From contig NZ_NIRT01000008.1 in NCBI RefSeq assembly GCF_003207795.1, positions 62,001-126,000 on the forward strand: a stretch of 64,000 bases of DNA. Direction: 5' to 3'. The position numbers and the translations under genes were made by a program. The notes under the pieces were generated by a model, which was given only the letters and a program-made list of their open reading frames with translations, had not been told where the DNA came from and searched no databases. This document shows, in pieces, positions 1 to 64,000 of the stretch. Each line of letters starts with the position of its first letter. Within the stretch, counting starts at the first letter, position 1. This DNA is from Komagataeibacter nataicola (lineage in GTDB: Bacteria; Pseudomonadota; Alphaproteobacteria; Acetobacterales; Acetobacteraceae).

Positions 1-140
1 CTCTGCCTTGCCATGCTGGCTCCCTGCCCGCCTGTGCGCCACACCACCATCCCGAAAGCTGCCGCAATGCGGTGCGAGGGGAATGCGGCGCAACACCTTG
101 CCTTATCTTTTCATTCTACTGCGTCATGGACGGGGGGACA

Positions 141-983
141 ATGACACTCCTTCAGGCTATCATTATTGCCATCATTCAGGGGGCGACCGAACAGTTCCCC
201 ATCAGCAGCCTTGGGCATGCGGCCATCGTTCCGGCCATGCTGCACTGGCCACTCGACCTGCATGGGGAGATGTTCCTGCCCCTGCTGGTCATGCTGCATC
301 TGGGCACCTGTGCCGCCCTTCTGGTCTTTTTCTGGCGCGACTGGGTTGCCCTGTTTACGGGGGCTGCGGGCCGCCATGGCGAAACATGCCAGATGGACAG
401 CATCCGCATCCTTGCCCTGCTGTGCGTGGCCACCATTCCCGCCGTGCTGATTGGCGGCCTGTTCGAGCACGCCATCCGCAACCTGTTCGGCACGGCGCGT
501 TACGCCGCCGTTTTCCTCACCCTCAATGGTGTCATGCTCCTGGTGGTGGACCGCATGCGCGCCACCTTGCGGCACCACAACGACCGCCCGCTCGCAGCCC
601 TGGGGTTTGGCGAGGCGCTGGTGATCGGACTGTTCCAGTGCCTTGCCTTCTTTCCCGGCCTGTCGCGCTCGGGTGCCTGCATTGTGGGCGGGCTGCTGCG
701 CGGGCTTTCGCATGAGAATGCGGCGCGCTTCTCCTTCCTCATGGCGCAGCCGGTCATCCTGGCCGCTACCGTGCTCGAGGCGCTGAAGCTGCGCCATGCC
801 CCGCCCCAGCCCGAACAGATGCACATGGCCATCATCGCCGCCATCGTGGCGGGTGTTGTGGCGCTGGTGTGCACGGGCATCCTCATGCGCTACTTCCGCG
901 ATCATGAAGACTGGGCGCTGCGCCCGTTTGGCTGGTACTGCATTGGTGCGGGCGCGATCGCGTTCCTTTACCTGTCGTTCTGA
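141..983 (+). CDS. uppP: Undecaprenyl-diphosphatase (BacA/UppP family)
   Basis: Inner-membrane enzyme that dephosphorylates undecaprenyl diphosphate, recycling the lipid carrier for peptidoglycan and surface polysaccharide. The 280-residue product is nearly all hydrophobic, with about eight membrane segments. Both family signatures are visible: EQFPISSLGH near residues 17-26 (consensus E-x-LP-x-SSTGH) and PGLSRSGACIVGG near 172-184 (consensus PGxSRSGAT). The first motif is slightly atypical, with Leu where Thr is usual. The frame is open from 72, but the ATG at 141 follows a GGGGGGACA purine run and begins directly at the first hydrophobic helix. The next gene is convergent, so it is probably monocistronic. 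Confidence 0.9.
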   Translation: MTLLQAIIIAIIQGATEQFPISSLGHAAIVPAMLHWPLDLHGEMFLPLLVMLHLGTCAALLVFFWRDWVALFTGAAGRHGETCQMDSIRILALLCVATIPAVLIGGLFEHAIRNLFGTARYAAVFLTLNGVMLLVVDRMRATLRHHNDRPLAALGFGEALVIGLFQCLAFFPGLSRSGACIVGGLLRGLSHENAARFSFLMAQPVILAATVLEALKLRHAPPQPEQMHMAIIAAIVAGVVALVCTGILMRYFRDHEDWALRPFGWYCIGAGAIAFLYLSF

Positions 984-1000
984 CCAACCCGCATGGGCGC

Positions 1001-2230
1001 TCAGCCGTGACCCTGACCGCCATCGCTGAGCCCCATGCCGCCACCACCCGCGCCATTGCGCGGGCCGAGATATGCCCCCGGCGGCGGCCGCATGACAGGC
1101 GGCGACAGGGATGACGGGTCCGTCATCACATCCAGCCCCGAGACGGACGCCACATGCGACAGGCGCTCACGCGGGAGCGCCTCGGGGCATTCATCACGCA
1201 GATAGGCAATGATCTGTTCGCGGATCTCGCACCGCAGGTCCCAGCTCTGCATGGCCGAGCGCGCGCTGGCAATGACGCGGACGGTCATGACATGGGCATT
1301 GCAGTCAGCCACCTGCACGGCGAATTCCTTGCCATCCCACAACGGCGCGGAATGCACGATCTCGCGCAGGCGCTCGCGGATGCGATCCATCGGCGCGTTG
1401 AAATCAAGATGAAGGAACACCACTCCGATCAGGGCCGCCGAATTATGGGTCCAGTTCTGGAACGTGTTTTCAAGAAAATACGAGATCGGCACGATATGCC
1501 GCCGCCAGTCCCACACCCGCAGCACGACATAGGTGGAGGTGATTTCCTCCACCCACGCCCAGTCTCCATTAATGATAATGAGATCTTCCATGCGGATGGG
1601 CTGGGTCATGGCGATCTGCATGCCCGCGAACAGGTTGGTCAGCAGCGGGCGGGCAGCCAGACCCACGACCAGGGATGCCGCACCGGCGGAGGCGAACAGG
1701 CTCAGCCCATACTGCCGCACGGGCTCGAATGTCATCAATGCCGCCCCTATGGTGAGCAGGCCGATCAGCAGGTCGCTCGTGCGCCGCAGCACGCGCACCT
1801 GGGTCATGTGGGTGCGCAGCAGGATGTCGTCCTTGTCATCCTTGCCGTTGATGCGCTTGAGGTAGGCATCGGACAGGATGCGGGTGGCCACGACGGCGGC
1901 ATAACCCAGCATGAGCACGAACAGCACCACCAGCGCGTGGGTGGTGGCCTGCATGATGTCATATGGCAGGCCCGACACCGGCAGCGCGGTGCCGACAAAC
2001 ACGATAACCAGCATGATGCGCACCGGGCGCTGCATGGCCATGGTGAACGAACGCACGAAGGCCCCACGCTTCTGCCCCGGTATGCGCACGATGAGTTTCG
2101 TGATGAACCGGCTGAACATTTCCGCCACCAGTCCGGCCACACACAGCATGAGGATGGAGGACAGCAGTCCCGGCAGCCATCCGAACAGGTGCCTGATCTG
2201 GGTCAGAAGTGTAAGGAATTCGGTTTTCAC
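1001..2230 (-). CDS. MscS-family mechanosensitive ion channel
   Basis: Predicted inner-membrane small-conductance mechanosensitive channel that releases osmolytes on hypo-osmotic shock. About 409 residues: several N-terminal hydrophobic helices, then the pore-proximal helix and the soluble MscS beta domain (motifs RMEDLIII, VEEITSTYVVLRVWD and NTFQNWTHN), then a C-terminal alpha/beta domain and a glycine-rich tail. The frame is open to a GTG at 2392 beside the tRNA. I chose the GTG at 2230 because translation from 2392 would add an unrelated, charged segment, but no convincing ribosome site precedes it. Family assignment is firm; start and exact role are not. Confidence 0.82.
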   Translation of the reverse strand: MKTEFLTLLTQIRHLFGWLPGLLSSILMLCVAGLVAEMFSRFITKLIVRIPGQKRGAFVRSFTMAMQRPVRIMLVIVFVGTALPVSGLPYDIMQATTHALVVLFVLMLGYAAVVATRILSDAYLKRINGKDDKDDILLRTHMTQVRVLRRTSDLLIGLLTIGAALMTFEPVRQYGLSLFASAGAASLVVGLAARPLLTNLFAGMQIAMTQPIRMEDLIIINGDWAWVEEITSTYVVLRVWDWRRHIVPISYFLENTFQNWTHNSAALIGVVFLHLDFNAPMDRIRERLREIVHSAPLWDGKEFAVQVADCNAHVMTVRVIASARSAMQSWDLRCEIREQIIAYLRDECPEALPRERLSHVASVSGLDVMTDPSSLSPPVMRPPPGAYLGPRNGAGGGGMGLSDGGQGHG

Positions 2231-2407
2231 GAAGGATGCACAGCCTTTTTCTGGTTGTTGCCGTTTTGGGGGTGGGTCTGCCTTAGTACCCCCTATCGGG
2301 GAGATGTGCCAAATCCGGGGCTTTTTTATGTGTTTTGAAGCCGAATGCGAAAACACGGGTTGACTTGCCCCATAAGCGCGGGTATTCCGCACTCATCCTA
2401 ACGCGAT

Positions 2408-2482
2408 GGCGGTGTAGCTCAGCGGTAGAGCAGGGGAATCATAATCCCTTGGTCGGCGGTTCAAATCCGTCCACCGCTACCA
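2408..2482 (+). tRNA. tRNA-Met (CAU), elongator type
   Basis: A complete 75-nt cloverleaf. The acceptor stem GGCGGTG pairs with CACCGCT (first pair G-U), followed by discriminator A and an encoded CCA. D-arm GCTC/GAGC, anticodon stem GGGGA/TCCCT with loop ATCATAA (anticodon CAT), and T-arm GGCGG-TTCAAAT-CCGTC all fold. It lacks the three G-C pairs at positions 29-31/39-41 of initiator tRNA, so it is an elongator. A lysidine-modified tRNA-Ile2 with the same anticodon is less likely from its sequence but not excluded. Its 3' half is duplicated at 6851, showing use as an integration site. Confidence 0.92.
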
Positions 2483-2491
2483 TCTGCGTTA
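2437..2491. repeat. attL: left direct repeat inside tRNA-Met
   Basis: A 55-bp stretch from the anticodon loop through the tRNA 3' end and 9 bp beyond is repeated without mismatch at 6851-6905. Such identity between a tRNA 3' half and a downstream copy is the usual scar of tyrosine-recombinase integration at a tRNA anticodon-loop site. The intact tRNA lies on this side, and the integrase remnant is the nearest element gene, as is typical. Confidence 0.88.
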
Positions 2492-2579
2492 GGATTGATT
2501 TTCCTACATTTTTTATGCTTTTTCAGACCCATTACCGGCCCCGGTGATTTGCGGCTTTAGCACTGCGCGCTCCCCTGTT

Positions 2580-3247
2580 TTAGCACTCCCCTGCTCCAAA
2601 CGGTATTGAGTGACCTTTGTTGCGGCACTCTGCGCGCGGCGCTTTTTGGCTTGCCTCACGCACGTAGCGGCTGACCATGGCCGGGCTGGTATGGCCAGTG
2701 ATGGCCATGATCTCGCGTTCGGAGCACCCGGCCTCTGCCATCCACCTCGCCACCGTCGTTCTCAGCCCATGCGTGACAATGCCGGTCAGGCCTGCCGCGC
2801 GGATCTGCGCGCCCATCTCGTGCCGGAAATGATCGATTTTCCACGGCCCCCATCTGCCCGGGTCAGGATTGTTTCGGCGTTGTGGCGGGACATTGTGTCC
2901 AGTAGCCGCCTGCCCTGCTCATGCAGAGGAATCCAGACTGGCGCTTTGGTCTTGAGCTGGACGACATAAATCCCCTCCCCATCATAATCTGACCATTTCA
3001 TCCTGATCAGATCCTGACCGCGTTGGCCAGTCGTGTAGGCCAGAATGACGGCATGGCGGATGTCGTCGGTCGTGGTGCTCGCTCCCAGCATGGTCGCCAA
3101 CTCCACATCGGACCAGGCACGGTATCCGCCCAACGTCTTGAGCTTTGGCACGCGAAGCGCCGGGTTGTCCGGTCGCCATTCCCGATTAACCGCCCAGGTC
3201 AGGAGGATCGACAGAACGGCAATTCTGGTTTGAAGATGGCATAGCAA
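2580..3247 (-). pseudogene. Tyrosine recombinase (integrase), truncated and frameshifted
   Basis: Remnant of a phage/island-type tyrosine integrase. The first frame (3247 down to about 2850) carries the catalytic-domain arginine box TGQRGQDLIRMKW. The second (about 2850 to 2580) carries THGLRTT (the H-x-x-R box), AITGHTS and the likely nucleophile Tyr in MVSRYVRE. The frames join at a five-C tract (2847-2851 on the plus strand). A sixth base would restore a sequence reading DGGPWKIDHFRHE, so a one-base loss is the simplest explanation. The N-terminal DNA-binding domain is missing, and the remnant begins about 40 bp past the stop of the GGDEF-EAL gene. It points toward attL, the usual place for the island's own integrase. 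Confidence 0.85.
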
Positions 3248-3289
3248 ACACGGCCGACAATCCTTTTCTGAAATGCCGGCCGCGTGACG

Positions 3290-5188
3290 TCAGGCCGGAC
3301 GACCGATATGGAAACCCTGCATATAACGAAAGCCCAACGTCCGTAGCTGGTTCTGTTCAGCCTGCGTCTCCACCCCCTCGATAATAACCATTTTGTCCAG
3401 CCTTTTGCCCAGATCGGCCATAAGGCGCAGCACATCCACCGTATGGCCATGGGTGCCCATGGTTTTCACGAAGCCACGGTCGGTCTTGATGATGTCAAAC
3501 GGCATGATGCCGAGATGCGAGAGCGAACTGCGACCGCCGCCAAAGCTGTTGATCGCAATCCGTGCGCCCGCACCGCGCAGGGCGGCAAGATGGCGGACGG
3601 AAGCGTCCATATCCGGCAGCAGGGCGTCCTCGGTTATTTCCAGCACAATCCATTCAGCCTTCGCACCGCTTATGGCCAGCAGTTCGCGTACCTGTCGCGG
3701 CATGTCGGGCTGGCGAAGCTGGTTCGCGCTCAGATTGATATGGGCTGCGATTTCATACCCCGGTGCCTGGTCACGATTGAAGGCCACAACATGGCGCAGC
3801 GCCTGTTCCAGCACCCAGTTGCCAATAGGAACGATCAGACCTGTTTCTTCTGCATTGCGGATAAAAGCCGCCGGGTCATGCAGCACGCCGCGCCGGTCAC
3901 GCCAGCGCAGCAGGGCCTCATGTCCTACCACGCGGCCAGCCTGCACATCCACGATGGGCTGGTAATGCAGCAAAAACTCGTTGCGTTCCAGCGCATCGGG
4001 CAATTCACCCTGCAAGATCAGCGCGTGATGCATGCGTGCCAGCAGGTCGGGTGTAAACAGGATAACCCGGTCGCCACCACGACGCTTGGCTTCATACATG
4101 GCGAGATCGGCATCGCGCACGATATCAGCCGAGGATTTATGGTCGTGATCGGACGTGACAATACCGATACTGGCGGAAGGCCGCAGGTGATGCCCATCAA
4201 TCACCATTTCCGCCTCCAGTTCCTGACAGATGCGCGCACCGATCTTCTCAAGGGCGGCTTGGTCGCGCGGGCCGGTCATGATGGCGGTAAATTCGTCACC
4301 GCCCAGACGGGCGATAAAGCAGTTCTGCTCGGTATCGAACACGCGACGCAAACGGTTGACGATCTCGATCAGGAACATGTCGCCTGCATGATGGCCGAAG
4401 CTATCGTTCACCATCTTGAACTTGTCCAGGTCGATGAACATTACCGCATGATCGTGGCCAGTTTTCCGGTCGCGCTCCATGATGGCATCCAGCCGCGCAA
4501 GAAAAGCCTTGCGGTTGGGCAGGCCGGTCAGCGCATCATGCGTGGCCTCGTGGCGCAGGAGATCAGCGGTCTCCCGCCGTTCGAGCACATGAGACAGCTG
4601 ACGCGCGATGTTGGAGAACATGGCCAGCGTATAGGGATCGCTTTCGTGGCGCGACAGGGCATCGAATTCAAGTACCATCGCCATGCGGCCACTCACCATG
4701 ACCGGCACCATCAGTACGGTCTGCATGCCTGAGCGGGTACCCTCACCCACGAGCCACAGAGGCGCTGACTCGATCTGCAAACGTGAGCAGATGCTGGGCA
4801 ATAGCGCATTGTCAGACCCGGTAGGCAGTGCACGGCCGGCAGCCGCATTCTCATGTCCGGAAAGATGGCTGGCCAGACGGAACACCCGGCCGCTGCCCTT
4901 ACTGTCCGGCAACCATGCCAGTGCCATGCACCATGGCCCCATCTCGCAGGCCTGCGAAAAAGCAAAGCGGACGATGTCCTCCACTGACAGGCCACTATTG
5001 GCCTGGGCGGCAACCGCCTCCATCAAGGCCTGCTGGCGATTACGCGCATACAGCTGGCTCAACCCGTCCTCCGCGATGCGTTCAGCTTCCATGCGCACTT
5101 CGCGTTCGCGCTCATAACGGCGGCGGATGCGGCGGTACAGGGCTTCATAATCCGTTACTTCTGTCTCCGGTCCAGAATTGATGGTCAT
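3290..5188 (-). CDS. GAF-GGDEF-EAL protein, probable diguanylate cyclase with degenerate EAL
   Basis: A 632-residue cyclic-di-GMP enzyme: N-terminal coiled coil (about 10-50), GAF-like sensor domain (about 55-205), GGDEF domain (about 210-375; motif RLGGDEF ending at 300) and EAL domain (about 390-630; EALLRW from 424). The GGDEF signature is intact, but the feedback I-site RxxD is absent, with ExxC in its place. In the EAL domain N485, E517, K568 and E604 are present, but the conserved loop-6 metal-binding Asp pair (DDFGTG) reads NSFGGG at 547-552, so phosphodiesterase activity is doubtful. The ATG at 5188 overlaps the H-NOX stop by 4 nt (a GTG at 5194 is possible), indicating translational coupling to a heme NO sensor. 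The C-terminus ends at QGFHIGRPA, close to the domain border. Confidence 0.85.
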   Translation of the reverse strand: MTINSGPETEVTDYEALYRRIRRRYEREREVRMEAERIAEDGLSQLYARNRQQALMEAVAAQANSGLSVEDIVRFAFSQACEMGPWCMALAWLPDSKGSGRVFRLASHLSGHENAAAGRALPTGSDNALLPSICSRLQIESAPLWLVGEGTRSGMQTVLMVPVMVSGRMAMVLEFDALSRHESDPYTLAMFSNIARQLSHVLERRETADLLRHEATHDALTGLPNRKAFLARLDAIMERDRKTGHDHAVMFIDLDKFKMVNDSFGHHAGDMFLIEIVNRLRRVFDTEQNCFIARLGGDEFTAIMTGPRDQAALEKIGARICQELEAEMVIDGHHLRPSASIGIVTSDHDHKSSADIVRDADLAMYEAKRRGGDRVILFTPDLLARMHHALILQGELPDALERNEFLLHYQPIVDVQAGRVVGHEALLRWRDRRGVLHDPAAFIRNAEETGLIVPIGNWVLEQALRHVVAFNRDQAPGYEIAAHINLSANQLRQPDMPRQVRELLAISGAKAEWIVLEITEDALLPDMDASVRHLAALRGAGARIAINSFGGGRSSLSHLGIMPFDIIKTDRGFVKTMGTHGHTVDVLRLMADLGKRLDKMVIIEGVETQAEQNQLRTLGFRYMQGFHIGRPA

Positions 5189-5715
5189 AGCCACTTCACC
5201 CGCAGCATGTTTTCTTTGCCAGATCCGGGTGGGAAACGCTCGACTTCAACCCTGTCGCCAAATACATCGGCCGCACCGAGCACAAAGCCCTGCGCCAGGT
5301 CGATCAGGTGGCGTTCGGAACTGTAAGTCATGTCCAGCGTGCCATCATCGTTTTCCTTCATGTGGAAATACGGACACATCGCGCCGGGATAGAGCTTTCA
5401 CACTTCGGGATGGATGATGCTGTTCACGCTCAGGATAAAGCTGCGCGAATTGGGATGCGTACTGAACAGTTCCGGATAGCGTTGCTTGAGGATGGGCATG
5501 GCATCCCGCCCGAAACTGTGCAGCAATTCGGCCGGTGTAATACCCAAGTGCTTTGAAGCTGCGACTACCAGCGCCTGCATTTCCGCATCAGGGTAGCTGC
5601 CCAGCGAAGTATAGGCGCCGCTGACATTGGCGGCCTCCAGCAGGGTATCCCATGCTTCCGCGCCGTGGTTCTTTTCCACGACCTCTTCCAGAATATTAAA
5701 AACAATACCCTTCAT
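5185..5715 (-). pseudogene. H-NOX heme NO/O2 sensor with in-frame TGA
   Basis: Heme nitric-oxide/oxygen-binding (HNOB) domain protein, normally a stand-alone gas sensor controlling a neighbouring c-di-GMP enzyme or kinase. The opening MKGIVFNILEE, the TSLGSYPD segment, the proximal-His region SIIHPEV and the heme-propionate motif Y-S-S-E-R (YxSxR) are all recognisable. After codon 105 (the V of HPEV) the frame has TGA at 5398-5400 where homologues usually have a basic residue before KLYP. The same frame then continues KLYPGAMCPYFH and runs to a normal end, giving 176 codons. CGA to TGA is a one-base change. A site like AGAGG precedes the start. The product would lack the propionate-binding half, so I call it a pseudogene unless the stop is read through or is a sequencing error. 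Confidence 0.85.
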
Positions 5716-6019
5716 TATTCCACAACCTCTTGTAATATATATTCATTTTAAAGATGTATCGTGGATATGTAATAATGATGCATTCTGATGTCACTTTATG
5801 CCTTGTATGTGTTTTTCGCATATCTAATCGATTTTTCAGAAATCCAGGAAATCGTATGCTGAGCATAAGACTTAAAACTATACGAAGAATTCGCGGTTTC
5901 CTCTAAAATTTCGAACCATTACAGTCATTATTGCAATAAATAAACCTGTCATTTATTCATATTAAAAATATGTGTTATGGACTCGTAATAACATAATTTG
6001 CAGCATATTTTTCCTCCCT
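5716..6019. other. AT-rich intergenic region upstream of H-NOX
   Basis: About 300 bp, strongly AT-rich compared with its neighbours and without a credible gene. It presumably contains the promoter of the leftward H-NOX/GGDEF-EAL pair. I see no clear NnrR/FNR box. One perfect short palindrome is listed separately. The right side is abruptly ended by the IS5-family inverted repeat, so upstream regulatory DNA may have been displaced. Confidence 0.5.
5855..5867. promoter_or_regulatory. Possible operator palindrome upstream of H-NOX
   Basis: TATGCT-G-AGCATA is a perfect 6-bp inverted repeat around one base, about 140 bp upstream of the H-NOX start in otherwise low-complexity AT-rich sequence. It could bind a dimeric regulator, but a 13-bp palindrome can arise by chance and no second copy is seen nearby. 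Confidence 0.2.
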
Positions 6020-6840
6020 TTCAGGGACTGTTGGGAATTGAGTTTTCTAAAGGACCATGATGTGTTTCAAAGACCATATGGATCGCTTCATACTGACGGA
6101 TGCCCAATGGGCGAAAATGGAACCGCTGTGCCTTGGCAAGAAGACGGATCGGGGACGCAGCGGGAAGGATAACCGCCTCTTCATCGAGGCGGTCCTGTGG
6201 ATTGCCCGGACGGGCAGTCCGTGGCGGGACCTGCCGACGTATTTCGGACATTGGAACTCGGTTTATTCGCGCTACAGCGACTGGACGAAAGCCGGTGTTT
6301 TCCAGAAGATTTTCGAGGCCGTCTCCGATGATCCCGACATGGAATACGCGATGATTGACGGCACGGTGGTCCAGGTTCACGGCCAGGGCGCAAAAGGGGG
6401 ACCCGAAGCCAGGCGATAGGGCGGAGTGTAACGGGATGGTCAACGAAGATCATCGCCATGACCGACGCGCTGGGTAATCTGGTCCGCTTCACGCTGATCC
6501 CCGGCCAGCATTACGATACGGTCGGCGTTGCGCCTCTTCTCGAACCGGCGGATTTTAAAGGAATTCTTGCTGACAAGGCATTCGACGTCCACTGGATCGT
6601 GGACGCCATACGCGCGCAAGGGGCCTGCGTGGCCATCCCCCAGCGCAAAAACCGCCTCGACAGACGCCCGTTCGATGGGACCCTGTTCAAAGCACGCCAT
6701 CTCATTGAGAACTTCTTCTGCAAGCTCAAGGAGTTCAAGCGCATCGCCATGCGCAGCGAAAAAACAGACAGGTCATTCGAAGCCATGTCTATCTCGTTGG
6801 CGCAATCATCAATTCAAGATAATTCCCAACAGGCCCTGAA
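6020..6840 (+). mobile_element. IS5-family insertion sequence (about 821 bp)
   Basis: Delimited by imperfect terminal inverted repeats: TTCAGGGACTGTTGGGAATT at the left and, on the opposite strand, TTCAGGGCCTGTTGGGAATT at the right (one mismatch in 20). It encloses a two-frame IS5-type (IS427-like) transposase. No clean target duplication is visible: the flanks read TCA on one side and TGA on the other, so the ends may have recombined since insertion. It lies 10 bp from attR. The IS1031 family described from Acetobacter xylinum also belongs to IS5, but I cannot confirm identity. Confidence 0.8.
6078..6822 (+). pseudogene. IS5-family transposase, two frames with C-terminal deletion
   Basis: The N-terminal frame (MDRFILTDAQW onward, with AMIDGTVVQVHGQGA carrying the first catalytic Asp) stops at 6419. 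The rest (QAIGR, GWSTKI, MTDALGNLV, then ADKAFD with a second Asp and the HLIENFFCKLKEFKR box) is in the +1 frame. The junction contains AAAAGGGGG, a plausible slippage tract, so frameshifting could be programmed as in some IS5 relatives. A further defect lies after 6787: the usual ending FEAMIYLVGAIINSR is recovered only by adding one base, and without it the frame runs through the IS end into attR. That makes this copy probably inactive. Confidence 0.72.
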
Positions 6841-6850
6841 GAAACAGGAA

Positions 6851-6905
6851 AATCATAATCCCTTGGTCGGCGGTTCAAATCCGTCCACCGCTACCATCTG
6901 CGTTA
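6851..6905. repeat. attR: right direct repeat of the tRNA-Met 3' half
   Basis: Perfect 55-bp copy of 2437-2491, beginning in the anticodon loop and ending 9 bp past the encoded CCA. It has no 5' tRNA half, so it is an attachment-site remnant and not a second tRNA gene. The preceding bases CAGGAA match CAGGGG of the true tRNA only partly, which fixes the left limit of the identity block. Confidence 0.88.
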
Positions 6906-7290
6906 TGGTTTATTTTCAAGGACTTGGTATATTGATACAGCCTTTTTATGGGGCTGATGCCAGTCACTGGATTTTCCCCTTTTTTCAAAAACGCCAGTCA
7001 CTCCCCTCACCTGCTGCTCTGCATCAGGAGATCAGGCAGGAAACTTGATAATGACGTTTACAGCGGCATGGGTTTCGCGCTCCAGCTTCCTCCCTAACCG
7101 CCACAATGCACAATCCTTACGTGCCGCGCTCCTTCAGGCCTGCCGCGCGATCTGTCTACTTATGTATTTGCATCGCGCAGGCCCATTCATAAAGCAATAT
7201 CCAGACGTGCTTGCATTTTGAGCAGAGCCTCCCCAGGTAGCCCTGAAAAAAGCATGCTGAAGCTCAGCGTAAATTATGCCAGAACCTTCT
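6906..7290. other. Intergenic region right of the island
   Basis: About 385 bp between attR and the stop of the leftward LprI-like gene. I find no convincing coding frame, RNA gene or terminator. Short frames here lack ribosome sites and family features. Confidence 0.5.
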
Positions 7291-8592
7291 TTACTGGCCA
7301 CACTGCCCGTTAATGTACTGGCCAAAGCCCGACGCTCCCCAGCCCACAAAAAGCTGCTTCACCGCCACGTTGCGCATGGCGTGCAGCCCCTCGGCAGCAT
7401 ATTTGCCATCGCAGTTGAACTTGCCGTTGAGAATGTAGTCCTCTGTTTCATGCTTCCTGAGCGCATCCCTCCAGTTTGCATAAGCATTGAGGGCCTTCTC
7501 ATCCACCACCGGAGCATAGACTTCAATATTTACGTAATCCTCGGCATGGGATCCCTGTTCCATCAGTCCGATATTGGGATCAGCGGCATTACCGCAGCTT
7601 TCAAGGCAATCGGAAACCGGCCTGGCATTGCCATTCAGCGCGGCACTGACATCGCCAAGTGTCAGTTCAGCTACCGTAGGGGTGGAATTCTGGATGAACG
7701 GTGTCAGTGGCACTGAGCAGGACGGGGTTATTTTCAGCCCGTAGCCCTGAATTTTCCCTCCCTGTTCATAGGCTGTCAGTTCACAGTTTTTGACCATGTA
7801 AGTATAGGTGGTTGTCTTGTCTGAATAGTGGTTCACATATTTGGCTGGTCCCGTGAACTGCTCAAGAAAGGGGCGCTGGATACCCAACATGTCCAGCTGA
7901 AATATCCGCAGCAGGGGCGGCGCGCTCGTATCACTGCTCAGGGAGGGCTCAGGCGGCTGATTAGCCCAGCGCACGGCGCGCGAGATGCCAAGTTTCTGAA
8001 CATGAGGTACTTCATCATCCGAAATCGCGCCCGTCTGCTCATCTCCATAGGCAGCCTGCCAGGTTTTGATGGCCGTGCGCATGGCATCGCCATAAAGGCC
8101 ATCGGCCTTATCCATGGGGGAAAACGAATATCCGGCATTGATGAGTTTCTGCTGCAGGGCGATGTGGAGGTCAATATTGCGCGCGGCTTCCTGCGCATAG
8201 GGGCCGCTGAGGGATTCTGCCCACTCAACAGCCTGCTGCTCCGTTACCTTCACGTAGCATGAAGCAGCCCCCGATGGCATGACCGCGCCCGGCGTGCCCG
8301 CTGCGGGAATGGCGCAGGCATTGCGCAATGCCGTATCATAGGCAACGGCCTGCGCCTTGATGGCCTGATAGGCCCCTGCCCCTTCCTGTCCACGATGGGC
8401 ATAGAATACTTTTTCAAGGTCCAGTTCAGCTTTCGCCATGACCGGATCATTACACAGCGCTGTGGCCAGAACATCGGCCCCATCAGGGCGGGGACAGGCA
8501 AAACCGGGATGATAGTCCGGGGCGGCAAAAGCCGGTACCCAAAGGAGCATGACAGACAGAAAACTGCCACTCAACCAGCCAAAAATGCGCAT
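7291..8592 (-). CDS. Secreted LprI-like protein with peptidoglycan-binding domain
   Basis: A 433-residue exported protein of unknown function. A Sec signal peptide occupies residues 1-23 (cleavage near AFA-APD). Next is a Cys-containing helical segment (C-x-R-P-D, LCNDPVMAKAELDLEKVF, a Tyr/Ala-rich helix, NACAIP) that resembles lysozyme-inhibitor LprI/DUF1311 repeats. Residues about 142-185 resemble a PG_binding_1 fold (LQQKLINAGY, DGLYGDAMRTAIKTWQ). The C-terminal 220 residues are not recognised but contain paired cysteines suited to periplasmic disulfides. A periplasmic cell-wall role is plausible from the architecture only. It stands alone between the island and an IS remnant. Confidence 0.6.
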   Translation of the reverse strand: MRIFGWLSGSFLSVMLLWVPAFAAPDYHPGFACPRPDGADVLATALCNDPVMAKAELDLEKVFYAHRGQEGAGAYQAIKAQAVAYDTALRNACAIPAAGTPGAVMPSGAASCYVKVTEQQAVEWAESLSGPYAQEAARNIDLHIALQQKLINAGYSFSPMDKADGLYGDAMRTAIKTWQAAYGDEQTGAISDDEVPHVQKLGISRAVRWANQPPEPSLSSDTSAPPLLRIFQLDMLGIQRPFLEQFTGPAKYVNHYSDKTTTYTYMVKNCELTAYEQGGKIQGYGLKITPSCSVPLTPFIQNSTPTVAELTLGDVSAALNGNARPVSDCLESCGNAADPNIGLMEQGSHAEDYVNIEVYAPVVDEKALNAYANWRDALRKHETEDYILNGKFNCDGKYAAEGLHAMRNVAVKQLFVGWGASGFGQYINGQCGQ

Positions 8593-9039
8593 GGGAAAGC
8601 CTTTTGTTGCGAAATATCAGGCAGAAATTCAAAAAATACTGCCTGTACAATAAGTCTGACCAATAGAGTAGGGCAAGCAGCCTGCTGAGGCTGATGAATT
8701 TTGTGGCAGTATGACTGCTTATACGTTGATTCCAGTTAGAAATTAATTGGAAAAACAGGCAAATTGAGCCAAAAAAAACACAACACCTAATACTTGTCGA
8801 AACAATAAAAGAAGCAACCGTTCAAATAACACACAAATCGTATGCATGTATGAACTTTTCAGGCTTATTTTTCCTGTTATGGATGGCCTGCCACGATTGA
8901 ACACCCTGACACACTTACTGGGTTGAAAGTGCAAATTGACGGCAGATTGTACCAAGATGGCATCAGGGTGCGGCGTATGGACATGCGGTCAAATGTCTGG
9001 TGTTTTAAGTCCATCGTTCTGCTACTCCAATAGCCTGAA
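8593..9039. other. AT-rich intergenic region
   Basis: About 450 bp with lower GC than average between the LprI-like gene and the second IS remnant. It contains several A-tracts but no supported gene, and presumably includes the promoter of the leftward LprI-like gene. Confidence 0.5.
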
Positions 9040-9831
9040 TCAGAAAGCAGTTTGATTGATTTTTTGCAAAACTCTGCGGATACGGGCAATCATCAACCAC
9101 GCGTGGGATGACGAGATTGTTGCCTCGACATCCTTCGGGAGGAGGCGGCAGCGTCCGAGCCATGCAAAGCTGCGCTCCACGATCCAGCGTTTCGGTAGGA
9201 GGACGAAGCCTTCGGCCTGATCGCTACGCCTGACGATTTCGATCGTCCATCGGCCGAGTTCAGCCAGCGCGCCACGCAACTTCTCGCCAGCATATCCACC
9301 GTCACCGATCAGATGGCGAAGTCAGGAGAATAATGAACGTATTCTGGTTGCTACCAGCGGCGCATCATCACGATCCGGAACGTCGGCAGGATGCACGACA
9401 GCCGCCACGACATGACCCAGCGTGTCGGTTGTGATTTGCCGCTTGCGGCCCCTGATCTTCTTGCCCGCGTCATAACCGCGTGGACCGCCGTTTTCAGCAG
9501 TTTTAACCGACTGGCTGTCAATAATGCCTACCGAAGGCGTGGCGTCTCGCCCGTCCTGCTCACGCGACAGGATCACGAGAATAGGGTTCATCGCTTCCCA
9601 TCGTCCCTCGCGGATCCAACGGTAGAAATAGCAGTGACGAGGCAACCGCCGCCATTGGCAGCCGGTCGTGACGATATGGAGGATCGCCTCCATCGCCCGG
9701 CGCAAATCCGTACGTCATGGTCTGCCCAGTCGTTTCTTCTCGGGCATCAAAAGCGCAATCAGCGCCCACCCTGCATCGCGAAGGTCGCTTGCATATTCCA
9801 GGTCGTCCCTTTGATACTGCGCGCGGGTCAT
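9040..9831 (-). pseudogene. IS5-type transposase remnant with two nonsense codons
   Basis: One continuous reading frame from ATG 9831 (MTRAQYQRDDLEYASDLRD) to the stop at 9040 encodes an IS5-type DDE transposase: IIDSQSVKT (first Asp), RKRQITTDTLGHV, IGDGGYAGEKL (second Asp) and WIVERSFAWLGRCRLL (the Glu box). It is interrupted by TGA at 9715-9717, after KKRLGRP, and by TGA at 9322-9324, where relatives have Trp in FPWLRHL. Clear terminal inverted repeats were not found. It is unrelated in detail to the IS at 6020 and appears long dead. Confidence 0.8.
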
Positions 9832-10235
9832 TTCAGTCCAGACCATCCAGATCTCATCAGGTTCTCGCAAACCCATGAATTAAAACCAACTGAAATCACT
9901 CAACTCATTTTCGGTCAGACACTCAAACAAGACCGCAGTTCCACGTTAGTATCCGCCATTTTTTATGCGTCTACGCTGACATGCTGTGCAAAAAATCTCT
10001 CGTGTCGTAGCCACTAAATCATGTTTTCTACGGTCTGTTTTTTTAATTTCATTGCCTCTACCACAACCCGGCCCATAGGCCTTCGCACAAGCCAAACCGC
10101 ATGCATTCCCCACCATTCATGCATTAAATGTCTGTCAGGTATGCATTAAGCGTTGCATTCCTCCATGCGCCGTGTTGTTATCTGGCATGCGTATAACGCA
10201 GCATTGCTCTATAAATCTTTTTGGGGAGATGTGAC
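9832..10235. other. Intergenic region with repeated ATGCATT motifs
   Basis: About 400 bp without a gene. The distal part before the CsbD-like gene has ATGCATT at 10101, 10119 and 10141 and TTGCATT at 10153, all in the same orientation. They could be regulator sites for the downstream stress-type gene. No reliable -35/-10 pair was assigned. Confidence 0.35.
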
Positions 10236-10424
10236 ATGGATCGTTTCAAGACGATGCTCCGCGGTCGCACCAACATGCTGCTCGGCCAGCTCAAGCAGGA
10301 AATTGGCTATGCCACAGGCCTGCGGCGGCTGGAGCGTCAGGGCATCGCACAGGAAATGCGTGGCTTTTCGCAAACCGCGCGCCTGCACCGCATGGCCAGC
10401 ATGGAACAGTCCGAACAGGGCTGA
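10236..10424 (+). CDS. Small CsbD-like protein
   Basis: A 62-residue hydrophilic protein. The segment LLGQLKQEIGYATGLRRLERQGIAQEM follows the CsbD/YjbJ pattern (x-G-x-x-K-E-x-x-G-x-x-T-G-x-x-x-L-x-x-x-G), a family of small stress-induced proteins of unknown mechanism. The ATG at 10236 follows GGGGAG at good spacing. Divergence from typical CsbD (no second lysine-rich repeat) lowers certainty. A second small gene follows 113 bp downstream. Confidence 0.6.
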   Translation: MDRFKTMLRGRTNMLLGQLKQEIGYATGLRRLERQGIAQEMRGFSQTARLHRMASMEQSEQG

Positions 10425-10537
10425 AAACCTGCCAGATACCTGTAATAGCAAACGCATAACCGCATCGCGTGCAGGGTGGTTGCCGGAAAACCGGCAACCC
10501 GTACCATGGCCTGTTCCTTTATCCATGCAGGAAATTT

Positions 10538-10783
10538 ATGGCCATGAGCAAAGACCAGATTATCGACATGCCCTTCACTACCGACGCCATGAAAGCGGCG
10601 ATTGAACGGCGCATCATCCAGTCCCCCCAGCTTTCCGATGCCGACAAGCATGAACTGAGCGTGATCCTCGCGCGGCTTGATGCGCAGGGCCTCGCCACGC
10701 TTGTCGAGACTGTTCTCGGCCACGCCATTGAATCCGGCTCCGAAATCCTGCCCTACCTCAAGCGCCTCGGCGAAAAGGGTTAA
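10538..10783 (+). CDS. Small hypothetical protein
   Basis: An 81-residue acidic, helical, soluble protein of unknown function with no signal peptide or membrane segment. The ATG at 10538 follows CAGGAAA at proper spacing; a second ATG at 10544 is possible. It ends 2 bp before the stop of the convergent DUF2075 gene. The regular codon pattern and ribosome site support a real gene. Confidence 0.6.
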   Translation: MAMSKDQIIDMPFTTDAMKAAIERRIIQSPQLSDADKHELSVILARLDAQGLATLVETVLGHAIESGSEILPYLKRLGEKG

Positions 10784-10785
10784 CC

Positions 10786-12030
10786 CTACGGCGCGGCGGG
10801 AACAGCCTGCCGCGCGTTCCACAAGGCGTTGAGCCGTGCATGCAGGCGGGGATCGCTTGCATAGATATAAAGCCCCCTCACCCCGCGCGTCATGAGCACG
10901 TTGATGGAGTTGAGGATAATCCGCGCCATGACCGCAGGCGGGTTCTCCACCCCGTCGCGCCCGGTAAAGGCAGCGCGGTCCTCGTAGCGGGCGGGGTCGA
11001 TCACGATCCGGTCGGTCGCCGGGTCATAGGTGACGGATGGGCCAAGGATCACGCCCGCATAATTCAGGTCGAAACCCTGAATGGTATAGACCGAACCCAC
11101 CTCATCAATCGTGTCCGCCCGCTCCGCCCATGGCAGGCGGGCCTGCGGCATGGCGCGATCCCAGCGCAGGTGAAAACGCCCCTCGGTAATGAAATGGTCC
11201 CGCCCGTTCAGGGTGTAGGGATAATCATAGGTCGCCAGCATGCGGCACAGCCCGTACTGCGCGTTGCGCTGGCATATGGCCTCGTACAAAGCCTGCGCAT
11301 CATCATAAATACGAAAGTCAAAGGACTGCGGTGCCGGTAGCGCGCGCAGTTCGCCATCACGCAGGGCGCGGATCCAGTCCATCACATCCGCATGGGCGTG
11401 CATGCGGAACTGCTGCTCAAGCCTGCGGATCACGACCGGATAACCCGCCACGAGCGCGCGGAGGCGCTCATCGGTCCACAGGCTTTTGAACTTGAGCACC
11501 TGCCTTGCATCGAACACGATCACCACAATGCGCGCATGGCGGATGATCTCGGCCAGCTGGTTGTCCTGGCGGAAGCGGTTATAGGGGTCGCTGCGGGTCA
11601 GGAGCAGATGGGCTTCATCCACCAGCACGATATCAGCACGCTGCTCGCGCCCCGCCATGTGGTTGATGAATGTGGTCGGGCGCTCGAAATCCTTCTTGCG
11701 CAGGCAGGGCTGGGATTCGGAAATATTGCGGTACAGCTTGATCATTTCCGGATGGTTCACCAGCAGGCAGTTATGGCTGCCATGAAGCGGGTCGTCTGCA
11801 TCGCGCCCGCGTGCCGCGTGCTGGATGGCGGTGAACAGCGTGTTGAGCAGCAGGCTCTTGCCCGTGCCCGCATCCCCCTCGATCATGAACAGCGCATGCG
11901 CGTCGGCGCCATGGGCGCGGCAGAAGGCCAGCACTTCATCCATCAGCGCCTGCTGCGGGCCGGTCAGCCCCATGGTGGGGGCAAGGCGGGTCAGGGCGCT
12001 GTCGGGCGTGGGGGAATCAGGCGTTTGCAT
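10786..12030 (-). CDS. DUF2075-family P-loop ATPase/helicase-like protein
   Basis: A 414-residue soluble protein with superfamily-1 helicase-like motifs: Walker A GDAGTGKSLL (about 50-59), Walker B IVLVDEAH (about 134-141), an arginine-rich segment with QQFRMH, and a late motif SVYTIQGFDLNYAGV typical of DUF2075 proteins. Members are often linked to nucleic-acid metabolism or defence, but the substrate is unknown. No nuclease or methylase lies beside it, so it looks like an orphan. It faces the small gene at 10538, and its start is about 140 bp from a divergent small gene. Confidence 0.75.
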   Translation of the reverse strand: MQTPDSPTPDSALTRLAPTMGLTGPQQALMDEVLAFCRAHGADAHALFMIEGDAGTGKSLLLNTLFTAIQHAARGRDADDPLHGSHNCLLVNHPEMIKLYRNISESQPCLRKKDFERPTTFINHMAGREQRADIVLVDEAHLLLTRSDPYNRFRQDNQLAEIIRHARIVVIVFDARQVLKFKSLWTDERLRALVAGYPVVIRRLEQQFRMHAHADVMDWIRALRDGELRALPAPQSFDFRIYDDAQALYEAICQRNAQYGLCRMLATYDYPYTLNGRDHFITEGRFHLRWDRAMPQARLPWAERADTIDEVGSVYTIQGFDLNYAGVILGPSVTYDPATDRIVIDPARYEDRAAFTGRDGVENPPAVMARIILNSINVLMTRGVRGLYIYASDPRLHARLNALWNARQAVPAAP

Positions 12031-12170
12031 ATGGAGTTTCCGTCAGGGCCCTGCCCGCACCGGGCAGGACAGGGCTGATATGTAAAATACGACGTGAGAT
12101 CGTGCAGGCCATAAGTTATAACACGCCCTTACGCGCATACAGCGCGCCACGTTAACAGGATAGCCGGACC

Positions 12171-12422
12171 ATGACTGACAAACCCACCGCCGCCGCCCGC
12201 GAACACATGCACAAGCTCGCAGCCCGCGGCCTGAAAGAGCCCAAGCTGCTGCAGAAGGAAGAGGTGATCGCCATCGCCCAGCATGTCGCCAAGGAACATG
12301 GCCGCGCCTCGGGCACCGAGCACGAGATCGCCAAAAAGGCCGAGCACAACCCCGAGGGCGTGACCGCAGCCGAAATCCAGGCCCTGTGCGCCCATGTGAC
12401 CGGCGAGCGCACCGCGCGCTAA
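12171..12422 (+). CDS. Small helical hypothetical protein
   Basis: An 83-residue, highly charged, Ala/Lys/Glu/His-rich protein predicted to be helical, with no signal peptide. Function unknown. A perfect hairpin with a T-run follows 20 bp after the stop, marking it as a single-gene transcript. Only a weak AGGA precedes the ATG, but the frame fills the space between the divergent DUF2075 gene and the terminator. Confidence 0.6.
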   Translation: MTDKPTAAAREHMHKLAARGLKEPKLLQKEEVIAIAQHVAKEHGRASGTEHEIAKKAEHNPEGVTAAEIQALCAHVTGERTAR

Positions 12423-12442
12423 AGCGGTTCCGCACCATCACG

Positions 12443-12469
12443 AAAAACAGGGGGAAACCCCTGTTTTTT
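12443..12469. terminator. Rho-independent terminator, probably bidirectional
   Basis: AAAACAGGGG-GAAA-CCCCTGTTTTTT: a 10-bp perfect stem with tetraloop GAAA and A/T runs on both sides. It lies between the rightward small gene ending at 12422 and the leftward gene ending at 12501, so it can serve both. Confidence 0.85.
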
Positions 12470-12500
12470 ATGTACGGAACAGGCTGCTGGCTGCCATCCC

Positions 12501-12716
12501 CTACCACCGCATCTTGCTGCCCGTGCGCTCAAGCAGGCTGCTGACATAGGCCAGCAGCATCAGGCCACCCAGAAACAGCCCCCAGACCAGCACGAAGCAG
12601 CCCAGACCTGCCAGCACCATGGCCGCGACATGCCATGGCGTGAACGCCAGTCCACACGCGAAATACCCCACCCCAAGCGCAATCAGCACCCAGACAAGCA
12701 GCCATAATCGGGCCAT
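12501..12716 (-). CDS. Small membrane protein
   Basis: About 71 residues from the ATG at 12716 (MARLWLLVW). It has two strongly hydrophobic segments (about 3-22 and 29-58) and a short charged tail. GGGAG precedes this ATG; the frame is open further, but the upstream extension is Arg-rich and unlike a membrane protein start. Function unknown. Confidence 0.55.
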   Translation of the reverse strand: MARLWLLVWVLIALGVGYFACGLAFTPWHVAAMVLAGLGCFVLVWGLFLGGLMLLAYVSSLLERTGSKMRW

Positions 12717-13001
12717 GTCCCGCTTTCTCCCTGTCATCTGGGGGCGTTGTGCCCCACAGGCTCCCTGCCCCACAAGCCCTGCCCGCATGGACCTAAACAC
12801 ACGGGCCTGAAGGCATGGGATCGACTTTGCGTGCCGCGTAACCGCACGCTATGACAGCAGGCCTGCCCCGGGCCGGGCTTGCGGATGCTGGCACGGGTTC
12901 GCCCGCCTTCACGCAGGCCTGAACGCTTCTGCATATGGGGAAACAGACTTATTCACGCTACAGGACCGGACCACAGCAGAAATAAGGGGTAATTCCGCCG
13001 C

Positions 13002-13679
13002 ATGAGCACCCGTACGCGTTTTCCCATCTATTCCGTAACCGAACGGGCGGCCGACCTTGCGGTCCACATCATCGGCGTCGTGGGGCTTGGCTATGGCGTC
13101 GTGTGGCTGCTGCGCACGGCCATGCTGGCGCATTCGGGCCTCGCGGCGGGTGTGACCATGCTGTACTGCGGCGGCATACTGGGCACCTGCCTGTCATCGG
13201 CAGCCTATAATTTCTGCCCGCCCTGCCGCCTCAAGGGCGGGTTGCAGCGCATTGACCAGTCCATCATCTTCGTGGCCATTGCCGCAACCTACACCCCCTT
13301 CATCCTGCTCGGTGGGCAGGGGCGCGCCAGCCTGTGGTTCTGCGGGGTGCTGTGGGCCATGGCGGCGGCAGGCATCGTGGCCAAGATGTGCTTCTTCACC
13401 TGGTCACGCCGGTTTCATGTCGTGCCTTACCTGTGCGTGGCGTGGGTTTTCTTCCTGTGTCCTGATCCGCAGGTGTGGACGCTGCCCGGCCCGACCTTCT
13501 TCCTCATCGTGCTCGGGCTGTTCTTCTTCAGCATAGGGGTGGTGTTCTACATGCGTGAGAACATGCCGTTTTCCAACGTGCTATGGCACGTAATGGTGGT
13601 GCTGGGCGCAGGCACGCACATGACGGCGGTGGGCTGCATGCTGCTGCACTACAGCCACGGGCCGATGCGCGGGTTCTAG
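13002..13679 (+). CDS. Hemolysin III family (PAQR) membrane protein
   Basis: A 225-residue integral membrane protein with about seven hydrophobic segments. Family features include the start SVTERAADLAVHIIG, the S-x-x-YN segment (SSAAYNFCP), RIDQSIIFVAIAATYTP, and a late His-containing helix with VLWHVMVVLGAGTHM. Bacterial members are called hemolysin III/YqfA, but physiological function is uncertain. AAGGGG lies about 12 nt before the ATG. Its stop overlaps the stop of the convergent sugar transporter by 4 nt. Confidence 0.85.
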   Translation: MSTRTRFPIYSVTERAADLAVHIIGVVGLGYGVVWLLRTAMLAHSGLAAGVTMLYCGGILGTCLSSAAYNFCPPCRLKGGLQRIDQSIIFVAIAATYTPFILLGGQGRASLWFCGVLWAMAAAGIVAKMCFFTWSRRFHVVPYLCVAWVFFLCPDPQVWTLPGPTFFLIVLGLFFFSIGVVFYMRENMPFSNVLWHVMVVLGAGTHMTAVGCMLLHYSHGPMRGF

Positions 13680-15094
13680 CGCCCGATGCGGCGCAGGGGG
13701 AGACCTGCCTCGAGGTGCTGCTCGATCACCTCCAGCGGTACGTCGCGCGTCTCGGGCACCAGTAGCACGGTAAACAGCACGAAGCCGATATTCATCAGGC
13801 TGAACCCGGCAAAGGTCCACCCCGCCCCCATTGCCCCGACAATGGTGAGGAAGGTGTTGCTCACCGCCCAGTCCATGCCCCAGTTGGCCAGCGTGGAACA
13901 CGCCACGCCAAAGTCACGCCCCGCAATGGGCTGGATCTCGGAGCACAGGGTCCATACCAGCGGTCCCGCCCCCATGCCAAAGCCCGCCACAAACACCAGA
14001 AGGGCCGCCACCAGGCTCAGCGTGGCTCCCAGGCCCTGCAGGTGCATCCCCTCAATAACGGCGGCGCAGCCCAGCGCGCAGGCCATGATGATACAGCTTG
14101 ACACCAGCAGCGGCCTGCGCCCCCAGCGCGAGACCATAAAGATGGCCCCCACGCCCACCACGGCATTGACCAGCCCGACCAGCACCGTGGCCCATGCGGC
14201 GGCGGTGGTGCCAAAATGCGCGCCTTCCAGAATCTTGGGGGCGTAATACATGACCACGTTGATGCCGGTGAGCTGCTGCATGACCTGAAGCCCGATGCCC
14301 AGCGCCACCGAGCGGCGGAAATAGGGTCTGGCGCGCAATAGGGCAAAGCCGCCAACCGCCTTGTCCGCGCCGAGTTCGTGGCGGATGCAGTCAAGCTCCC
14401 GGTCGGCCTCGGCTTCATCGCCACGCAGGTCGCGCAGCACCTTGCGCGCTTCTTCAAACCGCCCACGGGCCGCCAGCCAAGACGGGCTGGAAGGCAGCAG
14501 CGCGCAGGCGGCGAACAGCGCCATGGCTGGCACCACCGGCAGCCCCACCATCAGCCGCCAGTGCCCTCCGCCCGCAAACAGGCCACCCGCCAGATAGCCC
14601 AGCAGGATGCCGCAGGACTGGAGCATGGAAAAGGTGGAGACCATGGCGCCGCGCATCTTGCCCGTTGTCAGTTCGGATATGTAAAGCGGCGCGGTAAAGG
14701 TGCAGATGCCAATCGCCACCCCGATCAGAAACCGCCCGAGCAGAATCTGCCCGATCAGCCCGGCCGTGGCGCAAAGCAGCGCGCCCGCCCCGATCAGCAG
14801 CGTGGCCGCACCCAGCGCCAGCCTGCGGCCAAAGCGGCGCGAGAACACTCCAGCCCCCAGCGAGCCGAGCAGTGCGCCGATCATCAGCACCGACACGACC
14901 CACTCCTGCGCGCGCGCGCTGGCGTGAAAATCGTGGCCAATAAAGCCCAGCGCCTCGGCAATCAGCCCGGTATCAAGCCCTACGAGCAGCCCCGCCATGG
15001 CAGTGGTCAACGCTGCGCGCACCCCCGTGGCGCCGGGCGGCGAAGCCTGCGGAGGACATGGCGTGGCGATGGACGAAGATACGGGCTGTGACAC
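13676..15094 (-). CDS. MFS sugar porter
   Basis: A 472-residue, 12-helix transporter of the major facilitator sugar-porter family, likely a sugar:H+ symporter in the inner membrane. Signatures are SRRFGRRLALG after helix 2, RFLIGVAIGICTFTAPLYISE, the QQLTGINVVMYYAP segment of helix 7, RWGRRPLL after helix 8, and a terminal VPETRDV that is a variant of PETKG. The exact sugar cannot be read from sequence. It is not in an operon with sugar-metabolising genes. Confidence 0.88.
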   Translation of the reverse strand: MSQPVSSSIATPCPPQASPPGATGVRAALTTAMAGLLVGLDTGLIAEALGFIGHDFHASARAQEWVVSVLMIGALLGSLGAGVFSRRFGRRLALGAATLLIGAGALLCATAGLIGQILLGRFLIGVAIGICTFTAPLYISELTTGKMRGAMVSTFSMLQSCGILLGYLAGGLFAGGGHWRLMVGLPVVPAMALFAACALLPSSPSWLAARGRFEEARKVLRDLRGDEAEADRELDCIRHELGADKAVGGFALLRARPYFRRSVALGIGLQVMQQLTGINVVMYYAPKILEGAHFGTTAAAWATVLVGLVNAVVGVGAIFMVSRWGRRPLLVSSCIIMACALGCAAVIEGMHLQGLGATLSLVAALLVFVAGFGMGAGPLVWTLCSEIQPIAGRDFGVACSTLANWGMDWAVSNTFLTIVGAMGAGWTFAGFSLMNIGFVLFTVLLVPETRDVPLEVIEQHLEAGLPLRRIGR

Positions 15095-15285
15095 GTGACT
15101 TGATCCCCTGCGCTGCGGCGCGATCCAAATCGACCACGTCGCTCACCCTCCCTTCATAGGCGATGCAACAGGCCCTGATCCATGACACAACCCCGCCTCG
15201 GGGTGCATTATGGGTCATCATTTTCGTGTATGCGCCATGCCGTGTTACGCACGCAGGCCCCACACCGCAATAAAGATACCACCCC

Positions 15286-16614
15286 ATGACCGTGCCAGCC
15301 CCCGCTGCTTCCCGCTTCCTGCCCGGTGAAAAGCTGGCCCTTTGGCTGTGCTTCGCATTCCTGTTGTGGGCCAACTGGATCACGCCGCTCTGGGCCGATG
15401 ATTACTGCCGCACCATTCCCTTCAGCCCCCGCATGATCTTCCATATCGTGTGGGGTAACTATTTTTTCTGGACCGGACGGTGGTTCATCACCCTCGTCAC
15501 CTTTTTCATTCTCGACCTGCACCATTATGGCTCGCTGGCCGCATTCGCGGTGGTGAATGCAGGGATATTCGTGTTTCTGGTGCATGTGGTTGTGCATATG
15601 TGCAGGCGCGCGGCGGGCCATGGGCTCATTCCCACGGCACGCACCGGGTTTGCGCAGTGCCTGCTGGTTTTTCTGATGTTGTGGTGGCTGCCCCGCACCA
15701 TTGCCGAGGTCGCCTTATGGAAAACCGGCGCCATTGGCTATCTGTGGGCGGTTACGGGCGAGATGTGGATCCTCTCACGGGTGCTGGCGGGGCGCACGCG
15801 CCTGAACGTGGCGCAGTACGGGGCGGTGTTCCTGATCGCCACGGCCATGGAATCGATTTCGCTCCTGATGGCGCTATTCCTGCTGGGGTGGGCCGCATGG
15901 GCGTGGAAAAACAGCCGCCCCGTGCCCTGGGCGCTGGCGGCAAGCCACGCGCTGGGCACATTCACGCTGGGCATTGCACCGGGTAATTACGTGCGTGCGC
16001 GGGTCATGACCCCGAGTTCGCCGTTCGACCGGCTTGATGGGCTGATTGGCAATCTGGGCAGCCTGTTCGACCCGTTCTGGGTGCCCTTCGTGCTGCTGAT
16101 TGGCATCGGTCTGTTTGTGGGCAGGCGGCAGATACATTTTCCCGCCTGCCTGCGCTGCGGGCGGGGGTGGATGTTTGCCGCACTGGCGCTGGCCTACATG
16201 CTGCTGCTGTTCATCTACCCGCGTGAGGCACTGGCCGCCCGCGTGTCCTATCCTGCCAGTGTCTTTCTGGTGTGCTATCTGGCCTGCCTGCTGTTTTCAT
16301 GCCCGGTGGGGCCTGTGCTCAGCCGGGTCATGGCCGTGACCTGCACGGGGCTTGCGGTCATGCATCTGGCCATTGTCATACCCGACCTGACAATGCTGGC
16401 CCGCATCAGCCATGACTGGCAGGTGAGCACGCGCGCGCAGGTCGCGCACGACCAGCCGGTCGTGCTGCATCAGGTGACCATGGGGCCACGGCACAAGCTG
16501 CTTTATGTGCACAAGGACATCATATTCGTCGGCATCAACCCCAACCCGCGCAACCAGCTGACCATGTGTTACGCGTGGGCCATGGGGGCGTCCTCCGTCA
16601 GGGCCGTACCCTGA
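15286..16614 (+). CDS. DUF6056-like polytopic membrane protein
   Basis: A 442-residue protein with about ten to eleven hydrophobic segments. Its opening WADDYCR after the first helix, and a TGRW motif in the second loop, resemble uncharacterised DUF6056 and GtrII-like membrane proteins, some of which are thought to modify cell-surface glycans. The acidic DD pair in the first periplasmic loop recalls GT-C glycosyltransferases, but catalysis is not demonstrated. It stands alone, divergent from the sugar porter. Confidence 0.55.
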   Translation: MTVPAPAASRFLPGEKLALWLCFAFLLWANWITPLWADDYCRTIPFSPRMIFHIVWGNYFFWTGRWFITLVTFFILDLHHYGSLAAFAVVNAGIFVFLVHVVVHMCRRAAGHGLIPTARTGFAQCLLVFLMLWWLPRTIAEVALWKTGAIGYLWAVTGEMWILSRVLAGRTRLNVAQYGAVFLIATAMESISLLMALFLLGWAAWAWKNSRPVPWALAASHALGTFTLGIAPGNYVRARVMTPSSPFDRLDGLIGNLGSLFDPFWVPFVLLIGIGLFVGRRQIHFPACLRCGRGWMFAALALAYMLLLFIYPREALAARVSYPASVFLVCYLACLLFSCPVGPVLSRVMAVTCTGLAVMHLAIVIPDLTMLARISHDWQVSTRAQVAHDQPVVLHQVTMGPRHKLLYVHKDIIFVGINPNPRNQLTMCYAWAMGASSVRAVP

Positions 16615-16633
16615 CGGCGCATTGCGTGCGGCG

Positions 16634-16942
16634 TTATTCGCTGCTGCCATTGGTGGGCGAGGGTGGCGGCGCGCCATTGCCACCGGGCTGGCCGCCCTCG
16701 GGCTGCTGGTTCTGCTGCTGCGCCCCTTCGCGCTCCGCCTTGCGGGCATTGTGCCGGCGCACCATGCCTGCGGCACAGCCTGCCGCGGCACCGCCCTTGC
16801 CGTGACCGCTGCCGATAAAATGCCCGGCAACCCCGCCAGCCACGGCGCCCTTGACGCAGCCGCCCGGCTCGGCGCGGGCTGCAACCGGCAGGGCGAGAGC
16901 CGCCGTGGTGGCAAGGGCAAGTGCGGTAAACCTTGAAAACAT
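16634..16942 (-). CDS. Small secreted glycine-zipper protein
   Basis: About 102 residues from the ATG at 16942: signal peptide (MFSRFTALALATTAALALPVAARA), then a Gly-rich segment GAVAGGVAGHFIGSGHGKGG-type pattern like YMGG-type glycine zippers of cell-envelope proteins, then a charged RRHNARKAERE stretch and a Gln/Pro/Gly-rich tail. GGAA precedes the start; an earlier in-frame ATG at 16954 is possible. Probably periplasmic or envelope-associated, function unknown. Confidence 0.6.
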   Translation of the reverse strand: MFSRFTALALATTAALALPVAARAEPGGCVKGAVAGGVAGHFIGSGHGKGGAAAGCAAGMVRRHNARKAEREGAQQQNQQPEGGQPGGNGAPPPSPTNGSSE

Positions 16943-17141
16943 CGGATATTCCATCTGTTCTGTGTGTGAACAGGGCAACGGAAGGGCGGACATGAAGTTC
17001 CCCGCCACAAACGACACGGCCCCCGTGATGGCCACGCACCAAATCAAGGGTCCGGGAGGGAACGGCTGTCATGCAGGGGGCAAGGTTGCCAGCGCGGAGG
17101 TCCTATTCCATCGTGACGCATCACGTAACGGAGAGAATTCC

Positions 17142-17330
17142 ATGAGCAAAGAACCGACTGACGTCATCCACGCAGCCCTGATTCACGCTGCCGCCACCCT
17201 TACGGCCGCCAAGAAGGACGTGATGGAAAAGGCCTCGCCCGATGAGGTGAAGAAGCATTTCAAGACTTTCCTGCACGCGATTGAAAGCGGCTGGCGGGAG
17301 CATGAGGCGGCTGATCACCACCACTCGTAA
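17142..17330 (+). CDS. Small hypothetical protein
   Basis: A 62-residue soluble protein with Lys/Glu-rich helical content and a C-terminal HHH. The ATG at 17142 is preceded by GGAGAG at suitable spacing, and a strong terminator follows 25 bp after the stop, so it is a credible small monocistronic gene. Function unknown. Confidence 0.6.
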   Translation: MSKEPTDVIHAALIHAAATLTAAKKDVMEKASPDEVKKHFKTFLHAIESGWREHEAADHHHS

Positions 17331-17354
17331 GCGCGGTTGTATTCAGACCAGCAG

Positions 17355-17385
17355 GGGGAGGCGTGCGCAACGCCTCCCCTTTTTT
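17355..17385 (+). terminator. Rho-independent terminator
   Basis: GGGGAGGCG and CGCCTCCCC form a 9-bp stem with a seven-base loop, followed by six T. It ends the transcript of the small gene at 17142. Confidence 0.85.
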
Positions 17386-17411
17386 CATATACCTTCAGCC
17401 ACGAGGTGCAG

Positions 17412-17882
17412 ATGCGCGGAACGCCCAGACCGCTTTACAGAAAGGTCAATACCCGGACGCGGGGCGTAAAACATGGTTCAGGCCAAAAATTCAGTTGGGA
17501 CCGGCACACAAAAAAAGCCCTGAACAACCCCTCCCTGCAGGCTTCCATGCATGGTGGCCAGCAGCATGGGCGCGATTATACGCCGCTGTTCCGGTTTTTA
17601 TTATCACGCGTTGGGCAGAGATGGGACGATGTATTCAGGGAAGCCTGTGCAAGGCTGGACGGCACCGCGCCAATATTCTGGATGGTCGCAACCTGCGAGG
17701 CGGACAGGTGCGCTTACTTCCGGGCGGACGAAAATTCCTATTTCAGCGGTCTTTTTGTGGATGAGGATGGCATCCTGTCCCTCGTTGCGCCGGAAATAAA
17801 CGAGGACAGCCTGAAACCCACATGCGCCTGCTGCACGCATAGTTTTAATGGCAAGGTGTTTACACAACGCTTTGGCGCGTAA
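17412..17882 (+). CDS. Hypothetical protein
   Basis: About 156 residues from the ATG at 17412, which GAGGTG precedes; the frame is open to 17337, but that part overlaps the terminator. The central segment YTPLFRFLLSRVGQRWDDVF and the later C-x-C-C pair suggest a compact soluble, possibly metal-binding protein. I do not recognise a family with confidence. The coding end is followed by a sudden drop in GC. Confidence 0.5.
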   Translation: MRGTPRPLYRKVNTRTRGVKHGSGQKFSWDRHTKKALNNPSLQASMHGGQQHGRDYTPLFRFLLSRVGQRWDDVFREACARLDGTAPIFWMVATCEADRCAYFRADENSYFSGLFVDEDGILSLVAPEINEDSLKPTCACCTHSFNGKVFTQRFGA

Positions 17883-18371
17883 TTCCTGATCAATCGGGCA
17901 TGAATGATCTGTTTTGACCTGTATTTTACACAATGCAGAAAGTAATATTATTATGGAACTCTTCCCTTTTGAGAAAATAACGCAGGCACCCCGATATCCT
18001 GAAAATTCGCCACAGCAGAATTTTACAGATATTTAAAAAACATGAATCTAATTTATATAGATGATTTATTCATTATAAATTCTATACGTAGATATATTTA
18101 TTATGAAATTATAAGTATTGTTTTATATATATTTGAATTAAACCTGAACGTGAAAGCTGTTCATGATGAACCGAATAAAAATGGCATCGAAACAAAAATA
18201 GATGATGTTGGTTTCTCGGTCCCGTCAATAGGTGTCGGTTTCTTTTCCTGTAAAACGCGAAGGCATGGACAGGTCAGACTGATGTATCAATACTGACTTA
18301 TAAGAAATGCCGCCTTTTGAAAAAGGCGGCATCCAGAAAATTTTATCAATGCGTTGTTTCAAACACGCGCC
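17883..18371. other. AT-rich non-coding stretch
   Basis: About 490 bp, extremely AT-rich between 17940 and 18170. One 84-codon frame (18042-18296) is open, but it lacks a ribosome site and has codon use unlike every neighbour, so I do not call it a gene. The right part holds a palindromic repeat at 18307. It may be foreign or a highly relaxed spacer. Confidence 0.45.
18307..18332. repeat. Palindrome ATGCCGCC...GGCGGCAT (possible member of a dispersed repeat family)
   Basis: A perfect 12-bp inverted repeat around GA. The GCCGCC-TTTT half matches the first module of the repeat at 26090. It could also act as a terminator for either flanking gene, although the following T-run is weak. The second module found at the other sites is absent here. 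Confidence 0.6.
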
Positions 18372-18668
18372 TTAACGGTGACCCGTAAAGAACTGGCTCA
18401 TGTCACCCTTGGTGTCATGCCCCCAGTTATCCAGCTTCTTGCCAGTGCGGTCGCCCCAGTCCTTGGCGCTATCGGTTTCTTTCTTGGCTTTTCTATGCGC
18501 CTTGTGCGCCGTATGGCGCGTGCCTTCCTTGGTGTCCTGCGCCTTGAGCCGCACCTCGCATTCCGCATGATCGGTTACGCCATCGCACGAATCAGCCAGT
18601 GCTGGCGCAAGCGTCGCCACGTTCAGGCCGGTTGCACACAGCACTGCCGCAATCACTGTCTTTTTCAT
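18372..18668 (-). CDS. Small secreted Lys/His/Asp-rich protein
   Basis: About 98 residues from the ATG at 18668 (MKKTVIAAVLC...ALADS, a clear Sec signal peptide). The mature part has two Cys and a repetitive hydrophilic stretch rich in Lys, His, Asp and Thr, likely extended or helical. No family recognised; probably periplasmic. Upstream in-frame codons add a sequence without signal-peptide character. Confidence 0.6.
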   Translation of the reverse strand: MKKTVIAAVLCATGLNVATLAPALADSCDGVTDHAECEVRLKAQDTKEGTRHTAHKAHRKAKKETDSAKDWGDRTGKKLDNWGHDTKGDMSQFFTGHR

Positions 18669-18770
18669 GGTGCTCTTACCTATCCGTTCGTTTCCTGTTG
18701 CGGCATGAGGCCATTGCTGGCCACCATGCCCTGTCACTGAACCAAACGCCCCAAAACGGTCCGGGTTGCC

Positions 18771-19805
18771 TTACACCTCGTTGCGGAAGTCGAGCACCAC
18801 GCGCCCCTGCACGCGCCCATGCTCGAGATTATCGAAAATGGTGTTGATGTTTTCCAGCCGGTCGGAGCTGACCACGGTGGTCACCTTGCCATCGGTGAAA
18901 AAGGACATCGCCTCGATCATGTCGAGGCGCGTGCCCACGATCGAGCCGCGCACCGTGGTGCCGTTCATGACCATGTCAAAGATGGAAAGCGGGAAGTCAC
19001 CCGGCGGCAGGCCGTTGAGCACCACCGTGCCGCCGCGCCGCGCATAGCCCACGGCCTGGCTGAAGGCCTTGTCCGACACTGCCGTGACCAGCACGCCGTG
19101 CGTGCCCCCCGTCTGGGCACGGATGATGGCGACCGGATCTTCCTTCAGCGCATTGACGGTCACGCGCGCGCCAAGTTTGCGGGCCTCGGCCAGTTTTTCA
19201 TCGCTGATGTCAACGGCCGCCACGTTCAGCCCCATGGCCACGGCATACTGGATGGCCATCTGCCCAAGCCCGCCCGCGCCGGAAATGGCCACCCATTCCC
19301 CTGCCCGCGTATCGGTCATCTTCAGGCCCTTGTACACGGTCAGGCCCGCGCACAGCACCGGAGCGGTCTTGATGGGATCAATGTCTTTGGGCAGGTGGGC
19401 GACGTAATTGGGGTCGGCCACCACATATTCGGCAAAGCAGCCATTGACCGAATAGCCGGTATCCTCCTGTTTTTCACACAGCGTCTCCCACCCGCCCAGG
19501 CAGTGCTCGCAATGCCCGCAGGCGGAATACAGCCACGGCACGCCCACCACGTCACCGGTTTTGATCCAGTTGACGTTACTGCCAACCTCGACCACATGGC
19601 CAATTCCTTCATGGCCGGGAATGAAAGGGGGATTGGGCTTGGTGGGCCAGTCGCCGCGCGCGGCGTGCAGATCGGTATGGCAGACGCCGCAGGCATCAAC
19701 CTTGACCAGAATCTGGTTTGCGTTGATCTGCGGAATATCGAGTTCCTCGATCGTCAGCGGCTTGCCGAATTCCCGCACTACCGCTGCCTTCATCTTGCCA
19801 ACCAT
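18771..19805 (-). CDS. adhP: Zinc-dependent alcohol dehydrogenase (AdhP type)
   Basis: A 344-residue medium-chain dehydrogenase that oxidises primary alcohols with NAD+ (or reduces aldehydes) in the cytoplasm. Catalytic zinc ligands are visible in CGVCHTDLH (Cys, His) and PGHEGIG, and structural zinc in the CGHCEHCLGGWETLC cysteine cluster. The Rossmann glycine motif is GAGGLG. The sequence start MKAAVVREFGKPL is typical of AdhP. GAAGGTG lies just before the ATG at 19805, favouring this start over the ATG four codons later. It supplements the membrane PQQ enzymes expected in acetic acid bacteria (inference). Confidence 0.9.
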   Translation of the reverse strand: MVGKMKAAVVREFGKPLTIEELDIPQINANQILVKVDACGVCHTDLHAARGDWPTKPNPPFIPGHEGIGHVVEVGSNVNWIKTGDVVGVPWLYSACGHCEHCLGGWETLCEKQEDTGYSVNGCFAEYVVADPNYVAHLPKDIDPIKTAPVLCAGLTVYKGLKMTDTRAGEWVAISGAGGLGQMAIQYAVAMGLNVAAVDISDEKLAEARKLGARVTVNALKEDPVAIIRAQTGGTHGVLVTAVSDKAFSQAVGYARRGGTVVLNGLPPGDFPLSIFDMVMNGTTVRGSIVGTRLDMIEAMSFFTDGKVTTVVSSDRLENINTIFDNLEHGRVQGRVVLDFRNEV

Positions 19806-19933
19806 CTTGCACCTTCAGTTTCACTGCCCTGAACGGGCCGGTATTGCACCTTGCCGCCCCCGGCCCGGTCTGGGCAGGGCGGCATCCGGGATGTGACTCT
19901 TTCACCAGGGCGGCAGATCAGCCTTGATCTGCA

Positions 19934-21193
19934 TCAGGCTGGCCCGTGCCGGTGGCGGGCAGCAGACATGCCATCAAGCCCACGGGCCAGATCAGCCACC
20001 AGCGCCTCGCCCGCTTCGAGCCCGATATGCAGTCGGCAGGTCGGCCCGGCCTGCGTAACGGAGGGGCACTGGCGCGAAATACCACCCGTGGTCGGCAGGA
20101 TCAGGCTTTCATATCCACCCCATGAGGCCCCGATGCCGAACAGGGAAAGCCCGTCGATCATCGCCACCATGTCATCCGTGGTGAAAGCCGCGTCAAACAC
20201 CACGCCAAACAGCGAGGACGCACCGGTGAAATCGCGCTGCCAGTATTCATGGCCGGGGCACGATGGCAGGGCCGGGTGCAGCACGCGCGCCACCTCGGGC
20301 CGCCCCTGCAGCCACAGCGCCACGGCCAGGGCAGTTGCGGCCTGCTGCGCCTGACGTACGCCCATGGTGCGCAGGCCGCGCAGGGTCAGCGCGCAGTCAT
20401 CGGGGCCTGCTACCTGCCCTGCCTGGATGGCGGCATCACGCAGGGGGCGCCAGTCGGCCTCGCGGGCCACCGTTACCGCGCCGATAATGGTATCGGAATG
20501 GCCTGACGGGTATTTGGTCAGCGCCTGCACTGACACATGCGCCCCGTGGGCGAACGGGCTGAACAGGCCGATACCCCATGTGTTATCCACGATCAGGCGC
20601 GCGCCGGTTTCAGCCGCAAGGCGGCCCAGCATCGGCACGTCCTGCACCTCGAACGAATGGCTGCCGGGGCTTTCGGCAAAGATGATGCGGGTATTGGGCT
20701 GTATCAGGCCACGCAGTTCGGCCTCGGTCGCGGTGGGGGGGAAGTAGGTGATCTCCACGCCGAAGCGGCGCAGTACCTTCTCGGCAAAGCGGCGGGTCGG
20801 GCCATAGACGGAATCAGACAGCAGGCAGTGCTCGCCCGCCTGCGCATAGGCCAGGAACGGCAACGCGCACGCCGCCAGCCCCGAGGGCACGAGCTGCGCG
20901 TGCGTGCCGCCCTCGATGGTTGCAATGGCCTGCTCCAGCCGGTGGCCAATGGGCGTGCCCATGGCGCCATAGATCAGTTCATCCCCATAGCGCCCCTGCC
21001 CCGCCTGCTCCATCGCTCCGACACTGGAGAACAGCACGGTGGAACCCCGGTCGGCAGGCGGATTGACGAATACGCCCTTCGCCCCCTGCGGCGTGTCACG
21101 GCCAAGGGGCACAAGCCGGGGCGAGAGCTCGCGCCAGCCGCGCACCACGCGTTCAAGCAGGTCTGCTGGCACAAGGGCCATCGGATCGGTCAT
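19934..21193 (-). CDS. metC: Cystathionine beta-lyase
   Basis: PLP enzyme of the Cys/Met metabolism family, cleaving cystathionine to homocysteine, pyruvate and ammonia. 419 residues. The PLP-binding lysine lies in VQALTKYPSGHSD, preceded by IVDNTWGIG with the cofactor-ring Asp, and SSLFGVVF and the C-terminal SVGYEN-like segment (GASWGGYESL) are present. It starts 15 bp after the stop of the upstream sulfurtransferase, suggesting a sulfur-metabolism operon. The C-terminal 30 residues are longer than usual. Related gamma-lyases cannot be fully excluded, but the SWGGYESL pattern favours MetC. Confidence 0.87.
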   Translation of the reverse strand: MTDPMALVPADLLERVVRGWRELSPRLVPLGRDTPQGAKGVFVNPPADRGSTVLFSSVGAMEQAGQGRYGDELIYGAMGTPIGHRLEQAIATIEGGTHAQLVPSGLAACALPFLAYAQAGEHCLLSDSVYGPTRRFAEKVLRRFGVEITYFPPTATEAELRGLIQPNTRIIFAESPGSHSFEVQDVPMLGRLAAETGARLIVDNTWGIGLFSPFAHGAHVSVQALTKYPSGHSDTIIGAVTVAREADWRPLRDAAIQAGQVAGPDDCALTLRGLRTMGVRQAQQAATALAVALWLQGRPEVARVLHPALPSCPGHEYWQRDFTGASSLFGVVFDAAFTTDDMVAMIDGLSLFGIGASWGGYESLILPTTGGISRQCPSVTQAGPTCRLHIGLEAGEALVADLARGLDGMSAARHRHGPA

Positions 21194-21208
21194 GCTACCC
21201 GTCCGCCC

Positions 21209-22060
21209 TTACGCGCCACACACGATGGGCGCATCCGGCGTCGAGGCCCATTCCGCCCATGAGCCGTCATACACCACGGGCTCGCCTGCCCCCACCTGTG
21301 CGCAGACCAGTGCGAGCGCAATCATGCACGCGGTCATGCCGCTGCCGCACGAGCAGGTAACGGTGGTGGTGTCGGTCACGCCCAGCGTCTCGAATTTCGC
21401 CTTCAGCGCCTCAACGGGCAGAAAGCGGCCATTATCATCAAGCAGTTCGCCATAAGGCAGGCTGCGCGCGCCGGGCATGTGCCCGGATTCGATGCCTGCG
21501 CGCGGCTCGGGGTCACGTCCTTCAAAGCGGCCGTGGCTGCGGGCATCAAGGATCAGGCCGGGTATGCGCCCGTGCACGATGTCGAGCACATCACCCGTAC
21601 CGTGCAGCCGGTCATAGCGCGGGCGGCTGACGAAGGGGGCCGGCGTGGTCAGGTCCGGTCCGCTTTCAAGCGGCAGGCCCGCGCTTTTCCATGCGGGCAG
21701 GCCGCCTTCGAGCACCTGCACGTTTTCATGGCCGAACAGCCGCGTCAGCCACCATGCGCGTGCGGCGCAGGCCATGCCGTCCTGATCATAGAACACGATG
21801 CGCCTGGTATTGGCCATGCCGCGCTCGGTGGCCAGGCGGCTGAAGCGGGCCTGCCCGGGAATGGTATGCGGCAGGGGAGACTCCGGATCGGAAAAAGTAT
21901 CGATATCAAAGCGCACCGCACCGGTTATATGCGCGTTGGCAAAGCGTTGCTGCGGGTCGAAGGCCTGCCCCGGCAGAGCCATGGAGGCATCAAGCACAAG
22001 AATATCACCACCATGCTGGATGGCCTGTGCCAGATCAGTGGCTGAGATCAGCGGATGCAT
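21209..22060 (-). CDS. sseA: 3-mercaptopyruvate/thiosulfate sulfurtransferase
   Basis: Two-rhodanese-domain protein of 283 residues that transfers sulfane sulfur from 3-mercaptopyruvate (or thiosulfate). The C-terminal active loop CSCGSGMTA has the catalytic Cys followed by GSGxTA, the mercaptopyruvate version of the loop. The N-terminal domain retains FYDQDGMACAARAWW and is catalytically inactive, as in the family. First gene of a likely sseA-metC operon, divergent from the AI-2E-family gene. Confidence 0.87.
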   Translation of the reverse strand: MHPLISATDLAQAIQHGGDILVLDASMALPGQAFDPQQRFANAHITGAVRFDIDTFSDPESPLPHTIPGQARFSRLATERGMANTRRIVFYDQDGMACAARAWWLTRLFGHENVQVLEGGLPAWKSAGLPLESGPDLTTPAPFVSRPRYDRLHGTGDVLDIVHGRIPGLILDARSHGRFEGRDPEPRAGIESGHMPGARSLPYGELLDDNGRFLPVEALKAKFETLGVTDTTTVTCSCGSGMTACMIALALVCAQVGAGEPVVYDGSWAEWASTPDAPIVCGA

Positions 22061-22179
22061 ACCTTCTCCCGGTCTTCAAGGAATTGCGTGTTCGACAATA
22101 AGGTGCAGCATACAGCACGGGAGCGGAAGTGCTGAACATTTGTCTTTCGTTTCATGGCAGGAGGAGATAGGCCACCGAT

Positions 22180-23256
22180 ATGGTCGAACGTATCATGATG
22201 GGGTTGATGCTGGGGGGGATCGCATTTGGCTGCGTTCTCATCCTCTATCCGTTCCTTACCGCCCTGCTCTGGGCCGCGATCCTGACCTTTTCCACCTGGC
22301 CGGTGTTCATGCGGCTGCGCGCGCGCATGTCGCTGCTGCCCGCGGCCCTGGTCATGACGCTGCTCTGCGCGCTGGTGCTGGTGGTGCCGCTGGCCATCGT
22401 GGTGTCGAGCAGCATTGCCGATGTGCCCGCAACCTTGCAGTACATGGTCAACGCCATCGGCGCGCTGCACCTGCCGCCGCTGCCCGCGCGCATTGCCCAT
22501 ATTCCGCATTTCGGGCCTGAAATTGTTGAAAAATGGCAGAAATGGTCGGTCGATGTCGGCAGCATAGACCAGGTCGTGCGCCCCTATGCCGGGCGCATCG
22601 GGCAGTCGGTGCTCAGCGCCATGATGCAGCTTGCCAGCGGGCTGGCGCATCTGGCGATGGCGCTGTTCATTTCCTTCTTCTTCTGGCTGGGTGGTGATGC
22701 GCTGGGCGACACGTTCGTGGCCGTGGTCAGGCGCATTGCTGGCGTATATGCCGACCGCATACTGGGCATTGTGGGCCGCACGATACGCGGCACGGTCTAC
22801 GGCATTCTGGGCACGGCCATCATCCAGGGCATCCTGACCGGAATCGGCTTCGCCATCGCAGGCATTTCCAGCCCGGTGCTGCTTGGCGCCGTTACCGCCT
22901 TCGTGGCGGTGCTGCCCATCGGCGCGCCACTGATCTGGATTCCGGCTTCCGTGTTCCTGCTCATCACCCACCATCCCGGCTGGGGCATCTTCCTGCTGCT
23001 GTATGGCACCATCATCGTATCGGGCGCCGATCACATCATCCGCCCCATGTTCATCGCCCGTGGCGCGCAGATGCCCTACCTGCTGACGGTGCTGGGCGTG
23101 CTGGGCGGGGTGCTGACCTTCGGGGGGCTGGGCATCTTCCTCGGTCCCGTGCTGATTGGCGTGGGCTATACGCTCACGGCCGAATTCGCGGCGGGTGACG
23201 CCCGCAGCCGCAATCCCGTTCCTGATGACATCCGCGAGCCGTTTATCGAACCATGA
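22180..23256 (+). CDS. AI-2E family transporter (PerM/YdiK type)
   Basis: A 358-residue integral membrane protein of the AI-2E/UPF0118 family, with about eight hydrophobic segments and a soluble amphipathic middle region. Features: a double N-terminal helix (YPFLTALLWAAIL), the LPIGAPLIWIPA segment, and a C-terminal GGLGIFLGPVLIG motif typical of the family. Substrates vary (AI-2 export, Na+/H+ exchange), so function is not assigned. AGGAGGAGA precedes the ATG. Its stop overlaps the start of the next gene by 4 nt. Confidence 0.85.
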   Translation: MVERIMMGLMLGGIAFGCVLILYPFLTALLWAAILTFSTWPVFMRLRARMSLLPAALVMTLLCALVLVVPLAIVVSSSIADVPATLQYMVNAIGALHLPPLPARIAHIPHFGPEIVEKWQKWSVDVGSIDQVVRPYAGRIGQSVLSAMMQLASGLAHLAMALFISFFFWLGGDALGDTFVAVVRRIAGVYADRILGIVGRTIRGTVYGILGTAIIQGILTGIGFAIAGISSPVLLGAVTAFVAVLPIGAPLIWIPASVFLLITHHPGWGIFLLLYGTIIVSGADHIIRPMFIARGAQMPYLLTVLGVLGGVLTFGGLGIFLGPVLIGVGYTLTAEFAAGDARSRNPVPDDIREPFIEP

Positions 23257-23966
23257 CCCTTGCCCGCCCCTATCTCCGCCTGCCTTCCGTCCAGCCGCGC
23301 CACGGCGCCCCGCCCCGGCTGGACCTGACCCCGCCCGCGCGTGAGGGGGATGGGGTCAAGGTCATTAGCTGGAACCTGCTGCGCCGCATTGGCGCCACGG
23401 TGCGCGATGTGATCAACCTGATCCACGCCGAGCGCCCGGACCTGCTGCTCATGCAGGAGGCCACGGTGGAAATCGACACCTTGCCCACCCTGATTGGCGG
23501 CCACTATGCCCGCTCGCCCCTGCCCGGGCGCATTCACGGGCTGGCATGCTGGAGCCCCTGGCCCTATCACCGCCAGCCGCTGACCTGCACCCTGCCCGCT
23601 GGCACGCTCATCCGCCGGGTGGCGCAGGTGATCGAATGCCGGTCGCTTGTGGTGGCCAACGTGCATCTTTCACACGGGCAGCTGCTCAACCGCCGCCAGT
23701 TGCGCCGCATTGTGCAGCTACTGCCGCATCAGGCCGCCATATTGGGCGATTTCAACCAGGTTGGCCCGGCACTGATCCGCCATTTTCATGATGTGGGGCC
23801 ACGCGCGCCCACCCACCGCATGGCTGACATGCTGCCCATACGCCTCGACCGCTGCCTGGTGCGTGGCCTGACCTGCACCGAGCGGCATGTGATCGAGAAC
23901 TATGCCTCCGACCACCGGCCCATATCGGTCACGCTGCGCCCCTCGGGCAGTCGCGCCTACAGGTAG
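23253..23966 (+). CDS. Endonuclease/exonuclease/phosphatase-family hydrolase
   Basis: A 237-residue metal-dependent phosphoesterase of the EEP fold (DNase I/exonuclease III/sphingomyelinase superfamily). Visible motifs: VISWNLLR, LLMQEA (metal-binding Glu), ILGDFNQ (catalytic Asp/Asn) and YASDHRPI (catalytic Asp-His). The substrate may be nucleic acid, phospholipid or phosphoinositide. ATGA overlap with the AI-2E gene indicates co-translation. The 3' end overlaps the convergent cardiolipin synthase gene by 10 bp. Confidence 0.82.
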   Translation: MTLARPYLRLPSVQPRHGAPPRLDLTPPAREGDGVKVISWNLLRRIGATVRDVINLIHAERPDLLLMQEATVEIDTLPTLIGGHYARSPLPGRIHGLACWSPWPYHRQPLTCTLPAGTLIRRVAQVIECRSLVVANVHLSHGQLLNRRQLRRIVQLLPHQAAILGDFNQVGPALIRHFHDVGPRAPTHRMADMLPIRLDRCLVRGLTCTERHVIENYASDHRPISVTLRPSGSRAYR

Positions 23967-25375
23967 GGCAACATCAGGCGCGCTGCCGCATCGCGCAGCT
24001 TGCGCACGAACGGGCGGCGGTCGAGATCATGGTGCGTGAGCCTGATGTGGCGGTGGCTGGCGATGAACGCATCAAGCGAGCCCGCAAGCGCGGCGTCATA
24101 GGTTTCGAGATTGATCTCGAAGTTCAGGCGCAGGCTGCGCACGTCGAGGTTGGAACTGCCCACGAACGACCAGTGCCGGTCCACCACCATGAGCTTGGAA
24201 TGGTTAAAGGGCGGCCGCGCCATCCAGATCCGGCATCCTGAATCCAGAAAGCGTGGCAGGTTGGCCGCCCGCGCCCAGTCCAGCAATGTATGGTTGCTGT
24301 GCGCGGGCACCACGATATCCACCTCGATGCCGCGCAGCGAGGCCAGTTCCAGTTCGGTGAGGAACCGGTCATCAGGCAGGAAATACGGCGTCATGAGCCG
24401 GATGCTGTGCCGCGCCATGGTGAAGGCCTGGAGCATGGTGTACTCGATCTTTTCCAGATCCATGTCCGGCCCTGCGGTGACGATGCGGCTGGGCGTTTCG
24501 CCACAGCTGGGCTGGGGGGGGAAGAAGATGTCCGCCGTCAGTTCCTCGTTCATGGTAAAGGCCCAGTCCCGCGCGAAGGCCTCGCTAAGCTGGTGCACGA
24601 TCGGGCCCCTGAGCTCGAAATGCGTGTCGGATACCGGATGCGCGGGGTGGGAGGCGGCGATGTTTTCCTCCCCGATGTTCAGCCCACCCATGAAGCCGGT
24701 CAGTCCGTCGACCACCAGAATCTTCTTGTGGTCGCGCATGTTGATGAAGGGCATGCGCCACGGCAGCATGGAATGCATGAACTGCCCCACCGGCACGCCC
24801 GCATGCCGCAGGATGCGGGCCACCCCGCAATTGAAGTAACCCGACCCCACGCCATCGACCAGAACGCGCACCTGCACCCCCCGCTCGTGGGCTGCGGCCA
24901 GTGCATCACAGAACTGGCGGCCAATGCTGTCGGCGCGGAAGATGTAGGAGCACAGCAGCACGCTGCGCTCAGCCGCGTTGATGGCGGCCAGCATGCGCGG
25001 ATAGACCGTATCACCATCATGCATCGGCTCGATGGCGTTGCCGCCGAGCAGCGGGCGGCCAGTCAGCTTGCCCACCATGGAGCCCAGCGGGGCGAAGGCC
25101 CCCTTCTCATCGCACCGCCACTGCGAGGACATGGTGCGGCTGCGCCACGGGTGCTGCCCCGCCATGCGCCGGGCACGCCGGTGCACGCGATTGATGCCGA
25201 ACATGAGATAGAGGATGCCGCCCGTAAGCGGCATGAGCACGGTCACGCCAATCCAGCCAATCGAGGCCCCGACATCACGCTTGGTCAGGAGCACATGAAT
25301 CACGACCGGCACAAGAAAGGAAAGCCGCAGCACAAGCAGGGCCAGATCCCATATGGTCAGGGAATAAAAGATCAT
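23957..25375 (-). CDS. cls: Cardiolipin synthase (phospholipase D type)
   Basis: A 472-residue inner-membrane enzyme that condenses two phosphatidylglycerol molecules (ClsA type). Two N-terminal membrane helices with the conserved PLDNc-like segment (YLMFGINRVHRR) are followed by two HKD catalytic sites: MRDHKKILVVDG and FNHSKLMVVDRH, each followed by the G-S-x-N-type signature (GGLNIGEE and GSSNLDVRS). Length and order match ClsA. It is transcribed alone, convergent with the EEP-hydrolase gene. Confidence 0.92.
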   Translation of the reverse strand: MIFYSLTIWDLALLVLRLSFLVPVVIHVLLTKRDVGASIGWIGVTVLMPLTGGILYLMFGINRVHRRARRMAGQHPWRSRTMSSQWRCDEKGAFAPLGSMVGKLTGRPLLGGNAIEPMHDGDTVYPRMLAAINAAERSVLLCSYIFRADSIGRQFCDALAAAHERGVQVRVLVDGVGSGYFNCGVARILRHAGVPVGQFMHSMLPWRMPFINMRDHKKILVVDGLTGFMGGLNIGEENIAASHPAHPVSDTHFELRGPIVHQLSEAFARDWAFTMNEELTADIFFPPQPSCGETPSRIVTAGPDMDLEKIEYTMLQAFTMARHSIRLMTPYFLPDDRFLTELELASLRGIEVDIVVPAHSNHTLLDWARAANLPRFLDSGCRIWMARPPFNHSKLMVVDRHWSFVGSSNLDVRSLRLNFEINLETYDAALAGSLDAFIASHRHIRLTHHDLDRRPFVRKLRDAAARLMLPYL

Positions 25376-25652
25376 TTCACCTCATCCTGCTCCAGCCCGG
25401 TCATGCCCTGAGGCTGAAAGGGGTCTGCGCCCACATGCTCTTATCCTACCCGCCGGGTTTTACACAGCCACGCCCCTGTGGGCAGATATTATTTTTCAAT
25501 CAACCTGTTGATAAATAATAATAAAAGTTTTCATCTGTCGCCTTTTGTCAAAAAAGCGACACCCGGACATTTTTCATTTTGTACCAATGATGTGTTTTCA
25601 GACACTCTCCTGTAGCTGGACTGGCGTTTCAGAAAACCTGTACAAACAGGGC

Positions 25653-26045
25653 ATGACAACAGCACGTCCGCCTGCCCTTCATCGCCAGCGCCGTGGCCGG
25701 CGCGCCTTTGCCGATGGCCTGGCGGCGGAACATGCCGCCATGGCCGATCTACGGGCCAAAGGCTGGCAGGTGCTGCTGCACCGCGCCCGCACGCGGTGGG
25801 GGGAAGTTGATATCGTGGCCCTGCGCGCGGGCTGCCTCGCCTTTATCGAGGTCAAGGCCCGCCCTTCCCTGCTGGCAGTGGGCGAATCGATCCGGCCCGC
25901 GCAGGCCACGCGCATCATGAATGCGGCCCAGGCGCTCTGCGCCGCCAATCCGCACTGGACCTATGACAGCATGCGCCTTGATGTATGCGCGGTGCTGCCG
26001 GGTGATGTCATTGAATGGATACCTGACGCCTTCAGGCAGTACTGA
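25653..26045 (+). CDS. YraN/UPF0102 family nuclease-like protein
   Basis: A 130-residue protein with a restriction-endonuclease-like fold signature: GEVDIVA (Asp), FIEVKAR (E-x-K) and a basic C-terminal part, as in UPF0102/YraN. A role in DNA processing or recombination is suspected in the family but not established. ATG 25653 is chosen because MTTARPPALHRQRRGRRA leads straight into the conserved ALGRxGEE-like helix; the frame is open upstream to 25545. A palindromic repeat follows downstream. Confidence 0.8.
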   Translation: MTTARPPALHRQRRGRRAFADGLAAEHAAMADLRAKGWQVLLHRARTRWGEVDIVALRAGCLAFIEVKARPSLLAVGESIRPAQATRIMNAAQALCAANPHWTYDSMRLDVCAVLPGDVIEWIPDAFRQY

Positions 26046-26089
26046 CCCCGACCATGCCGTTGGAAATGGCAGCCCCGTCACCACAAAAA

Positions 26090-26155
26090 ATGCCGCCTTA
26101 AAAAAGGCGGCGTCTTCTGAAGCTTTTTAGAAAAAGCTTCACCAACAAATTTCAT
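26090..26155. repeat. Dispersed intergenic repeat, copy B
   Basis: Two palindromic modules: TGCCGCCTT/AAGGCGG, then GAAGCTTTTT-AG-AAAAAGCTTC, followed by ACCAACAAATTT. The second module and its ACCAA tail match copies at 37741 and 55823. It lies just after yraN and could double as a terminator for either flanking gene. Confidence 0.75.
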
Positions 26156-26208
26156 AATTTCAGGATATTATTGAGCCTGACTTTTCAAACAGACTCTAAA
26201 ACCCGCTC

Positions 26209-26544
26209 TCAGGTGCGATGGCGAACAGGCGCCGGATGGATATGGTGGGGTACGCTGCCATGCGGGTGATAGACGATGGTATGCACCATCGCGTGCTGCG
26301 TATGGGCGGGAGCGCCATGATGCGCCGCCAACACCACCGGGGCGGCATGCCCCCTGCCCGCTGCATGATGATAGGCCACATGGCGCACCGGCGGCGGGGG
26401 CGCGATCAGCGCACCAAGCGTGAGCCGGTCGGCCTCGCTCTCGGTAACCGCATGGGTGCGGGCATGGGCGGGGGTGGCGATGCTTCCAATCAGACCTGCG
26501 CCAAGCAGCAGCATTGTAGCAGAACGCAAGTCGATGTAGCGCAT
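26209..26544 (-). CDS. Secreted histidine-rich protein
   Basis: 111 residues with a signal peptide (to about residue 28, THA/PAHAR region), then a low-complexity segment containing 16 His in about 82 residues together with Pro, Ala and Val. Such composition can bind Zn, Cu or Ni, so a periplasmic metal buffer is possible but unproven. No catalytic motif or family recognised. Transcribed leftward, downstream of grxD but separated by a hairpin. Confidence 0.55.
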   Translation of the reverse strand: MRYIDLRSATMLLLGAGLIGSIATPAHARTHAVTESEADRLTLGALIAPPPPVRHVAYHHAAGRGHAAPVVLAAHHGAPAHTQHAMVHTIVYHPHGSVPHHIHPAPVRHRT

Positions 26545-26631
26545 CAGGCCCCCTCGTTTTTTTCAAATGCAGGGGAAAGCTAGGCGAAAGCGATGGCATG
26601 ACGCAAGTGATGTTATGCCCCAAATACAGAA

Positions 26632-26665
26632 CGGGCGGAACATTTCTGCTCCGCCCGCCGTTTTT
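26632..26665. terminator. GC-rich hairpin beyond grxD
   Basis: CGGGCGGA and TCCGCCCG form an 8-bp stem around a ten-base loop. A T5 run follows on the plus strand, whereas the leftward transcript, which is the one needing a stop here, has only a short T-poor tail. A terminator role is therefore plausible but its direction is ambiguous. Confidence 0.5.
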
Positions 26666-26685
26666 ACTGCCTTCGGGCCGCCCGG

Positions 26686-27021
26686 TCAGGCGGCGGCGGT
26701 GGCGATGCCCTTCTCGGTCAGGAGCTTTTCAAGCTCACCGGTCTGGTACATTTCGGTCACGATGTCGCAGCCGCCAATGAACTCGCCCTTGACGTAAAGC
26801 TGCGGCACGGTGGGCCAGTTCGAGAAGTCCTTGATGCCCTGGCGCAGCTCGGCGTCAGCCAGCACGTTCTCGGTCTTGAAGGGCACGCCAAGGTGCTTGA
26901 GCACCTGCACCACGCGTGCGGAGAAGCCGCACTGCGGGAAGTTGGCATCACCCTTCATGTAGAGCATGACGGGGTTGGCATCGATCTGCGCCTGAATGCG
27001 CTGTGCGATTGTTTCGGCCAT
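26686..27021 (-). CDS. grxD: Monothiol glutaredoxin (Grx4/GrxD type)
   Basis: A 111-residue CGFS-type glutaredoxin that binds and transfers [2Fe-2S] clusters with glutathione and partners BolA proteins. Diagnostic features are the single-Cys motif PQCGFSAR (about residue 30), WPTVPQLYVKGEFIGGCDI (cis-Pro and GSH-binding GGCD) and the typical N-terminal MAETIAQRIQ. AGGAAA precedes this ATG; the open frame upstream overlaps bolA's end region. Directly downstream of bolA, the known functional partner, and probably co-transcribed with purL-bolA. Confidence 0.93.
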   Translation of the reverse strand: MAETIAQRIQAQIDANPVMLYMKGDANFPQCGFSARVVQVLKHLGVPFKTENVLADAELRQGIKDFSNWPTVPQLYVKGEFIGGCDIVTEMYQTGELEKLLTEKGIATAAA

Positions 27022-27064
27022 AATCTTGTTTCCTGCTTTGGGGGTAAGGATATCGCTTCTGGGG

Positions 27065-27298
27065 TCAGTCGGGCGTCTGGGTCTGCAGCGCCAGGGCATG
27101 CAGCTTGCCGCCCATGTGCCCCTGCAACGCGTCATAGACCAGCTGGTGCTGCCGCACGCGGGGCAGGCCGCGGAAGGCCTCGCTCACCACGCGGCAGGCA
27201 TAGTGGTCGCCATCGCCCGCCAGATCATCAATCGTGATCTTCGCATCCGGCAGGGCCGTGCGGATGTAGGTCTCGATTTCCTGTGCCGTCATTGCCAT
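27065..27298 (-). CDS. bolA: BolA family protein
   Basis: A 77-residue BolA/IbaG-type protein with the class-II KH-like fold: the DLAGDGDHYACRVVSEAF segment and the RVRQHQLVYDAL helix, whose invariant His (RxxxHQ) is a cluster ligand in BolA-glutaredoxin complexes. Length and pattern are closest to the short IbaG/BolA2-like members. Located 19 bp after purL and 44 bp before grxD, so the Fe-S pair probably shares the purine transcript. Confidence 0.9.
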   Translation of the reverse strand: MAMTAQEIETYIRTALPDAKITIDDLAGDGDHYACRVVSEAFRGLPRVRQHQLVYDALQGHMGGKLHALALQTQTPD

Positions 27299-27317
27299 GT
27301 GGCTTTAAACTCCTGCC

Positions 27318-29524
<2,207 letters not shown>

Positions 29525-29528
<4 letters not shown>

Positions 29529-30229
29529 CCGACCAGAGCCTCCACAAGTCCCGTAAACAGGGGTTTGCCATCCTCGCCGCCCATCAGCGGATCAACCAGA
29601 TCCTCCGGGTGGGGCATCATGCCGCAGATGCGCAGGTTCTCGCTGAACACACCGGCAATGGCGTTCATCGAGCCATTGGGGTTGAGCTGCGGGTCGCCTG
29701 CATCCAGCCGGCCATTCTCCGCCACGTAGCGGAAGGCCACGCGACCGGTATCCTCCAGCATGCGGATGGTCTCGGCCTCGGCAATGTAATTGCCATCGCC
29801 ATGCGCCATGGGGGTGCGGTACACGTCGCCTTTTGCCCAGTGGCGGGTAAACGGCGTGTCGTTGCGCTCCACGCGCAGCCAGCAGTCCTGCGACAGGAAG
29901 CGCAGCGCCGCGTTGCGCAGCAGCGCGCCGGGCAGGAGCTGCGTTTCGGTCAGGATCTGGAAGCCGTTGCACACGCCCAGGATATGGCCGCCCCTGGCCG
30001 CGAAATCGCGGATGGCCGCCATGATCGGCGCATGCGCCGCCATGGCGCCGCAGCGCAGGTAATCGCCGTAGCTGAAGCCGCCGGGCAGCACCACAAGGTC
30101 CAGCCCCTCGGGCAGGGCCGTATCACGGTGCCAGACCATGGCCGGAGCATGCCCGCTCACGCCACGCAGCGCGATCGCCATGTCACGCTCCCGGTTGGTT
30201 CCGGGAAAAACTACAATCGCCGCCTTCAT
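29525..30229 (-). CDS. purQ: Phosphoribosylformylglycinamidine synthase, glutaminase subunit
   Basis: Class I glutamine amidotransferase subunit (234 residues) that supplies ammonia to PurL. The nucleophile Cys is in GVCNGFQIL; the oxyanion [10 protein letters not shown] strand is present; the catalytic His/Glu pair is near MPHPEDL at the C-terminus. The N-terminal [11 protein letters not shown] is family-typical. It overlaps the Rap1a-like gene upstream and purL downstream by 4 nt each. Confidence 0.95.
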
Positions 30230-30609
30230 TTGCCGCCGCCGCAGGGATAGGATTCATGCAGCGCCGTGAACACGACCTCGCCCGCCGGGCGGCTCAGGTC
30301 GTCGCGGTGGTCCTTCATCCAGCTTACGACCTTGCCGCGCATGTCCGCCGTGGGCGTAGCGGATGCGATGCAGAAGGCCGGAACGTCCTTGCTGTCCTTT
30401 TCCGCATTGCGTTCGAACAGGTGCGCAAGCGTTACCGAATCCGCAATGCCGGAGATATAGGCATCACAGATGCCGGTGCCTGCGGGCTTGGTGCACAGCG
30501 AGCCAAGACGCGCGCCATCAAGGCGCGAGACGCGCTGGGCGGACGCATGGGCCGCGGGCAGACCCACGGCCAGGACGCAGCCAAGGGCAAGAAGGCGGGC
30601 GATCTTCAT
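30226..30609 (-). CDS. Rap1a/Tai-like exported protein inside the purine operon
   Basis: A 127-residue protein with a signal peptide ([22 protein letters not shown]) and a Rap1a/Tai-like mature domain: [32 protein letters not shown] and a final [10 protein letters not shown] with Cys residues positioned for disulfides. Rap1a and Tai4 are type VI effector immunity proteins, but many family members are house-keeping or uncharacterised periplasmic proteins, and no T6SS gene is nearby. Both ends overlap pur genes by 4 nt (ATGA), so it is translated with purS and purQ. Its function here is unknown. Confidence 0.75.
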
Positions 30610-30848
30610 CCAATGACCTCCGTGGTGAAATCCTCGATCACGAGATTGGCCAGCAGGGCGCGCGCCATGGCATCGGCCTGCGCGCGGGCGCGCTCGCGGT
30701 CGGTCTCGTCAACCTCAAGCTCGATCACGCGGCCAATGCGCACCTCGCCCACATTGCCAAAATCGAGCACATGCAGCGCATGTTCCACGGCCTTGCCCTG
30801 CGGGTCGAGCACGCCTTCCTTCAGCATGACGGTCACGCGCACCTTCAT
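30606..30848 (-). CDS. purS: Phosphoribosylformylglycinamidine synthase, PurS subunit
   Basis: An 80-residue structural subunit that links PurL and PurQ. The pattern [25 protein letters not shown] is diagnostic, followed by the [11 protein letters not shown] strand. Overlaps purC upstream and the Rap1a-like gene downstream by 4 nt, consistent with stoichiometric expression. Confidence 0.95.
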
Positions 30849-31609
30849 TGCATTACCTCCGGTCCCTTCATGTCGGAATTCGTGGCCTCGGGCAGGATGC
30901 CCAGGCGCATCGCGACTTCCTGATAAGCTTCTTCAACCTTGCCCATGTCCTTGCGGAAACGGTCCTTGTCCAGCTTCTCGCTGGTCTTGGCATCCCACAG
31001 GCGGCAGTTATCGGGCGAGATTTCATCCGCCAGAACGATGCGCATGTTGTCGCCCTCGAACAGGCGGCCGAATTCCAGCTTGAAATCGACAAGGATGATG
31101 CCGATGCCCATGAACAGGCCGCACAGGAAGTCATTCACGCGCATGCTCAGCGCCACGATGTCTTCCATATCGTGCGGGCAGGCCCAGCCAAACGCGGTGA
31201 TGTGCTCCTCGCTCACCATCGGGTCGTTCAGGGCATCGTTCTTGTAATAGAACTCGATGATGGGGCGCGGCAGGCGCGTGCCTTCCTGAATGCCCAGCCG
31301 CTTGGACAGCGAACCCGCCGCCACGTTGCGCACCACGACCTCAAGCGGAATGATCTCGACTTCGCGGATCAACTGCTCGCGCATGTTGAGACGGCGGATG
31401 AAATGGGTGGGAATCCCGATATCGTGCAGGCGCAGCATGAGGTGTTCGCTGATACGGTTGTTCAGCACCCCCTTGCCGGTGATGATGCCCTTTTTCGCGC
31501 CATTGCCGGCGCTGGCGTCATCCTTGAAATACTGCACGAGCGTGCCCGGCTCGGGCCCCTCGAAAAGGATTTTGGCTTTTCCTTCGTAAAGCTGGCGGCG
31601 GCGGCCCAT
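30845..31609 (-). CDS. purC: SAICAR synthetase
   Basis: Phosphoribosylaminoimidazole-succinocarboxamide synthase, ATP-dependent addition of aspartate to CAIR. 254 residues with [41 protein letters not shown] and the [15 protein letters not shown] metal/ATP motif. First gene of the tightly overlapped purC-purS-rap1a-purQ-purL operon; no purine riboswitch is apparent in the 136-bp leader. Confidence 0.96.
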
Positions 31610-31745
31610 ACTCGTCCTTCACATAACGCTGTGGGGACGGGCCGGGAGCGGCCCCTCCCCTGATCTGCAGGATCTGTTTGCGGCATGATCCCCAATGGTC
31701 CGCATGCCATAGCAGCGTTCCGGGCGGGAAGATACCATATTTACC

Positions 31746-32486
31746 TTAAGCCCGTGGCTGTGACGCCCCGAGGTCGATGGGCCGGTAGCCCACGCGGTCG
31801 GGGGCGCCTGCGGCAAAGAACCATGACCGGCGGGCATCGATTGCCACCCCGATGGCCGATGAACTGCATGTGCCAAAGCCCGAGCGCGGCGGAATGTTGA
31901 GTTCGCTGCCCGCAGGCAGCGAACGGTCGGCAAGCAGCGTGGTCCAGGCCGTCCATTCCGGCGGCACCGGGCGGGTTGCGGCCTGAAAGCGCGGCAGGTG
32001 CCGGGCAATGCGCGGCATGCCCATGTCATCGGGGTCGGTGGTGGCGACCATGTGCACGCCGGGTGCAAGCGGTTCGACCTGCGGCTGGCCATAGCCGGGG
32101 CCACGGATGAAGAACGCATCCGTCCGGTCCGCCACGATCATGTTGAACGAGCGCCATGCCCCTGCATCGATGGTGGCGATGTGCTCCACCGCCGCGCGGG
32201 CTGTATCAAACCTGCCTGCCAGCAGCGGCAGCGCGCCCCGCGAGTTCTTGCCCGGCATGGGGCCAAGGCTGCCCACGCGGTTCATGATGCCTGCCACGAC
32301 CCCCGCATCATTGAGCGTGAGCCAGGAGCCACCGGCCACCTGGTCCTGCCCGCCGGTGACGCTGGGCTGATCGGGCCAGTGCCGCCCCGGCGGCAGCCAG
32401 GGCCGGTCGAGGCGTTCGTCACGGTTGGCCGCCATGAGCAGCGGCCAGTCCTGATCCGGATCGTGGGAAATGACGACTGTGCACAC
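31746..32486 (-). CDS. NRDE (TANGO2-like) family protein
   Basis: A 246-residue NRDE-family protein, named for the ANRDERLDRPW motif near residue 20. The initiator is followed at once by Cys (MCTVVISHD), as in Ntn-hydrolase-like relatives. The family includes TANGO2, implicated in heme or lipid trafficking in eukaryotes; bacterial roles are not established. It sits 42 bp after purB on the same strand, so may be co-transcribed. Confidence 0.8.
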   Translation of the reverse strand: MCTVVISHDPDQDWPLLMAANRDERLDRPWLPPGRHWPDQPSVTGGQDQVAGGSWLTLNDAGVVAGIMNRVGSLGPMPGKNSRGALPLLAGRFDTARAAVEHIATIDAGAWRSFNMIVADRTDAFFIRGPGYGQPQVEPLAPGVHMVATTDPDDMGMPRIARHLPRFQAATRPVPPEWTAWTTLLADRSLPAGSELNIPPRSGFGTCSSSAIGVAIDARRSWFFAAGAPDRVGYRPIDLGASQPRA

Positions 32487-32528
32487 GCCTCGATATCCTG
32501 CTGCTGTTTTCCGTCAGGGCACGGTGCA

Positions 32529-33878
32529 TCAGCTCCGTGCGGGGCCCGCCTCACCAAACACGCGGGTAAAGGTGTGGTCGATCTTGCCCAGATGGGCATT
32601 GCTGTCCATCGCCGCATCAAGCACTTCCGCCGGCACCCGGCCTGCAACCTCGGGGTCGGCGGCAAGGTTCTCGCGGAAGGTCTTTCCATCCTTGTGGCCC
32701 AGCTTCGTCCATGTTTCCATGGCGTTGCGCTGGACGATGCGGTACGCATCCTCCCGCAGGATGCCCGCACGCGCAAGGGCCAGCAGCACTTCGCCCGAAT
32801 GCACCACGCCGCCAAGGCTCTCGATATTGGCCTGCATCTGGTCCGGATAGACCACCAGCTTTTCCATCATGCCCGCAAGGCGCATGAGCGCGAAGTCGAG
32901 GCCGATCGTGCCATCGGGGCAGATGTTGCGCTCGACGGAGGAGTGGCTGATGTCACGCTCATGCCACAGCGCCACGTTCTCCAGCGCGGGAATGACATGC
33001 GAACGCACGAGGCGGGCCAGTCCGGTCAGGTTTTCCGACAGCACGGGGTTGCGCTTGTGCGGCATGGCAGACGAACCCTTCTGCCCCTTGTGGAAGAACT
33101 CTTCCGCCTCGCGCACTTCCGAGCGCTGGAGGTGGCGCACTTCGGTAGCCAGCCGCTCGATGCCGCTGGCAATGACCGCAAGCGCGCAGAAATAGGCCGC
33201 ATGCCGGTCACGCGGAATGACCTGGGTGGACACGTCCTCGGGCTTCAGACCCAGCTTCTTGGCCACATAATCTTCAACGCGGGGATCGATATGGGCGTAG
33301 GTGCCCACGGCGCCCGAGATGGCGCAGACGGCAATTTCCTCACGCGCGCGGACCAGGCGCTCGCGGTTGCGGGCGAACTCGGCATAATGGCCCGCGATCT
33401 TCAGGCCAAACGAGGTTGGCTCGGCGTGGATGGCGTGGCTGCGGCCGATGGTGAGCGTATATTTGTGCTCGAACGCACGGCGCTTGAGTGCGGCCAGCAC
33501 GGCATCGACATCCTGCAGGAGCAGGTCGGTCGCCTGCACCATCTGCACCGACAGGCAGGTGTCGAGCACATCCGACGACGTCATGCCCAGATGCACGAAG
33601 CGGCTGTCCGGGCCCACCTTTTCAGCCAGCCAGGTCAGGAAGGCGATGACATCGTGGCGGGTTTCGGCCTCGATCTCGTCAATGCGGTCCAGATCGGCCT
33701 GCGAGAAGGCGGCCATGGCGGCATCGCCCTTTTCGCGGATGGTCCTGGCGGCCTCGGCTGGAATCGCGCCGTATTGCGCCATCGCCTCACAGGCGAGGGC
33801 CTCGATCTCGAACCAGATGCGGTAACGGTTCTCGGGGGACCAGATGGCGGCCATGACGGGGCGGGTATAGCGCGGTAC
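32529..33878 (-). CDS. purB: Adenylosuccinate lyase
   Basis: Catalyses fumarate elimination from SAICAR and from adenylosuccinate in purine synthesis. About 449 residues from ATG 33878 (MVPRYTRPVMAAIW); 12 extra codons are open upstream. Family signatures: HLGMTSSDVLDTCLS (early His/Ser), HAIHAEPTSFGLK with the catalytic-region His, and the fumarase-family signature GSSAMPHKRNP in the flexible loop. Upstream of the pur cluster on the same strand but separated by the NRDE gene. Confidence 0.95.
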   Translation of the reverse strand, partial: VPRYTRPVMAAIWSPENRYRIWFEIEALACEAMAQYGAIPAEAARTIREKGDAAMAAFSQADLDRIDEIEAETRHDVIAFLTWLAEKVGPDSRFVHLGMTSSDVLDTCLSVQMVQATDLLLQDVDAVLAALKRRAFEHKYTLTIGRSHAIHAEPTSFGLKIAGHYAEFARNRERLVRAREEIAVCAISGAVGTYAHIDPRVEDYVAKKLGLKPEDVSTQVIPRDRHAAYFCALAVIASGIERLATEVRHLQRSEVREAEEFFHKGQKGSSAMPHKRNPVLSENLTGLARLVRSHVIPALENVALWHERDISHSSVERNICPDGTIGLDFALMRLAGMMEKLVVYPDQMQANIESLGGVVHSGEVLLALARAGILREDAYRIVQRNAMETWTKLGHKDGKTFRENLAADPEVAGRVPAEVLDAAMDSNAHLGKIDHTFTRVFGEAGPARS

Positions 33879-34105
33879 CATGTTCTCGGGCTTCCTTGGC
33901 TCAAAGCGACACAATCAGGATCAGGCCGCCTTCCTAGCCAATTCTGGCGCGTGCGTCTCCCTTATATTCACGCCACTTTCTGTCCATGGCATACAATCTG
34001 TAATGACAGGCATGATTGCATGTTGCCCACACGCGGCGGCATAAAGCACCTGCCACGCCCGACCTGCCCTGCGGCACGCCCTTTCCTTCAGGAACCCATC
34101 TGCCC

Positions 34106-34711
34106 ATGTCCGCCATTTTTTCCCCTTCTTCCCTCTACGCACTGGCCCAGGTTATCCTGATTGACGTAACCTTGGCGGGTGATAACGCCATTGTAGTGGG
34201 CATGGCGGTACGCAACCTGCCGCAGCAGTCACGCCGAATCGCCATACTGTGCGGCGTGCTGGGGGCGGCGGTCATCCGCATCGGGCTGGCGCTGGTGGCG
34301 GTCAGGCTGCTGGCCATCATCGGGCTGACACTGGCGGGTGGCCTTTTGCTGATGTGGGTATGCTGGCGCATGTTCCGCGAGATGCGCGGTGATTCCCATG
34401 CCGAAACGGATACCCCTGCCCCCGGTTCCCTCCGCCGCGCGATCATCCGCATCATCGTGGCAGACCTGTCCATGAGCCTGGACAACGTGCTGGCCGTGGC
34501 CGGGGCGGCGGGCGAGCATATGGGCGTGCTGGTGACCGGGCTGGTCATATCGGTGGTGCTGATGGCGGTCGCGGCCTCGCTCATTGCGAGACTGCTGGAG
34601 CGGTACAAATGGATTTCGTGGGTGGGGCTGCTGGTTGTGCTGGCGGTGGCCATTGAACTGATCGTCAAGGGAGGCGGCGAGGTCTGGGCGCATGTGGGGC
34701 ATGTCGGCTGA
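34106..34711 (+). CDS. YjbE/TerC-family integral membrane protein
   Basis: A 201-residue protein with about six to seven membrane helices. The two conserved Asp/Asn motifs are DVTLAGDNAIVVGMA (helix 1) and ADLSMSLDNVLAVAGAA (mid-protein), characteristic of TerC/YjbE. Relatives are linked to manganese export or metalation of secreted proteins. AGGAA precedes ATG 34106. No yybP-ykoY riboswitch was recognised in the leader. The stop overlaps the next start (TGATG), beginning a rightward yjbE-slt-pgpA-pncC group. Confidence 0.82.
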   Translation: MSAIFSPSSLYALAQVILIDVTLAGDNAIVVGMAVRNLPQQSRRIAILCGVLGAAVIRIGLALVAVRLLAIIGLTLAGGLLLMWVCWRMFREMRGDSHAETDTPAPGSLRRAIIRIIVADLSMSLDNVLAVAGAAGEHMGVLVTGLVISVVLMAVAASLIARLLERYKWISWVGLLVVLAVAIELIVKGGGEVWAHVGHVG

Positions 34712-36705
34712 TGCCGCGCCCCAGCCCCCTGCGCCTGCGCGCCCCACGCCTGCACCATCTGGGCCGGGCGGCCTGCCTCGCCACCGTCATGGCGGGGCTG
34801 GCGGCTCCTGCGGCGATGGCGCAGACGCCAGCAGGCGCCGACTGGCCCACGCCACGGCAGGCCGCCACGGGCAATGCCGATGATGACCCCATCGCGGCCA
34901 AGCTGCTGGTCTATCTGCGCCTGCTCTCGGGTGCTGGCGGCACGGCGGAGGAATACGCCACCTTCCTGAACGAAAATCCCGCCTGGCCCCAGCGTGGCCT
35001 CCTGCTTGCCCGTTACCAGCAGGCGCTGGCGGGGGAAGCGGATGATGCGGTGGCGGGCGCGCTGTGCCCCCGCCTGCCCCTGACCGATGTACACGCCCTG
35101 CTGCGCTGCGCCCATGCCACCCCCGCCCCCGGCAGGCTGGCGGCCTGGGCGCGTGATACATGGATCAACCGCGCTGACAGCCCCACTGATGCACAGGCCC
35201 TGCAGGCGGGATTCGGGCCGCAGTTTACGCCCCAGGACCACTGGCAGCGCTTTGACCGGCAGGAACGCGCGGGCAAGGTGGATGCCGCGACCCGGCAGGT
35301 GGCGCTGCTTGAGGCCGTGCAGCAGCCCGTGGCCCGCGCGCGCCTGGCCTTCCGCCGCAACGACCCGCAGGCGGAAGAAACCCTGGGCACCCTGCCGCCC
35401 GAGCAGCAGGCCGACGGCGCGCTGGTGCTCGACCGCCTGCGCTGGCTGCACCACGCGCAACGGCTGGATGAGGCGCTGGACCTGTGGCGCGCCCGTGGCG
35501 TGGACACCGAGAAGCAGCAGCCCCCCGCCATTGCCACCGTATTCTGGCGCGAGCGTGACGGGCTGGCGCGCGACCTGTTGCTGGCCCACCGGGTGGATGA
35601 CGCGCTGTTCATGGCGAACGACACGGCGGATATCGGCTCGGCCAACCATTATGACGCCCTGTTCCTCACAGGCTGGATCCGGCTGGAATACCTGCATGAT
35701 GCCGAGCATGCGCAGGCCAATTTCGCCCCGCTGGCGCAGGCCGTGCCGGTCATTACCCGCAGCCGGGGCCTGTTCTGGGTGGGCCGCGCGCTCTGGGCAC
35801 GCGGGCGCCATGGCCCTGCCCGCGCGCAATGGACGCAGGCCGCAACCCTTGCCAACACCTTTTATGGCCAGATGGCCATAGAATGGCTGGCGGGCAACCA
35901 CGCCAACCAGCTTATCACCCCCGACAGGGCGGGCCTCCAGATCCGCGCCCACCTGCTGCACGAGAGCGAACCCAGCCCCAGCGTGGCCGATTCCGTACGG
36001 TTCGACACCACCGACCTTGCGCGCGCGGCCGAGATCCTCGTCTCATGGAACGACCGCCACCATGCGCGTGACTTCGTCCTCGCTCTCGATGCACAGGGCA
36101 CCAGCCCCATCACCCACGTGCTTGCCGCCCGCATGGCCACCCGCCTCGGCATGCCCGATGCCGCCGTAATGGTGGCCCGCCTGGCAGGCAAGGACGGGCT
36201 TACACTGGTGCATGAGGGCTGGCCACGCGCCTGCGCGCCCCCCACCAGCACCCTGCCGCCCGATGTGGAACTGGCCATAACCCGGCAGGAAAGCGGATTT
36301 GACGCAGGCGTGGTCAGCCCCGCCCACGCGGTTGGCCTGATGCAGATGCTCGTGCCCACCGCGCGTGAAGTCGCGCGCAAGGCGGGCCTGAACGTGAATG
36401 TCAGCGCCGCCAGCCTGACCAACCCGGACCTGAACATGCGGCTCGGCGCCGCCTATCTGGCTGATATCGCCCAGCGCGTGGGCGGCGCCGTGCCCTATGT
36501 GGCCGCCGCCTATAACGCAGGCCCCCACCGCACCGATGGCTGGCTGCTCACTCTGGGCAACCCCGCGCGCGATACGCCGGTGCCCGATGCCATGCTGGAC
36601 TGGATCGAGAGCATCCCCTTTGGCGAGACGCGCAACTACGTGGAACGGGTGGAGGAAAACATGGCCATCTATCAGGCTACCGATCCGGCATTGGGGGCAG
36701 GCTGA
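34711..36705 (+). CDS. Soluble lytic murein transglycosylase
   Basis: A 664-residue periplasmic enzyme that cleaves the MurNAc-GlcNAc bond with anhydro-muropeptide formation. N-terminal signal peptide (to about residue 37), a long helical superhelix of Slt type, then the catalytic SLT domain (about 510-650): AITRQESGFDAG with the general-acid Glu, VGLMQMLVPTARE, NPDLNMRLGAAYL and AAYNAGPHR. TGATG overlaps at both ends show tight coupling with yjbE and pgpA. Confidence 0.92.
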   Translation: MPRPSPLRLRAPRLHHLGRAACLATVMAGLAAPAAMAQTPAGADWPTPRQAATGNADDDPIAAKLLVYLRLLSGAGGTAEEYATFLNENPAWPQRGLLLARYQQALAGEADDAVAGALCPRLPLTDVHALLRCAHATPAPGRLAAWARDTWINRADSPTDAQALQAGFGPQFTPQDHWQRFDRQERAGKVDAATRQVALLEAVQQPVARARLAFRRNDPQAEETLGTLPPEQQADGALVLDRLRWLHHAQRLDEALDLWRARGVDTEKQQPPAIATVFWRERDGLARDLLLAHRVDDALFMANDTADIGSANHYDALFLTGWIRLEYLHDAEHAQANFAPLAQAVPVITRSRGLFWVGRALWARGRHGPARAQWTQAATLANTFYGQMAIEWLAGNHANQLITPDRAGLQIRAHLLHESEPSPSVADSVRFDTTDLARAAEILVSWNDRHHARDFVLALDAQGTSPITHVLAARMATRLGMPDAAVMVARLAGKDGLTLVHEGWPRACAPPTSTLPPDVELAITRQESGFDAGVVSPAHAVGLMQMLVPTAREVARKAGLNVNVSAASLTNPDLNMRLGAAYLADIAQRVGGAVPYVAAAYNAGPHRTDGWLLTLGNPARDTPVPDAMLDWIESIPFGETRNYVERVEENMAIYQATDPALGAG

Positions 36706-37169
36706 TGGCGTTTTCTCCTGCCCGCTTCATCGCCAGCTTCTGTGGCACCGGCTTTGCACCCCGCGCGCCGGGCACGGTGGGTTCGTTCGCTGCCCTGATT
36801 GTGGGCGTGCCACTGCTGGGGCAGTGGATATGGATGGCGCTGGCGGTACTGGTGGTGACCTTTGTGGGCTACCGCGCCACGCAACTGGCCTCAGGCGGGG
36901 AAGATCACGGCTGGATCGTGATCGACGAGGTGGCGGGCATGTGGATCGCCATGCTCCCCCTCGCCCCGCTGCCGCTTGAGGGCCTGCGCTGGGCCGACGG
37001 GCTGTGGCTGGCGCTGGCCTTCGTTCTGTTCCGCCTGTTCGACATTACCAAGCCCGGCCCCGTAGGCTGGTTCGACCGCAGGCATGATGCGCTGGGCATC
37101 ATGGGGGATGACGTGGTAGCCGGAATCATGGCCGCTGCAATCCTGGCAGGCATCCGTTGCCTTGCCTGA
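36705..37169 (+). CDS. pgpA: Phosphatidylglycerophosphatase A
   Basis: A 154-residue membrane phosphatase converting phosphatidylglycerophosphate to phosphatidylglycerol. Features include the N-terminal GTGFAPRAPGTVGS, IVIDEVAGMW with the essential acidic residues, and FRLFDITKPGPVGWFD. Start codon overlaps the slt stop (TGATG). Functionally related to the cardiolipin synthase elsewhere in the window. Confidence 0.93.
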   Translation: MAFSPARFIASFCGTGFAPRAPGTVGSFAALIVGVPLLGQWIWMALAVLVVTFVGYRATQLASGGEDHGWIVIDEVAGMWIAMLPLAPLPLEGLRWADGLWLALAFVLFRLFDITKPGPVGWFDRRHDALGIMGDDVVAGIMAAAILAGIRCLA

Positions 37170-37204
37170 TGCGTTGACACCCCTGAAAAAGGAGAACGCC
37201 GCGG

Positions 37205-37708
37205 ATGTTACCTGACACCTTTCTGGGCCGCATGCCCGATGCCCTGGCCCGCCTGCGCGCCGCAGGCCAGCGTGTTGTCACGGCGGAAAGCTGCACTGGC
37301 GGCCTGCTGGCTGCTGCCCTGACCGAAGCCGCTGGCGCATCGGATGTCGTATGCGGCGGCTTTGTCACTTACTCCAACAGCATGAAGCACCATGCGCTGG
37401 GCGTGCCGCTGAAACTGCTGGAGGAATACGGCGCGGTCAGCCGCGAGGTGGCGGCCGCCATGGCACAGGGTGCACTCGGCCACGCGCCCGATGCCAATCT
37501 GTCGGTCGCCATTACCGGCATTGCAGGCCCCGGCGGGACCACGCCGGGCAAGCCGGTGGGGCTGGTGTGGTTTGCCGTGGCGGGTAGCGGCACGGTCCAT
37601 ACGGTCTCGCACAATTTTGCGGGGGAACGGTGGGATATCCGCACCCAGGCCGTGCGCGCGGCCCTTGGCCTGCTGCTTGACCATGCGGGCCGACTGGCGG
37701 CGGAATAA
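37205..37708 (+). CDS. pncC: CinA-like nicotinamide-nucleotide amidohydrolase
   Basis: A 167-residue stand-alone CinA C-terminal domain that deamidates nicotinamide mononucleotide in pyridine-nucleotide salvage. Motifs: TAESCTGGLLAAALTEAAGASD, FVTYSNSMKHHALGV, and the glycine-rich ITGIAGPGGTTPGKPVG. The N-terminal MoCF-like domain of full CinA is absent, as in PncC. It follows pgpA by 35 bp; a complex repeat follows its stop. Confidence 0.9.
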   Translation: MLPDTFLGRMPDALARLRAAGQRVVTAESCTGGLLAAALTEAAGASDVVCGGFVTYSNSMKHHALGVPLKLLEEYGAVSREVAAAMAQGALGHAPDANLSVAITGIAGPGGTTPGKPVGLVWFAVAGSGTVHTVSHNFAGERWDIRTQAVRAALGLLLDHAGRLAAE

Positions 37709-37740
37709 GGGCGACACAATAACAGAAGCTTCCAGAGGCC

Positions 37741-37813
37741 ACCTTTTTTCAAAAAGCCTTTCAAAAAGGCGGCGTTTTTAAGCTTTTTGAAAAAAGCCTA
37801 ACCAAAAACTTTC
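37741..37813. repeat. Dispersed intergenic repeat, copy C
   Basis: Contains AAAAAGGCGGCGTTTTT, then AAGCTTTTT-GA-AAAAAGC, then ACCAAAAACTTT. It shares both modules and the ACCAAAAACTTT tail with copies at 26090 and 55823. It separates pncC from the convergent small secreted-protein gene and can fold as a terminator. Confidence 0.75.
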
Positions 37814-37841
37814 TTCTGTTTTCAGGATATGCCGGTGCGGT

Positions 37842-38123
37842 TTAGTAACCGGCCACCGTGCTGCCGGTTTCCGGCACCTGAATGGGGCTTGCCGTCTGGC
37901 CCGTGCCCTGTGCCTGCACGGGGTGGCCTGCGGATGCCACAGGAGCCGGTGCCTGAAGCGAGGCACGGGCCTTTTGCAGGCTCTGTTCGTTCAGGTCGGC
38001 GGTCTCGGCATCGCTGCCGGGCGTGGGCGCTTCCACCTTATGTGCCGCGGGCGAGGCTGCATGGGCCAGCGGGGCCACGCAAAGAAGCATGCCCCCCATG
38101 ATGGCGGGAAAAATCCTGTTCAT
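37842..38123 (-). CDS. Small secreted hypothetical protein
   Basis: 93 residues: signal peptide (MNRIFPAIMGGMLLCVAPLAHA), then an Ala/Pro/Gln/Thr-rich low-complexity tail without cysteines in the mature part. No family recognised. Lies 39 bp downstream of the RatA-like gene on the same strand. Confidence 0.5.
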   Translation of the reverse strand: MNRIFPAIMGGMLLCVAPLAHAASPAAHKVEAPTPGSDAETADLNEQSLQKARASLQAPAPVASAGHPVQAQGTGQTASPIQVPETGSTVAGY

Positions 38124-38162
38124 GTACGTGTTTTCCTGTCCGGTTCGATCAATACGGGGGGA

Positions 38163-38645
38163 TCAGGCGTTGCCCGCCTTGGCCGCGCTCACCTGCGCGG
38201 GTGCCGCCACGGGCGGCGGGCCATAAATATCACGTGCGCGGCGGATGAAGGCCGAGACCATGAGGCGCACGGCCTCGTTGAACACCACCCCGATCGCCGC
38301 CTGCAACAGACGGGACTTGAACTCGAAATCTACAAAGAAATCGACCAGGCAGCCACGCGGCTCGGGTGTGAAGGTCCAGACGTTGTTCAGGTAGCGGAAC
38401 GGCCCCTTTTCGTAGCTGACGCGTATGGTGTTGGGCGCTTCAAGCAGGACACGGCTGGTAAATGTCTCACGGAAGGGGCCGAACCCGATCGTCAGGTCAG
38501 CCACCAGTTCGGTTGCGGTGCGCGTGCGCACGCGGGCACTGGTGCACCACGGCAGGAACTGGGGATATTTCCCGACGTCGGCCACCAGGTCAAAAAGCTG
38601 GCTGGGCGAATAGGCAATAAGCCGACGTTCGGCATGGGTGGGCAT
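38163..38645 (-). CDS. RatA/COQ10-like START-domain protein
   Basis: A 160-residue polyketide-cyclase/START-fold protein. Typical elements are the opening RLIAYSPSQLFDLVADVGKYPQFLPWC, TSRVLLEAPNTIRV, the PFRYLNNVWTF strand and a long C-terminal helix. Homologues are annotated as ribosome-association toxin RatA or as ubiquinone-binding COQ10; an alphaproteobacterial gene next to lipA is more likely the COQ10-type lipid-binding protein (inference). No antitoxin gene lies beside it. It starts immediately after the lipA stop. Confidence 0.82.
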   Translation of the reverse strand: MPTHAERRLIAYSPSQLFDLVADVGKYPQFLPWCTSARVRTRTATELVADLTIGFGPFRETFTSRVLLEAPNTIRVSYEKGPFRYLNNVWTFTPEPRGCLVDFFVDFEFKSRLLQAAIGVVFNEAVRLMVSAFIRRARDIYGPPPVAAPAQVSAAKAGNA

Positions 38646-39638
38646 CTACTTGATCTCCATTGCGCCACGCTCTGCCCGCAGGCGTTGCTCACGTGCGGCG
38701 CGTAGCTGCGCAAAATCTGAATCCGCATGGTACGACGACCGGGTCAGGGGTGAGGAACTGACCTGCAGGAAGCCCTTTACACGGGCCATGCCCGCATAAT
38801 CGGCAAATTCTTCAGGCGTTACAAACCGGGCCACCGCCGCATGCTTGACCGTAGGCTGGAGATATTGCCCCAGGGTGATGAAATCAACGTCCGCAATGCG
38901 CAGGTCATCCATGACCTGCAGGATTTCGGGCCGTTCCTCGCCCAGTCCCAGCATCAATCCCGATTTTGTGAAGATGGACGGGTCCATCCGCTTCACGTCA
39001 TCAAGCAGGCGCATCGACTGGTAGTACCGCGCGCCGGGGCGAATGGTGGTGTAAAGCCGGGGCACGGTCTCGAGGTTGTGGTTGAACACATCGGGCCGGG
39101 CGCGCACCACCACTTCCAGCGCGCCAGGCTTGCGCAGGAAGTCGGGCGTCAGGATCTCGATGGTGGTGTCAGGCGCACTGGCCCGGATCGCGCCGATCAC
39201 GCGGGCGAAGTGGTGCGCGCCGCCATCGGCCAGGTCGTCACGATCCACCGATGTAATGACCACGTGCCGCAGGCCCAGCCTGGCCACGGCATCGGCCACG
39301 CGCCCGGGTTCATCGGCATCGAGCGCGTTGGGCAGGCCGGTGGTGACATTGCAGAACGCGCAGGCCCGGGTGCAGATCTCGCCCATAATCATCATGGTAG
39401 CGTGGCGCTGCGACCAGCATTCACCAATATTGGGGCAGGCCGCCTCCTCGCACACGGTCACGAGGTTATTGTCGCGCATGAGTTTGCGCGTCTCGTGATA
39501 GGTGGGGTGGTTGGGCGCGCGCACGCGGATCCACTCTGGCTTGCGGGCAATGGGGTTATCGGGCCTGTGCGCCTTTTCTGGATGGCGCAGCGTGGCTTCA
39601 CCCTTCTTGCGGTGGTCGATCATCAAACGCACGGACAT
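38646..39638 (-). CDS. lipA: Lipoyl synthase
   Basis: Radical-SAM enzyme that inserts two sulfurs into protein-bound octanoate. The auxiliary cluster motif [12 protein letters not shown] and the SAM cluster CTRACAFC are complete, as is the terminal R-S-S-Y-H-A-D substrate/cluster Ser motif ([11 protein letters not shown]). About 330 residues from ATG 39638; the frame is open upstream and no strong ribosome site marks the start. Located 3' of the PDH genes whose E2 and E1-beta lipoyl domains need its product. Confidence 0.95.
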
Positions 39639-39788
39639 GATGCAAAAAATCCCGTAAACAGGCAGATAACCAGAAGTGAAACGCCTGCCGCACGACGTCA
39701 AGCATTCTTGGCGCCCTGAGCCGGGGGCGGGATCACAACCGCACGATCAGGGTGCGGTATGGCCCCTGCCCCCGGCTTTCAGCGGGGG

Positions 39789-41198
39789 TCAGATATGCAG
39801 CGCCCCGTCATACGCGGCCAGTACGGCCTCGTGCATGGTCTCCGAGATGGTGGGGTGCGGGAAGACCGTTTCCTTCAGTTCGCCATCGGTCAGCTCACCC
39901 GTGCGGGCAATCACGTAGCCCTGGATCATCTCGGTTACTTCCGCGCCAACCATGTGGGCGCCAAGCAGTTCACCGGTGGCGTCATCAAAGATGGTCTTGA
40001 CCATGCCCTCGGGCTCGCCCATCGCAATCGCCTTGCCATTGCCGATGAACGGGAAGCGGCCGACGCGGATCTTGTAGCCCGCCGCCTTTGCCTTCTCCTC
40101 GCTCAACCCGACGGAGGCCACCTGCGGGCGGCAGTAGGTGCAGCCGGGAATGTTCATGGGGCTGATCGGGTGCACTTCATGGCCCGCAATCAGTTCCGCC
40201 ACCATCACGCCCTCATGGCTGGCCTTGTGCGCAAGCCAAGGCGGAGCCGCGATATCGCCAATGGCGAACACGCCCTTCTCGCCCGTGCGGCAGTAGGGAT
40301 CGACCGTGATATGGGTGCGCTCCACCTTGATGGCCGTACCCTCGAGACCGATATTCTCGACATTGCCAACAATGCCCACCGCCGAGATTACGCGCTCAAC
40401 CGTGATGGGCGTGGTCTTGCCACCTGCGCTCACCTCGATCGTGACCGAATTGTCGCCCTTGGTGATCTTGCCCAGCTTCGCCCCGGTCAGGATCTTCATG
40501 CCCTGCTTTTCCAGCGCCTTGCGGGCAAAGCCGCTGATCTCGGCATCTTCCACCGGCAGGATGCGGTCAGCCACTTCCACAATGGTCACCTCGGCACCCA
40601 TGTTGCGGTAGAAGGAGGCGAACTCCACGCCAATCGCGCCCGAGCCGATCACCAGCAGGCTGCGCGGCATGGCCTTGGGCACCATGGCCTCGCGGTAGGA
40701 CCAGACCAGCTTGCCGTCAGGCTCCAGACCCGGCAGGACGCGGGCCCGCGCGCCGGTGGCCACGATCACGTTCGGCGCGGTCAGCACGGTGGTTTCCCTG
40801 CCCTCCACGCTTACAGAGACCTTGCGGTTGGCGCCCGCCGTTCCGGCCAGCCTGCCAAAACCGTTGATAACCGTGACCTTGTGCTTTTTAAGCAGGTGGG
40901 CAACGCCACCCGAAAGCTGCGCCGAAACCGCGCGTGAGCGCTTGATCACCTTGTCAAAGTCAAAGCGCACGTTATCCGCCGCGAACCCGAACGCGCCAAG
41001 ATTATGCAGCAGGTGGTTGATCTCGGAGGCGCGCAGCAGCGCCTTGGTGGGAATGCAGCCCCAGTTGAGGCAGATGCCACCAAGCTGGGAGGCCTCCACC
41101 ACCGCAACCTTCAGCTTGAGCTGCGCCGCGCGGATGGCCGCGACATACCCGCCGGGACCGCCGCCAATGACAATGACATCAAACTGTGTGGTGCTCAT
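39789..41198 (-). CDS. lpd: Dihydrolipoamide dehydrogenase (E3)
   Basis: FAD-dependent E3 subunit that re-oxidises dihydrolipoamide with NAD+. About 469 residues: FAD-binding GGGPGGYVAA, redox disulfide GGICLNWGCIPTKALL, NAD-binding GSGAIGVEFASFY, central ITVDPYCRTGEKGVFAIGD, and C-terminal His-Glu base HAHPTISE-like (PHPTISETMHE). ATG 41198 is chosen as the conserved start (MSTTQFDVIVIG). Last gene of pdhA-pdhB-pdhC-lpd, 13 bp after pdhC. Confidence 0.96.
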   Translation of the reverse strand: MSTTQFDVIVIGGGPGGYVAAIRAAQLKLKVAVVEASQLGGICLNWGCIPTKALLRASEINHLLHNLGAFGFAADNVRFDFDKVIKRSRAVSAQLSGGVAHLLKKHKVTVINGFGRLAGTAGANRKVSVSVEGRETTVLTAPNVIVATGARARVLPGLEPDGKLVWSYREAMVPKAMPRSLLVIGSGAIGVEFASFYRNMGAEVTIVEVADRILPVEDAEISGFARKALEKQGMKILTGAKLGKITKGDNSVTIEVSAGGKTTPITVERVISAVGIVGNVENIGLEGTAIKVERTHITVDPYCRTGEKGVFAIGDIAAPPWLAHKASHEGVMVAELIAGHEVHPISPMNIPGCTYCRPQVASVGLSEEKAKAAGYKIRVGRFPFIGNGKAIAMGEPEGMVKTIFDDATGELLGAHMVGAEVTEMIQGYVIARTGELTDGELKETVFPHPTISETMHEAVLAAYDGALHI

Positions 41199-41211
41199 TG
41201 AACGCGCTCCC

Positions 41212-42444
41212 TCAGACCACAAGGCTCATGGGGTTTTCGACCACCTTGCGGAAAGCCGAGACCCACTGCGCGGCCAGCGCGCCATCCACCACCCGGTGAT
41301 CGACCGAAAGCGTTACGGTCATGACAGTGGCGATGGTGATCTCGTTGCCCTTGACCACCGGCCTGCGCTCGCCCGCCGCAATGGCGAGGATGGCCGCCTG
41401 TGGCGGGTTGAGAATGGCCGAGAACGCCTTGACCCCATACATCCCCATATTGGAGATGGAGAAGGTGCCGCCCTGGAATTCCTCCGGCTTCAGCTTGCCT
41501 GCCCGCGCGCGCGCCACGAGGTCGCGCGTCTCGAGGCTGATCTGGCGCAGGCTCTTGGTGTCGGCCTTGCGCACGATGGGCGTAATCAGCCCATCGGGGA
41601 TGGAGACGGCCACCGAGATGTCCACGTCCTCATAGACCCGCACGGCCTCCTCGGTGAAGGACACGTTGACCTGCGGCACGCGGCGCAGCGTCACCGCCAC
41701 GGCCTTGATGAGCATGTCATTGACGGAAATCTTGTACGCCCCCGGCCCCTCGTCGGGCGAGGCCGCGTTCATCTGACTGCGAAGCGCGAGCAGCGCATCA
41801 AGCTCCACATCCATTTCCACATAGAAATGTGGCACGGTGGACTTGGATTCCGTCAGCCTGCGCGCAATGACCTTGCGCATGGTGGTGTGCGGAATGCTCT
41901 CAAAGCCCGCTTCTTCCACCGTTGCGGCAGGCGCTGCGGCCTTGGGTGCCGGGGCAGTTGCCGCCTGCTCCACATCACGGCGCACGATGCGCCCGTTGGG
42001 GCCGCTGCCCTTGAGGGTGGCAAGATCAATGCCCTTCTGCGCTGCAATGCGCCGCGCGAGGGGGGAAGCAAACACGCGCCTGCCCTTCGTCGCGCCCGCC
42101 GGAGCGCCCTGTGGCGCCACTGCCGCAGCCGGAGCAGACGCCAAAACCCGCTCAGGCGCCGCAGCAGCAGGTGCTGGCGCCGGTGCATCCGGCACGCTTT
42201 CCCCCTGCGCCACCAGGATGGCGATGGGCGTGTTGACGGCAATGCCGTGCGTGCCGCCCGCGATCAGGATGCGGCCCAGAATGCCTTCATCCACGGCCTC
42301 GACTTCCATCGTGGCCTTGTCGGTCTCGATCTCGGCAATCACGTCGCCGGCTGCAATCGTGTCGCCTTCCGCCTTGAGCCAGCGGGCCAGCGTGCCTTCC
42401 TTCATGGTGGGGGAAAGGGCTGGCATCAGGATGTTGATGGACAT
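41212..42444 (-). CDS. pdhC: Pyruvate dehydrogenase E2 (dihydrolipoyl acetyltransferase)
   Basis: Core of the PDH complex, transferring acetyl from lipoyl to CoA. 410 residues: one lipoyl domain (1-78; lipoyl Lys in IETDKATME), an Ala/Pro linker, a peripheral-subunit-binding domain (about 126-162; [16 protein letters not shown]), another linker, and the catalytic domain ending with the [13 protein letters not shown] active-site motif. Starts 12 bp after pdhB. Confidence 0.96.
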
Positions 42445-42456
42445 CGCGCGTTCCCC

Positions 42457-43812
42457 TCACACAACCTGCCGGACGGCATTGATGATCCAGTCCGTATTGG
42501 GCAGGGCCAGTTTTTCAAGGTTGGCGGCGAACGGCATGGGCACATCGGCCCCCGCCACGCGCACCGGCGGCGCATCAAGATAGTCGAACGCATGCTCGAT
42601 CACCTGCATGGCCACTTCCGCGCCAATGCCTGCAAACGGCCAGCCTTCTTCCACCGTAACGAGGCGGCTGGTCTTCTTCACGCTGTCCACCACGGTCTGA
42701 GTATCAAGCGGGCGGATGGTGCGCAGGTTGATCACCTCTGCCTCAATGCCCTGCTCGGCCAGTTTTGCCGCCGCCTCAAGGGCCACGCCCACCATGATCG
42801 AGAAGGTGACGATGGTCACGTCACGCCCCTCGCGCTCCACCTTGGCCTTGCCGATGGGCAGGATGAAATCCTCATCCACCGGGCACGGAAAGCGCTGGCC
42901 ATACAGAATCTCGTTTTCAAGGAACACGACCGGGTTGGGGTCGCGGATGGCCGCGCGCAGCAGGCCCTTGGCATCCGCCGCCGACCACGGCGCCACCACC
43001 TTCAGCCCCGGCACATGGCCGTACCAGCTGGCATAGCACTGCGAATGCTGCGCCCCCACGCGGGCCGCGGCGCCATTGGGGCCACGGAACACGATGGGGC
43101 ACGACATCTGCCCGCCCGACATGTAACGCGTCTTGGCCGCCGAGTTGATGATCTGGTCAATGGCCTGCATGGCGAAGTTCATGGTCATGAACTCGACAAT
43201 CGGCCTGAGCCCGGTCAGGGCCGCGCCGATGGCCATGCCGGTAAAGCCCTGCTCGGTAATGGGGGTGTCGATCACCCGCTTCTCGCCAAACTGGTCGAGC
43301 AGCCCCTGCGAGACCTTGTAGGCCCCCTGGTACTGGGCCACTTCCTCACCGATCAGGAACACATCCTCATCACGCGCCAGTTCGGCGGCCATCGCGTCAC
43401 GCAGCGCCTCGCGCACGGTGATCTCCTGGGTCTCGCCCCAGTCCTTTTCCGGCTGCGGGGCAACGGGGGCAGCCCCTGGCGGGGCCGCGACCGGCCCGCA
43501 GGAAGGCTGCGCTACAGCAGGTTCTGCCGCGGCCGTGGGCGCTGCGGCAGGCATGGCCGATGAATCCTCGCCTTCCGCCAGCAATACGGCGATGGGCGTG
43601 TTGACCGCGACATTCTCGGTGCCTTCGGGCACAAGGATCTGGCCAAGGGTGCCTTCATCCACGGCCTCGACTTCCATCGTGGCCTTGTCGGTCTCGATCT
43701 CGGCAATCACGTCGCCTGCGGTGATCGCGTCACCCGGCTTGCGCAGCCAGCGGGCCACCTTCCCCTCCTTCATGGTCGGAGAAAGGGCGGGCATGAGTAT
43801 TTCTGTTGCCAT
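42457..43812 (-). CDS. pdhB: Pyruvate dehydrogenase E1 beta with N-terminal lipoyl domain
   Basis: Beta subunit of the alpha2beta2 thiamine-dependent E1. About 451 residues from ATG 43812: a lipoyl domain (1-78, IETDKATME) almost identical to that of E2, an Ala/Pro/Gln linker, then the E1-beta body with [46 protein letters not shown] and [12 protein letters not shown]. The lipoyl fusion is a known alphaproteobacterial feature. Very similar DNA in the two lipoyl domains (pdhB and pdhC) indicates sequence homogenisation or recent duplication. Confidence 0.95.
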
Positions 43813-43819
43813 TTCTAGA

Positions 43820-44830
43820 TCAGCTTTCCACCAGTATGTCCGTCCACAGCTCCGAGGGGTCGGGCTCGGGACTGGTCTGGGCAAACGACGCCGCATCGGT
43901 CACAACCGCCTTGACCTGTTCGTCCATGGCCTTGAGTTCGTTTTCTTCCACGCCCATGGCCAGCAGCTCGCGGCGCACGCGGTCGATGGGGTCCTGGTTC
44001 TTGCGGATTTCATCCACTTCCGAGCGCTGGCGGTATTTCGCCGGGTCGGACATGGAGTGGCCACGGTAGCGGTAGGTATCGACCTCGAGCAACACCGGCC
44101 CCTTGCCCGCGCGGCAATGGGCCACGGCCTCGGCTGCGGCGGCGCGCACGGCCTGCACGTCCATGCCATCGACATACATGCCCGGAATGCCCCACGGCTC
44201 GCCATTGCGCCACAGCGCCTTGGAGGCCGAAGCCCGCTCAACGCTGGTGCCCATGCCGTAGCGGTTATTCTCCAGCACGAACAGGCAGGGCAGCCTGTGC
44301 AGGGCAGCGAGGTTGAAGCTCTCGTAAACCTGGCCCTGGTTGGAGGCGCCCTCGCCGTAATACGTGACCGAAACCTCGTCCGTGCCACGATACTTGTTAG
44401 CAAATGCCAGCCCGATGCCCAGCGAGACCTGCGCGCCCACGATGCCGTGGCCGCCATAGAAGTGCTTCTCGCTCGAGAACATGTGCATCGACCCACCCTT
44501 GCCGTGGGAGTACCCTCCCTCGCGCCCGGTCAGCTCGGCCATCACGCCGCGCGGGTCCATGCCGGCGGCAAGCATCTGACCATGGTCGCGGTAGGAGGTG
44601 ATGATCTTGTCACCCTGCTTGAGTTCCATCTGGATCCCGACCACGACGGCTTCCTGCCCGATATACAGGTGGCAGAACCCGCCAATCAGCCCCATACCAT
44701 AAAGCTGGCCCGAACGCTCCTCGAAGCGGCGGATCAGCACCATCTGATAATAGGCATGCTTCAGGTCGGCTTCGGTCATGGCGCGGCTGTTGTGGCCGCC
44801 CCCCAGGCCGGGATCGGTCTCGTTACTCAT
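43820..44830 (-). CDS. pdhA: Pyruvate dehydrogenase E1 alpha
   Basis: Alpha subunit of PDH E1 carrying the thiamine-diphosphate site. 336 residues: [51 protein letters not shown], and the TPP/Mg motif beginning [17 protein letters not shown] and ending LENN. The usual GDG reads GEG, an unusual but conservative change of a metal-binding acid. The phosphorylation-loop-like [10 protein letters not shown] is present. First gene of the PDH operon; ATG 44830 (MSNETDPG) is chosen, with six more codons open upstream. Confidence 0.94.
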
Positions 44831-44914
44831 CGAACGTCCTTGGTTCATGGTGGCCGTGCCGCCACCCGCGCGGGGCAGGGCAGCCGTTGAGATTGCAGGG
44901 TGTAGCCAGTGTCA

Positions 44915-45406
44915 TCAGGAACCTGATGCACGATCATAAGTGCCAGACGCGCCGCCGGATTTATGGATCACATGGATCTGACCAATTTCCATGTCACGCT
45001 CCACCGCCTTGCACATGTCATATAAGGTCAGCGCCGCGACGGAAGCCGCCGTCAGCGCCTCCATCTCCACCCCGGTCGGCCCCGTGGTGCGCACGCGCGC
45101 GGTAATCTCGATCCCCTCACCCGCCCCGTCCGGCACCAGCTCCACCTTGACGGAGGAAATGGCCAGCGGGTGGCAAAGCGGGATCAGGTCTGCCGTTTTC
45201 TTGGCCGCCATGATGCCCGCGATGCGCGCCGTGGCCAGCACATCGCCCTTGGGCATCGCACCCGCCAGGATCAGGCCCAGCGTCGCAGCGCGCATTTTTA
45301 TGTGCCCATGCGCCACGGCCTCGCGGCGCGTGTCAGGCTTGGCCGAGACATCGACCATGACCGCGTGCCCCGCCGCATCGAGATGTGACAGGCGGGGTGC
45401 GGTCAT
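44915..45406 (-). CDS. moaC: Cyclic pyranopterin monophosphate synthase
   Basis: MoaC converts the 3',8-cyclo-GTP intermediate to cyclic pyranopterin phosphate in molybdenum-cofactor synthesis. 163 residues: opening [32 protein letters not shown] with the active-site Cys-His, [24 protein letters not shown] and the terminal [12 protein letters not shown]. Starts at a GTG overlapping the trpC stop by 4 nt. The trpC-moaC order is common in alphaproteobacteria. Confidence 0.95.
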
Positions 45407-46317
45407 GGCGTGCTCTCGGCGGGTGGAGCGGCCTCACCCGCGTCCGGGCTGGCCGGGGCGGTGGTGCCGAGCAGGGCATGCACGGCAGCCCCCACATCTT
45501 CATGCCGCAGCAGGCTCTCGCCCACCAGAAAACCCGATGCGCCAATGGCGTTGAGCTTCATCACATCGGCATGCGTGCGGATGCCGCTTTCGGATACGAT
45601 AATCCGGTCGGGCGGCACCAGCGGGGCAAGGCGGCAGGTGGTTTCGATATCGGTCTGCAGCGTCTTGAGGTTACGGTTGTTGATGCCGATCAGCGAGGTA
45701 TCGAGCGCCAGCGCGCGGTTGAGCTCGCCTTCATCATGCACTTCCACGAGCACGTCCATGTCGAGGCCACGGGCGATGTCGAGCAGCTCGGCGGCTTCGG
45801 CATCGGTCAGGATGGCCATGATGAGCAGGATGCAGTCCGCGCCCATCAGGCGGCTTTCATGCACCTGCCACGGGTCGATGATGAAATCCTTGCGCAGGAT
45901 GGGCAGCTTGCAGGCCTCGCGCACGCGGGTCAGGTCCTCGGCGCTGCCGTGGAAGCATGAACCCTCGGTCAGGACGGAAATGCACGCCGCTCCCGCCGCC
46001 TCGTAGGCTTCGGCAATGACGGTGGGCTCGTAGTCGGGGCGCAGGATACCGGCAGAAGGCGAGGCCTTCTTGATTTCCGCGATCAGGCCGATCTGATGGT
46101 CGGCGGTCTTCTGCTTCAGCGCCTGGCCAAAGCCACGCGGCGGGGTGTTCACCTCACGTGCGCGGGCGGTGATTTCCTTCAGCGGCATGACCTTGGCACG
46201 CTGCGCCACGTCCACCCGGGTCCGTGCACAGATACGTTCCAGAACATCGGGGATGCTGTCCACATCCACGGGCTGGACACTGCCTGTCTGGGGGGGGGTC
46301 ATTGGCGTGTCGTTCAT
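45403..46317 (-). CDS. trpC: Indole-3-glycerol phosphate synthase
   Basis: TIM-barrel enzyme closing the indole ring in tryptophan synthesis. 304 residues, longer than the usual 260-270 owing to an N-terminal 25-residue stretch and a C-terminal Pro/Ala-rich tail of about 25. Motifs: [15 protein letters not shown] (substrate Lys), [49 protein letters not shown] and [12 protein letters not shown]. Downstream of trpD by 3 bp and overlapping moaC. Confidence 0.95.
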
Positions 46318-46320
46318 GTT

Positions 46321-47655
46321 TTACCCTGTTACTCTGTTTGGCCCGTCTGCCCGGAACTGCCGGACAGCCTCCAGCACGGCCGCGACCGCGCCATTGTCGA
46401 GCACATCCGCAGCGAGGCGGATGTTCTCCTGCAGGGCGGCATAGTCAATCACGCCACCGTGCATGATATTGTCCCCTCGCCCCGCCACATGCAATGCCAC
46501 GGCTGCATTGAGCAGCACGGTATCACGGTAGGCACCCCGCCCGCCTGCCGCAAGCGCGCGCAGGGCGGCGGCATTATGGGCGGATGCACCGCCCGCAATG
46601 GCCGCGATGGGGGCGGGCTGCAGGCCGGTCTTTCCGGGCTCGATGGTCAGGGTGTGGACCTGACCATTTTCCAGCACGCAGGCCTGTGTGGGGCCAGCGA
46701 GAGTCAGTTCATCAATAAAGCGCCCCTGTCCGCAATCCCCGCTCACCGCCCAGACCCGCTCGGAGCCGAGCGCGCGCAGGGTGCGGACCATGACATCAAG
46801 CCATTGCGGCGTGAACACGCCCACGAGCTGCCGCCTGACCCCGGCGGGGTTGGAAAGCGGACCGACAAGGTTGAAAATGGTGCGGAACCCCAGCGCGCGG
46901 CGCACCGCCCCCACATGACGCATGGCGGGATGATGGCTTGTCGCGGCCAGGAACGTCACGCCATACGCCGCCACCATCTGCCCGATCGGTGCGGCGTCAA
47001 CGGGCATCGGCACGCCGAGTTCCAGCAGCACGTCCGTCGCACCCGAGCGTGATGACAGGGCGCGGTTGCCATGCTTGACCACCGGCACGCCAAGGGCTGC
47101 CAGTACAAAGGCCACGGCTGTCGAGACATTGAGTGTGCCCAGCCCGTCGCCGCCGGTGCCACATACATCAAGGGCGCCCTCGGGCATGCCGGGCACGGCC
47201 AGCATGCGCGCGCGCATGGCCTTTACGGCGGCCTCGAGCTCGACCACGCTCTCGCCGCGCATGTGCAGCGCGGTCAGGAACGCAGCCAGCATGCCCTCGC
47301 CCACCGCTCCATCCATAATCAGCCCGAAGGCTTCATCCGCCATCCCGGGCGACAGTTCGTGGCCTTCAAGCACCGCATCCACAACAGCCCGAAACGTGGC
47401 GGACGCTGCCGAAGGGTCAGCCGCGCGCCCGGTCATGACGCCTTCAAGCTCCACCGGGTCAGCGTGCAGCAGGCCGCGCAGGCGCAGCCCGGTGAGGAAC
47501 GCGACCGCCGGAATTTCCGCCACCTGCCCGGCGCGCACCTGCCCCAGCCCGGCCTGTGCAAGTTCGGGCGACACGTCCCCCTGCCCCACGACACGGGCCA
47601 GAATATCCCTGAACGCGGCCTGCGGATCGGGGGCGTTGTCCATCGTGCTGCCCAT
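46321..47655 (-). CDS. trpD: Anthranilate phosphoribosyltransferase with duplicated N-domain
   Basis: Adds phosphoribose from PRPP to anthranilate. The catalytic part is typical: DVCGTGGDGLGTLNVST (PRPP loop, about 163-179), KHGNRALSSRSGATDVLLELG and FNLVGPLSNPA. At 444 residues it is about 90-100 longer than usual. The extra N-terminal segment (about 15-77) aligns with the normal helical N-domain that follows (about 88-150): both have FR, SP, an internal G-x-V-x-E, AFLT-x-L, RG and VELE. This is a tandem duplication of the Glycos_trans_3N domain. Start M1 or M5. Part of trpE-trpG-trpD-trpC. Confidence 0.93.
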   Translation of the reverse strand: MGSTMDNAPDPQAAFRDILARVVGQGDVSPELAQAGLGQVRAGQVAEIPAVAFLTGLRLRGLLHADPVELEGVMTGRAADPSAASATFRAVVDAVLEGHELSPGMADEAFGLIMDGAVGEGMLAAFLTALHMRGESVVELEAAVKAMRARMLAVPGMPEGALDVCGTGGDGLGTLNVSTAVAFVLAALGVPVVKHGNRALSSRSGATDVLLELGVPMPVDAAPIGQMVAAYGVTFLAATSHHPAMRHVGAVRRALGFRTIFNLVGPLSNPAGVRRQLVGVFTPQWLDVMVRTLRALGSERVWAVSGDCGQGRFIDELTLAGPTQACVLENGQVHTLTIEPGKTGLQPAPIAAIAGGASAHNAAALRALAAGGRGAYRDTVLLNAAVALHVAGRGDNIMHGGVIDYAALQENIRLAADVLDNGAVAAVLEAVRQFRADGPNRVTG

Positions 47656-47661
47656 ATCGGC

Positions 47662-48258
47662 TCAGGCGGCCTTGCGCGGTGTGTTCCTGCCACGCGCGAT
47701 GGACAGGAAATTGGCCATGATCTCGTGGCCATATTCCGAGGCGATGCTCTCGGGGTGGAACTGCACGCCAAAGATCGGCAGGCTGGCGTGGCGCAGGCCC
47801 ATGATCACGCCATCGGATGTATGGGCGGTGGGTACCAGCGTATCGGGCAGGCTGTCGGGATCGACCGTCAGGCTGTGGTAGCGGGTGGCGTTGAAGGGAT
47901 CGGGCAGGCCGGCAAAGACGCCGGTGCCATCATGATAGACCGGCGAGACCTTGCCATGCATGGGCATGGGCGCGCGCACCACCCTGCCACCAAACACCTG
48001 GCCGATGGCCTGGTGGCCAAGGCAGACCCCAAAGACCGGCACCCTGCCTGCGGCGGCGGCGATCAGGTCGCAGCAGATCCCGGCCTCGTTGGGCGAACAG
48101 GGGCCGGGCGAGATGACAATGGCCTCGGGCCCGAGCGCAAGCGCTTCTTCCACGCTGATGGCATCGTTACGGTACACATCGCATGTCTCGCCCAGATCAC
48201 CGAGGTAATGGACGAGATTGAACGTGAAACTGTCATAATTGTCGATCAGGAGGATCAT
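47662..48258 (-). CDS. trpG: Anthranilate synthase glutaminase component
   Basis: Class I glutamine amidotransferase (about 198 residues) feeding ammonia to TrpE; may also serve as PabA for folate. Catalytic Cys in [10 protein letters not shown], oxyanion [12 protein letters not shown], and His-Glu in [17 protein letters not shown] 48258 ([11 protein letters not shown]) is the conserved start; 27 upstream codons are open but unconserved. Lies between trpE and trpD. Confidence 0.95.
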
Positions 48259-48359
48259 GGGCGTATCATGGCTTTTCCGCTGGGCCGGGTCAAACACTGT
48301 GGCCTGCCCCGGCATGTCTGGGCGCATCCTATCATGCACGCCCCTGCTATCAAATTGCC

Positions 48360-49925
48360 TTATGCACCCTCATCACTGGCAAAACGCACCGCCTCCTCCG
48401 CCGCGCGGAACAGGGCGCGGGCTTTCTGGCGGGTTTCCTCGTATTCCGCCTCGGGCACGCTGTCGGCCACCACGCCGCAGCCCGCCTGCACGTACATACG
48501 CCCGTCCCTGACCACCGCCATGCGCAGACCGATGCAGGTATCCATGTCGCCATCGGGGCCGAAATAGCCGATGCACCCGGCATAGGTCGCCCGGCGGGTG
48601 GGTTCCACCTCGTCAATGATTTCCATGGCGCGGATCTTGGGCGCACCGGTCAGCGTGCCTGCGGGGAAACCCGCCATCAGCGCATCAAGCGCCTCGAGCC
48701 CCGGCCTCAGAGTGCCCTCCACGTTCGAGGAAATGTGCATGACATGGCTGAAGCGCTCGATTACGAACTGCTCGGTTACCCTGACCGAACCGAGTTCGCA
48801 CACGCGGCCCACGTCGTTGCGGCCGAGGTCGATCAGCATCAGGTGCTCGGCGCGTTCCTTGGGGTCGGCCAGCAGTTCCTCTTCCAGCGCCAGATCCTCC
48901 GCCGCGGTGTGGCCACGCGGGCGGGTGCCCGCCAGCGGGCGCACGGTCATGGTGCCCTCACGCAGGCGCACCAGAATCTCGGGCGAGGAACCGACAAGGC
49001 TGAACCCGTCAAGGTCGAGATAGAACAGGAAAGGCGCGGGGTTGATGCGCCGCAGCGCACGGTACAGCGCGAAAGGCGGCAGGGTGAAGGCCGCGCTGAA
49101 GCGCTGGCTCGGCACGATCTGGAACGCATCACCCGCCGCAATGTATTCCTGCAACTTCCGCACGATATCGCAGAACGCCTCACGCGACAGCGTGGATTGC
49201 GGCACCGGCGCCTCGATCGCCCCCGCAGGCGCATCGGGCAGTTCCACCGGGGTGGAGAGTGCCGCGCGGGCCTGCTGCAGGCGGGCCTGCCCCTCTTCCC
49301 ATATGGTCTCGGGCGTGACACCGGGCCGGGGGCGCAGCGGACTTGCCAGCAGCAGTTCATCGCGCACGGTGTCGAATATGGCGAACAGGCCGGGGCGGAT
49401 GAGAATGCCTTCGGGCAGGTTCAGGTCATCGGCGGGCATGTCGGGCAGGTGCTCGACCTGGCGCACCATGTCATAGCCCAGATAGCCAAATACCCCGCCG
49501 GTCATGGGCGGCAGGCCCTCGGGCAGGTCGATGCGGCTTTCGTGCAGGATGCGCCGCAGCGAGACCAGCGGAGCCTCGGCCTCATCCGTAAAGACATGGG
49601 CGGGGGCTGCGGGGTCAGTGCACACGCTGGCCCTGCCGTCATGGCAGCGCCAGATCAGGTCGGGCAGCAGGCCAATGACCGAGTAGCGCCCGCGCGAGGT
49701 GCCCCCCTCGACACTTTCAAGCAGGAAGGCGTTATGCCCGCCATTGCCGCCGCCATGGCTGCGCGCCAGCTTTGCCAGCCGCAGGAAGGCCGCGACCGGC
49801 GTGAGCAGATCAGCGGGCTCGACACGCCACGCCACACTGGCCTGCCCCGCCCGCAGGCTGGCCAGCGCCGCGTCGCGCCCGGCCTGAGGGAGAAGGGAAC
49901 CAGAGCCTGCTGCCTGTGCGCTCAC
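48360..49925 (-). CDS. trpE: Anthranilate synthase component I
   Basis: Chorismate-utilising subunit of anthranilate synthase, 521 residues. Features: the N-terminal FLLESVEGG allosteric Trp-binding motif (LLES), [67 protein letters not shown] and the [13 protein letters not shown]-terminus. Retained LLES implies feedback inhibition by tryptophan. Overlaps ppiD by 4 nt, so no room for a leader-peptide attenuator directly upstream. Confidence 0.96.
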
Positions 49926-51856
49926 TGTGCTGCTCCCGTATTCTGCTGGCCGGTCACTTCCGCCATGACCGCCTGAATCGCGCCATTATTGGGCTTGGGC
50001 TTGATGATGCCCTCAAGCGCCGCGCCATAGCTCATTTCAATATCATCGCCCATCGACTGGTTCAGCCCGGCACGCACCTGGTCATACAGGTTCTTCTGGG
50101 TGACCGGGTCGGGGTGGTTGATGGCGGTGAGCGTGGCCACGACATACGCATCGCCCGCCTGCGTCATGACACTCTGCCCCGGCTGCGACAGGCGGAAGAT
50201 CAGGGCTGCCACCTCACGCGGGATTTCAGGCGCGGGCTGCATGGGCGAGATCGGCTGGCTGTGCTCAAGCCCGGCAATGGCGGGGCTGACATGGCCCAGG
50301 CCGCCCTGAGCCGTGGCCTGCGTGTAATAGGCAGTGGCCTGCTGGTCTGCCATGTGGCGACGGGCCGCTTCCTGCCATGCGGCCGCAACCTTCGGCCCGG
50401 CCTCGGCCAGGGTCTGCACATGGCCCGGCGTTACGCCATCAACCGCCACAGCATACCATACGCCATCAGGCCCCGCCACCAGCTCGGGGTTCGCCCCTTT
50501 TGCCTGCGAGAACACGCGCGCGATGATCGCCTGCCGGGCGGCGTCGCTGCCGGGAATGGGGGCGGGTGTGCCCTCATGGGTCAGGCCCCGGGCATCAAGA
50601 TCGCCCGAAACGGCGGTGGCGGCCAGATCGGTGGGAATGGAGTCAAGCCCGCCGCCTGCAATCGCATCCTGCAGCTTCTGCACCCGGTCGGCGAGCAGCG
50701 CCCTGGCGCGCTCATGCGCGAGCCTGTCGTGCAGGGCCTGCTTCACCTCATCAAAGGGCGTGAAATGCGCGGCATTGATGGCTGTCACGCGAAAGACCAC
50801 CCAGCCGCCCTCGCTCTTGATGGGACCCTGCGTTGCATCGGCGGGGGCCGCGAAGATCTGCTTGCCCAGATCGGCCGAGGGCACGTCACCAACCTTGATG
50901 CCCGGCAGTTCAACCGCCGCAGCATCCTTGCCCGCGTTTTTCTGCACGCTGGCCCAGGCGGCGCCATCCGTCCACTGCGCGGCGAGGGCCCTGGCGCGCT
51001 CCTCGGTCGGCACGGTCACGATCTGCACGTTGCGCCGCTCGGGCTGGTTGAAGGTCTGGGCCTGCGCCTCATAGGCCTGATGCAGGTCGGCATCGGTCAC
51101 ATCAAGCCGCTGGCCAATCGTATCGGCCGACAGCACAACAATGCGGGCATGCCTGTATTCCGGCACGGTAAATTCCCACGGGTGGTTGACCTGGTAGCGG
51201 GCCAGTTGCGCCGCGGTGGGGGTGGCGGCCACATTCTGCTCGGCAAACGGCACGCGCACGAGGTCGATGGTGCGGGTCTGGGCCTCGAAATCGAACACGT
51301 GGCGCACCATCACGTCCGGGGCGGCCACGCCATCACGAATCGGCTGAAGCAGAACGCGCGAGGCCTGTTCCTGCTGCACCAGTTCGATCAGGCGGCCCTC
51401 GGTCATGCCGGTGCGGCGCAGGCGGTCATTGAACAGGGCACGGTCGAACTGGCCATCGCGCCCCTTGAAGGCGGGGATGGAGAAGATTTCATTACGCACC
51501 ACGGAATCGGGCACGATCAGGCCATGGCGGTCCGCCGCCTCGGCAATCTCGGCCTGCAGCATGAGGCGACCGAGCACCTGCTGGGCCACCTGCGCGCGCG
51601 TGGCGGGGGGAATCTGCGAGGGGTCGGTCAGGTGCATGGACTGCGCCACCTGCGGCATCTCGGTCTGCAACGCGTTCTGGTAGGTCTGCACCAGTATGGG
51701 GCGGTTGCCCACGCGGGCGGCCACATCGGCACGCTCACTGCCGATATTGAGCAGCACATCCCCCACGCCAAAACCGATGAAGGCCAGGAAGAACAGCCCG
51801 GCGACGATACGCCCCACCCATGAATCGACAAACACGCGATACAGAAAAGACAGCAT
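49922..51856 (-). CDS. ppiD: SurA/PpiD-type periplasmic folding factor
   Basis: A 644-residue membrane-anchored peptidyl-prolyl isomerase/chaperone. One N-terminal membrane helix (about 12-33, GRIVAGLFFLAFIGFGVGDVL), a SurA-N-like helical domain, then a parvulin-like rotamase region (about 270-390) around the VPTEERARALAAQ...GGWVVFRV segment, and a second helical part. Acts on outer-membrane/periplasmic proteins leaving the Sec channel. It heads the operon with trpE, an order seen in several alphaproteobacteria. Confidence 0.88.
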   Translation of the reverse strand: MLSFLYRVFVDSWVGRIVAGLFFLAFIGFGVGDVLLNIGSERADVAARVGNRPILVQTYQNALQTEMPQVAQSMHLTDPSQIPPATRAQVAQQVLGRLMLQAEIAEAADRHGLIVPDSVVRNEIFSIPAFKGRDGQFDRALFNDRLRRTGMTEGRLIELVQQEQASRVLLQPIRDGVAAPDVMVRHVFDFEAQTRTIDLVRVPFAEQNVAATPTAAQLARYQVNHPWEFTVPEYRHARIVVLSADTIGQRLDVTDADLHQAYEAQAQTFNQPERRNVQIVTVPTEERARALAAQWTDGAAWASVQKNAGKDAAAVELPGIKVGDVPSADLGKQIFAAPADATQGPIKSEGGWVVFRVTAINAAHFTPFDEVKQALHDRLAHERARALLADRVQKLQDAIAGGGLDSIPTDLAATAVSGDLDARGLTHEGTPAPIPGSDAARQAIIARVFSQAKGANPELVAGPDGVWYAVAVDGVTPGHVQTLAEAGPKVAAAWQEAARRHMADQQATAYYTQATAQGGLGHVSPAIAGLEHSQPISPMQPAPEIPREVAALIFRLSQPGQSVMTQAGDAYVVATLTAINHPDPVTQKNLYDQVRAGLNQSMGDDIEMSYGAALEGIIKPKPNNGAIQAVMAEVTGQQNTGAAQ

Positions 51857-52119
51857 GAAAAACCCTGCACCAGGACCAAGATAAAGGCGGACGGATCAGA
51901 CCCGCGCACCCCGTACGCCGTGCGGGCGGCCCTGTTTTCCGGTCGGGCACCATACGGTCACGGGGGCGGTTTGACCAGCGCTAGCATGCATGCGGGCCGG
52001 CTGTGCCGCGCGCGCGGGTTGCAACGCCGCGACAGCCGTGGTGTAGGCTTGCCGCCATCATCGCCATGCCCCGTGCCGCCCGCAGGCCGCACGACCGGGC
52101 CATGGCCAGGAGGGGAAAC

Positions 52120-52863
52120 ATGAAACAGATCATTGTTGGCAACTGGAAGATGAACGGCCTGAGCGCGGATGCCGACGCGCTGGTGGAAGGGCTGGCCACG
52201 GACCTGGCCACCCTGGCCACCCGCGCCGATGTGGTGGTCTGCCCGCCCTTCACGCAGCTTGCCCGCCTTGCGCCCAAACTCAAGGCGGCAGGCATCGCAT
52301 TGGGCGCGCAGGACTGCCACAAGGATGCATCCGGCGCGCATACCGGTGATATTTCCGCCCCCATGCTGGTCGATCTTGGGGTGGAATATGTCATCCTTGG
52401 CCACTCCGAGCGCCGCGCCGAGCACCATGAGCTTGACGAGACGGTGCGCGAGAAGGCGGTTGCCGCCATGGCGGCGGGCCTCACCCCCATCGTGTGCGTG
52501 GGCGAGAACGACGACCAGCGCTCATCGGGGGATTCGCAGGCGACCGTGGGCTGGCAGCTTGAAGGCTCGCTGCCGCAGGGCTTCAAGGGCATCGTGGCAT
52601 ATGAACCGATCTGGGCCATCGGCACCGGGCAGGCCGCATCGCAGCAGGATATTGCCGACATGTCCGCCTTTATCCGCGCCGAACTGGTGCGGCAGTTCGG
52701 TGAAGCTGGCAAAACGATCCGAATCCTTTATGGTGGGTCCGTTAACGCACGCAATGTCACCGATATCCTGCCTGTCGAACACGTTGACGGGGCGCTGGTG
52801 GGCAATGCCAGCCTGAAGGCCGAGTCCTTCGTGCCGCTTGTCCGCGCCGCCCGCGCATCGTGA
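52120..52863 (+). CDS. tpiA: Triosephosphate isomerase
   Basis: Interconverts DHAP and glyceraldehyde-3-phosphate. 247 residues: MKQIIVGNWKMNG with the active-site Asn-Lys, YVILGHSERR (catalytic His), AYEPIWAIGTG (catalytic Glu) and ILYGGSVNARN (phosphate loop). AGGGG precedes ATG 52120. secG follows 37 bp later, an order common in bacteria. Confidence 0.96.
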   Translation: MKQIIVGNWKMNGLSADADALVEGLATDLATLATRADVVVCPPFTQLARLAPKLKAAGIALGAQDCHKDASGAHTGDISAPMLVDLGVEYVILGHSERRAEHHELDETVREKAVAAMAAGLTPIVCVGENDDQRSSGDSQATVGWQLEGSLPQGFKGIVAYEPIWAIGTGQAASQQDIADMSAFIRAELVRQFGEAGKTIRILYGGSVNARNVTDILPVEHVDGALVGNASLKAESFVPLVRAARAS

Positions 52864-52900
52864 TTGCCGCGCGGCCTGCGGGGATCTACTGGAAAGACGC

Positions 52901-53194
52901 ATGATTACAGTTCTTCTTCTACTGCACCTGTTCGTCACCATCGCGCTGATCGGCACCATCCTGATCCAGCGCAGCGAGGGTGGCGGGCTTGGAATCGGCG
53001 GCTCGCAGGGCATGGGCTCCTTCATGTCCGGTCGCGGCACGGCCACGCTGCTCACCCGCTCGACCGCGGTGCTCGGCACGGCGTTCATGGTGCTGTCGCT
53101 CACGCTCGCGGTCATGAACCGTGGCGCATCGAGCGGCGTTGGCCACGATATCCTGGCCCAGCCGCCCGCTCCCTCGGCCCCCGCAGGCAAGTAA
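52901..53194 (+). CDS. secG: Protein-export translocase subunit SecG
   Basis: A 97-residue inner-membrane component of SecYEG. Two hydrophobic helices (about 1-22 and 50-70) flank the conserved IQRSEGGGLGIGGS-Q-GMGSFMSGRG loop, characteristic of SecG, and a Pro/Ala tail follows. Co-oriented with tpiA; a strong terminator follows. Confidence 0.93.
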   Translation: MITVLLLLHLFVTIALIGTILIQRSEGGGLGIGGSQGMGSFMSGRGTATLLTRSTAVLGTAFMVLSLTLAVMNRGASSGVGHDILAQPPAPSAPAGK

Positions 53195-53221
53195 GCCCGG
53201 CCCCTTTCGGGCAAGGGTTGC

Positions 53222-53258
53222 GCCCCCGCGCCCCGCATGTGCGGGCCGGGGGCTTTTT
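53222..53258 (+). terminator. Rho-independent terminator of tpiA-secG
   Basis: GCCCCCG...CGGGGGC outer stem with an inner CCCGCA/TGCGGG stem, followed by T6. It separates the tpiA-secG transcript from pyrG. Confidence 0.85.
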
Positions 53259-53297
53259 TATTTTTTCGATCAGCCCGCAGGTAGGCTTTGCGCGTAG

Positions 53298-55804
<2,507 letters not shown>

Positions 55805-55822
55805 ACGCTCCTGCCCTTGGCC

Positions 55823-55875
55823 TCAAAAGTTTTTGGTGAAGCTTTTTTCAAAAAGGCAGCTCCCAAAAACTTTTA
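55823..55875. repeat. Dispersed intergenic repeat, copy D (inverted)
   Basis: On the minus strand it reads GCCTTTTT-GA-AAAAAGCTTC-ACCAAAAACTTTT, matching the second module and tail of copies at 26090 and 37741. It lies between the convergent kdsA and glycosyltransferase genes and can fold as a bidirectional terminator. Confidence 0.75.
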
Positions 55876-55903
55876 CTATTCTTATCTCTGACAGTTAACG
55901 GCG

Positions 55904-56983
55904 CTACGCCAGCGCCGCCATGCGCTGAAGCACGGCGCTCCCTGCCTGCATGAAGGCCGCCGGGCTGAAGTGCCGCGCCACATAGGACCGTGCCGCCTGC
56001 CCCATGGAGGCAAGGCGTTCGGGCTGGCGCAGGGCCTGCTCGAGCCTGCCAGCCAGCTCATGCGGGCGACGGGGGCGGACATGCCAGCCGCTGACCCCTT
56101 CGGTAATGGAATGAGTCATCTCGCCCACCGCGCTGCCCAGCACCGGCAGGCCCATGTTCATGGCCTCGTGGGCGGCAATGCAGAACCCTTCCCGCCTTGA
56201 TGGCTGGACATAGAGATGGCAGCCCCGCAAAAAGGCCGCCGTATCCTCGACATAGCCCGCGAAATGCACCTGATCCAGCCCGTGGCGCTGGCAGAAGCCC
56301 CGCAGCCGCGCATGTTCCGCTCCCTCGCCGCCTATGGTGACGCTGTAGGGCGGCAGGCCCGGCACGTCACGCAGGGCCAGCAGCGCGCGGAACAGCACGT
56401 CATACCCCTTGGATGGATCAAGCCGCCCCAACGAGCCGATCCGCACCACCTCGCCCGGCCGCCACGGTGCTGCGGGCGCCAGATCAGGGTCAATGCGGAA
56501 GATGGGCCATGACATCACCCGACCGGCAGGCAGGCGCAGGCGCTGGCGGGTCAGTTCGGTCACGTAGTCTGAATCGCCTACCCATAACCGGCTGCGGTTT
56601 TTCATCAGCCGCAGCAGCGCGAGGTTGGCTGGCTTGAGAAAAGCATTGTGCTGCCAGCTCACCACCGGAATGCCCTGACGCAGCCCCACAAGCTGCCCGA
56701 GCAGGGTCGCACGGGTCAGCGATGTCCAGATATGGGTCGGCTGTACCTGCCGCACCCAAGCATCGAGCCTTTGCAGCATCAGCGCGGGGGAGGACGTATC
56801 CCCGGCCAGCACGACCGGTGCCAGCCCGGCCTTGCGCAGGACAGGCATCGCACGGCCATTGCGCGGCGCAAGGGCAGCTACATCAACACTGTGTCCGTTG
56901 GCGCGGAACACCTCCACGATATCGGGTATGGGCAGGGCAGCGCCACCGCCCTCGAACGTGTTGATGACATAGGCGATCCGCAT
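55904..56983 (-). CDS. GT4-family glycosyltransferase
   Basis: About 359 residues from ATG 56983 (MRIAYVINTFEGGGAALPI). A GT-B fold: N-terminal Gly-rich loop, middle IGSLGRLDPSKGYDVLFRAL (nucleotide-sugar Arg/Lys), VHFAGYVEDTAAFLRGC and the retaining-enzyme E-x7-E motif in RREGFCIAAHEAMNMGLPVLG. It probably adds a sugar to LPS or exopolysaccharide; donor and acceptor are unknown. Convergent with kdsA. Confidence 0.85.
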   Translation of the reverse strand: MRIAYVINTFEGGGAALPIPDIVEVFRANGHSVDVAALAPRNGRAMPVLRKAGLAPVVLAGDTSSPALMLQRLDAWVRQVQPTHIWTSLTRATLLGQLVGLRQGIPVVSWQHNAFLKPANLALLRLMKNRSRLWVGDSDYVTELTRQRLRLPAGRVMSWPIFRIDPDLAPAAPWRPGEVVRIGSLGRLDPSKGYDVLFRALLALRDVPGLPPYSVTIGGEGAEHARLRGFCQRHGLDQVHFAGYVEDTAAFLRGCHLYVQPSRREGFCIAAHEAMNMGLPVLGSAVGEMTHSITEGVSGWHVRPRRPHELAGRLEQALRQPERLASMGQAARSYVARHFSPAAFMQAGSAVLQRMAALA

Positions 56984-57154
56984 GACCCTCTCCTCCCACA
57001 TCGATGGTCATGGGCTCTCTTGTTTCAGGCGGCGGACGTTTTACCATGCGAACAGGAATACACAATGTTCCGGACGGCACGGCTGGCAGGTGATGAACGC
57101 CGTATGCGGAACCTGCCCGATACAGGCATGGCCCCGTCACGCATCCGTTTTCTG

Positions 57155-58102
57155 TCAGGCACAGGCCAGGGCGGGGCTACGGCTTTCATGCCCGATCCGC
57201 GCGATATTGAAGGGCGTGGTCTGGTAGATCTGGTTGATCCAGTTGCCCGCCAGCAGGTGCGCGTGCGCGCGCCAGCGGTTGATGGGGCGCAGGGTGGGGT
57301 CATCATGCGGGAAGTAGTTGTGCGGCACCGCGATATCGAGCCCCCTCTCGCGATCGCGGAAATATTCATCGGCCAGCGAGGTGGAATCATATTCAAGGTG
57401 GTTGAACATGTGCAGCGCATGGTGGCGCGGATCATCAAGCAGGCACAGGCCGGTCTCGGGGCTTTCGGCCAGAACGGTCATGTCAGTCCTGTGCGGCAGG
57501 TCGGCGCGCCGCACCTCCGTCCAGCGCGAGACGGGAATGGACAGGTCATCGGCAAAGCCCTGCAGGTAGGGCGAGGTCGGAGCCAGGATGCGGTGGTCAT
57601 ACACCCCGAACGCCTTGCGGGCGAGCGCGTGCTTGGGCATGCCATGAAAGTGGTGCACCGCTGCCTGCGCGGCCCAGCAGATGTTGAAACATCGGTGCAC
57701 GTTGGTCCGGGTCCAGTCGAACACGCGGCGCAGTTCATCCCAGTATGTCACGTCGGCAAAGGGCAGGCGCTCGACTGGCGCACCGGTAATGATGAAGCCA
57801 TCGAAACGCGCGCTCCGCACATCCTCCCACGCACGGTAGAACGAGGTCATGTGACTGGCGGACGCATTACGCGGCACATGCCCGCTCATGCGCACCAGCG
57901 TGAGTTCGACCTGCAGCGGGGTTGCACCGATGAGGCGGGCGATCTGGGTCTCGGTGCGGATCTTGTTGGGCATGAGGTTGAGCAGCCCGATGCGCAGCGG
58001 GCGGATATCCTGCCGTATGGCGTCGGTCTCGCCCATCACCATCACGCCCTCGGCTTCAAGCGTGCCACGGGCGGGGAGATCATCGGGTATTCTTATGGGC
58101 AT
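57155..58102 (-). CDS. metA: Homoserine O-succinyl/acetyltransferase (MetA family)
   Basis: Activates homoserine for methionine synthesis, feeding the cystathionine route completed by MetC at 19934. About 315 residues: [15 protein letters not shown] start, [25 protein letters not shown], the nucleophile Cys in [16 protein letters not shown] and the late [12 protein letters not shown] with His-Glu. ATG 58102 matches the usual N-terminus; a TTG/ATG further upstream is open. Acyl donor (succinyl- or acetyl-CoA) cannot be settled here. Confidence 0.93.
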
Positions 58103-58260
58103 TGCCGCGTCCATCCTCAATTACGAGGGGCATGACGCGCTACGTGGCATGATCCGCTTGGTTGCCGGTCTGGCCACATCCTCCCTTGCGGGAGCGCCAC
58201 CTTGCCCGGCACGGCAGGTTGGCGTTGGGCGTCGCCCCAACTCCTGATGCAGGCCGCGCT
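58103..58260 (-). promoter_or_regulatory. Candidate structured leader of metA
   Basis: The 5' leader on the minus strand contains a stem with a GTTGGG/CCCAAC core (58224-58241), a perfect hairpin CTCCC-GCAA-GGGAG (58181-58194), then TGGCC-AGA-CCGGCAACC ending at 58160. GGCAACC resembles the conserved core of SAM-I/SAM-IV riboswitches, and the gene makes a methionine precursor. I could not assemble the full P1-P4 architecture, and it does not match SAM-II. Low-confidence candidate. Confidence 0.25.
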
Positions 58261-58369
58261 TTTACGTGTTTTCCGTTACGATTGCAAGACCATGCGCACA
58301 GGTGCCATGTGTGGCGTGCCTCACATCTGCGCCAGCGCTGCCCCCCTCCCCGGCCCGCAGCGCCTGCGT

Positions 58370-60517
58370 TCAGGCATGAGACAGGATGCTCTGGCGGATC
58401 ATCTCCGATGGCTGCGGGCGACCGAGCAGGAAACCCTGCACCTGGTTGCAGCCAAGCGCGTTGAGGTGCGTCCACTGGTCGTGTGTTTCCACGCCTTCCG
58501 CCGTGATGGGAATGTCCATGCTCTGGGCCAGGCTGATGATGGCGCGGATGATGCCCGCAGCCCCGCGCTCGGGCAGTTCCTGCACGAACGAGCGGTCAAT
58601 CTTGATTTTCTGGAAACGAAACGAGCGCAGGTAGCCCAGCGAGGAATAGCCGGTGCCGAAATCATCAAGCACGATGCTGCACCCGATCTGGCCCAGCCTG
58701 TGCAGGATGTCGCGATTGGTGGCGCTGTTCTGCACGAAGATGTTTTCGGTAATCTCGACCTCAAGCCGCGCTGGCGCCAGACCTGAGCACGCCAGCGCTC
58801 CTTCCACAATGCTCAGGAAGCGCGGATTGCGTAGCTGGATGGGCGAGACATTGACCGCAATACGCACCTGCTCGGGCCAGCCTGCCGCCTCGAGGCAGGC
58901 GGCCCGCAGCACCCATTCGCCCAGATCGTGGATCAGGCCGTTCTCTTCCGCAAGGCCCACGAACTGGTCGGGCGGGATCATGCCGCGCTCGGGGTGGTGC
59001 CAGCGCACCAGCGCCTCACACGCGCTGATGCGGTTGCCCGGCATGGAATAGAGCGGCTGGAAGTGCAGCGTCAGCGCATTGCCCGCAATGGCCGCGCGCA
59101 GCTCGTTGCCCAGGCGCGCGCGGGTCTGGATTTCATCGCGCAGGTCGGCATCAAAGAACTGGAAGCCGTTGCGCCCGAGCGACTTGGCGCGATAGAGCGC
59201 AATATCGGCATGCTGGAGAAGGATCTCGGCACTGTCGCCATCCTGCGGGTACAGCGCGGCACCGATACTGGCGCCAATGACGATATGGTGTCCGTCGATG
59301 ATGTAGGGCCTGCTTGCGGTCTCGACAATCTCTCGCGCGCGGCCGGTCAGTTCGGCGGGGTCAGGCACATCGGGCCAGATGATGGCGAATTCGTCTCCAC
59401 CCAGCCGCGCCACAAGGTCTTCGGGGCGGCTGCATGCCAGCAGGCGGGCGGAGACCAGCCGCAGCAGCGTATCGCCCGCCGCGTGGCCATACACGTCATT
59501 GACGGTCTTGAAGTAATCCAGGTCGATGCACAGCAGCGTCGCGCTCAGGCCGGGGGCGCAGAGGGTCTCGAGCCGGGCGGAGAACAGGGCACGGTTGGCA
59601 AGGCCGGTCAGCGGGTCGTAATGGGCAAGCTGCTCGACACGGTGCTGGGCGTTGCGCTGTTCGGTCACGTCATCGGCCACGCACATCTCCCACCGTGCGC
59701 CGCCACGCTCATCGGTAATGGTGACATGGCGGGTGGCAATGGCGCGCGCCGTGCCATGGTGGTCGCACAGAACCTGCTCCGTCGCCTGCTCGCGCCCTGC
59801 CGCGCGGCTGAGCAGCAGGTGGCCGATCTCGTCAGCATCGAATACATCATCGACCTTGCGCTCAAGCAGCAGGTCGCGCGTGCAGCCCATCATCTCCTCG
59901 GCCGCGCGATTGACCAGCACGGGGTGGTCATCGCGCGTGGAGCGCACGATCAGGGCGGAGGGAATGTTCTCGACAATGGTGTCGATGAACAGCTTGTCAC
60001 GCAGAATGCGTTTATTGGCCCGGCGCAGGTCTTCCGCCGCCGCCTTCAGCCCCGAGGCGGAGGCCACGGCGTGGGAATGCGAGGCGTTGATCAGATCCAG
60101 CGCCGAGCCCGTGCCGTGATAGCGCCCCGCCTTCGTTACGATATAGCCGCGCATGAGGTCGGAGGGCTGGGTCATGAGCGCGCGCGCCGTAAACTCGGCG
60201 GAGGGAATATTGGCATCGATCATGACCGGGCGGTCATCCATCAGCAGCGCGACGGGGCGGCGGTTGAACAGCGCATGGCCAAACCGGCCCGATACCTTGA
60301 GGAAGAAGGCCTGCCGCTCCACCAGGCCCACCGGCGCGTCGTGTTCATCCACCACCGCCACCAGCATCAGCGCCGGGTCATTGTGAAACAGTTCGAACAG
60401 CCGCTCGCCCAGCGCATCCGGCCTGAGCACCGGCCCCTGACATGCAATATCGCCCATGGTCATGAAGGCCGACGGGGCTGGCGGGGCGGCGATATCGTTC
60501 ATCATGCAATGTTCCAC
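58370..60517 (-). CDS. CBS-PAS-GGDEF-EAL cyclic-di-GMP regulator
   Basis: A 715-residue soluble protein: CBS-like region (about 25-145, with GLVERQAFFLKVSGRFGHALF), a helical linker, PAS-like domain (about 175-285), GGDEF domain (RLGGDEF ending at 377; I-site R364-PE-D367 intact) and EAL domain (CEALVRWHHP from 500; DDFGTGYSSL at 618; LEVEITE; AEGVET; QGFLLGRP). All catalytic motifs are conserved, so it could make and/or degrade c-di-GMP, the activator of cellulose synthase in acetic acid bacteria. Ends 268 bp before metA. Divergent from the phosphohexomutase gene. Confidence 0.9.
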   Translation of the reverse strand: MEHCMMNDIAAPPAPSAFMTMGDIACQGPVLRPDALGERLFELFHNDPALMLVAVVDEHDAPVGLVERQAFFLKVSGRFGHALFNRRPVALLMDDRPVMIDANIPSAEFTARALMTQPSDLMRGYIVTKAGRYHGTGSALDLINASHSHAVASASGLKAAAEDLRRANKRILRDKLFIDTIVENIPSALIVRSTRDDHPVLVNRAAEEMMGCTRDLLLERKVDDVFDADEIGHLLLSRAAGREQATEQVLCDHHGTARAIATRHVTITDERGGARWEMCVADDVTEQRNAQHRVEQLAHYDPLTGLANRALFSARLETLCAPGLSATLLCIDLDYFKTVNDVYGHAAGDTLLRLVSARLLACSRPEDLVARLGGDEFAIIWPDVPDPAELTGRAREIVETASRPYIIDGHHIVIGASIGAALYPQDGDSAEILLQHADIALYRAKSLGRNGFQFFDADLRDEIQTRARLGNELRAAIAGNALTLHFQPLYSMPGNRISACEALVRWHHPERGMIPPDQFVGLAEENGLIHDLGEWVLRAACLEAAGWPEQVRIAVNVSPIQLRNPRFLSIVEGALACSGLAPARLEVEITENIFVQNSATNRDILHRLGQIGCSIVLDDFGTGYSSLGYLRSFRFQKIKIDRSFVQELPERGAAGIIRAIISLAQSMDIPITAEGVETHDQWTHLNALGCNQVQGFLLGRPQPSEMIRQSILSHA

Positions 60518-60979
60518 GTCTATTTCAAAGCGGAGGGCGCCATGCCTGCATCAGTATTCAACATGCCAGCCTGCCCCACCGGCCTGAAAACCGGGGCCGC
60601 GCAATCGATGTACGGGCACATCATGATGTTGCAGCAAACCGGCAGGCCATAATTCATCATTCCTTAACCACGGCCCCTTCATCTAGCCGCCCCGCCTGAC
60701 CACATGTGTTATATTTTCAATACATTTTTATTATGCTTTTATGAACAGAACCAAAAAACACAGTATAGATCAGCCATTAATACAATATCCCGCTCCCGGC
60801 CTCCTGCCAGCCCGCCTTATTTGCGCCATGCCGCTGCCCCACGCTGGCCCGCGTGGCGGGCAGGACGCATGGCCTCGATCAGGCACGATTGTTTATATAA
60901 ACGCCTGCCCGCGCGCCTGCGTTGTATGCAAGCAGGCGCGAAAGCCCGCGCAGGATTGGTCAGGAGCGAGAAAGAACCC
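60518..60979. other. Divergent intergenic region
   Basis: About 460 bp between the GGDEF-EAL and phosphohexomutase starts. It mixes a GC-rich left part with an AT-rich core (60700-60780) and a TGTTTATATAAACG palindrome-like stretch near 60889-60902. It probably holds both promoters. No small gene is convincing. Confidence 0.45.
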
Positions 60980-62446
60980 ATGAAGATAGCCCAGTGGATG
61001 CAGCATTCCGGTGTCGCGTTTGGAACGAGCGGCGCGCGCGGCCTTGTCAGCGCGATGAAGGATTCGGTCTGCTTCGCCTACACGGTGGGCTACCTGCGGC
61101 ACCTCGCAAGTCTGGGCGAGTTCGCGCCGGGTGCTGGCGTGGCCGTGGCGGGAGACCTGCGCCCGAGCACGCCGCGCATCCTGCGCGCCTGTGCCGCCGC
61201 GATCCGTTACATGCACGGCGTGCCGGTCTTTTGCGGTTATGTGCCCACGCCCGCCTTGTGCCTGCATGCGTTTGCGCGCGGCATGCCCTCGCTCATGGTC
61301 ACGGGCAGCCATATTCCGGCCGACCGCAACGGCATCAAGTTCAACCGCGCGCGCGGCGAGTTCCTCAAACCAGATGAGGCCGCGATGCGCGAACTTGACG
61401 TCAATCTGCCCGAAGGCTGGTTCGATGCCGAAGGCACGCTGAGCGCACCACCTGACCTGCCGCCCGTGACCGATGTGGTGCCCGGCTTCGTGGCCCGTTA
61501 CCGTGACTTCTTTGGCGCCGATGCGCTGGCGGGGCTGAAACTGGGCATCTATCAGCATTCGGCCGTGGGGCGCGACGTGCTGGTGCAGATTGTCGAGGCC
61601 CTTGGCGCGACCGCCGTGCCACTTGGCCGCATGGACAGCTTCATCCCCGTCGACACCGAAGCCGTCCGCCCCGAGGATGCCGCCCTTGCCCGCGAGTGGG
61701 CCGCCGATGGCGCGCTGGATGCCATCCTGACCACCGATGGTGATTCCGACCGCCCCCTGCTGGCCGACCGCCATGGCGCGTGGCTGCGCGGCGATGTGCT
61801 GGGCATTCTGGCCGCACGGTTTCTGGCCGCCCGCGCCGTGGCAACGCCGGTCAGCAGCAACACGGCGCTGGAGCAGGCAGGCTTTGCCCATAAGGTGCAG
61901 CGCACGCGCATCGGTTCGCCCTATGTGGTCGCGGCCATGACGCAGGCCGCGGGCGATGGACACGAACCCTCGGTCGGTTATGAAGCCAATGGCGGTTTTC
62001 TGCTGGCAAGCCCGGTCACGCGCGGCGGGCGCACGCTGGCGGCCCTGCCCACGCGGGATTCCGTGCTGCCCATGATCTGCGCGCTCGTGGCCGCGCGCGA
62101 GGCAGGCACCGACCTTGCCGGGCTTGTCGCCACCCTGCCCCGCCGCTTTACGCTGAGCGACCGCCTGAAGGACATGCCCACCGAGCAGAGCGCCGCCCAT
62201 ATCGCCGCCCTGCGCCGCAACCCGGCACAGGGGGCAGATACGCTGGGCCTGACCGGGGCCTGCGGCCCGCTGGCTCATGTGGATGAAACCGATGGCCTGC
62301 GCATGACCTTTGCGGGCAGCGAGGTCATTCACCTCCGCCCTTCAGGCAACGCGCCGGAACTGCGCGTGTATGTGGAGGCCGCCAGCCCCGAACGGGCGGC
62401 ACTGCTCCTGCACACGGGGCTTGAGGCCGTCAGCGCGTGGCGCTGA
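60980..62446 (+). CDS. Phosphohexomutase (phosphomannomutase/phosphoglucomutase family)
   Basis: A 488-residue alpha-D-phosphohexomutase that interconverts hexose 1- and 6-phosphates. Motifs: FGTSGARG start, VTGSHIPADRNGIKF with the phosphoserine, TTDGDSDRPLL (Mg loop), GYEANGGF (sugar-specificity loop) and HLRPSGNAPELRVYVEA (phosphate-binding). The TGSHIP variant is seen in phosphomannomutase-like members. Product may feed GDP-mannose for acetan-type polysaccharide or UDP-glucose for cellulose; the exact isomer is not decidable. ATG 60980 is chosen because conserved sequence begins there. Confidence 0.88.
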   Translation: MKIAQWMQHSGVAFGTSGARGLVSAMKDSVCFAYTVGYLRHLASLGEFAPGAGVAVAGDLRPSTPRILRACAAAIRYMHGVPVFCGYVPTPALCLHAFARGMPSLMVTGSHIPADRNGIKFNRARGEFLKPDEAAMRELDVNLPEGWFDAEGTLSAPPDLPPVTDVVPGFVARYRDFFGADALAGLKLGIYQHSAVGRDVLVQIVEALGATAVPLGRMDSFIPVDTEAVRPEDAALAREWAADGALDAILTTDGDSDRPLLADRHGAWLRGDVLGILAARFLAARAVATPVSSNTALEQAGFAHKVQRTRIGSPYVVAAMTQAAGDGHEPSVGYEANGGFLLASPVTRGGRTLAALPTRDSVLPMICALVAAREAGTDLAGLVATLPRRFTLSDRLKDMPTEQSAAHIAALRRNPAQGADTLGLTGACGPLAHVDETDGLRMTFAGSEVIHLRPSGNAPELRVYVEAASPERAALLLHTGLEAVSAWR

Positions 62447-62598
62447 GCATACGGCCCGCACAGGATTGAAGCCCCCGCCTTCCATGGCGCGGGGCTTCCA
62501 ACTCCGGGCATTCGGGACCACAATGGGGCCAGCCGTCATGACCCGCCATGGCGCATGACACCTGATTTTTCCCTGCAATGAGCTGCCAGGACCTTCGC

Positions 62599-64000
62599 AT
62601 GCCCCACCCCGCCCCCCTGCCCGCGCCCTGCCTACGACGCCCCTGCCGGCGCGCCATGGCAGGTGCCCTGCTTGCCGCCCCGCTCATGGTGGCCGGGGCC
62701 TGCGCCGCACAGGCTGCAGGCTGTAGCGACCTGGCCCGCCACGTCCTGCCTGACGCCACCTTCACCACCGTTGAAACGGTAAAGGCCGGAAGCTGGCACG
62801 CGCCGCAGGACCAGCTCAGCCACATCATGTCGACCCCGGGCATGAATCTGGCCGGGCACCCGACCGAGGCGGCGAACCCCACCTTCTGCCGCGTGGCCAT
62901 GACCCTGCACCCGACGGCGGATTCCCACATCCGCACCGAAGTCTGGCTGCCACTCAAGGGCTGGAACGGCAGATTGCTGGGCGTGGGTAATTTTGGCTGG
63001 GCCGGCTCGCTCATGTATGACGGCATGGCCACCGGGCTGAGCGAAGGCTATGCGGTGGCCAGCACCGATACCGGGCATGACAGCGCCACGCCGGAGGGCC
63101 AGGGCGGCCGCTTTACGCTGGGCCACCCCGAAAAAATGATCGACTACGCCTACCGCGCCGACCACCTGATGACGGTCGCGGCCAAGGCGCTGGTCAAAAC
63201 CTTTTATGGTCACGAGGCCACGCATGCCTACTGGATCGGCTGCTCGCTCGGCGGCCTGGAAGGGCTGATCGAGGCAAAACGCTACCCCGAGGATTATGAC
63301 GGCATCGTAGCCGGTGCGCCGCCCAACCCGATTGTCAGCTTCAATGCCGAACAGCTCTGGGCGGGGTGGATGAGCTATCATGACCCCGCGCTGCGTGTAT
63401 CACACGACAAGTTCCGCCTGCTCAATACGGCGGTGATGAATGCCTGCGCGGGACCGGTGGGCAAAAAGCAGGGCTTTGTGGATGAACCGGACCGATGCAC
63501 CTTCAGGCCCGAGCAGATCCTGTGCAGGACCGGCGCCAATACCGCCAACTGCCTGACCGCCGATGAAGTACGCGCCGCGCGCAACATCTATCAGGGCCCC
63601 GTTGACCCGCAGACGCACACGGTCATCTTCCCCGGCCCGGCCAAGGGCAGCGAGTATGGGTTCTCGGCTGATGGCAAGGCCTTCCCCGTAGCGCTCGACC
63701 TGTTCAGATACGCGGCCTTCCAGAACCCTGACTGGGACTGGACCACCCTGAAATGGGATACCGACATACAGGACGCCACCCGCAAAATCGGCCCGCTCCT
63801 GCATGTGGATGACAACCTCACGCCCTTCCTCGCCCGTGGCGGCAGGCTGCTGCTTTATATCGGCTGGAATGACGGCCATAACCCCCAGCAGCTCGCCTCC
63901 TACTATCAGGCCGTGCAGCGCCACGCGGGGGCTGCCGGGCATGACGGGGTCAGGCTTATCACCATTCCCGGCATGGAGCACTGCCACGGTGGCGCCGGGT
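62599..64000 (+). CDS. Tannase/feruloyl esterase family protein (partial, runs off the window)
   Basis: An open frame of 467 codons to the window edge, read directly from the sequence. It has an N-terminal Arg-rich signal peptide (MAGALLAAPLMVAGACAAQA), then an alpha/beta-hydrolase of the tannase family: WLPLKGWNGRLLGVGNFGWAG, the nucleophile in YWIGCSLGGLEGL (GCSxGG), a calcium-site-like region, and LLLYIGWNDGHNP followed by GMEHCHGGAG with the His that forms the CS-D-HC arrangement. It likely hydrolyses ester bonds of aromatic or plant-derived compounds in the periplasm or outside. The C-terminus is missing only because the window ends. Confidence 0.85.
   Translation, partial: MPHPAPLPAPCLRRPCRRAMAGALLAAPLMVAGACAAQAAGCSDLARHVLPDATFTTVETVKAGSWHAPQDQLSHIMSTPGMNLAGHPTEAANPTFCRVAMTLHPTADSHIRTEVWLPLKGWNGRLLGVGNFGWAGSLMYDGMATGLSEGYAVASTDTGHDSATPEGQGGRFTLGHPEKMIDYAYRADHLMTVAAKALVKTFYGHEATHAYWIGCSLGGLEGLIEAKRYPEDYDGIVAGAPPNPIVSFNAEQLWAGWMSYHDPALRVSHDKFRLLNTAVMNACAGPVGKKQGFVDEPDRCTFRPEQILCRTGANTANCLTADEVRAARNIYQGPVDPQTHTVIFPGPAKGSEYGFSADGKAFPVALDLFRYAAFQNPDWDWTTLKWDTDIQDATRKIGPLLHVDDNLTPFLARGGRLLLYIGWNDGHNPQQLASYYQAVQRHAGAAGHDGVRLITIPGMEHCHGGAG

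Follow-up and report, generated by a model that had tools for sequence, protein, structure and literature searches.

The 64,000-nucleotide stretch of Komagataeibacter nataicola DNA analysed here (the window) contains a tRNA-Met locus that we read, with rather more confidence than doubt, as a collapsed tandem of two prophages, types A and B, with a horizontally acquired H-NOX operon between them and a broken sensor. The two prophages would have stood one behind the other at this tRNA gene and since collapsed, and the leftovers are the A-type left end with its broken integrase, the H-NOX/GGDEF-EAL operon, an insertion sequence (IS), a second copy of the attachment site (att) and, directly after it, 170 bp from the left end of a B-type prophage. 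The operon itself arrived by horizontal transfer. The locus was compared across 19 genomes, namely 18 other Komagataeibacter genomes and that of the window (G000), a sample of draft assemblies with one genome per species; G310 is K. xylinus CGMCC 21569 and G299 is K. diospyri MSKU 9.

Architecture of the tRNA-Met locus

The locus is composed of the following features.

2408-2482, plus strand: tRNA-Met gene (CAT) identified by ARAGORN, the phage attachment target, whole at the left junction
2437-2491, plus strand: att copy 1, covering the tRNA from its anticodon loop onwards plus 9 bp beyond it, 55 bp in all
2492-3217, minus strand: A-type prophage left end with a broken tyrosine integrase, frameshifted and missing its N-terminus (PF00589; PHROG integrase)
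3218-6018, minus strand: H-NOX/GGDEF-EAL module, its right edge near 6018 and cut by the IS
3290-5194, minus strand: gene for a GAF-GGDEF-EAL protein of 634 aa (Pfam)
5185-5715, minus strand: H-NOX gene, split by an in-frame TGA, with PF07700 in both pieces
6024-6836, plus strand: IS of the IS4/5 type, transposase in two pieces (PF13340, PF01609)
6841-6850, plus strand: 10 bp resembling a prophage right end, GAAACAGGAA, a weak assignment because it is short
6851-6905, plus strand: att copy 2, 55 bp, an exact repeat of copy 1 and the junction with the next prophage
6906-7075, minus strand: B-type prophage left end, integrase gene lost, 170 bp directly after att copy 2
7291-8592, minus strand: PGB gene (peptidoglycan-binding domain, PF01471), the right chromosomal flank of the clade

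The exact 55-bp repeats that the first-pass annotation had reported at tRNA-Met are real and far from what chance would give: a 32-base segment of the repeat, with at most three mismatches allowed, occurs twice in the window, and none of 100 shuffles contained a match. All of the genes it had listed (integrase remnant, GGDEF-EAL, H-NOX and IS) are present by Pfam, and site-specific integration at tRNA-Met is supported by the repetition of the 3' part of the tRNA and by an integrase lying inside the proximal att. The integrase remnant spans 2580-3247 on the minus strand in two frames, and its PF00589 pieces scored 27.0 bits (cut-off 27.1) and 40 bits. At the DNA level, the A-type left end of the window is 76.6% identical to the A-type prophage of G308.

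The left edge of the module, at 3218, is common to G309 and G310 although the preceding DNA differs. The terminal repeats of the IS at the other edge lie within 6020-6039 and 6821-6840; the IS is flanked by TCA and TGA, and an exact target duplication was not found. The bases equivalent to GAAACAGGAA at prophage right ends are AAAATAGGAA in G310 and GAAATAGGAA in G303, and G308 is less similar. Because the prophage right end is reduced to about 10 bp, the right boundary could be the product of a rearrangement.

The distal end differs from the earlier model, in that att copy 2 leads into a B-type left end and not into chromosome. The 170 bp at 6906-7075 are 78-79% identical to the B-type left ends of G310, G135, G308 and G303, and their B left-end score is 164, where shuffles reach at most 26. 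Att copy 2 therefore joins two prophages. A homologue of the PGB gene farther right (81-88%) also lies near a DUF2075 gene in the six nearest relatives.

Two prophage types at a common attachment site

The tRNA-Met region was matched in 19/19 genus genomes, and the 75 bp of the tRNA gene are identical in relatives. Apparently complete elements lie between att copies in G308 (42 kb, type A) and in G310 (40 kb, type B), each with an open integrase reading frame; these are the prophages of this kind examined at tRNA-Met, one per type. A PHROGs scan covering ten A proteins and eight B proteins matched integrase, DnaB helicase, terminase, portal, major head protein, tape measure and baseplate in both types; tail sheath, scanned in A alone, was matched there. 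The H-NOX and GGDEF-EAL pair is absent from both of these apparently complete prophages.

Every readable tRNA-Met flank (17/17; G300 and G304 were left out as unreadable at that tRNA-Met copy) starts with an A- or B-type left end scoring above the maximum of 100 shuffles, a count in which G308 and G310 match by construction, having supplied the A and B templates. The weak case is G302, with a score of 38 against a shuffle maximum of 27. A B-type left end is also present in G073, from another genus of the family. Judged by these matches, tRNA-Met is an integration hotspot for tailed temperate phages of about 40 kb that fall into two or more types (A and B among them) and have a 55-bp att in common. 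Among 50,697 phage records we found no near match to a 20-kb piece of the A-type prophage, and the left end with its integrase matched phage records only at the tRNA part.

The comparison with relatives for empty sites, which the first-pass annotation had proposed as a check, gave a mixed answer. H-NOX is missing from 13 of the 19 genomes, and G303 offers a module-free locus in which a B-type left end comes directly after the tRNA and att, and part of a segment that we call X lies nearby. However, a pristine empty attB was not found, as a phage left end occupies all 17 of the readable flanks.

The H-NOX sensor and its GGDEF-EAL partner

H-NOX proteins are characterised by a proximal histidine and a YxSxR haem motif. 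The H-NOX frame of the window is interrupted by an in-frame TGA (5398-5400) after residue 105, beyond His102 and short of the YSSER motif, and the proximal His and the YxSxR motif do not lie in one polypeptide. Both pieces exceed the PF07700 cut-off, with a genome-level match of 141 bits (cut-off 25.5). Full-length frames containing both elements were identified in G310, G309, G281 and G299, and the intact G309 H-NOX matches solved H-NOX structures with a best E of 9.8e-23. Because H-NOX is truncated before YSSER in the window's strain, NO control is predicted to be lost there and the cyclase to be deaf to NO; the NO-controlled regulation suggested earlier cannot apply to this strain in its present state. 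The stop could be a sequencing error, the assembly being a draft of 105 contigs.

The H-NOX and GGDEF-EAL genes lie on the same strand and overlap by 10 bp. The partner protein of the window contains the GGDEF motif, whereas its EAL domain reads INSFG where the PDB homologue 5m3c has DDFG. The DD pair of EAL domains binds the catalytic metals. The EAL glutamate is kept and NS replaces DD in each of the four copies that retain this domain (G000, G310, G309 and G299), and DDFG is kept in the H-NOX-adjacent GGDEF-EAL proteins of G064, G092 and G139, from two other genera (the G139 gene was read by alignment). Because the EAL domain lacks the DD pair in all four retaining copies, the partner protein is probably a cyclase only, with a catalytically dead EAL domain.

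Distribution and horizontal transfer of the pair

Six of the 19 genus genomes carry H-NOX, at three kinds of site. In the wider family, 15 of the 299 genomes sampled have it, counting that of the window. When H-NOX DNA was compared with plasmids, five rhizobial plasmids matched at 60-80% identity. Within the genus, the copies at tRNA-Met are those of G000, G309 and G310, plus a 53-residue stub in G135. The G281 copy lies about 600 kb from the tRNA-Met of that genome. The G299 copy sits between anmK and a gene that directly adjoins anmK in 6/9 relatives read; these two genes are 36-240 bp apart in those six, and the remaining three (G000, G309 and G222) contain different DNA at this position. 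Three genomes of the window's clade, G222, G303 and G308, lack H-NOX.

Both frames of the pair are open in G310. The GGDEF-EAL gene of G309 is interrupted by an IS, whose transposase was recognised by Pfam. The G281 and G135 copies are truncated; GGDEF-EAL homology in G281 stops at residue 144, beyond which lies a transposase homologous to that of G309. The frame break of G299 falls within a stretch of G where the GGDEF motif is encoded, and we count this copy as uncertain because such a break may be a sequencing error. With the window's own copy included, four of the six are clear cases of breakage and a fifth is uncertain.

Synonymous differences (pS) in the module were compared with those of core genes in both flanks of one locus. 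Matches weaker than E 1e-20, alignments of fewer than 100 codons and ORFs with pN at least half of pS were dropped, the last being mostly spurious antisense ORFs. Among the three xylinus-like genomes, module pS was 0.071 for G000-G310 (core minimum 0.170, n = 15), 0.063 for G000-G309 (core minimum 0.081, n = 16) and 0.074 for G310-G309 (core minimum 0.134, n = 15), and the core genes with lower values numbered 0/15, 0/16 and 0/15, respectively; the lowest core value (0.081) falls inside the 95% range of the module (0.043-0.085) for the G000-G309 pair only. Against G281, module pS was 0.150 for G000 (core minimum 0.336, n = 16; 0/16 core genes lower), 0.156 for G310 (core minimum 0.332, n = 14) and 0.160 for G309 (core minimum 0.348, n = 15), with no core gene lower in the latter two comparisons. 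Against G299, the module was the more diverged, at 0.581 for G000 (core maximum 0.531, n = 16; 16/16 core genes lower) and likewise 0.581 for G310 (core maximum 0.517, n = 14). Given these high values, a slow synonymous clock does not explain the low module pS elsewhere.

By this comparison, the transfers of the module among the xylinus-like genomes and G281 are younger than the divergence of the species, and the G299 module is an older variant. For the three xylinus-like genomes the module has a pN/pS of 0.11-0.15, with core medians of 0.08-0.10, which suggests that selection kept the module while it was spreading. The proposal that the H-NOX/GGDEF-EAL pair has spread horizontally in the genus is thus upheld by the low module pS and by its presence in six genomes at three kinds of site.

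Arrival of the pair at tRNA-Met

The DNA to the right of the module bears on how the pair reached this locus. No att was detected there at E 1e-4 in three of the four tRNA-Met copies (G309, G310 and G135). The module of G310 and G135 is followed by segment X, whose ORF has no Pfam match, and then by the PGB gene. The module of G309 is followed on the right by an IS fragment and an 80-bp piece of B-type integrase.

According to the first-pass annotation, an integrative element carried the pair into tRNA-Met as its own cargo, and the two repeats mark its ends. The pair of the window does lie between an A-type attL with integrase and an att with prophage-like right-end bases, the A-type left end and the module occur together in G000, G309 and G310, and G000 and G309 both have B left-end sequence to the right of the module. 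The integrase remnant and the module's noncoding DNA have also diverged to a similar degree, with G000-G310 identities of 90.6% for the former and 88.3% for the noncoding DNA upstream of H-NOX. However, the repeats are the att shared by two or more kinds of tailed prophage, and neither the A nor the B prophage examined contains the pair; the three copies without an att on the right, and those of G281 and G299 away from tRNA-Met, also argue against cargo. A single-protein scan of viral contigs, which finds close relatives only, revealed no relative of this H-NOX. We therefore regard transport as cargo of a repeat-bounded island as doubtful.

An initial identity of 87.5% had made the integrase remnant seem older than the module, and hence not transferred along with it; global alignment gave the value of 90.6%, like that of the module's noncoding DNA, and the idea was rejected.

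The pair might instead be resident chromosome of the clade to the right of tRNA-Met, with prophages landing beside it and exchange between species by homologous recombination. In G310, G135 and G309 the conserved segment X and then the PGB gene come after the module, and no att was detected. This order fits such an origin, as does a PGB homologue in 7/7 clade genomes, the window's included. Against it, G222, G303 and G308 of the same clade have no H-NOX, B-integrase sequence stands between the module and X in G309, and the core genes on either side are all more diverged synonymously than the module, which would confine a recombined segment to the near surroundings of the module. We consider this origin unlikely. 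The stricter candidate of a resident chromosomal module only was rejected on account of the B-integrase sequence right of the module in G309 and by the module-free locus of G303.

Transport of the operon by insertion sequences as a composite unit seems more improbable still. In G000, G309 and G281, IS DNA adjoins the module. The IS ends that meet it in G309 and G281 are related (79% identity) and do so at a matching distance, and the G281 IS matches an IS4/5 transposase. The IS of G000 is a different one, with 38% protein identity to the G281 transposase, and a search for the window's transposase, the only one searched for, gave no match near the G310 and G299 copies.

Our preferred reading remains the collapsed A/B tandem. 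As to the vehicle, the leading candidate is an A-type element, with or into which the pair would have come to tRNA-Met and to which we give slightly less than an even chance; homologous recombination into an existing prophage remnant is the main alternative.

Implications and comparison with known systems

More speculatively, and against our own leaning, a NO-sensor/cyclase cartridge might circulate in cellulose-producing acetic acid bacteria, travelling partly via the tRNA-Met hotspot, working as a cyclase-only switch because of the dead EAL domain of all four retaining copies, and being lost again to independent lesions each time it is acquired. Such a circulating cartridge would account in part for why c-di-GMP genes are so patchy in the genus. 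The locus provides a patchily distributed c-di-GMP protein with a traceable history, in which a gene pair with a link to NO sensing passes from species to species and becomes broken. Titles and abstract openings yielded no publication on H-NOX in Gluconacetobacter, Komagataeibacter or Acetobacter, and NO control of Komagataeibacter cellulose appears to have no prior test in the literature examined.

Judging by their names, phiKX1, phiKX2 and phiKM1 are presumably Komagataeibacter phages. Together with phiAP1 they represent the myovirus-type temperate phages of acetic acid bacteria, which the prophages at tRNA-Met resemble in being tailed and temperate (PMC8566455). According to the same source, phiAP1 is a temperate phage with a tyrosine integrase that inserts at the 3' end of tRNA-Ser (PMC8566455), whereas the att of the window lies in tRNA-Met.

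The nearest described counterpart of the pair is that of Legionella pneumophila, in which H-NOX1 (lpg1056) adjoins the DGC/PDE lpg1057; there, H-NOX with NO bound inhibits the cyclase, and the PDE domain is described as probably inactive (PMC8738867). The window shows the same adjacency of H-NOX and a GGDEF-EAL partner, with GGDEF present and an EAL domain without the conserved catalytic residues. In K. xylinus CGMCC 21569, where the pair is intact, it probably works in the Legionella manner, and binding of NO to the H-NOX haem would alter the activity of the neighbouring GGDEF cyclase; family knowledge predicts that c-di-GMP, and with it cellulose synthesis, would then fall. Unlike the Legionella pair, the one described here belongs to acetic acid bacteria, lies among prophage remnants and has a truncated H-NOX. 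The same gene pairing is found in Shewanella woodyi, where SWOO_2751 (H-NOX) accompanies SWOO_2750 (DGC/PDE); both the DGC and PDE activities are described as regulated in that pair (PMC8738867), whereas the EAL domain of the window is without the DD pair.

At window positions 5973–5993, on the upstream side of H-NOX and approximately 260 bp from its start, we identified an inverted repeat, TGTTAT-N9-ATAACA, which may be an operator. Comparison of the module copies from other genomes of the genus identified this repeat in G310 (K. xylinus CGMCC 21569), G309, G135 and G281. The window also contains an additional GGDEF-EAL gene outside the module (58415–59668), sharing 35% identity with the GGDEF-EAL of the module.

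On the right-hand chromosomal flank, the peptidoglycan-binding-domain gene (7291–8592) shows 81–88% protein identity among near relatives, and a close homologue was present in only seven of the 19 genomes. Its neighbour, the DUF2075 gene, is less diverged (94–96% identity). Between these two genes lies the second transposase of the window, a split IS4/5-type gene (9040–9705), each of whose two pieces has a Pfam match to PF01609.

In a genome of a different genus of the same family, contig G067:C16 (L261/L262) carries tRNA-Met and two more partial copies of it (places 51183 and 46264); because of these extra copies, the prophage hotspot at tRNA-Met may extend beyond Komagataeibacter.

H-NOX-like DNA is also borne by five Sinorhizobium and Bradyrhizobium plasmids (records H1–H5) predicted to be conjugative: the window's case is not unique in placing H-NOX genes on mobile DNA.
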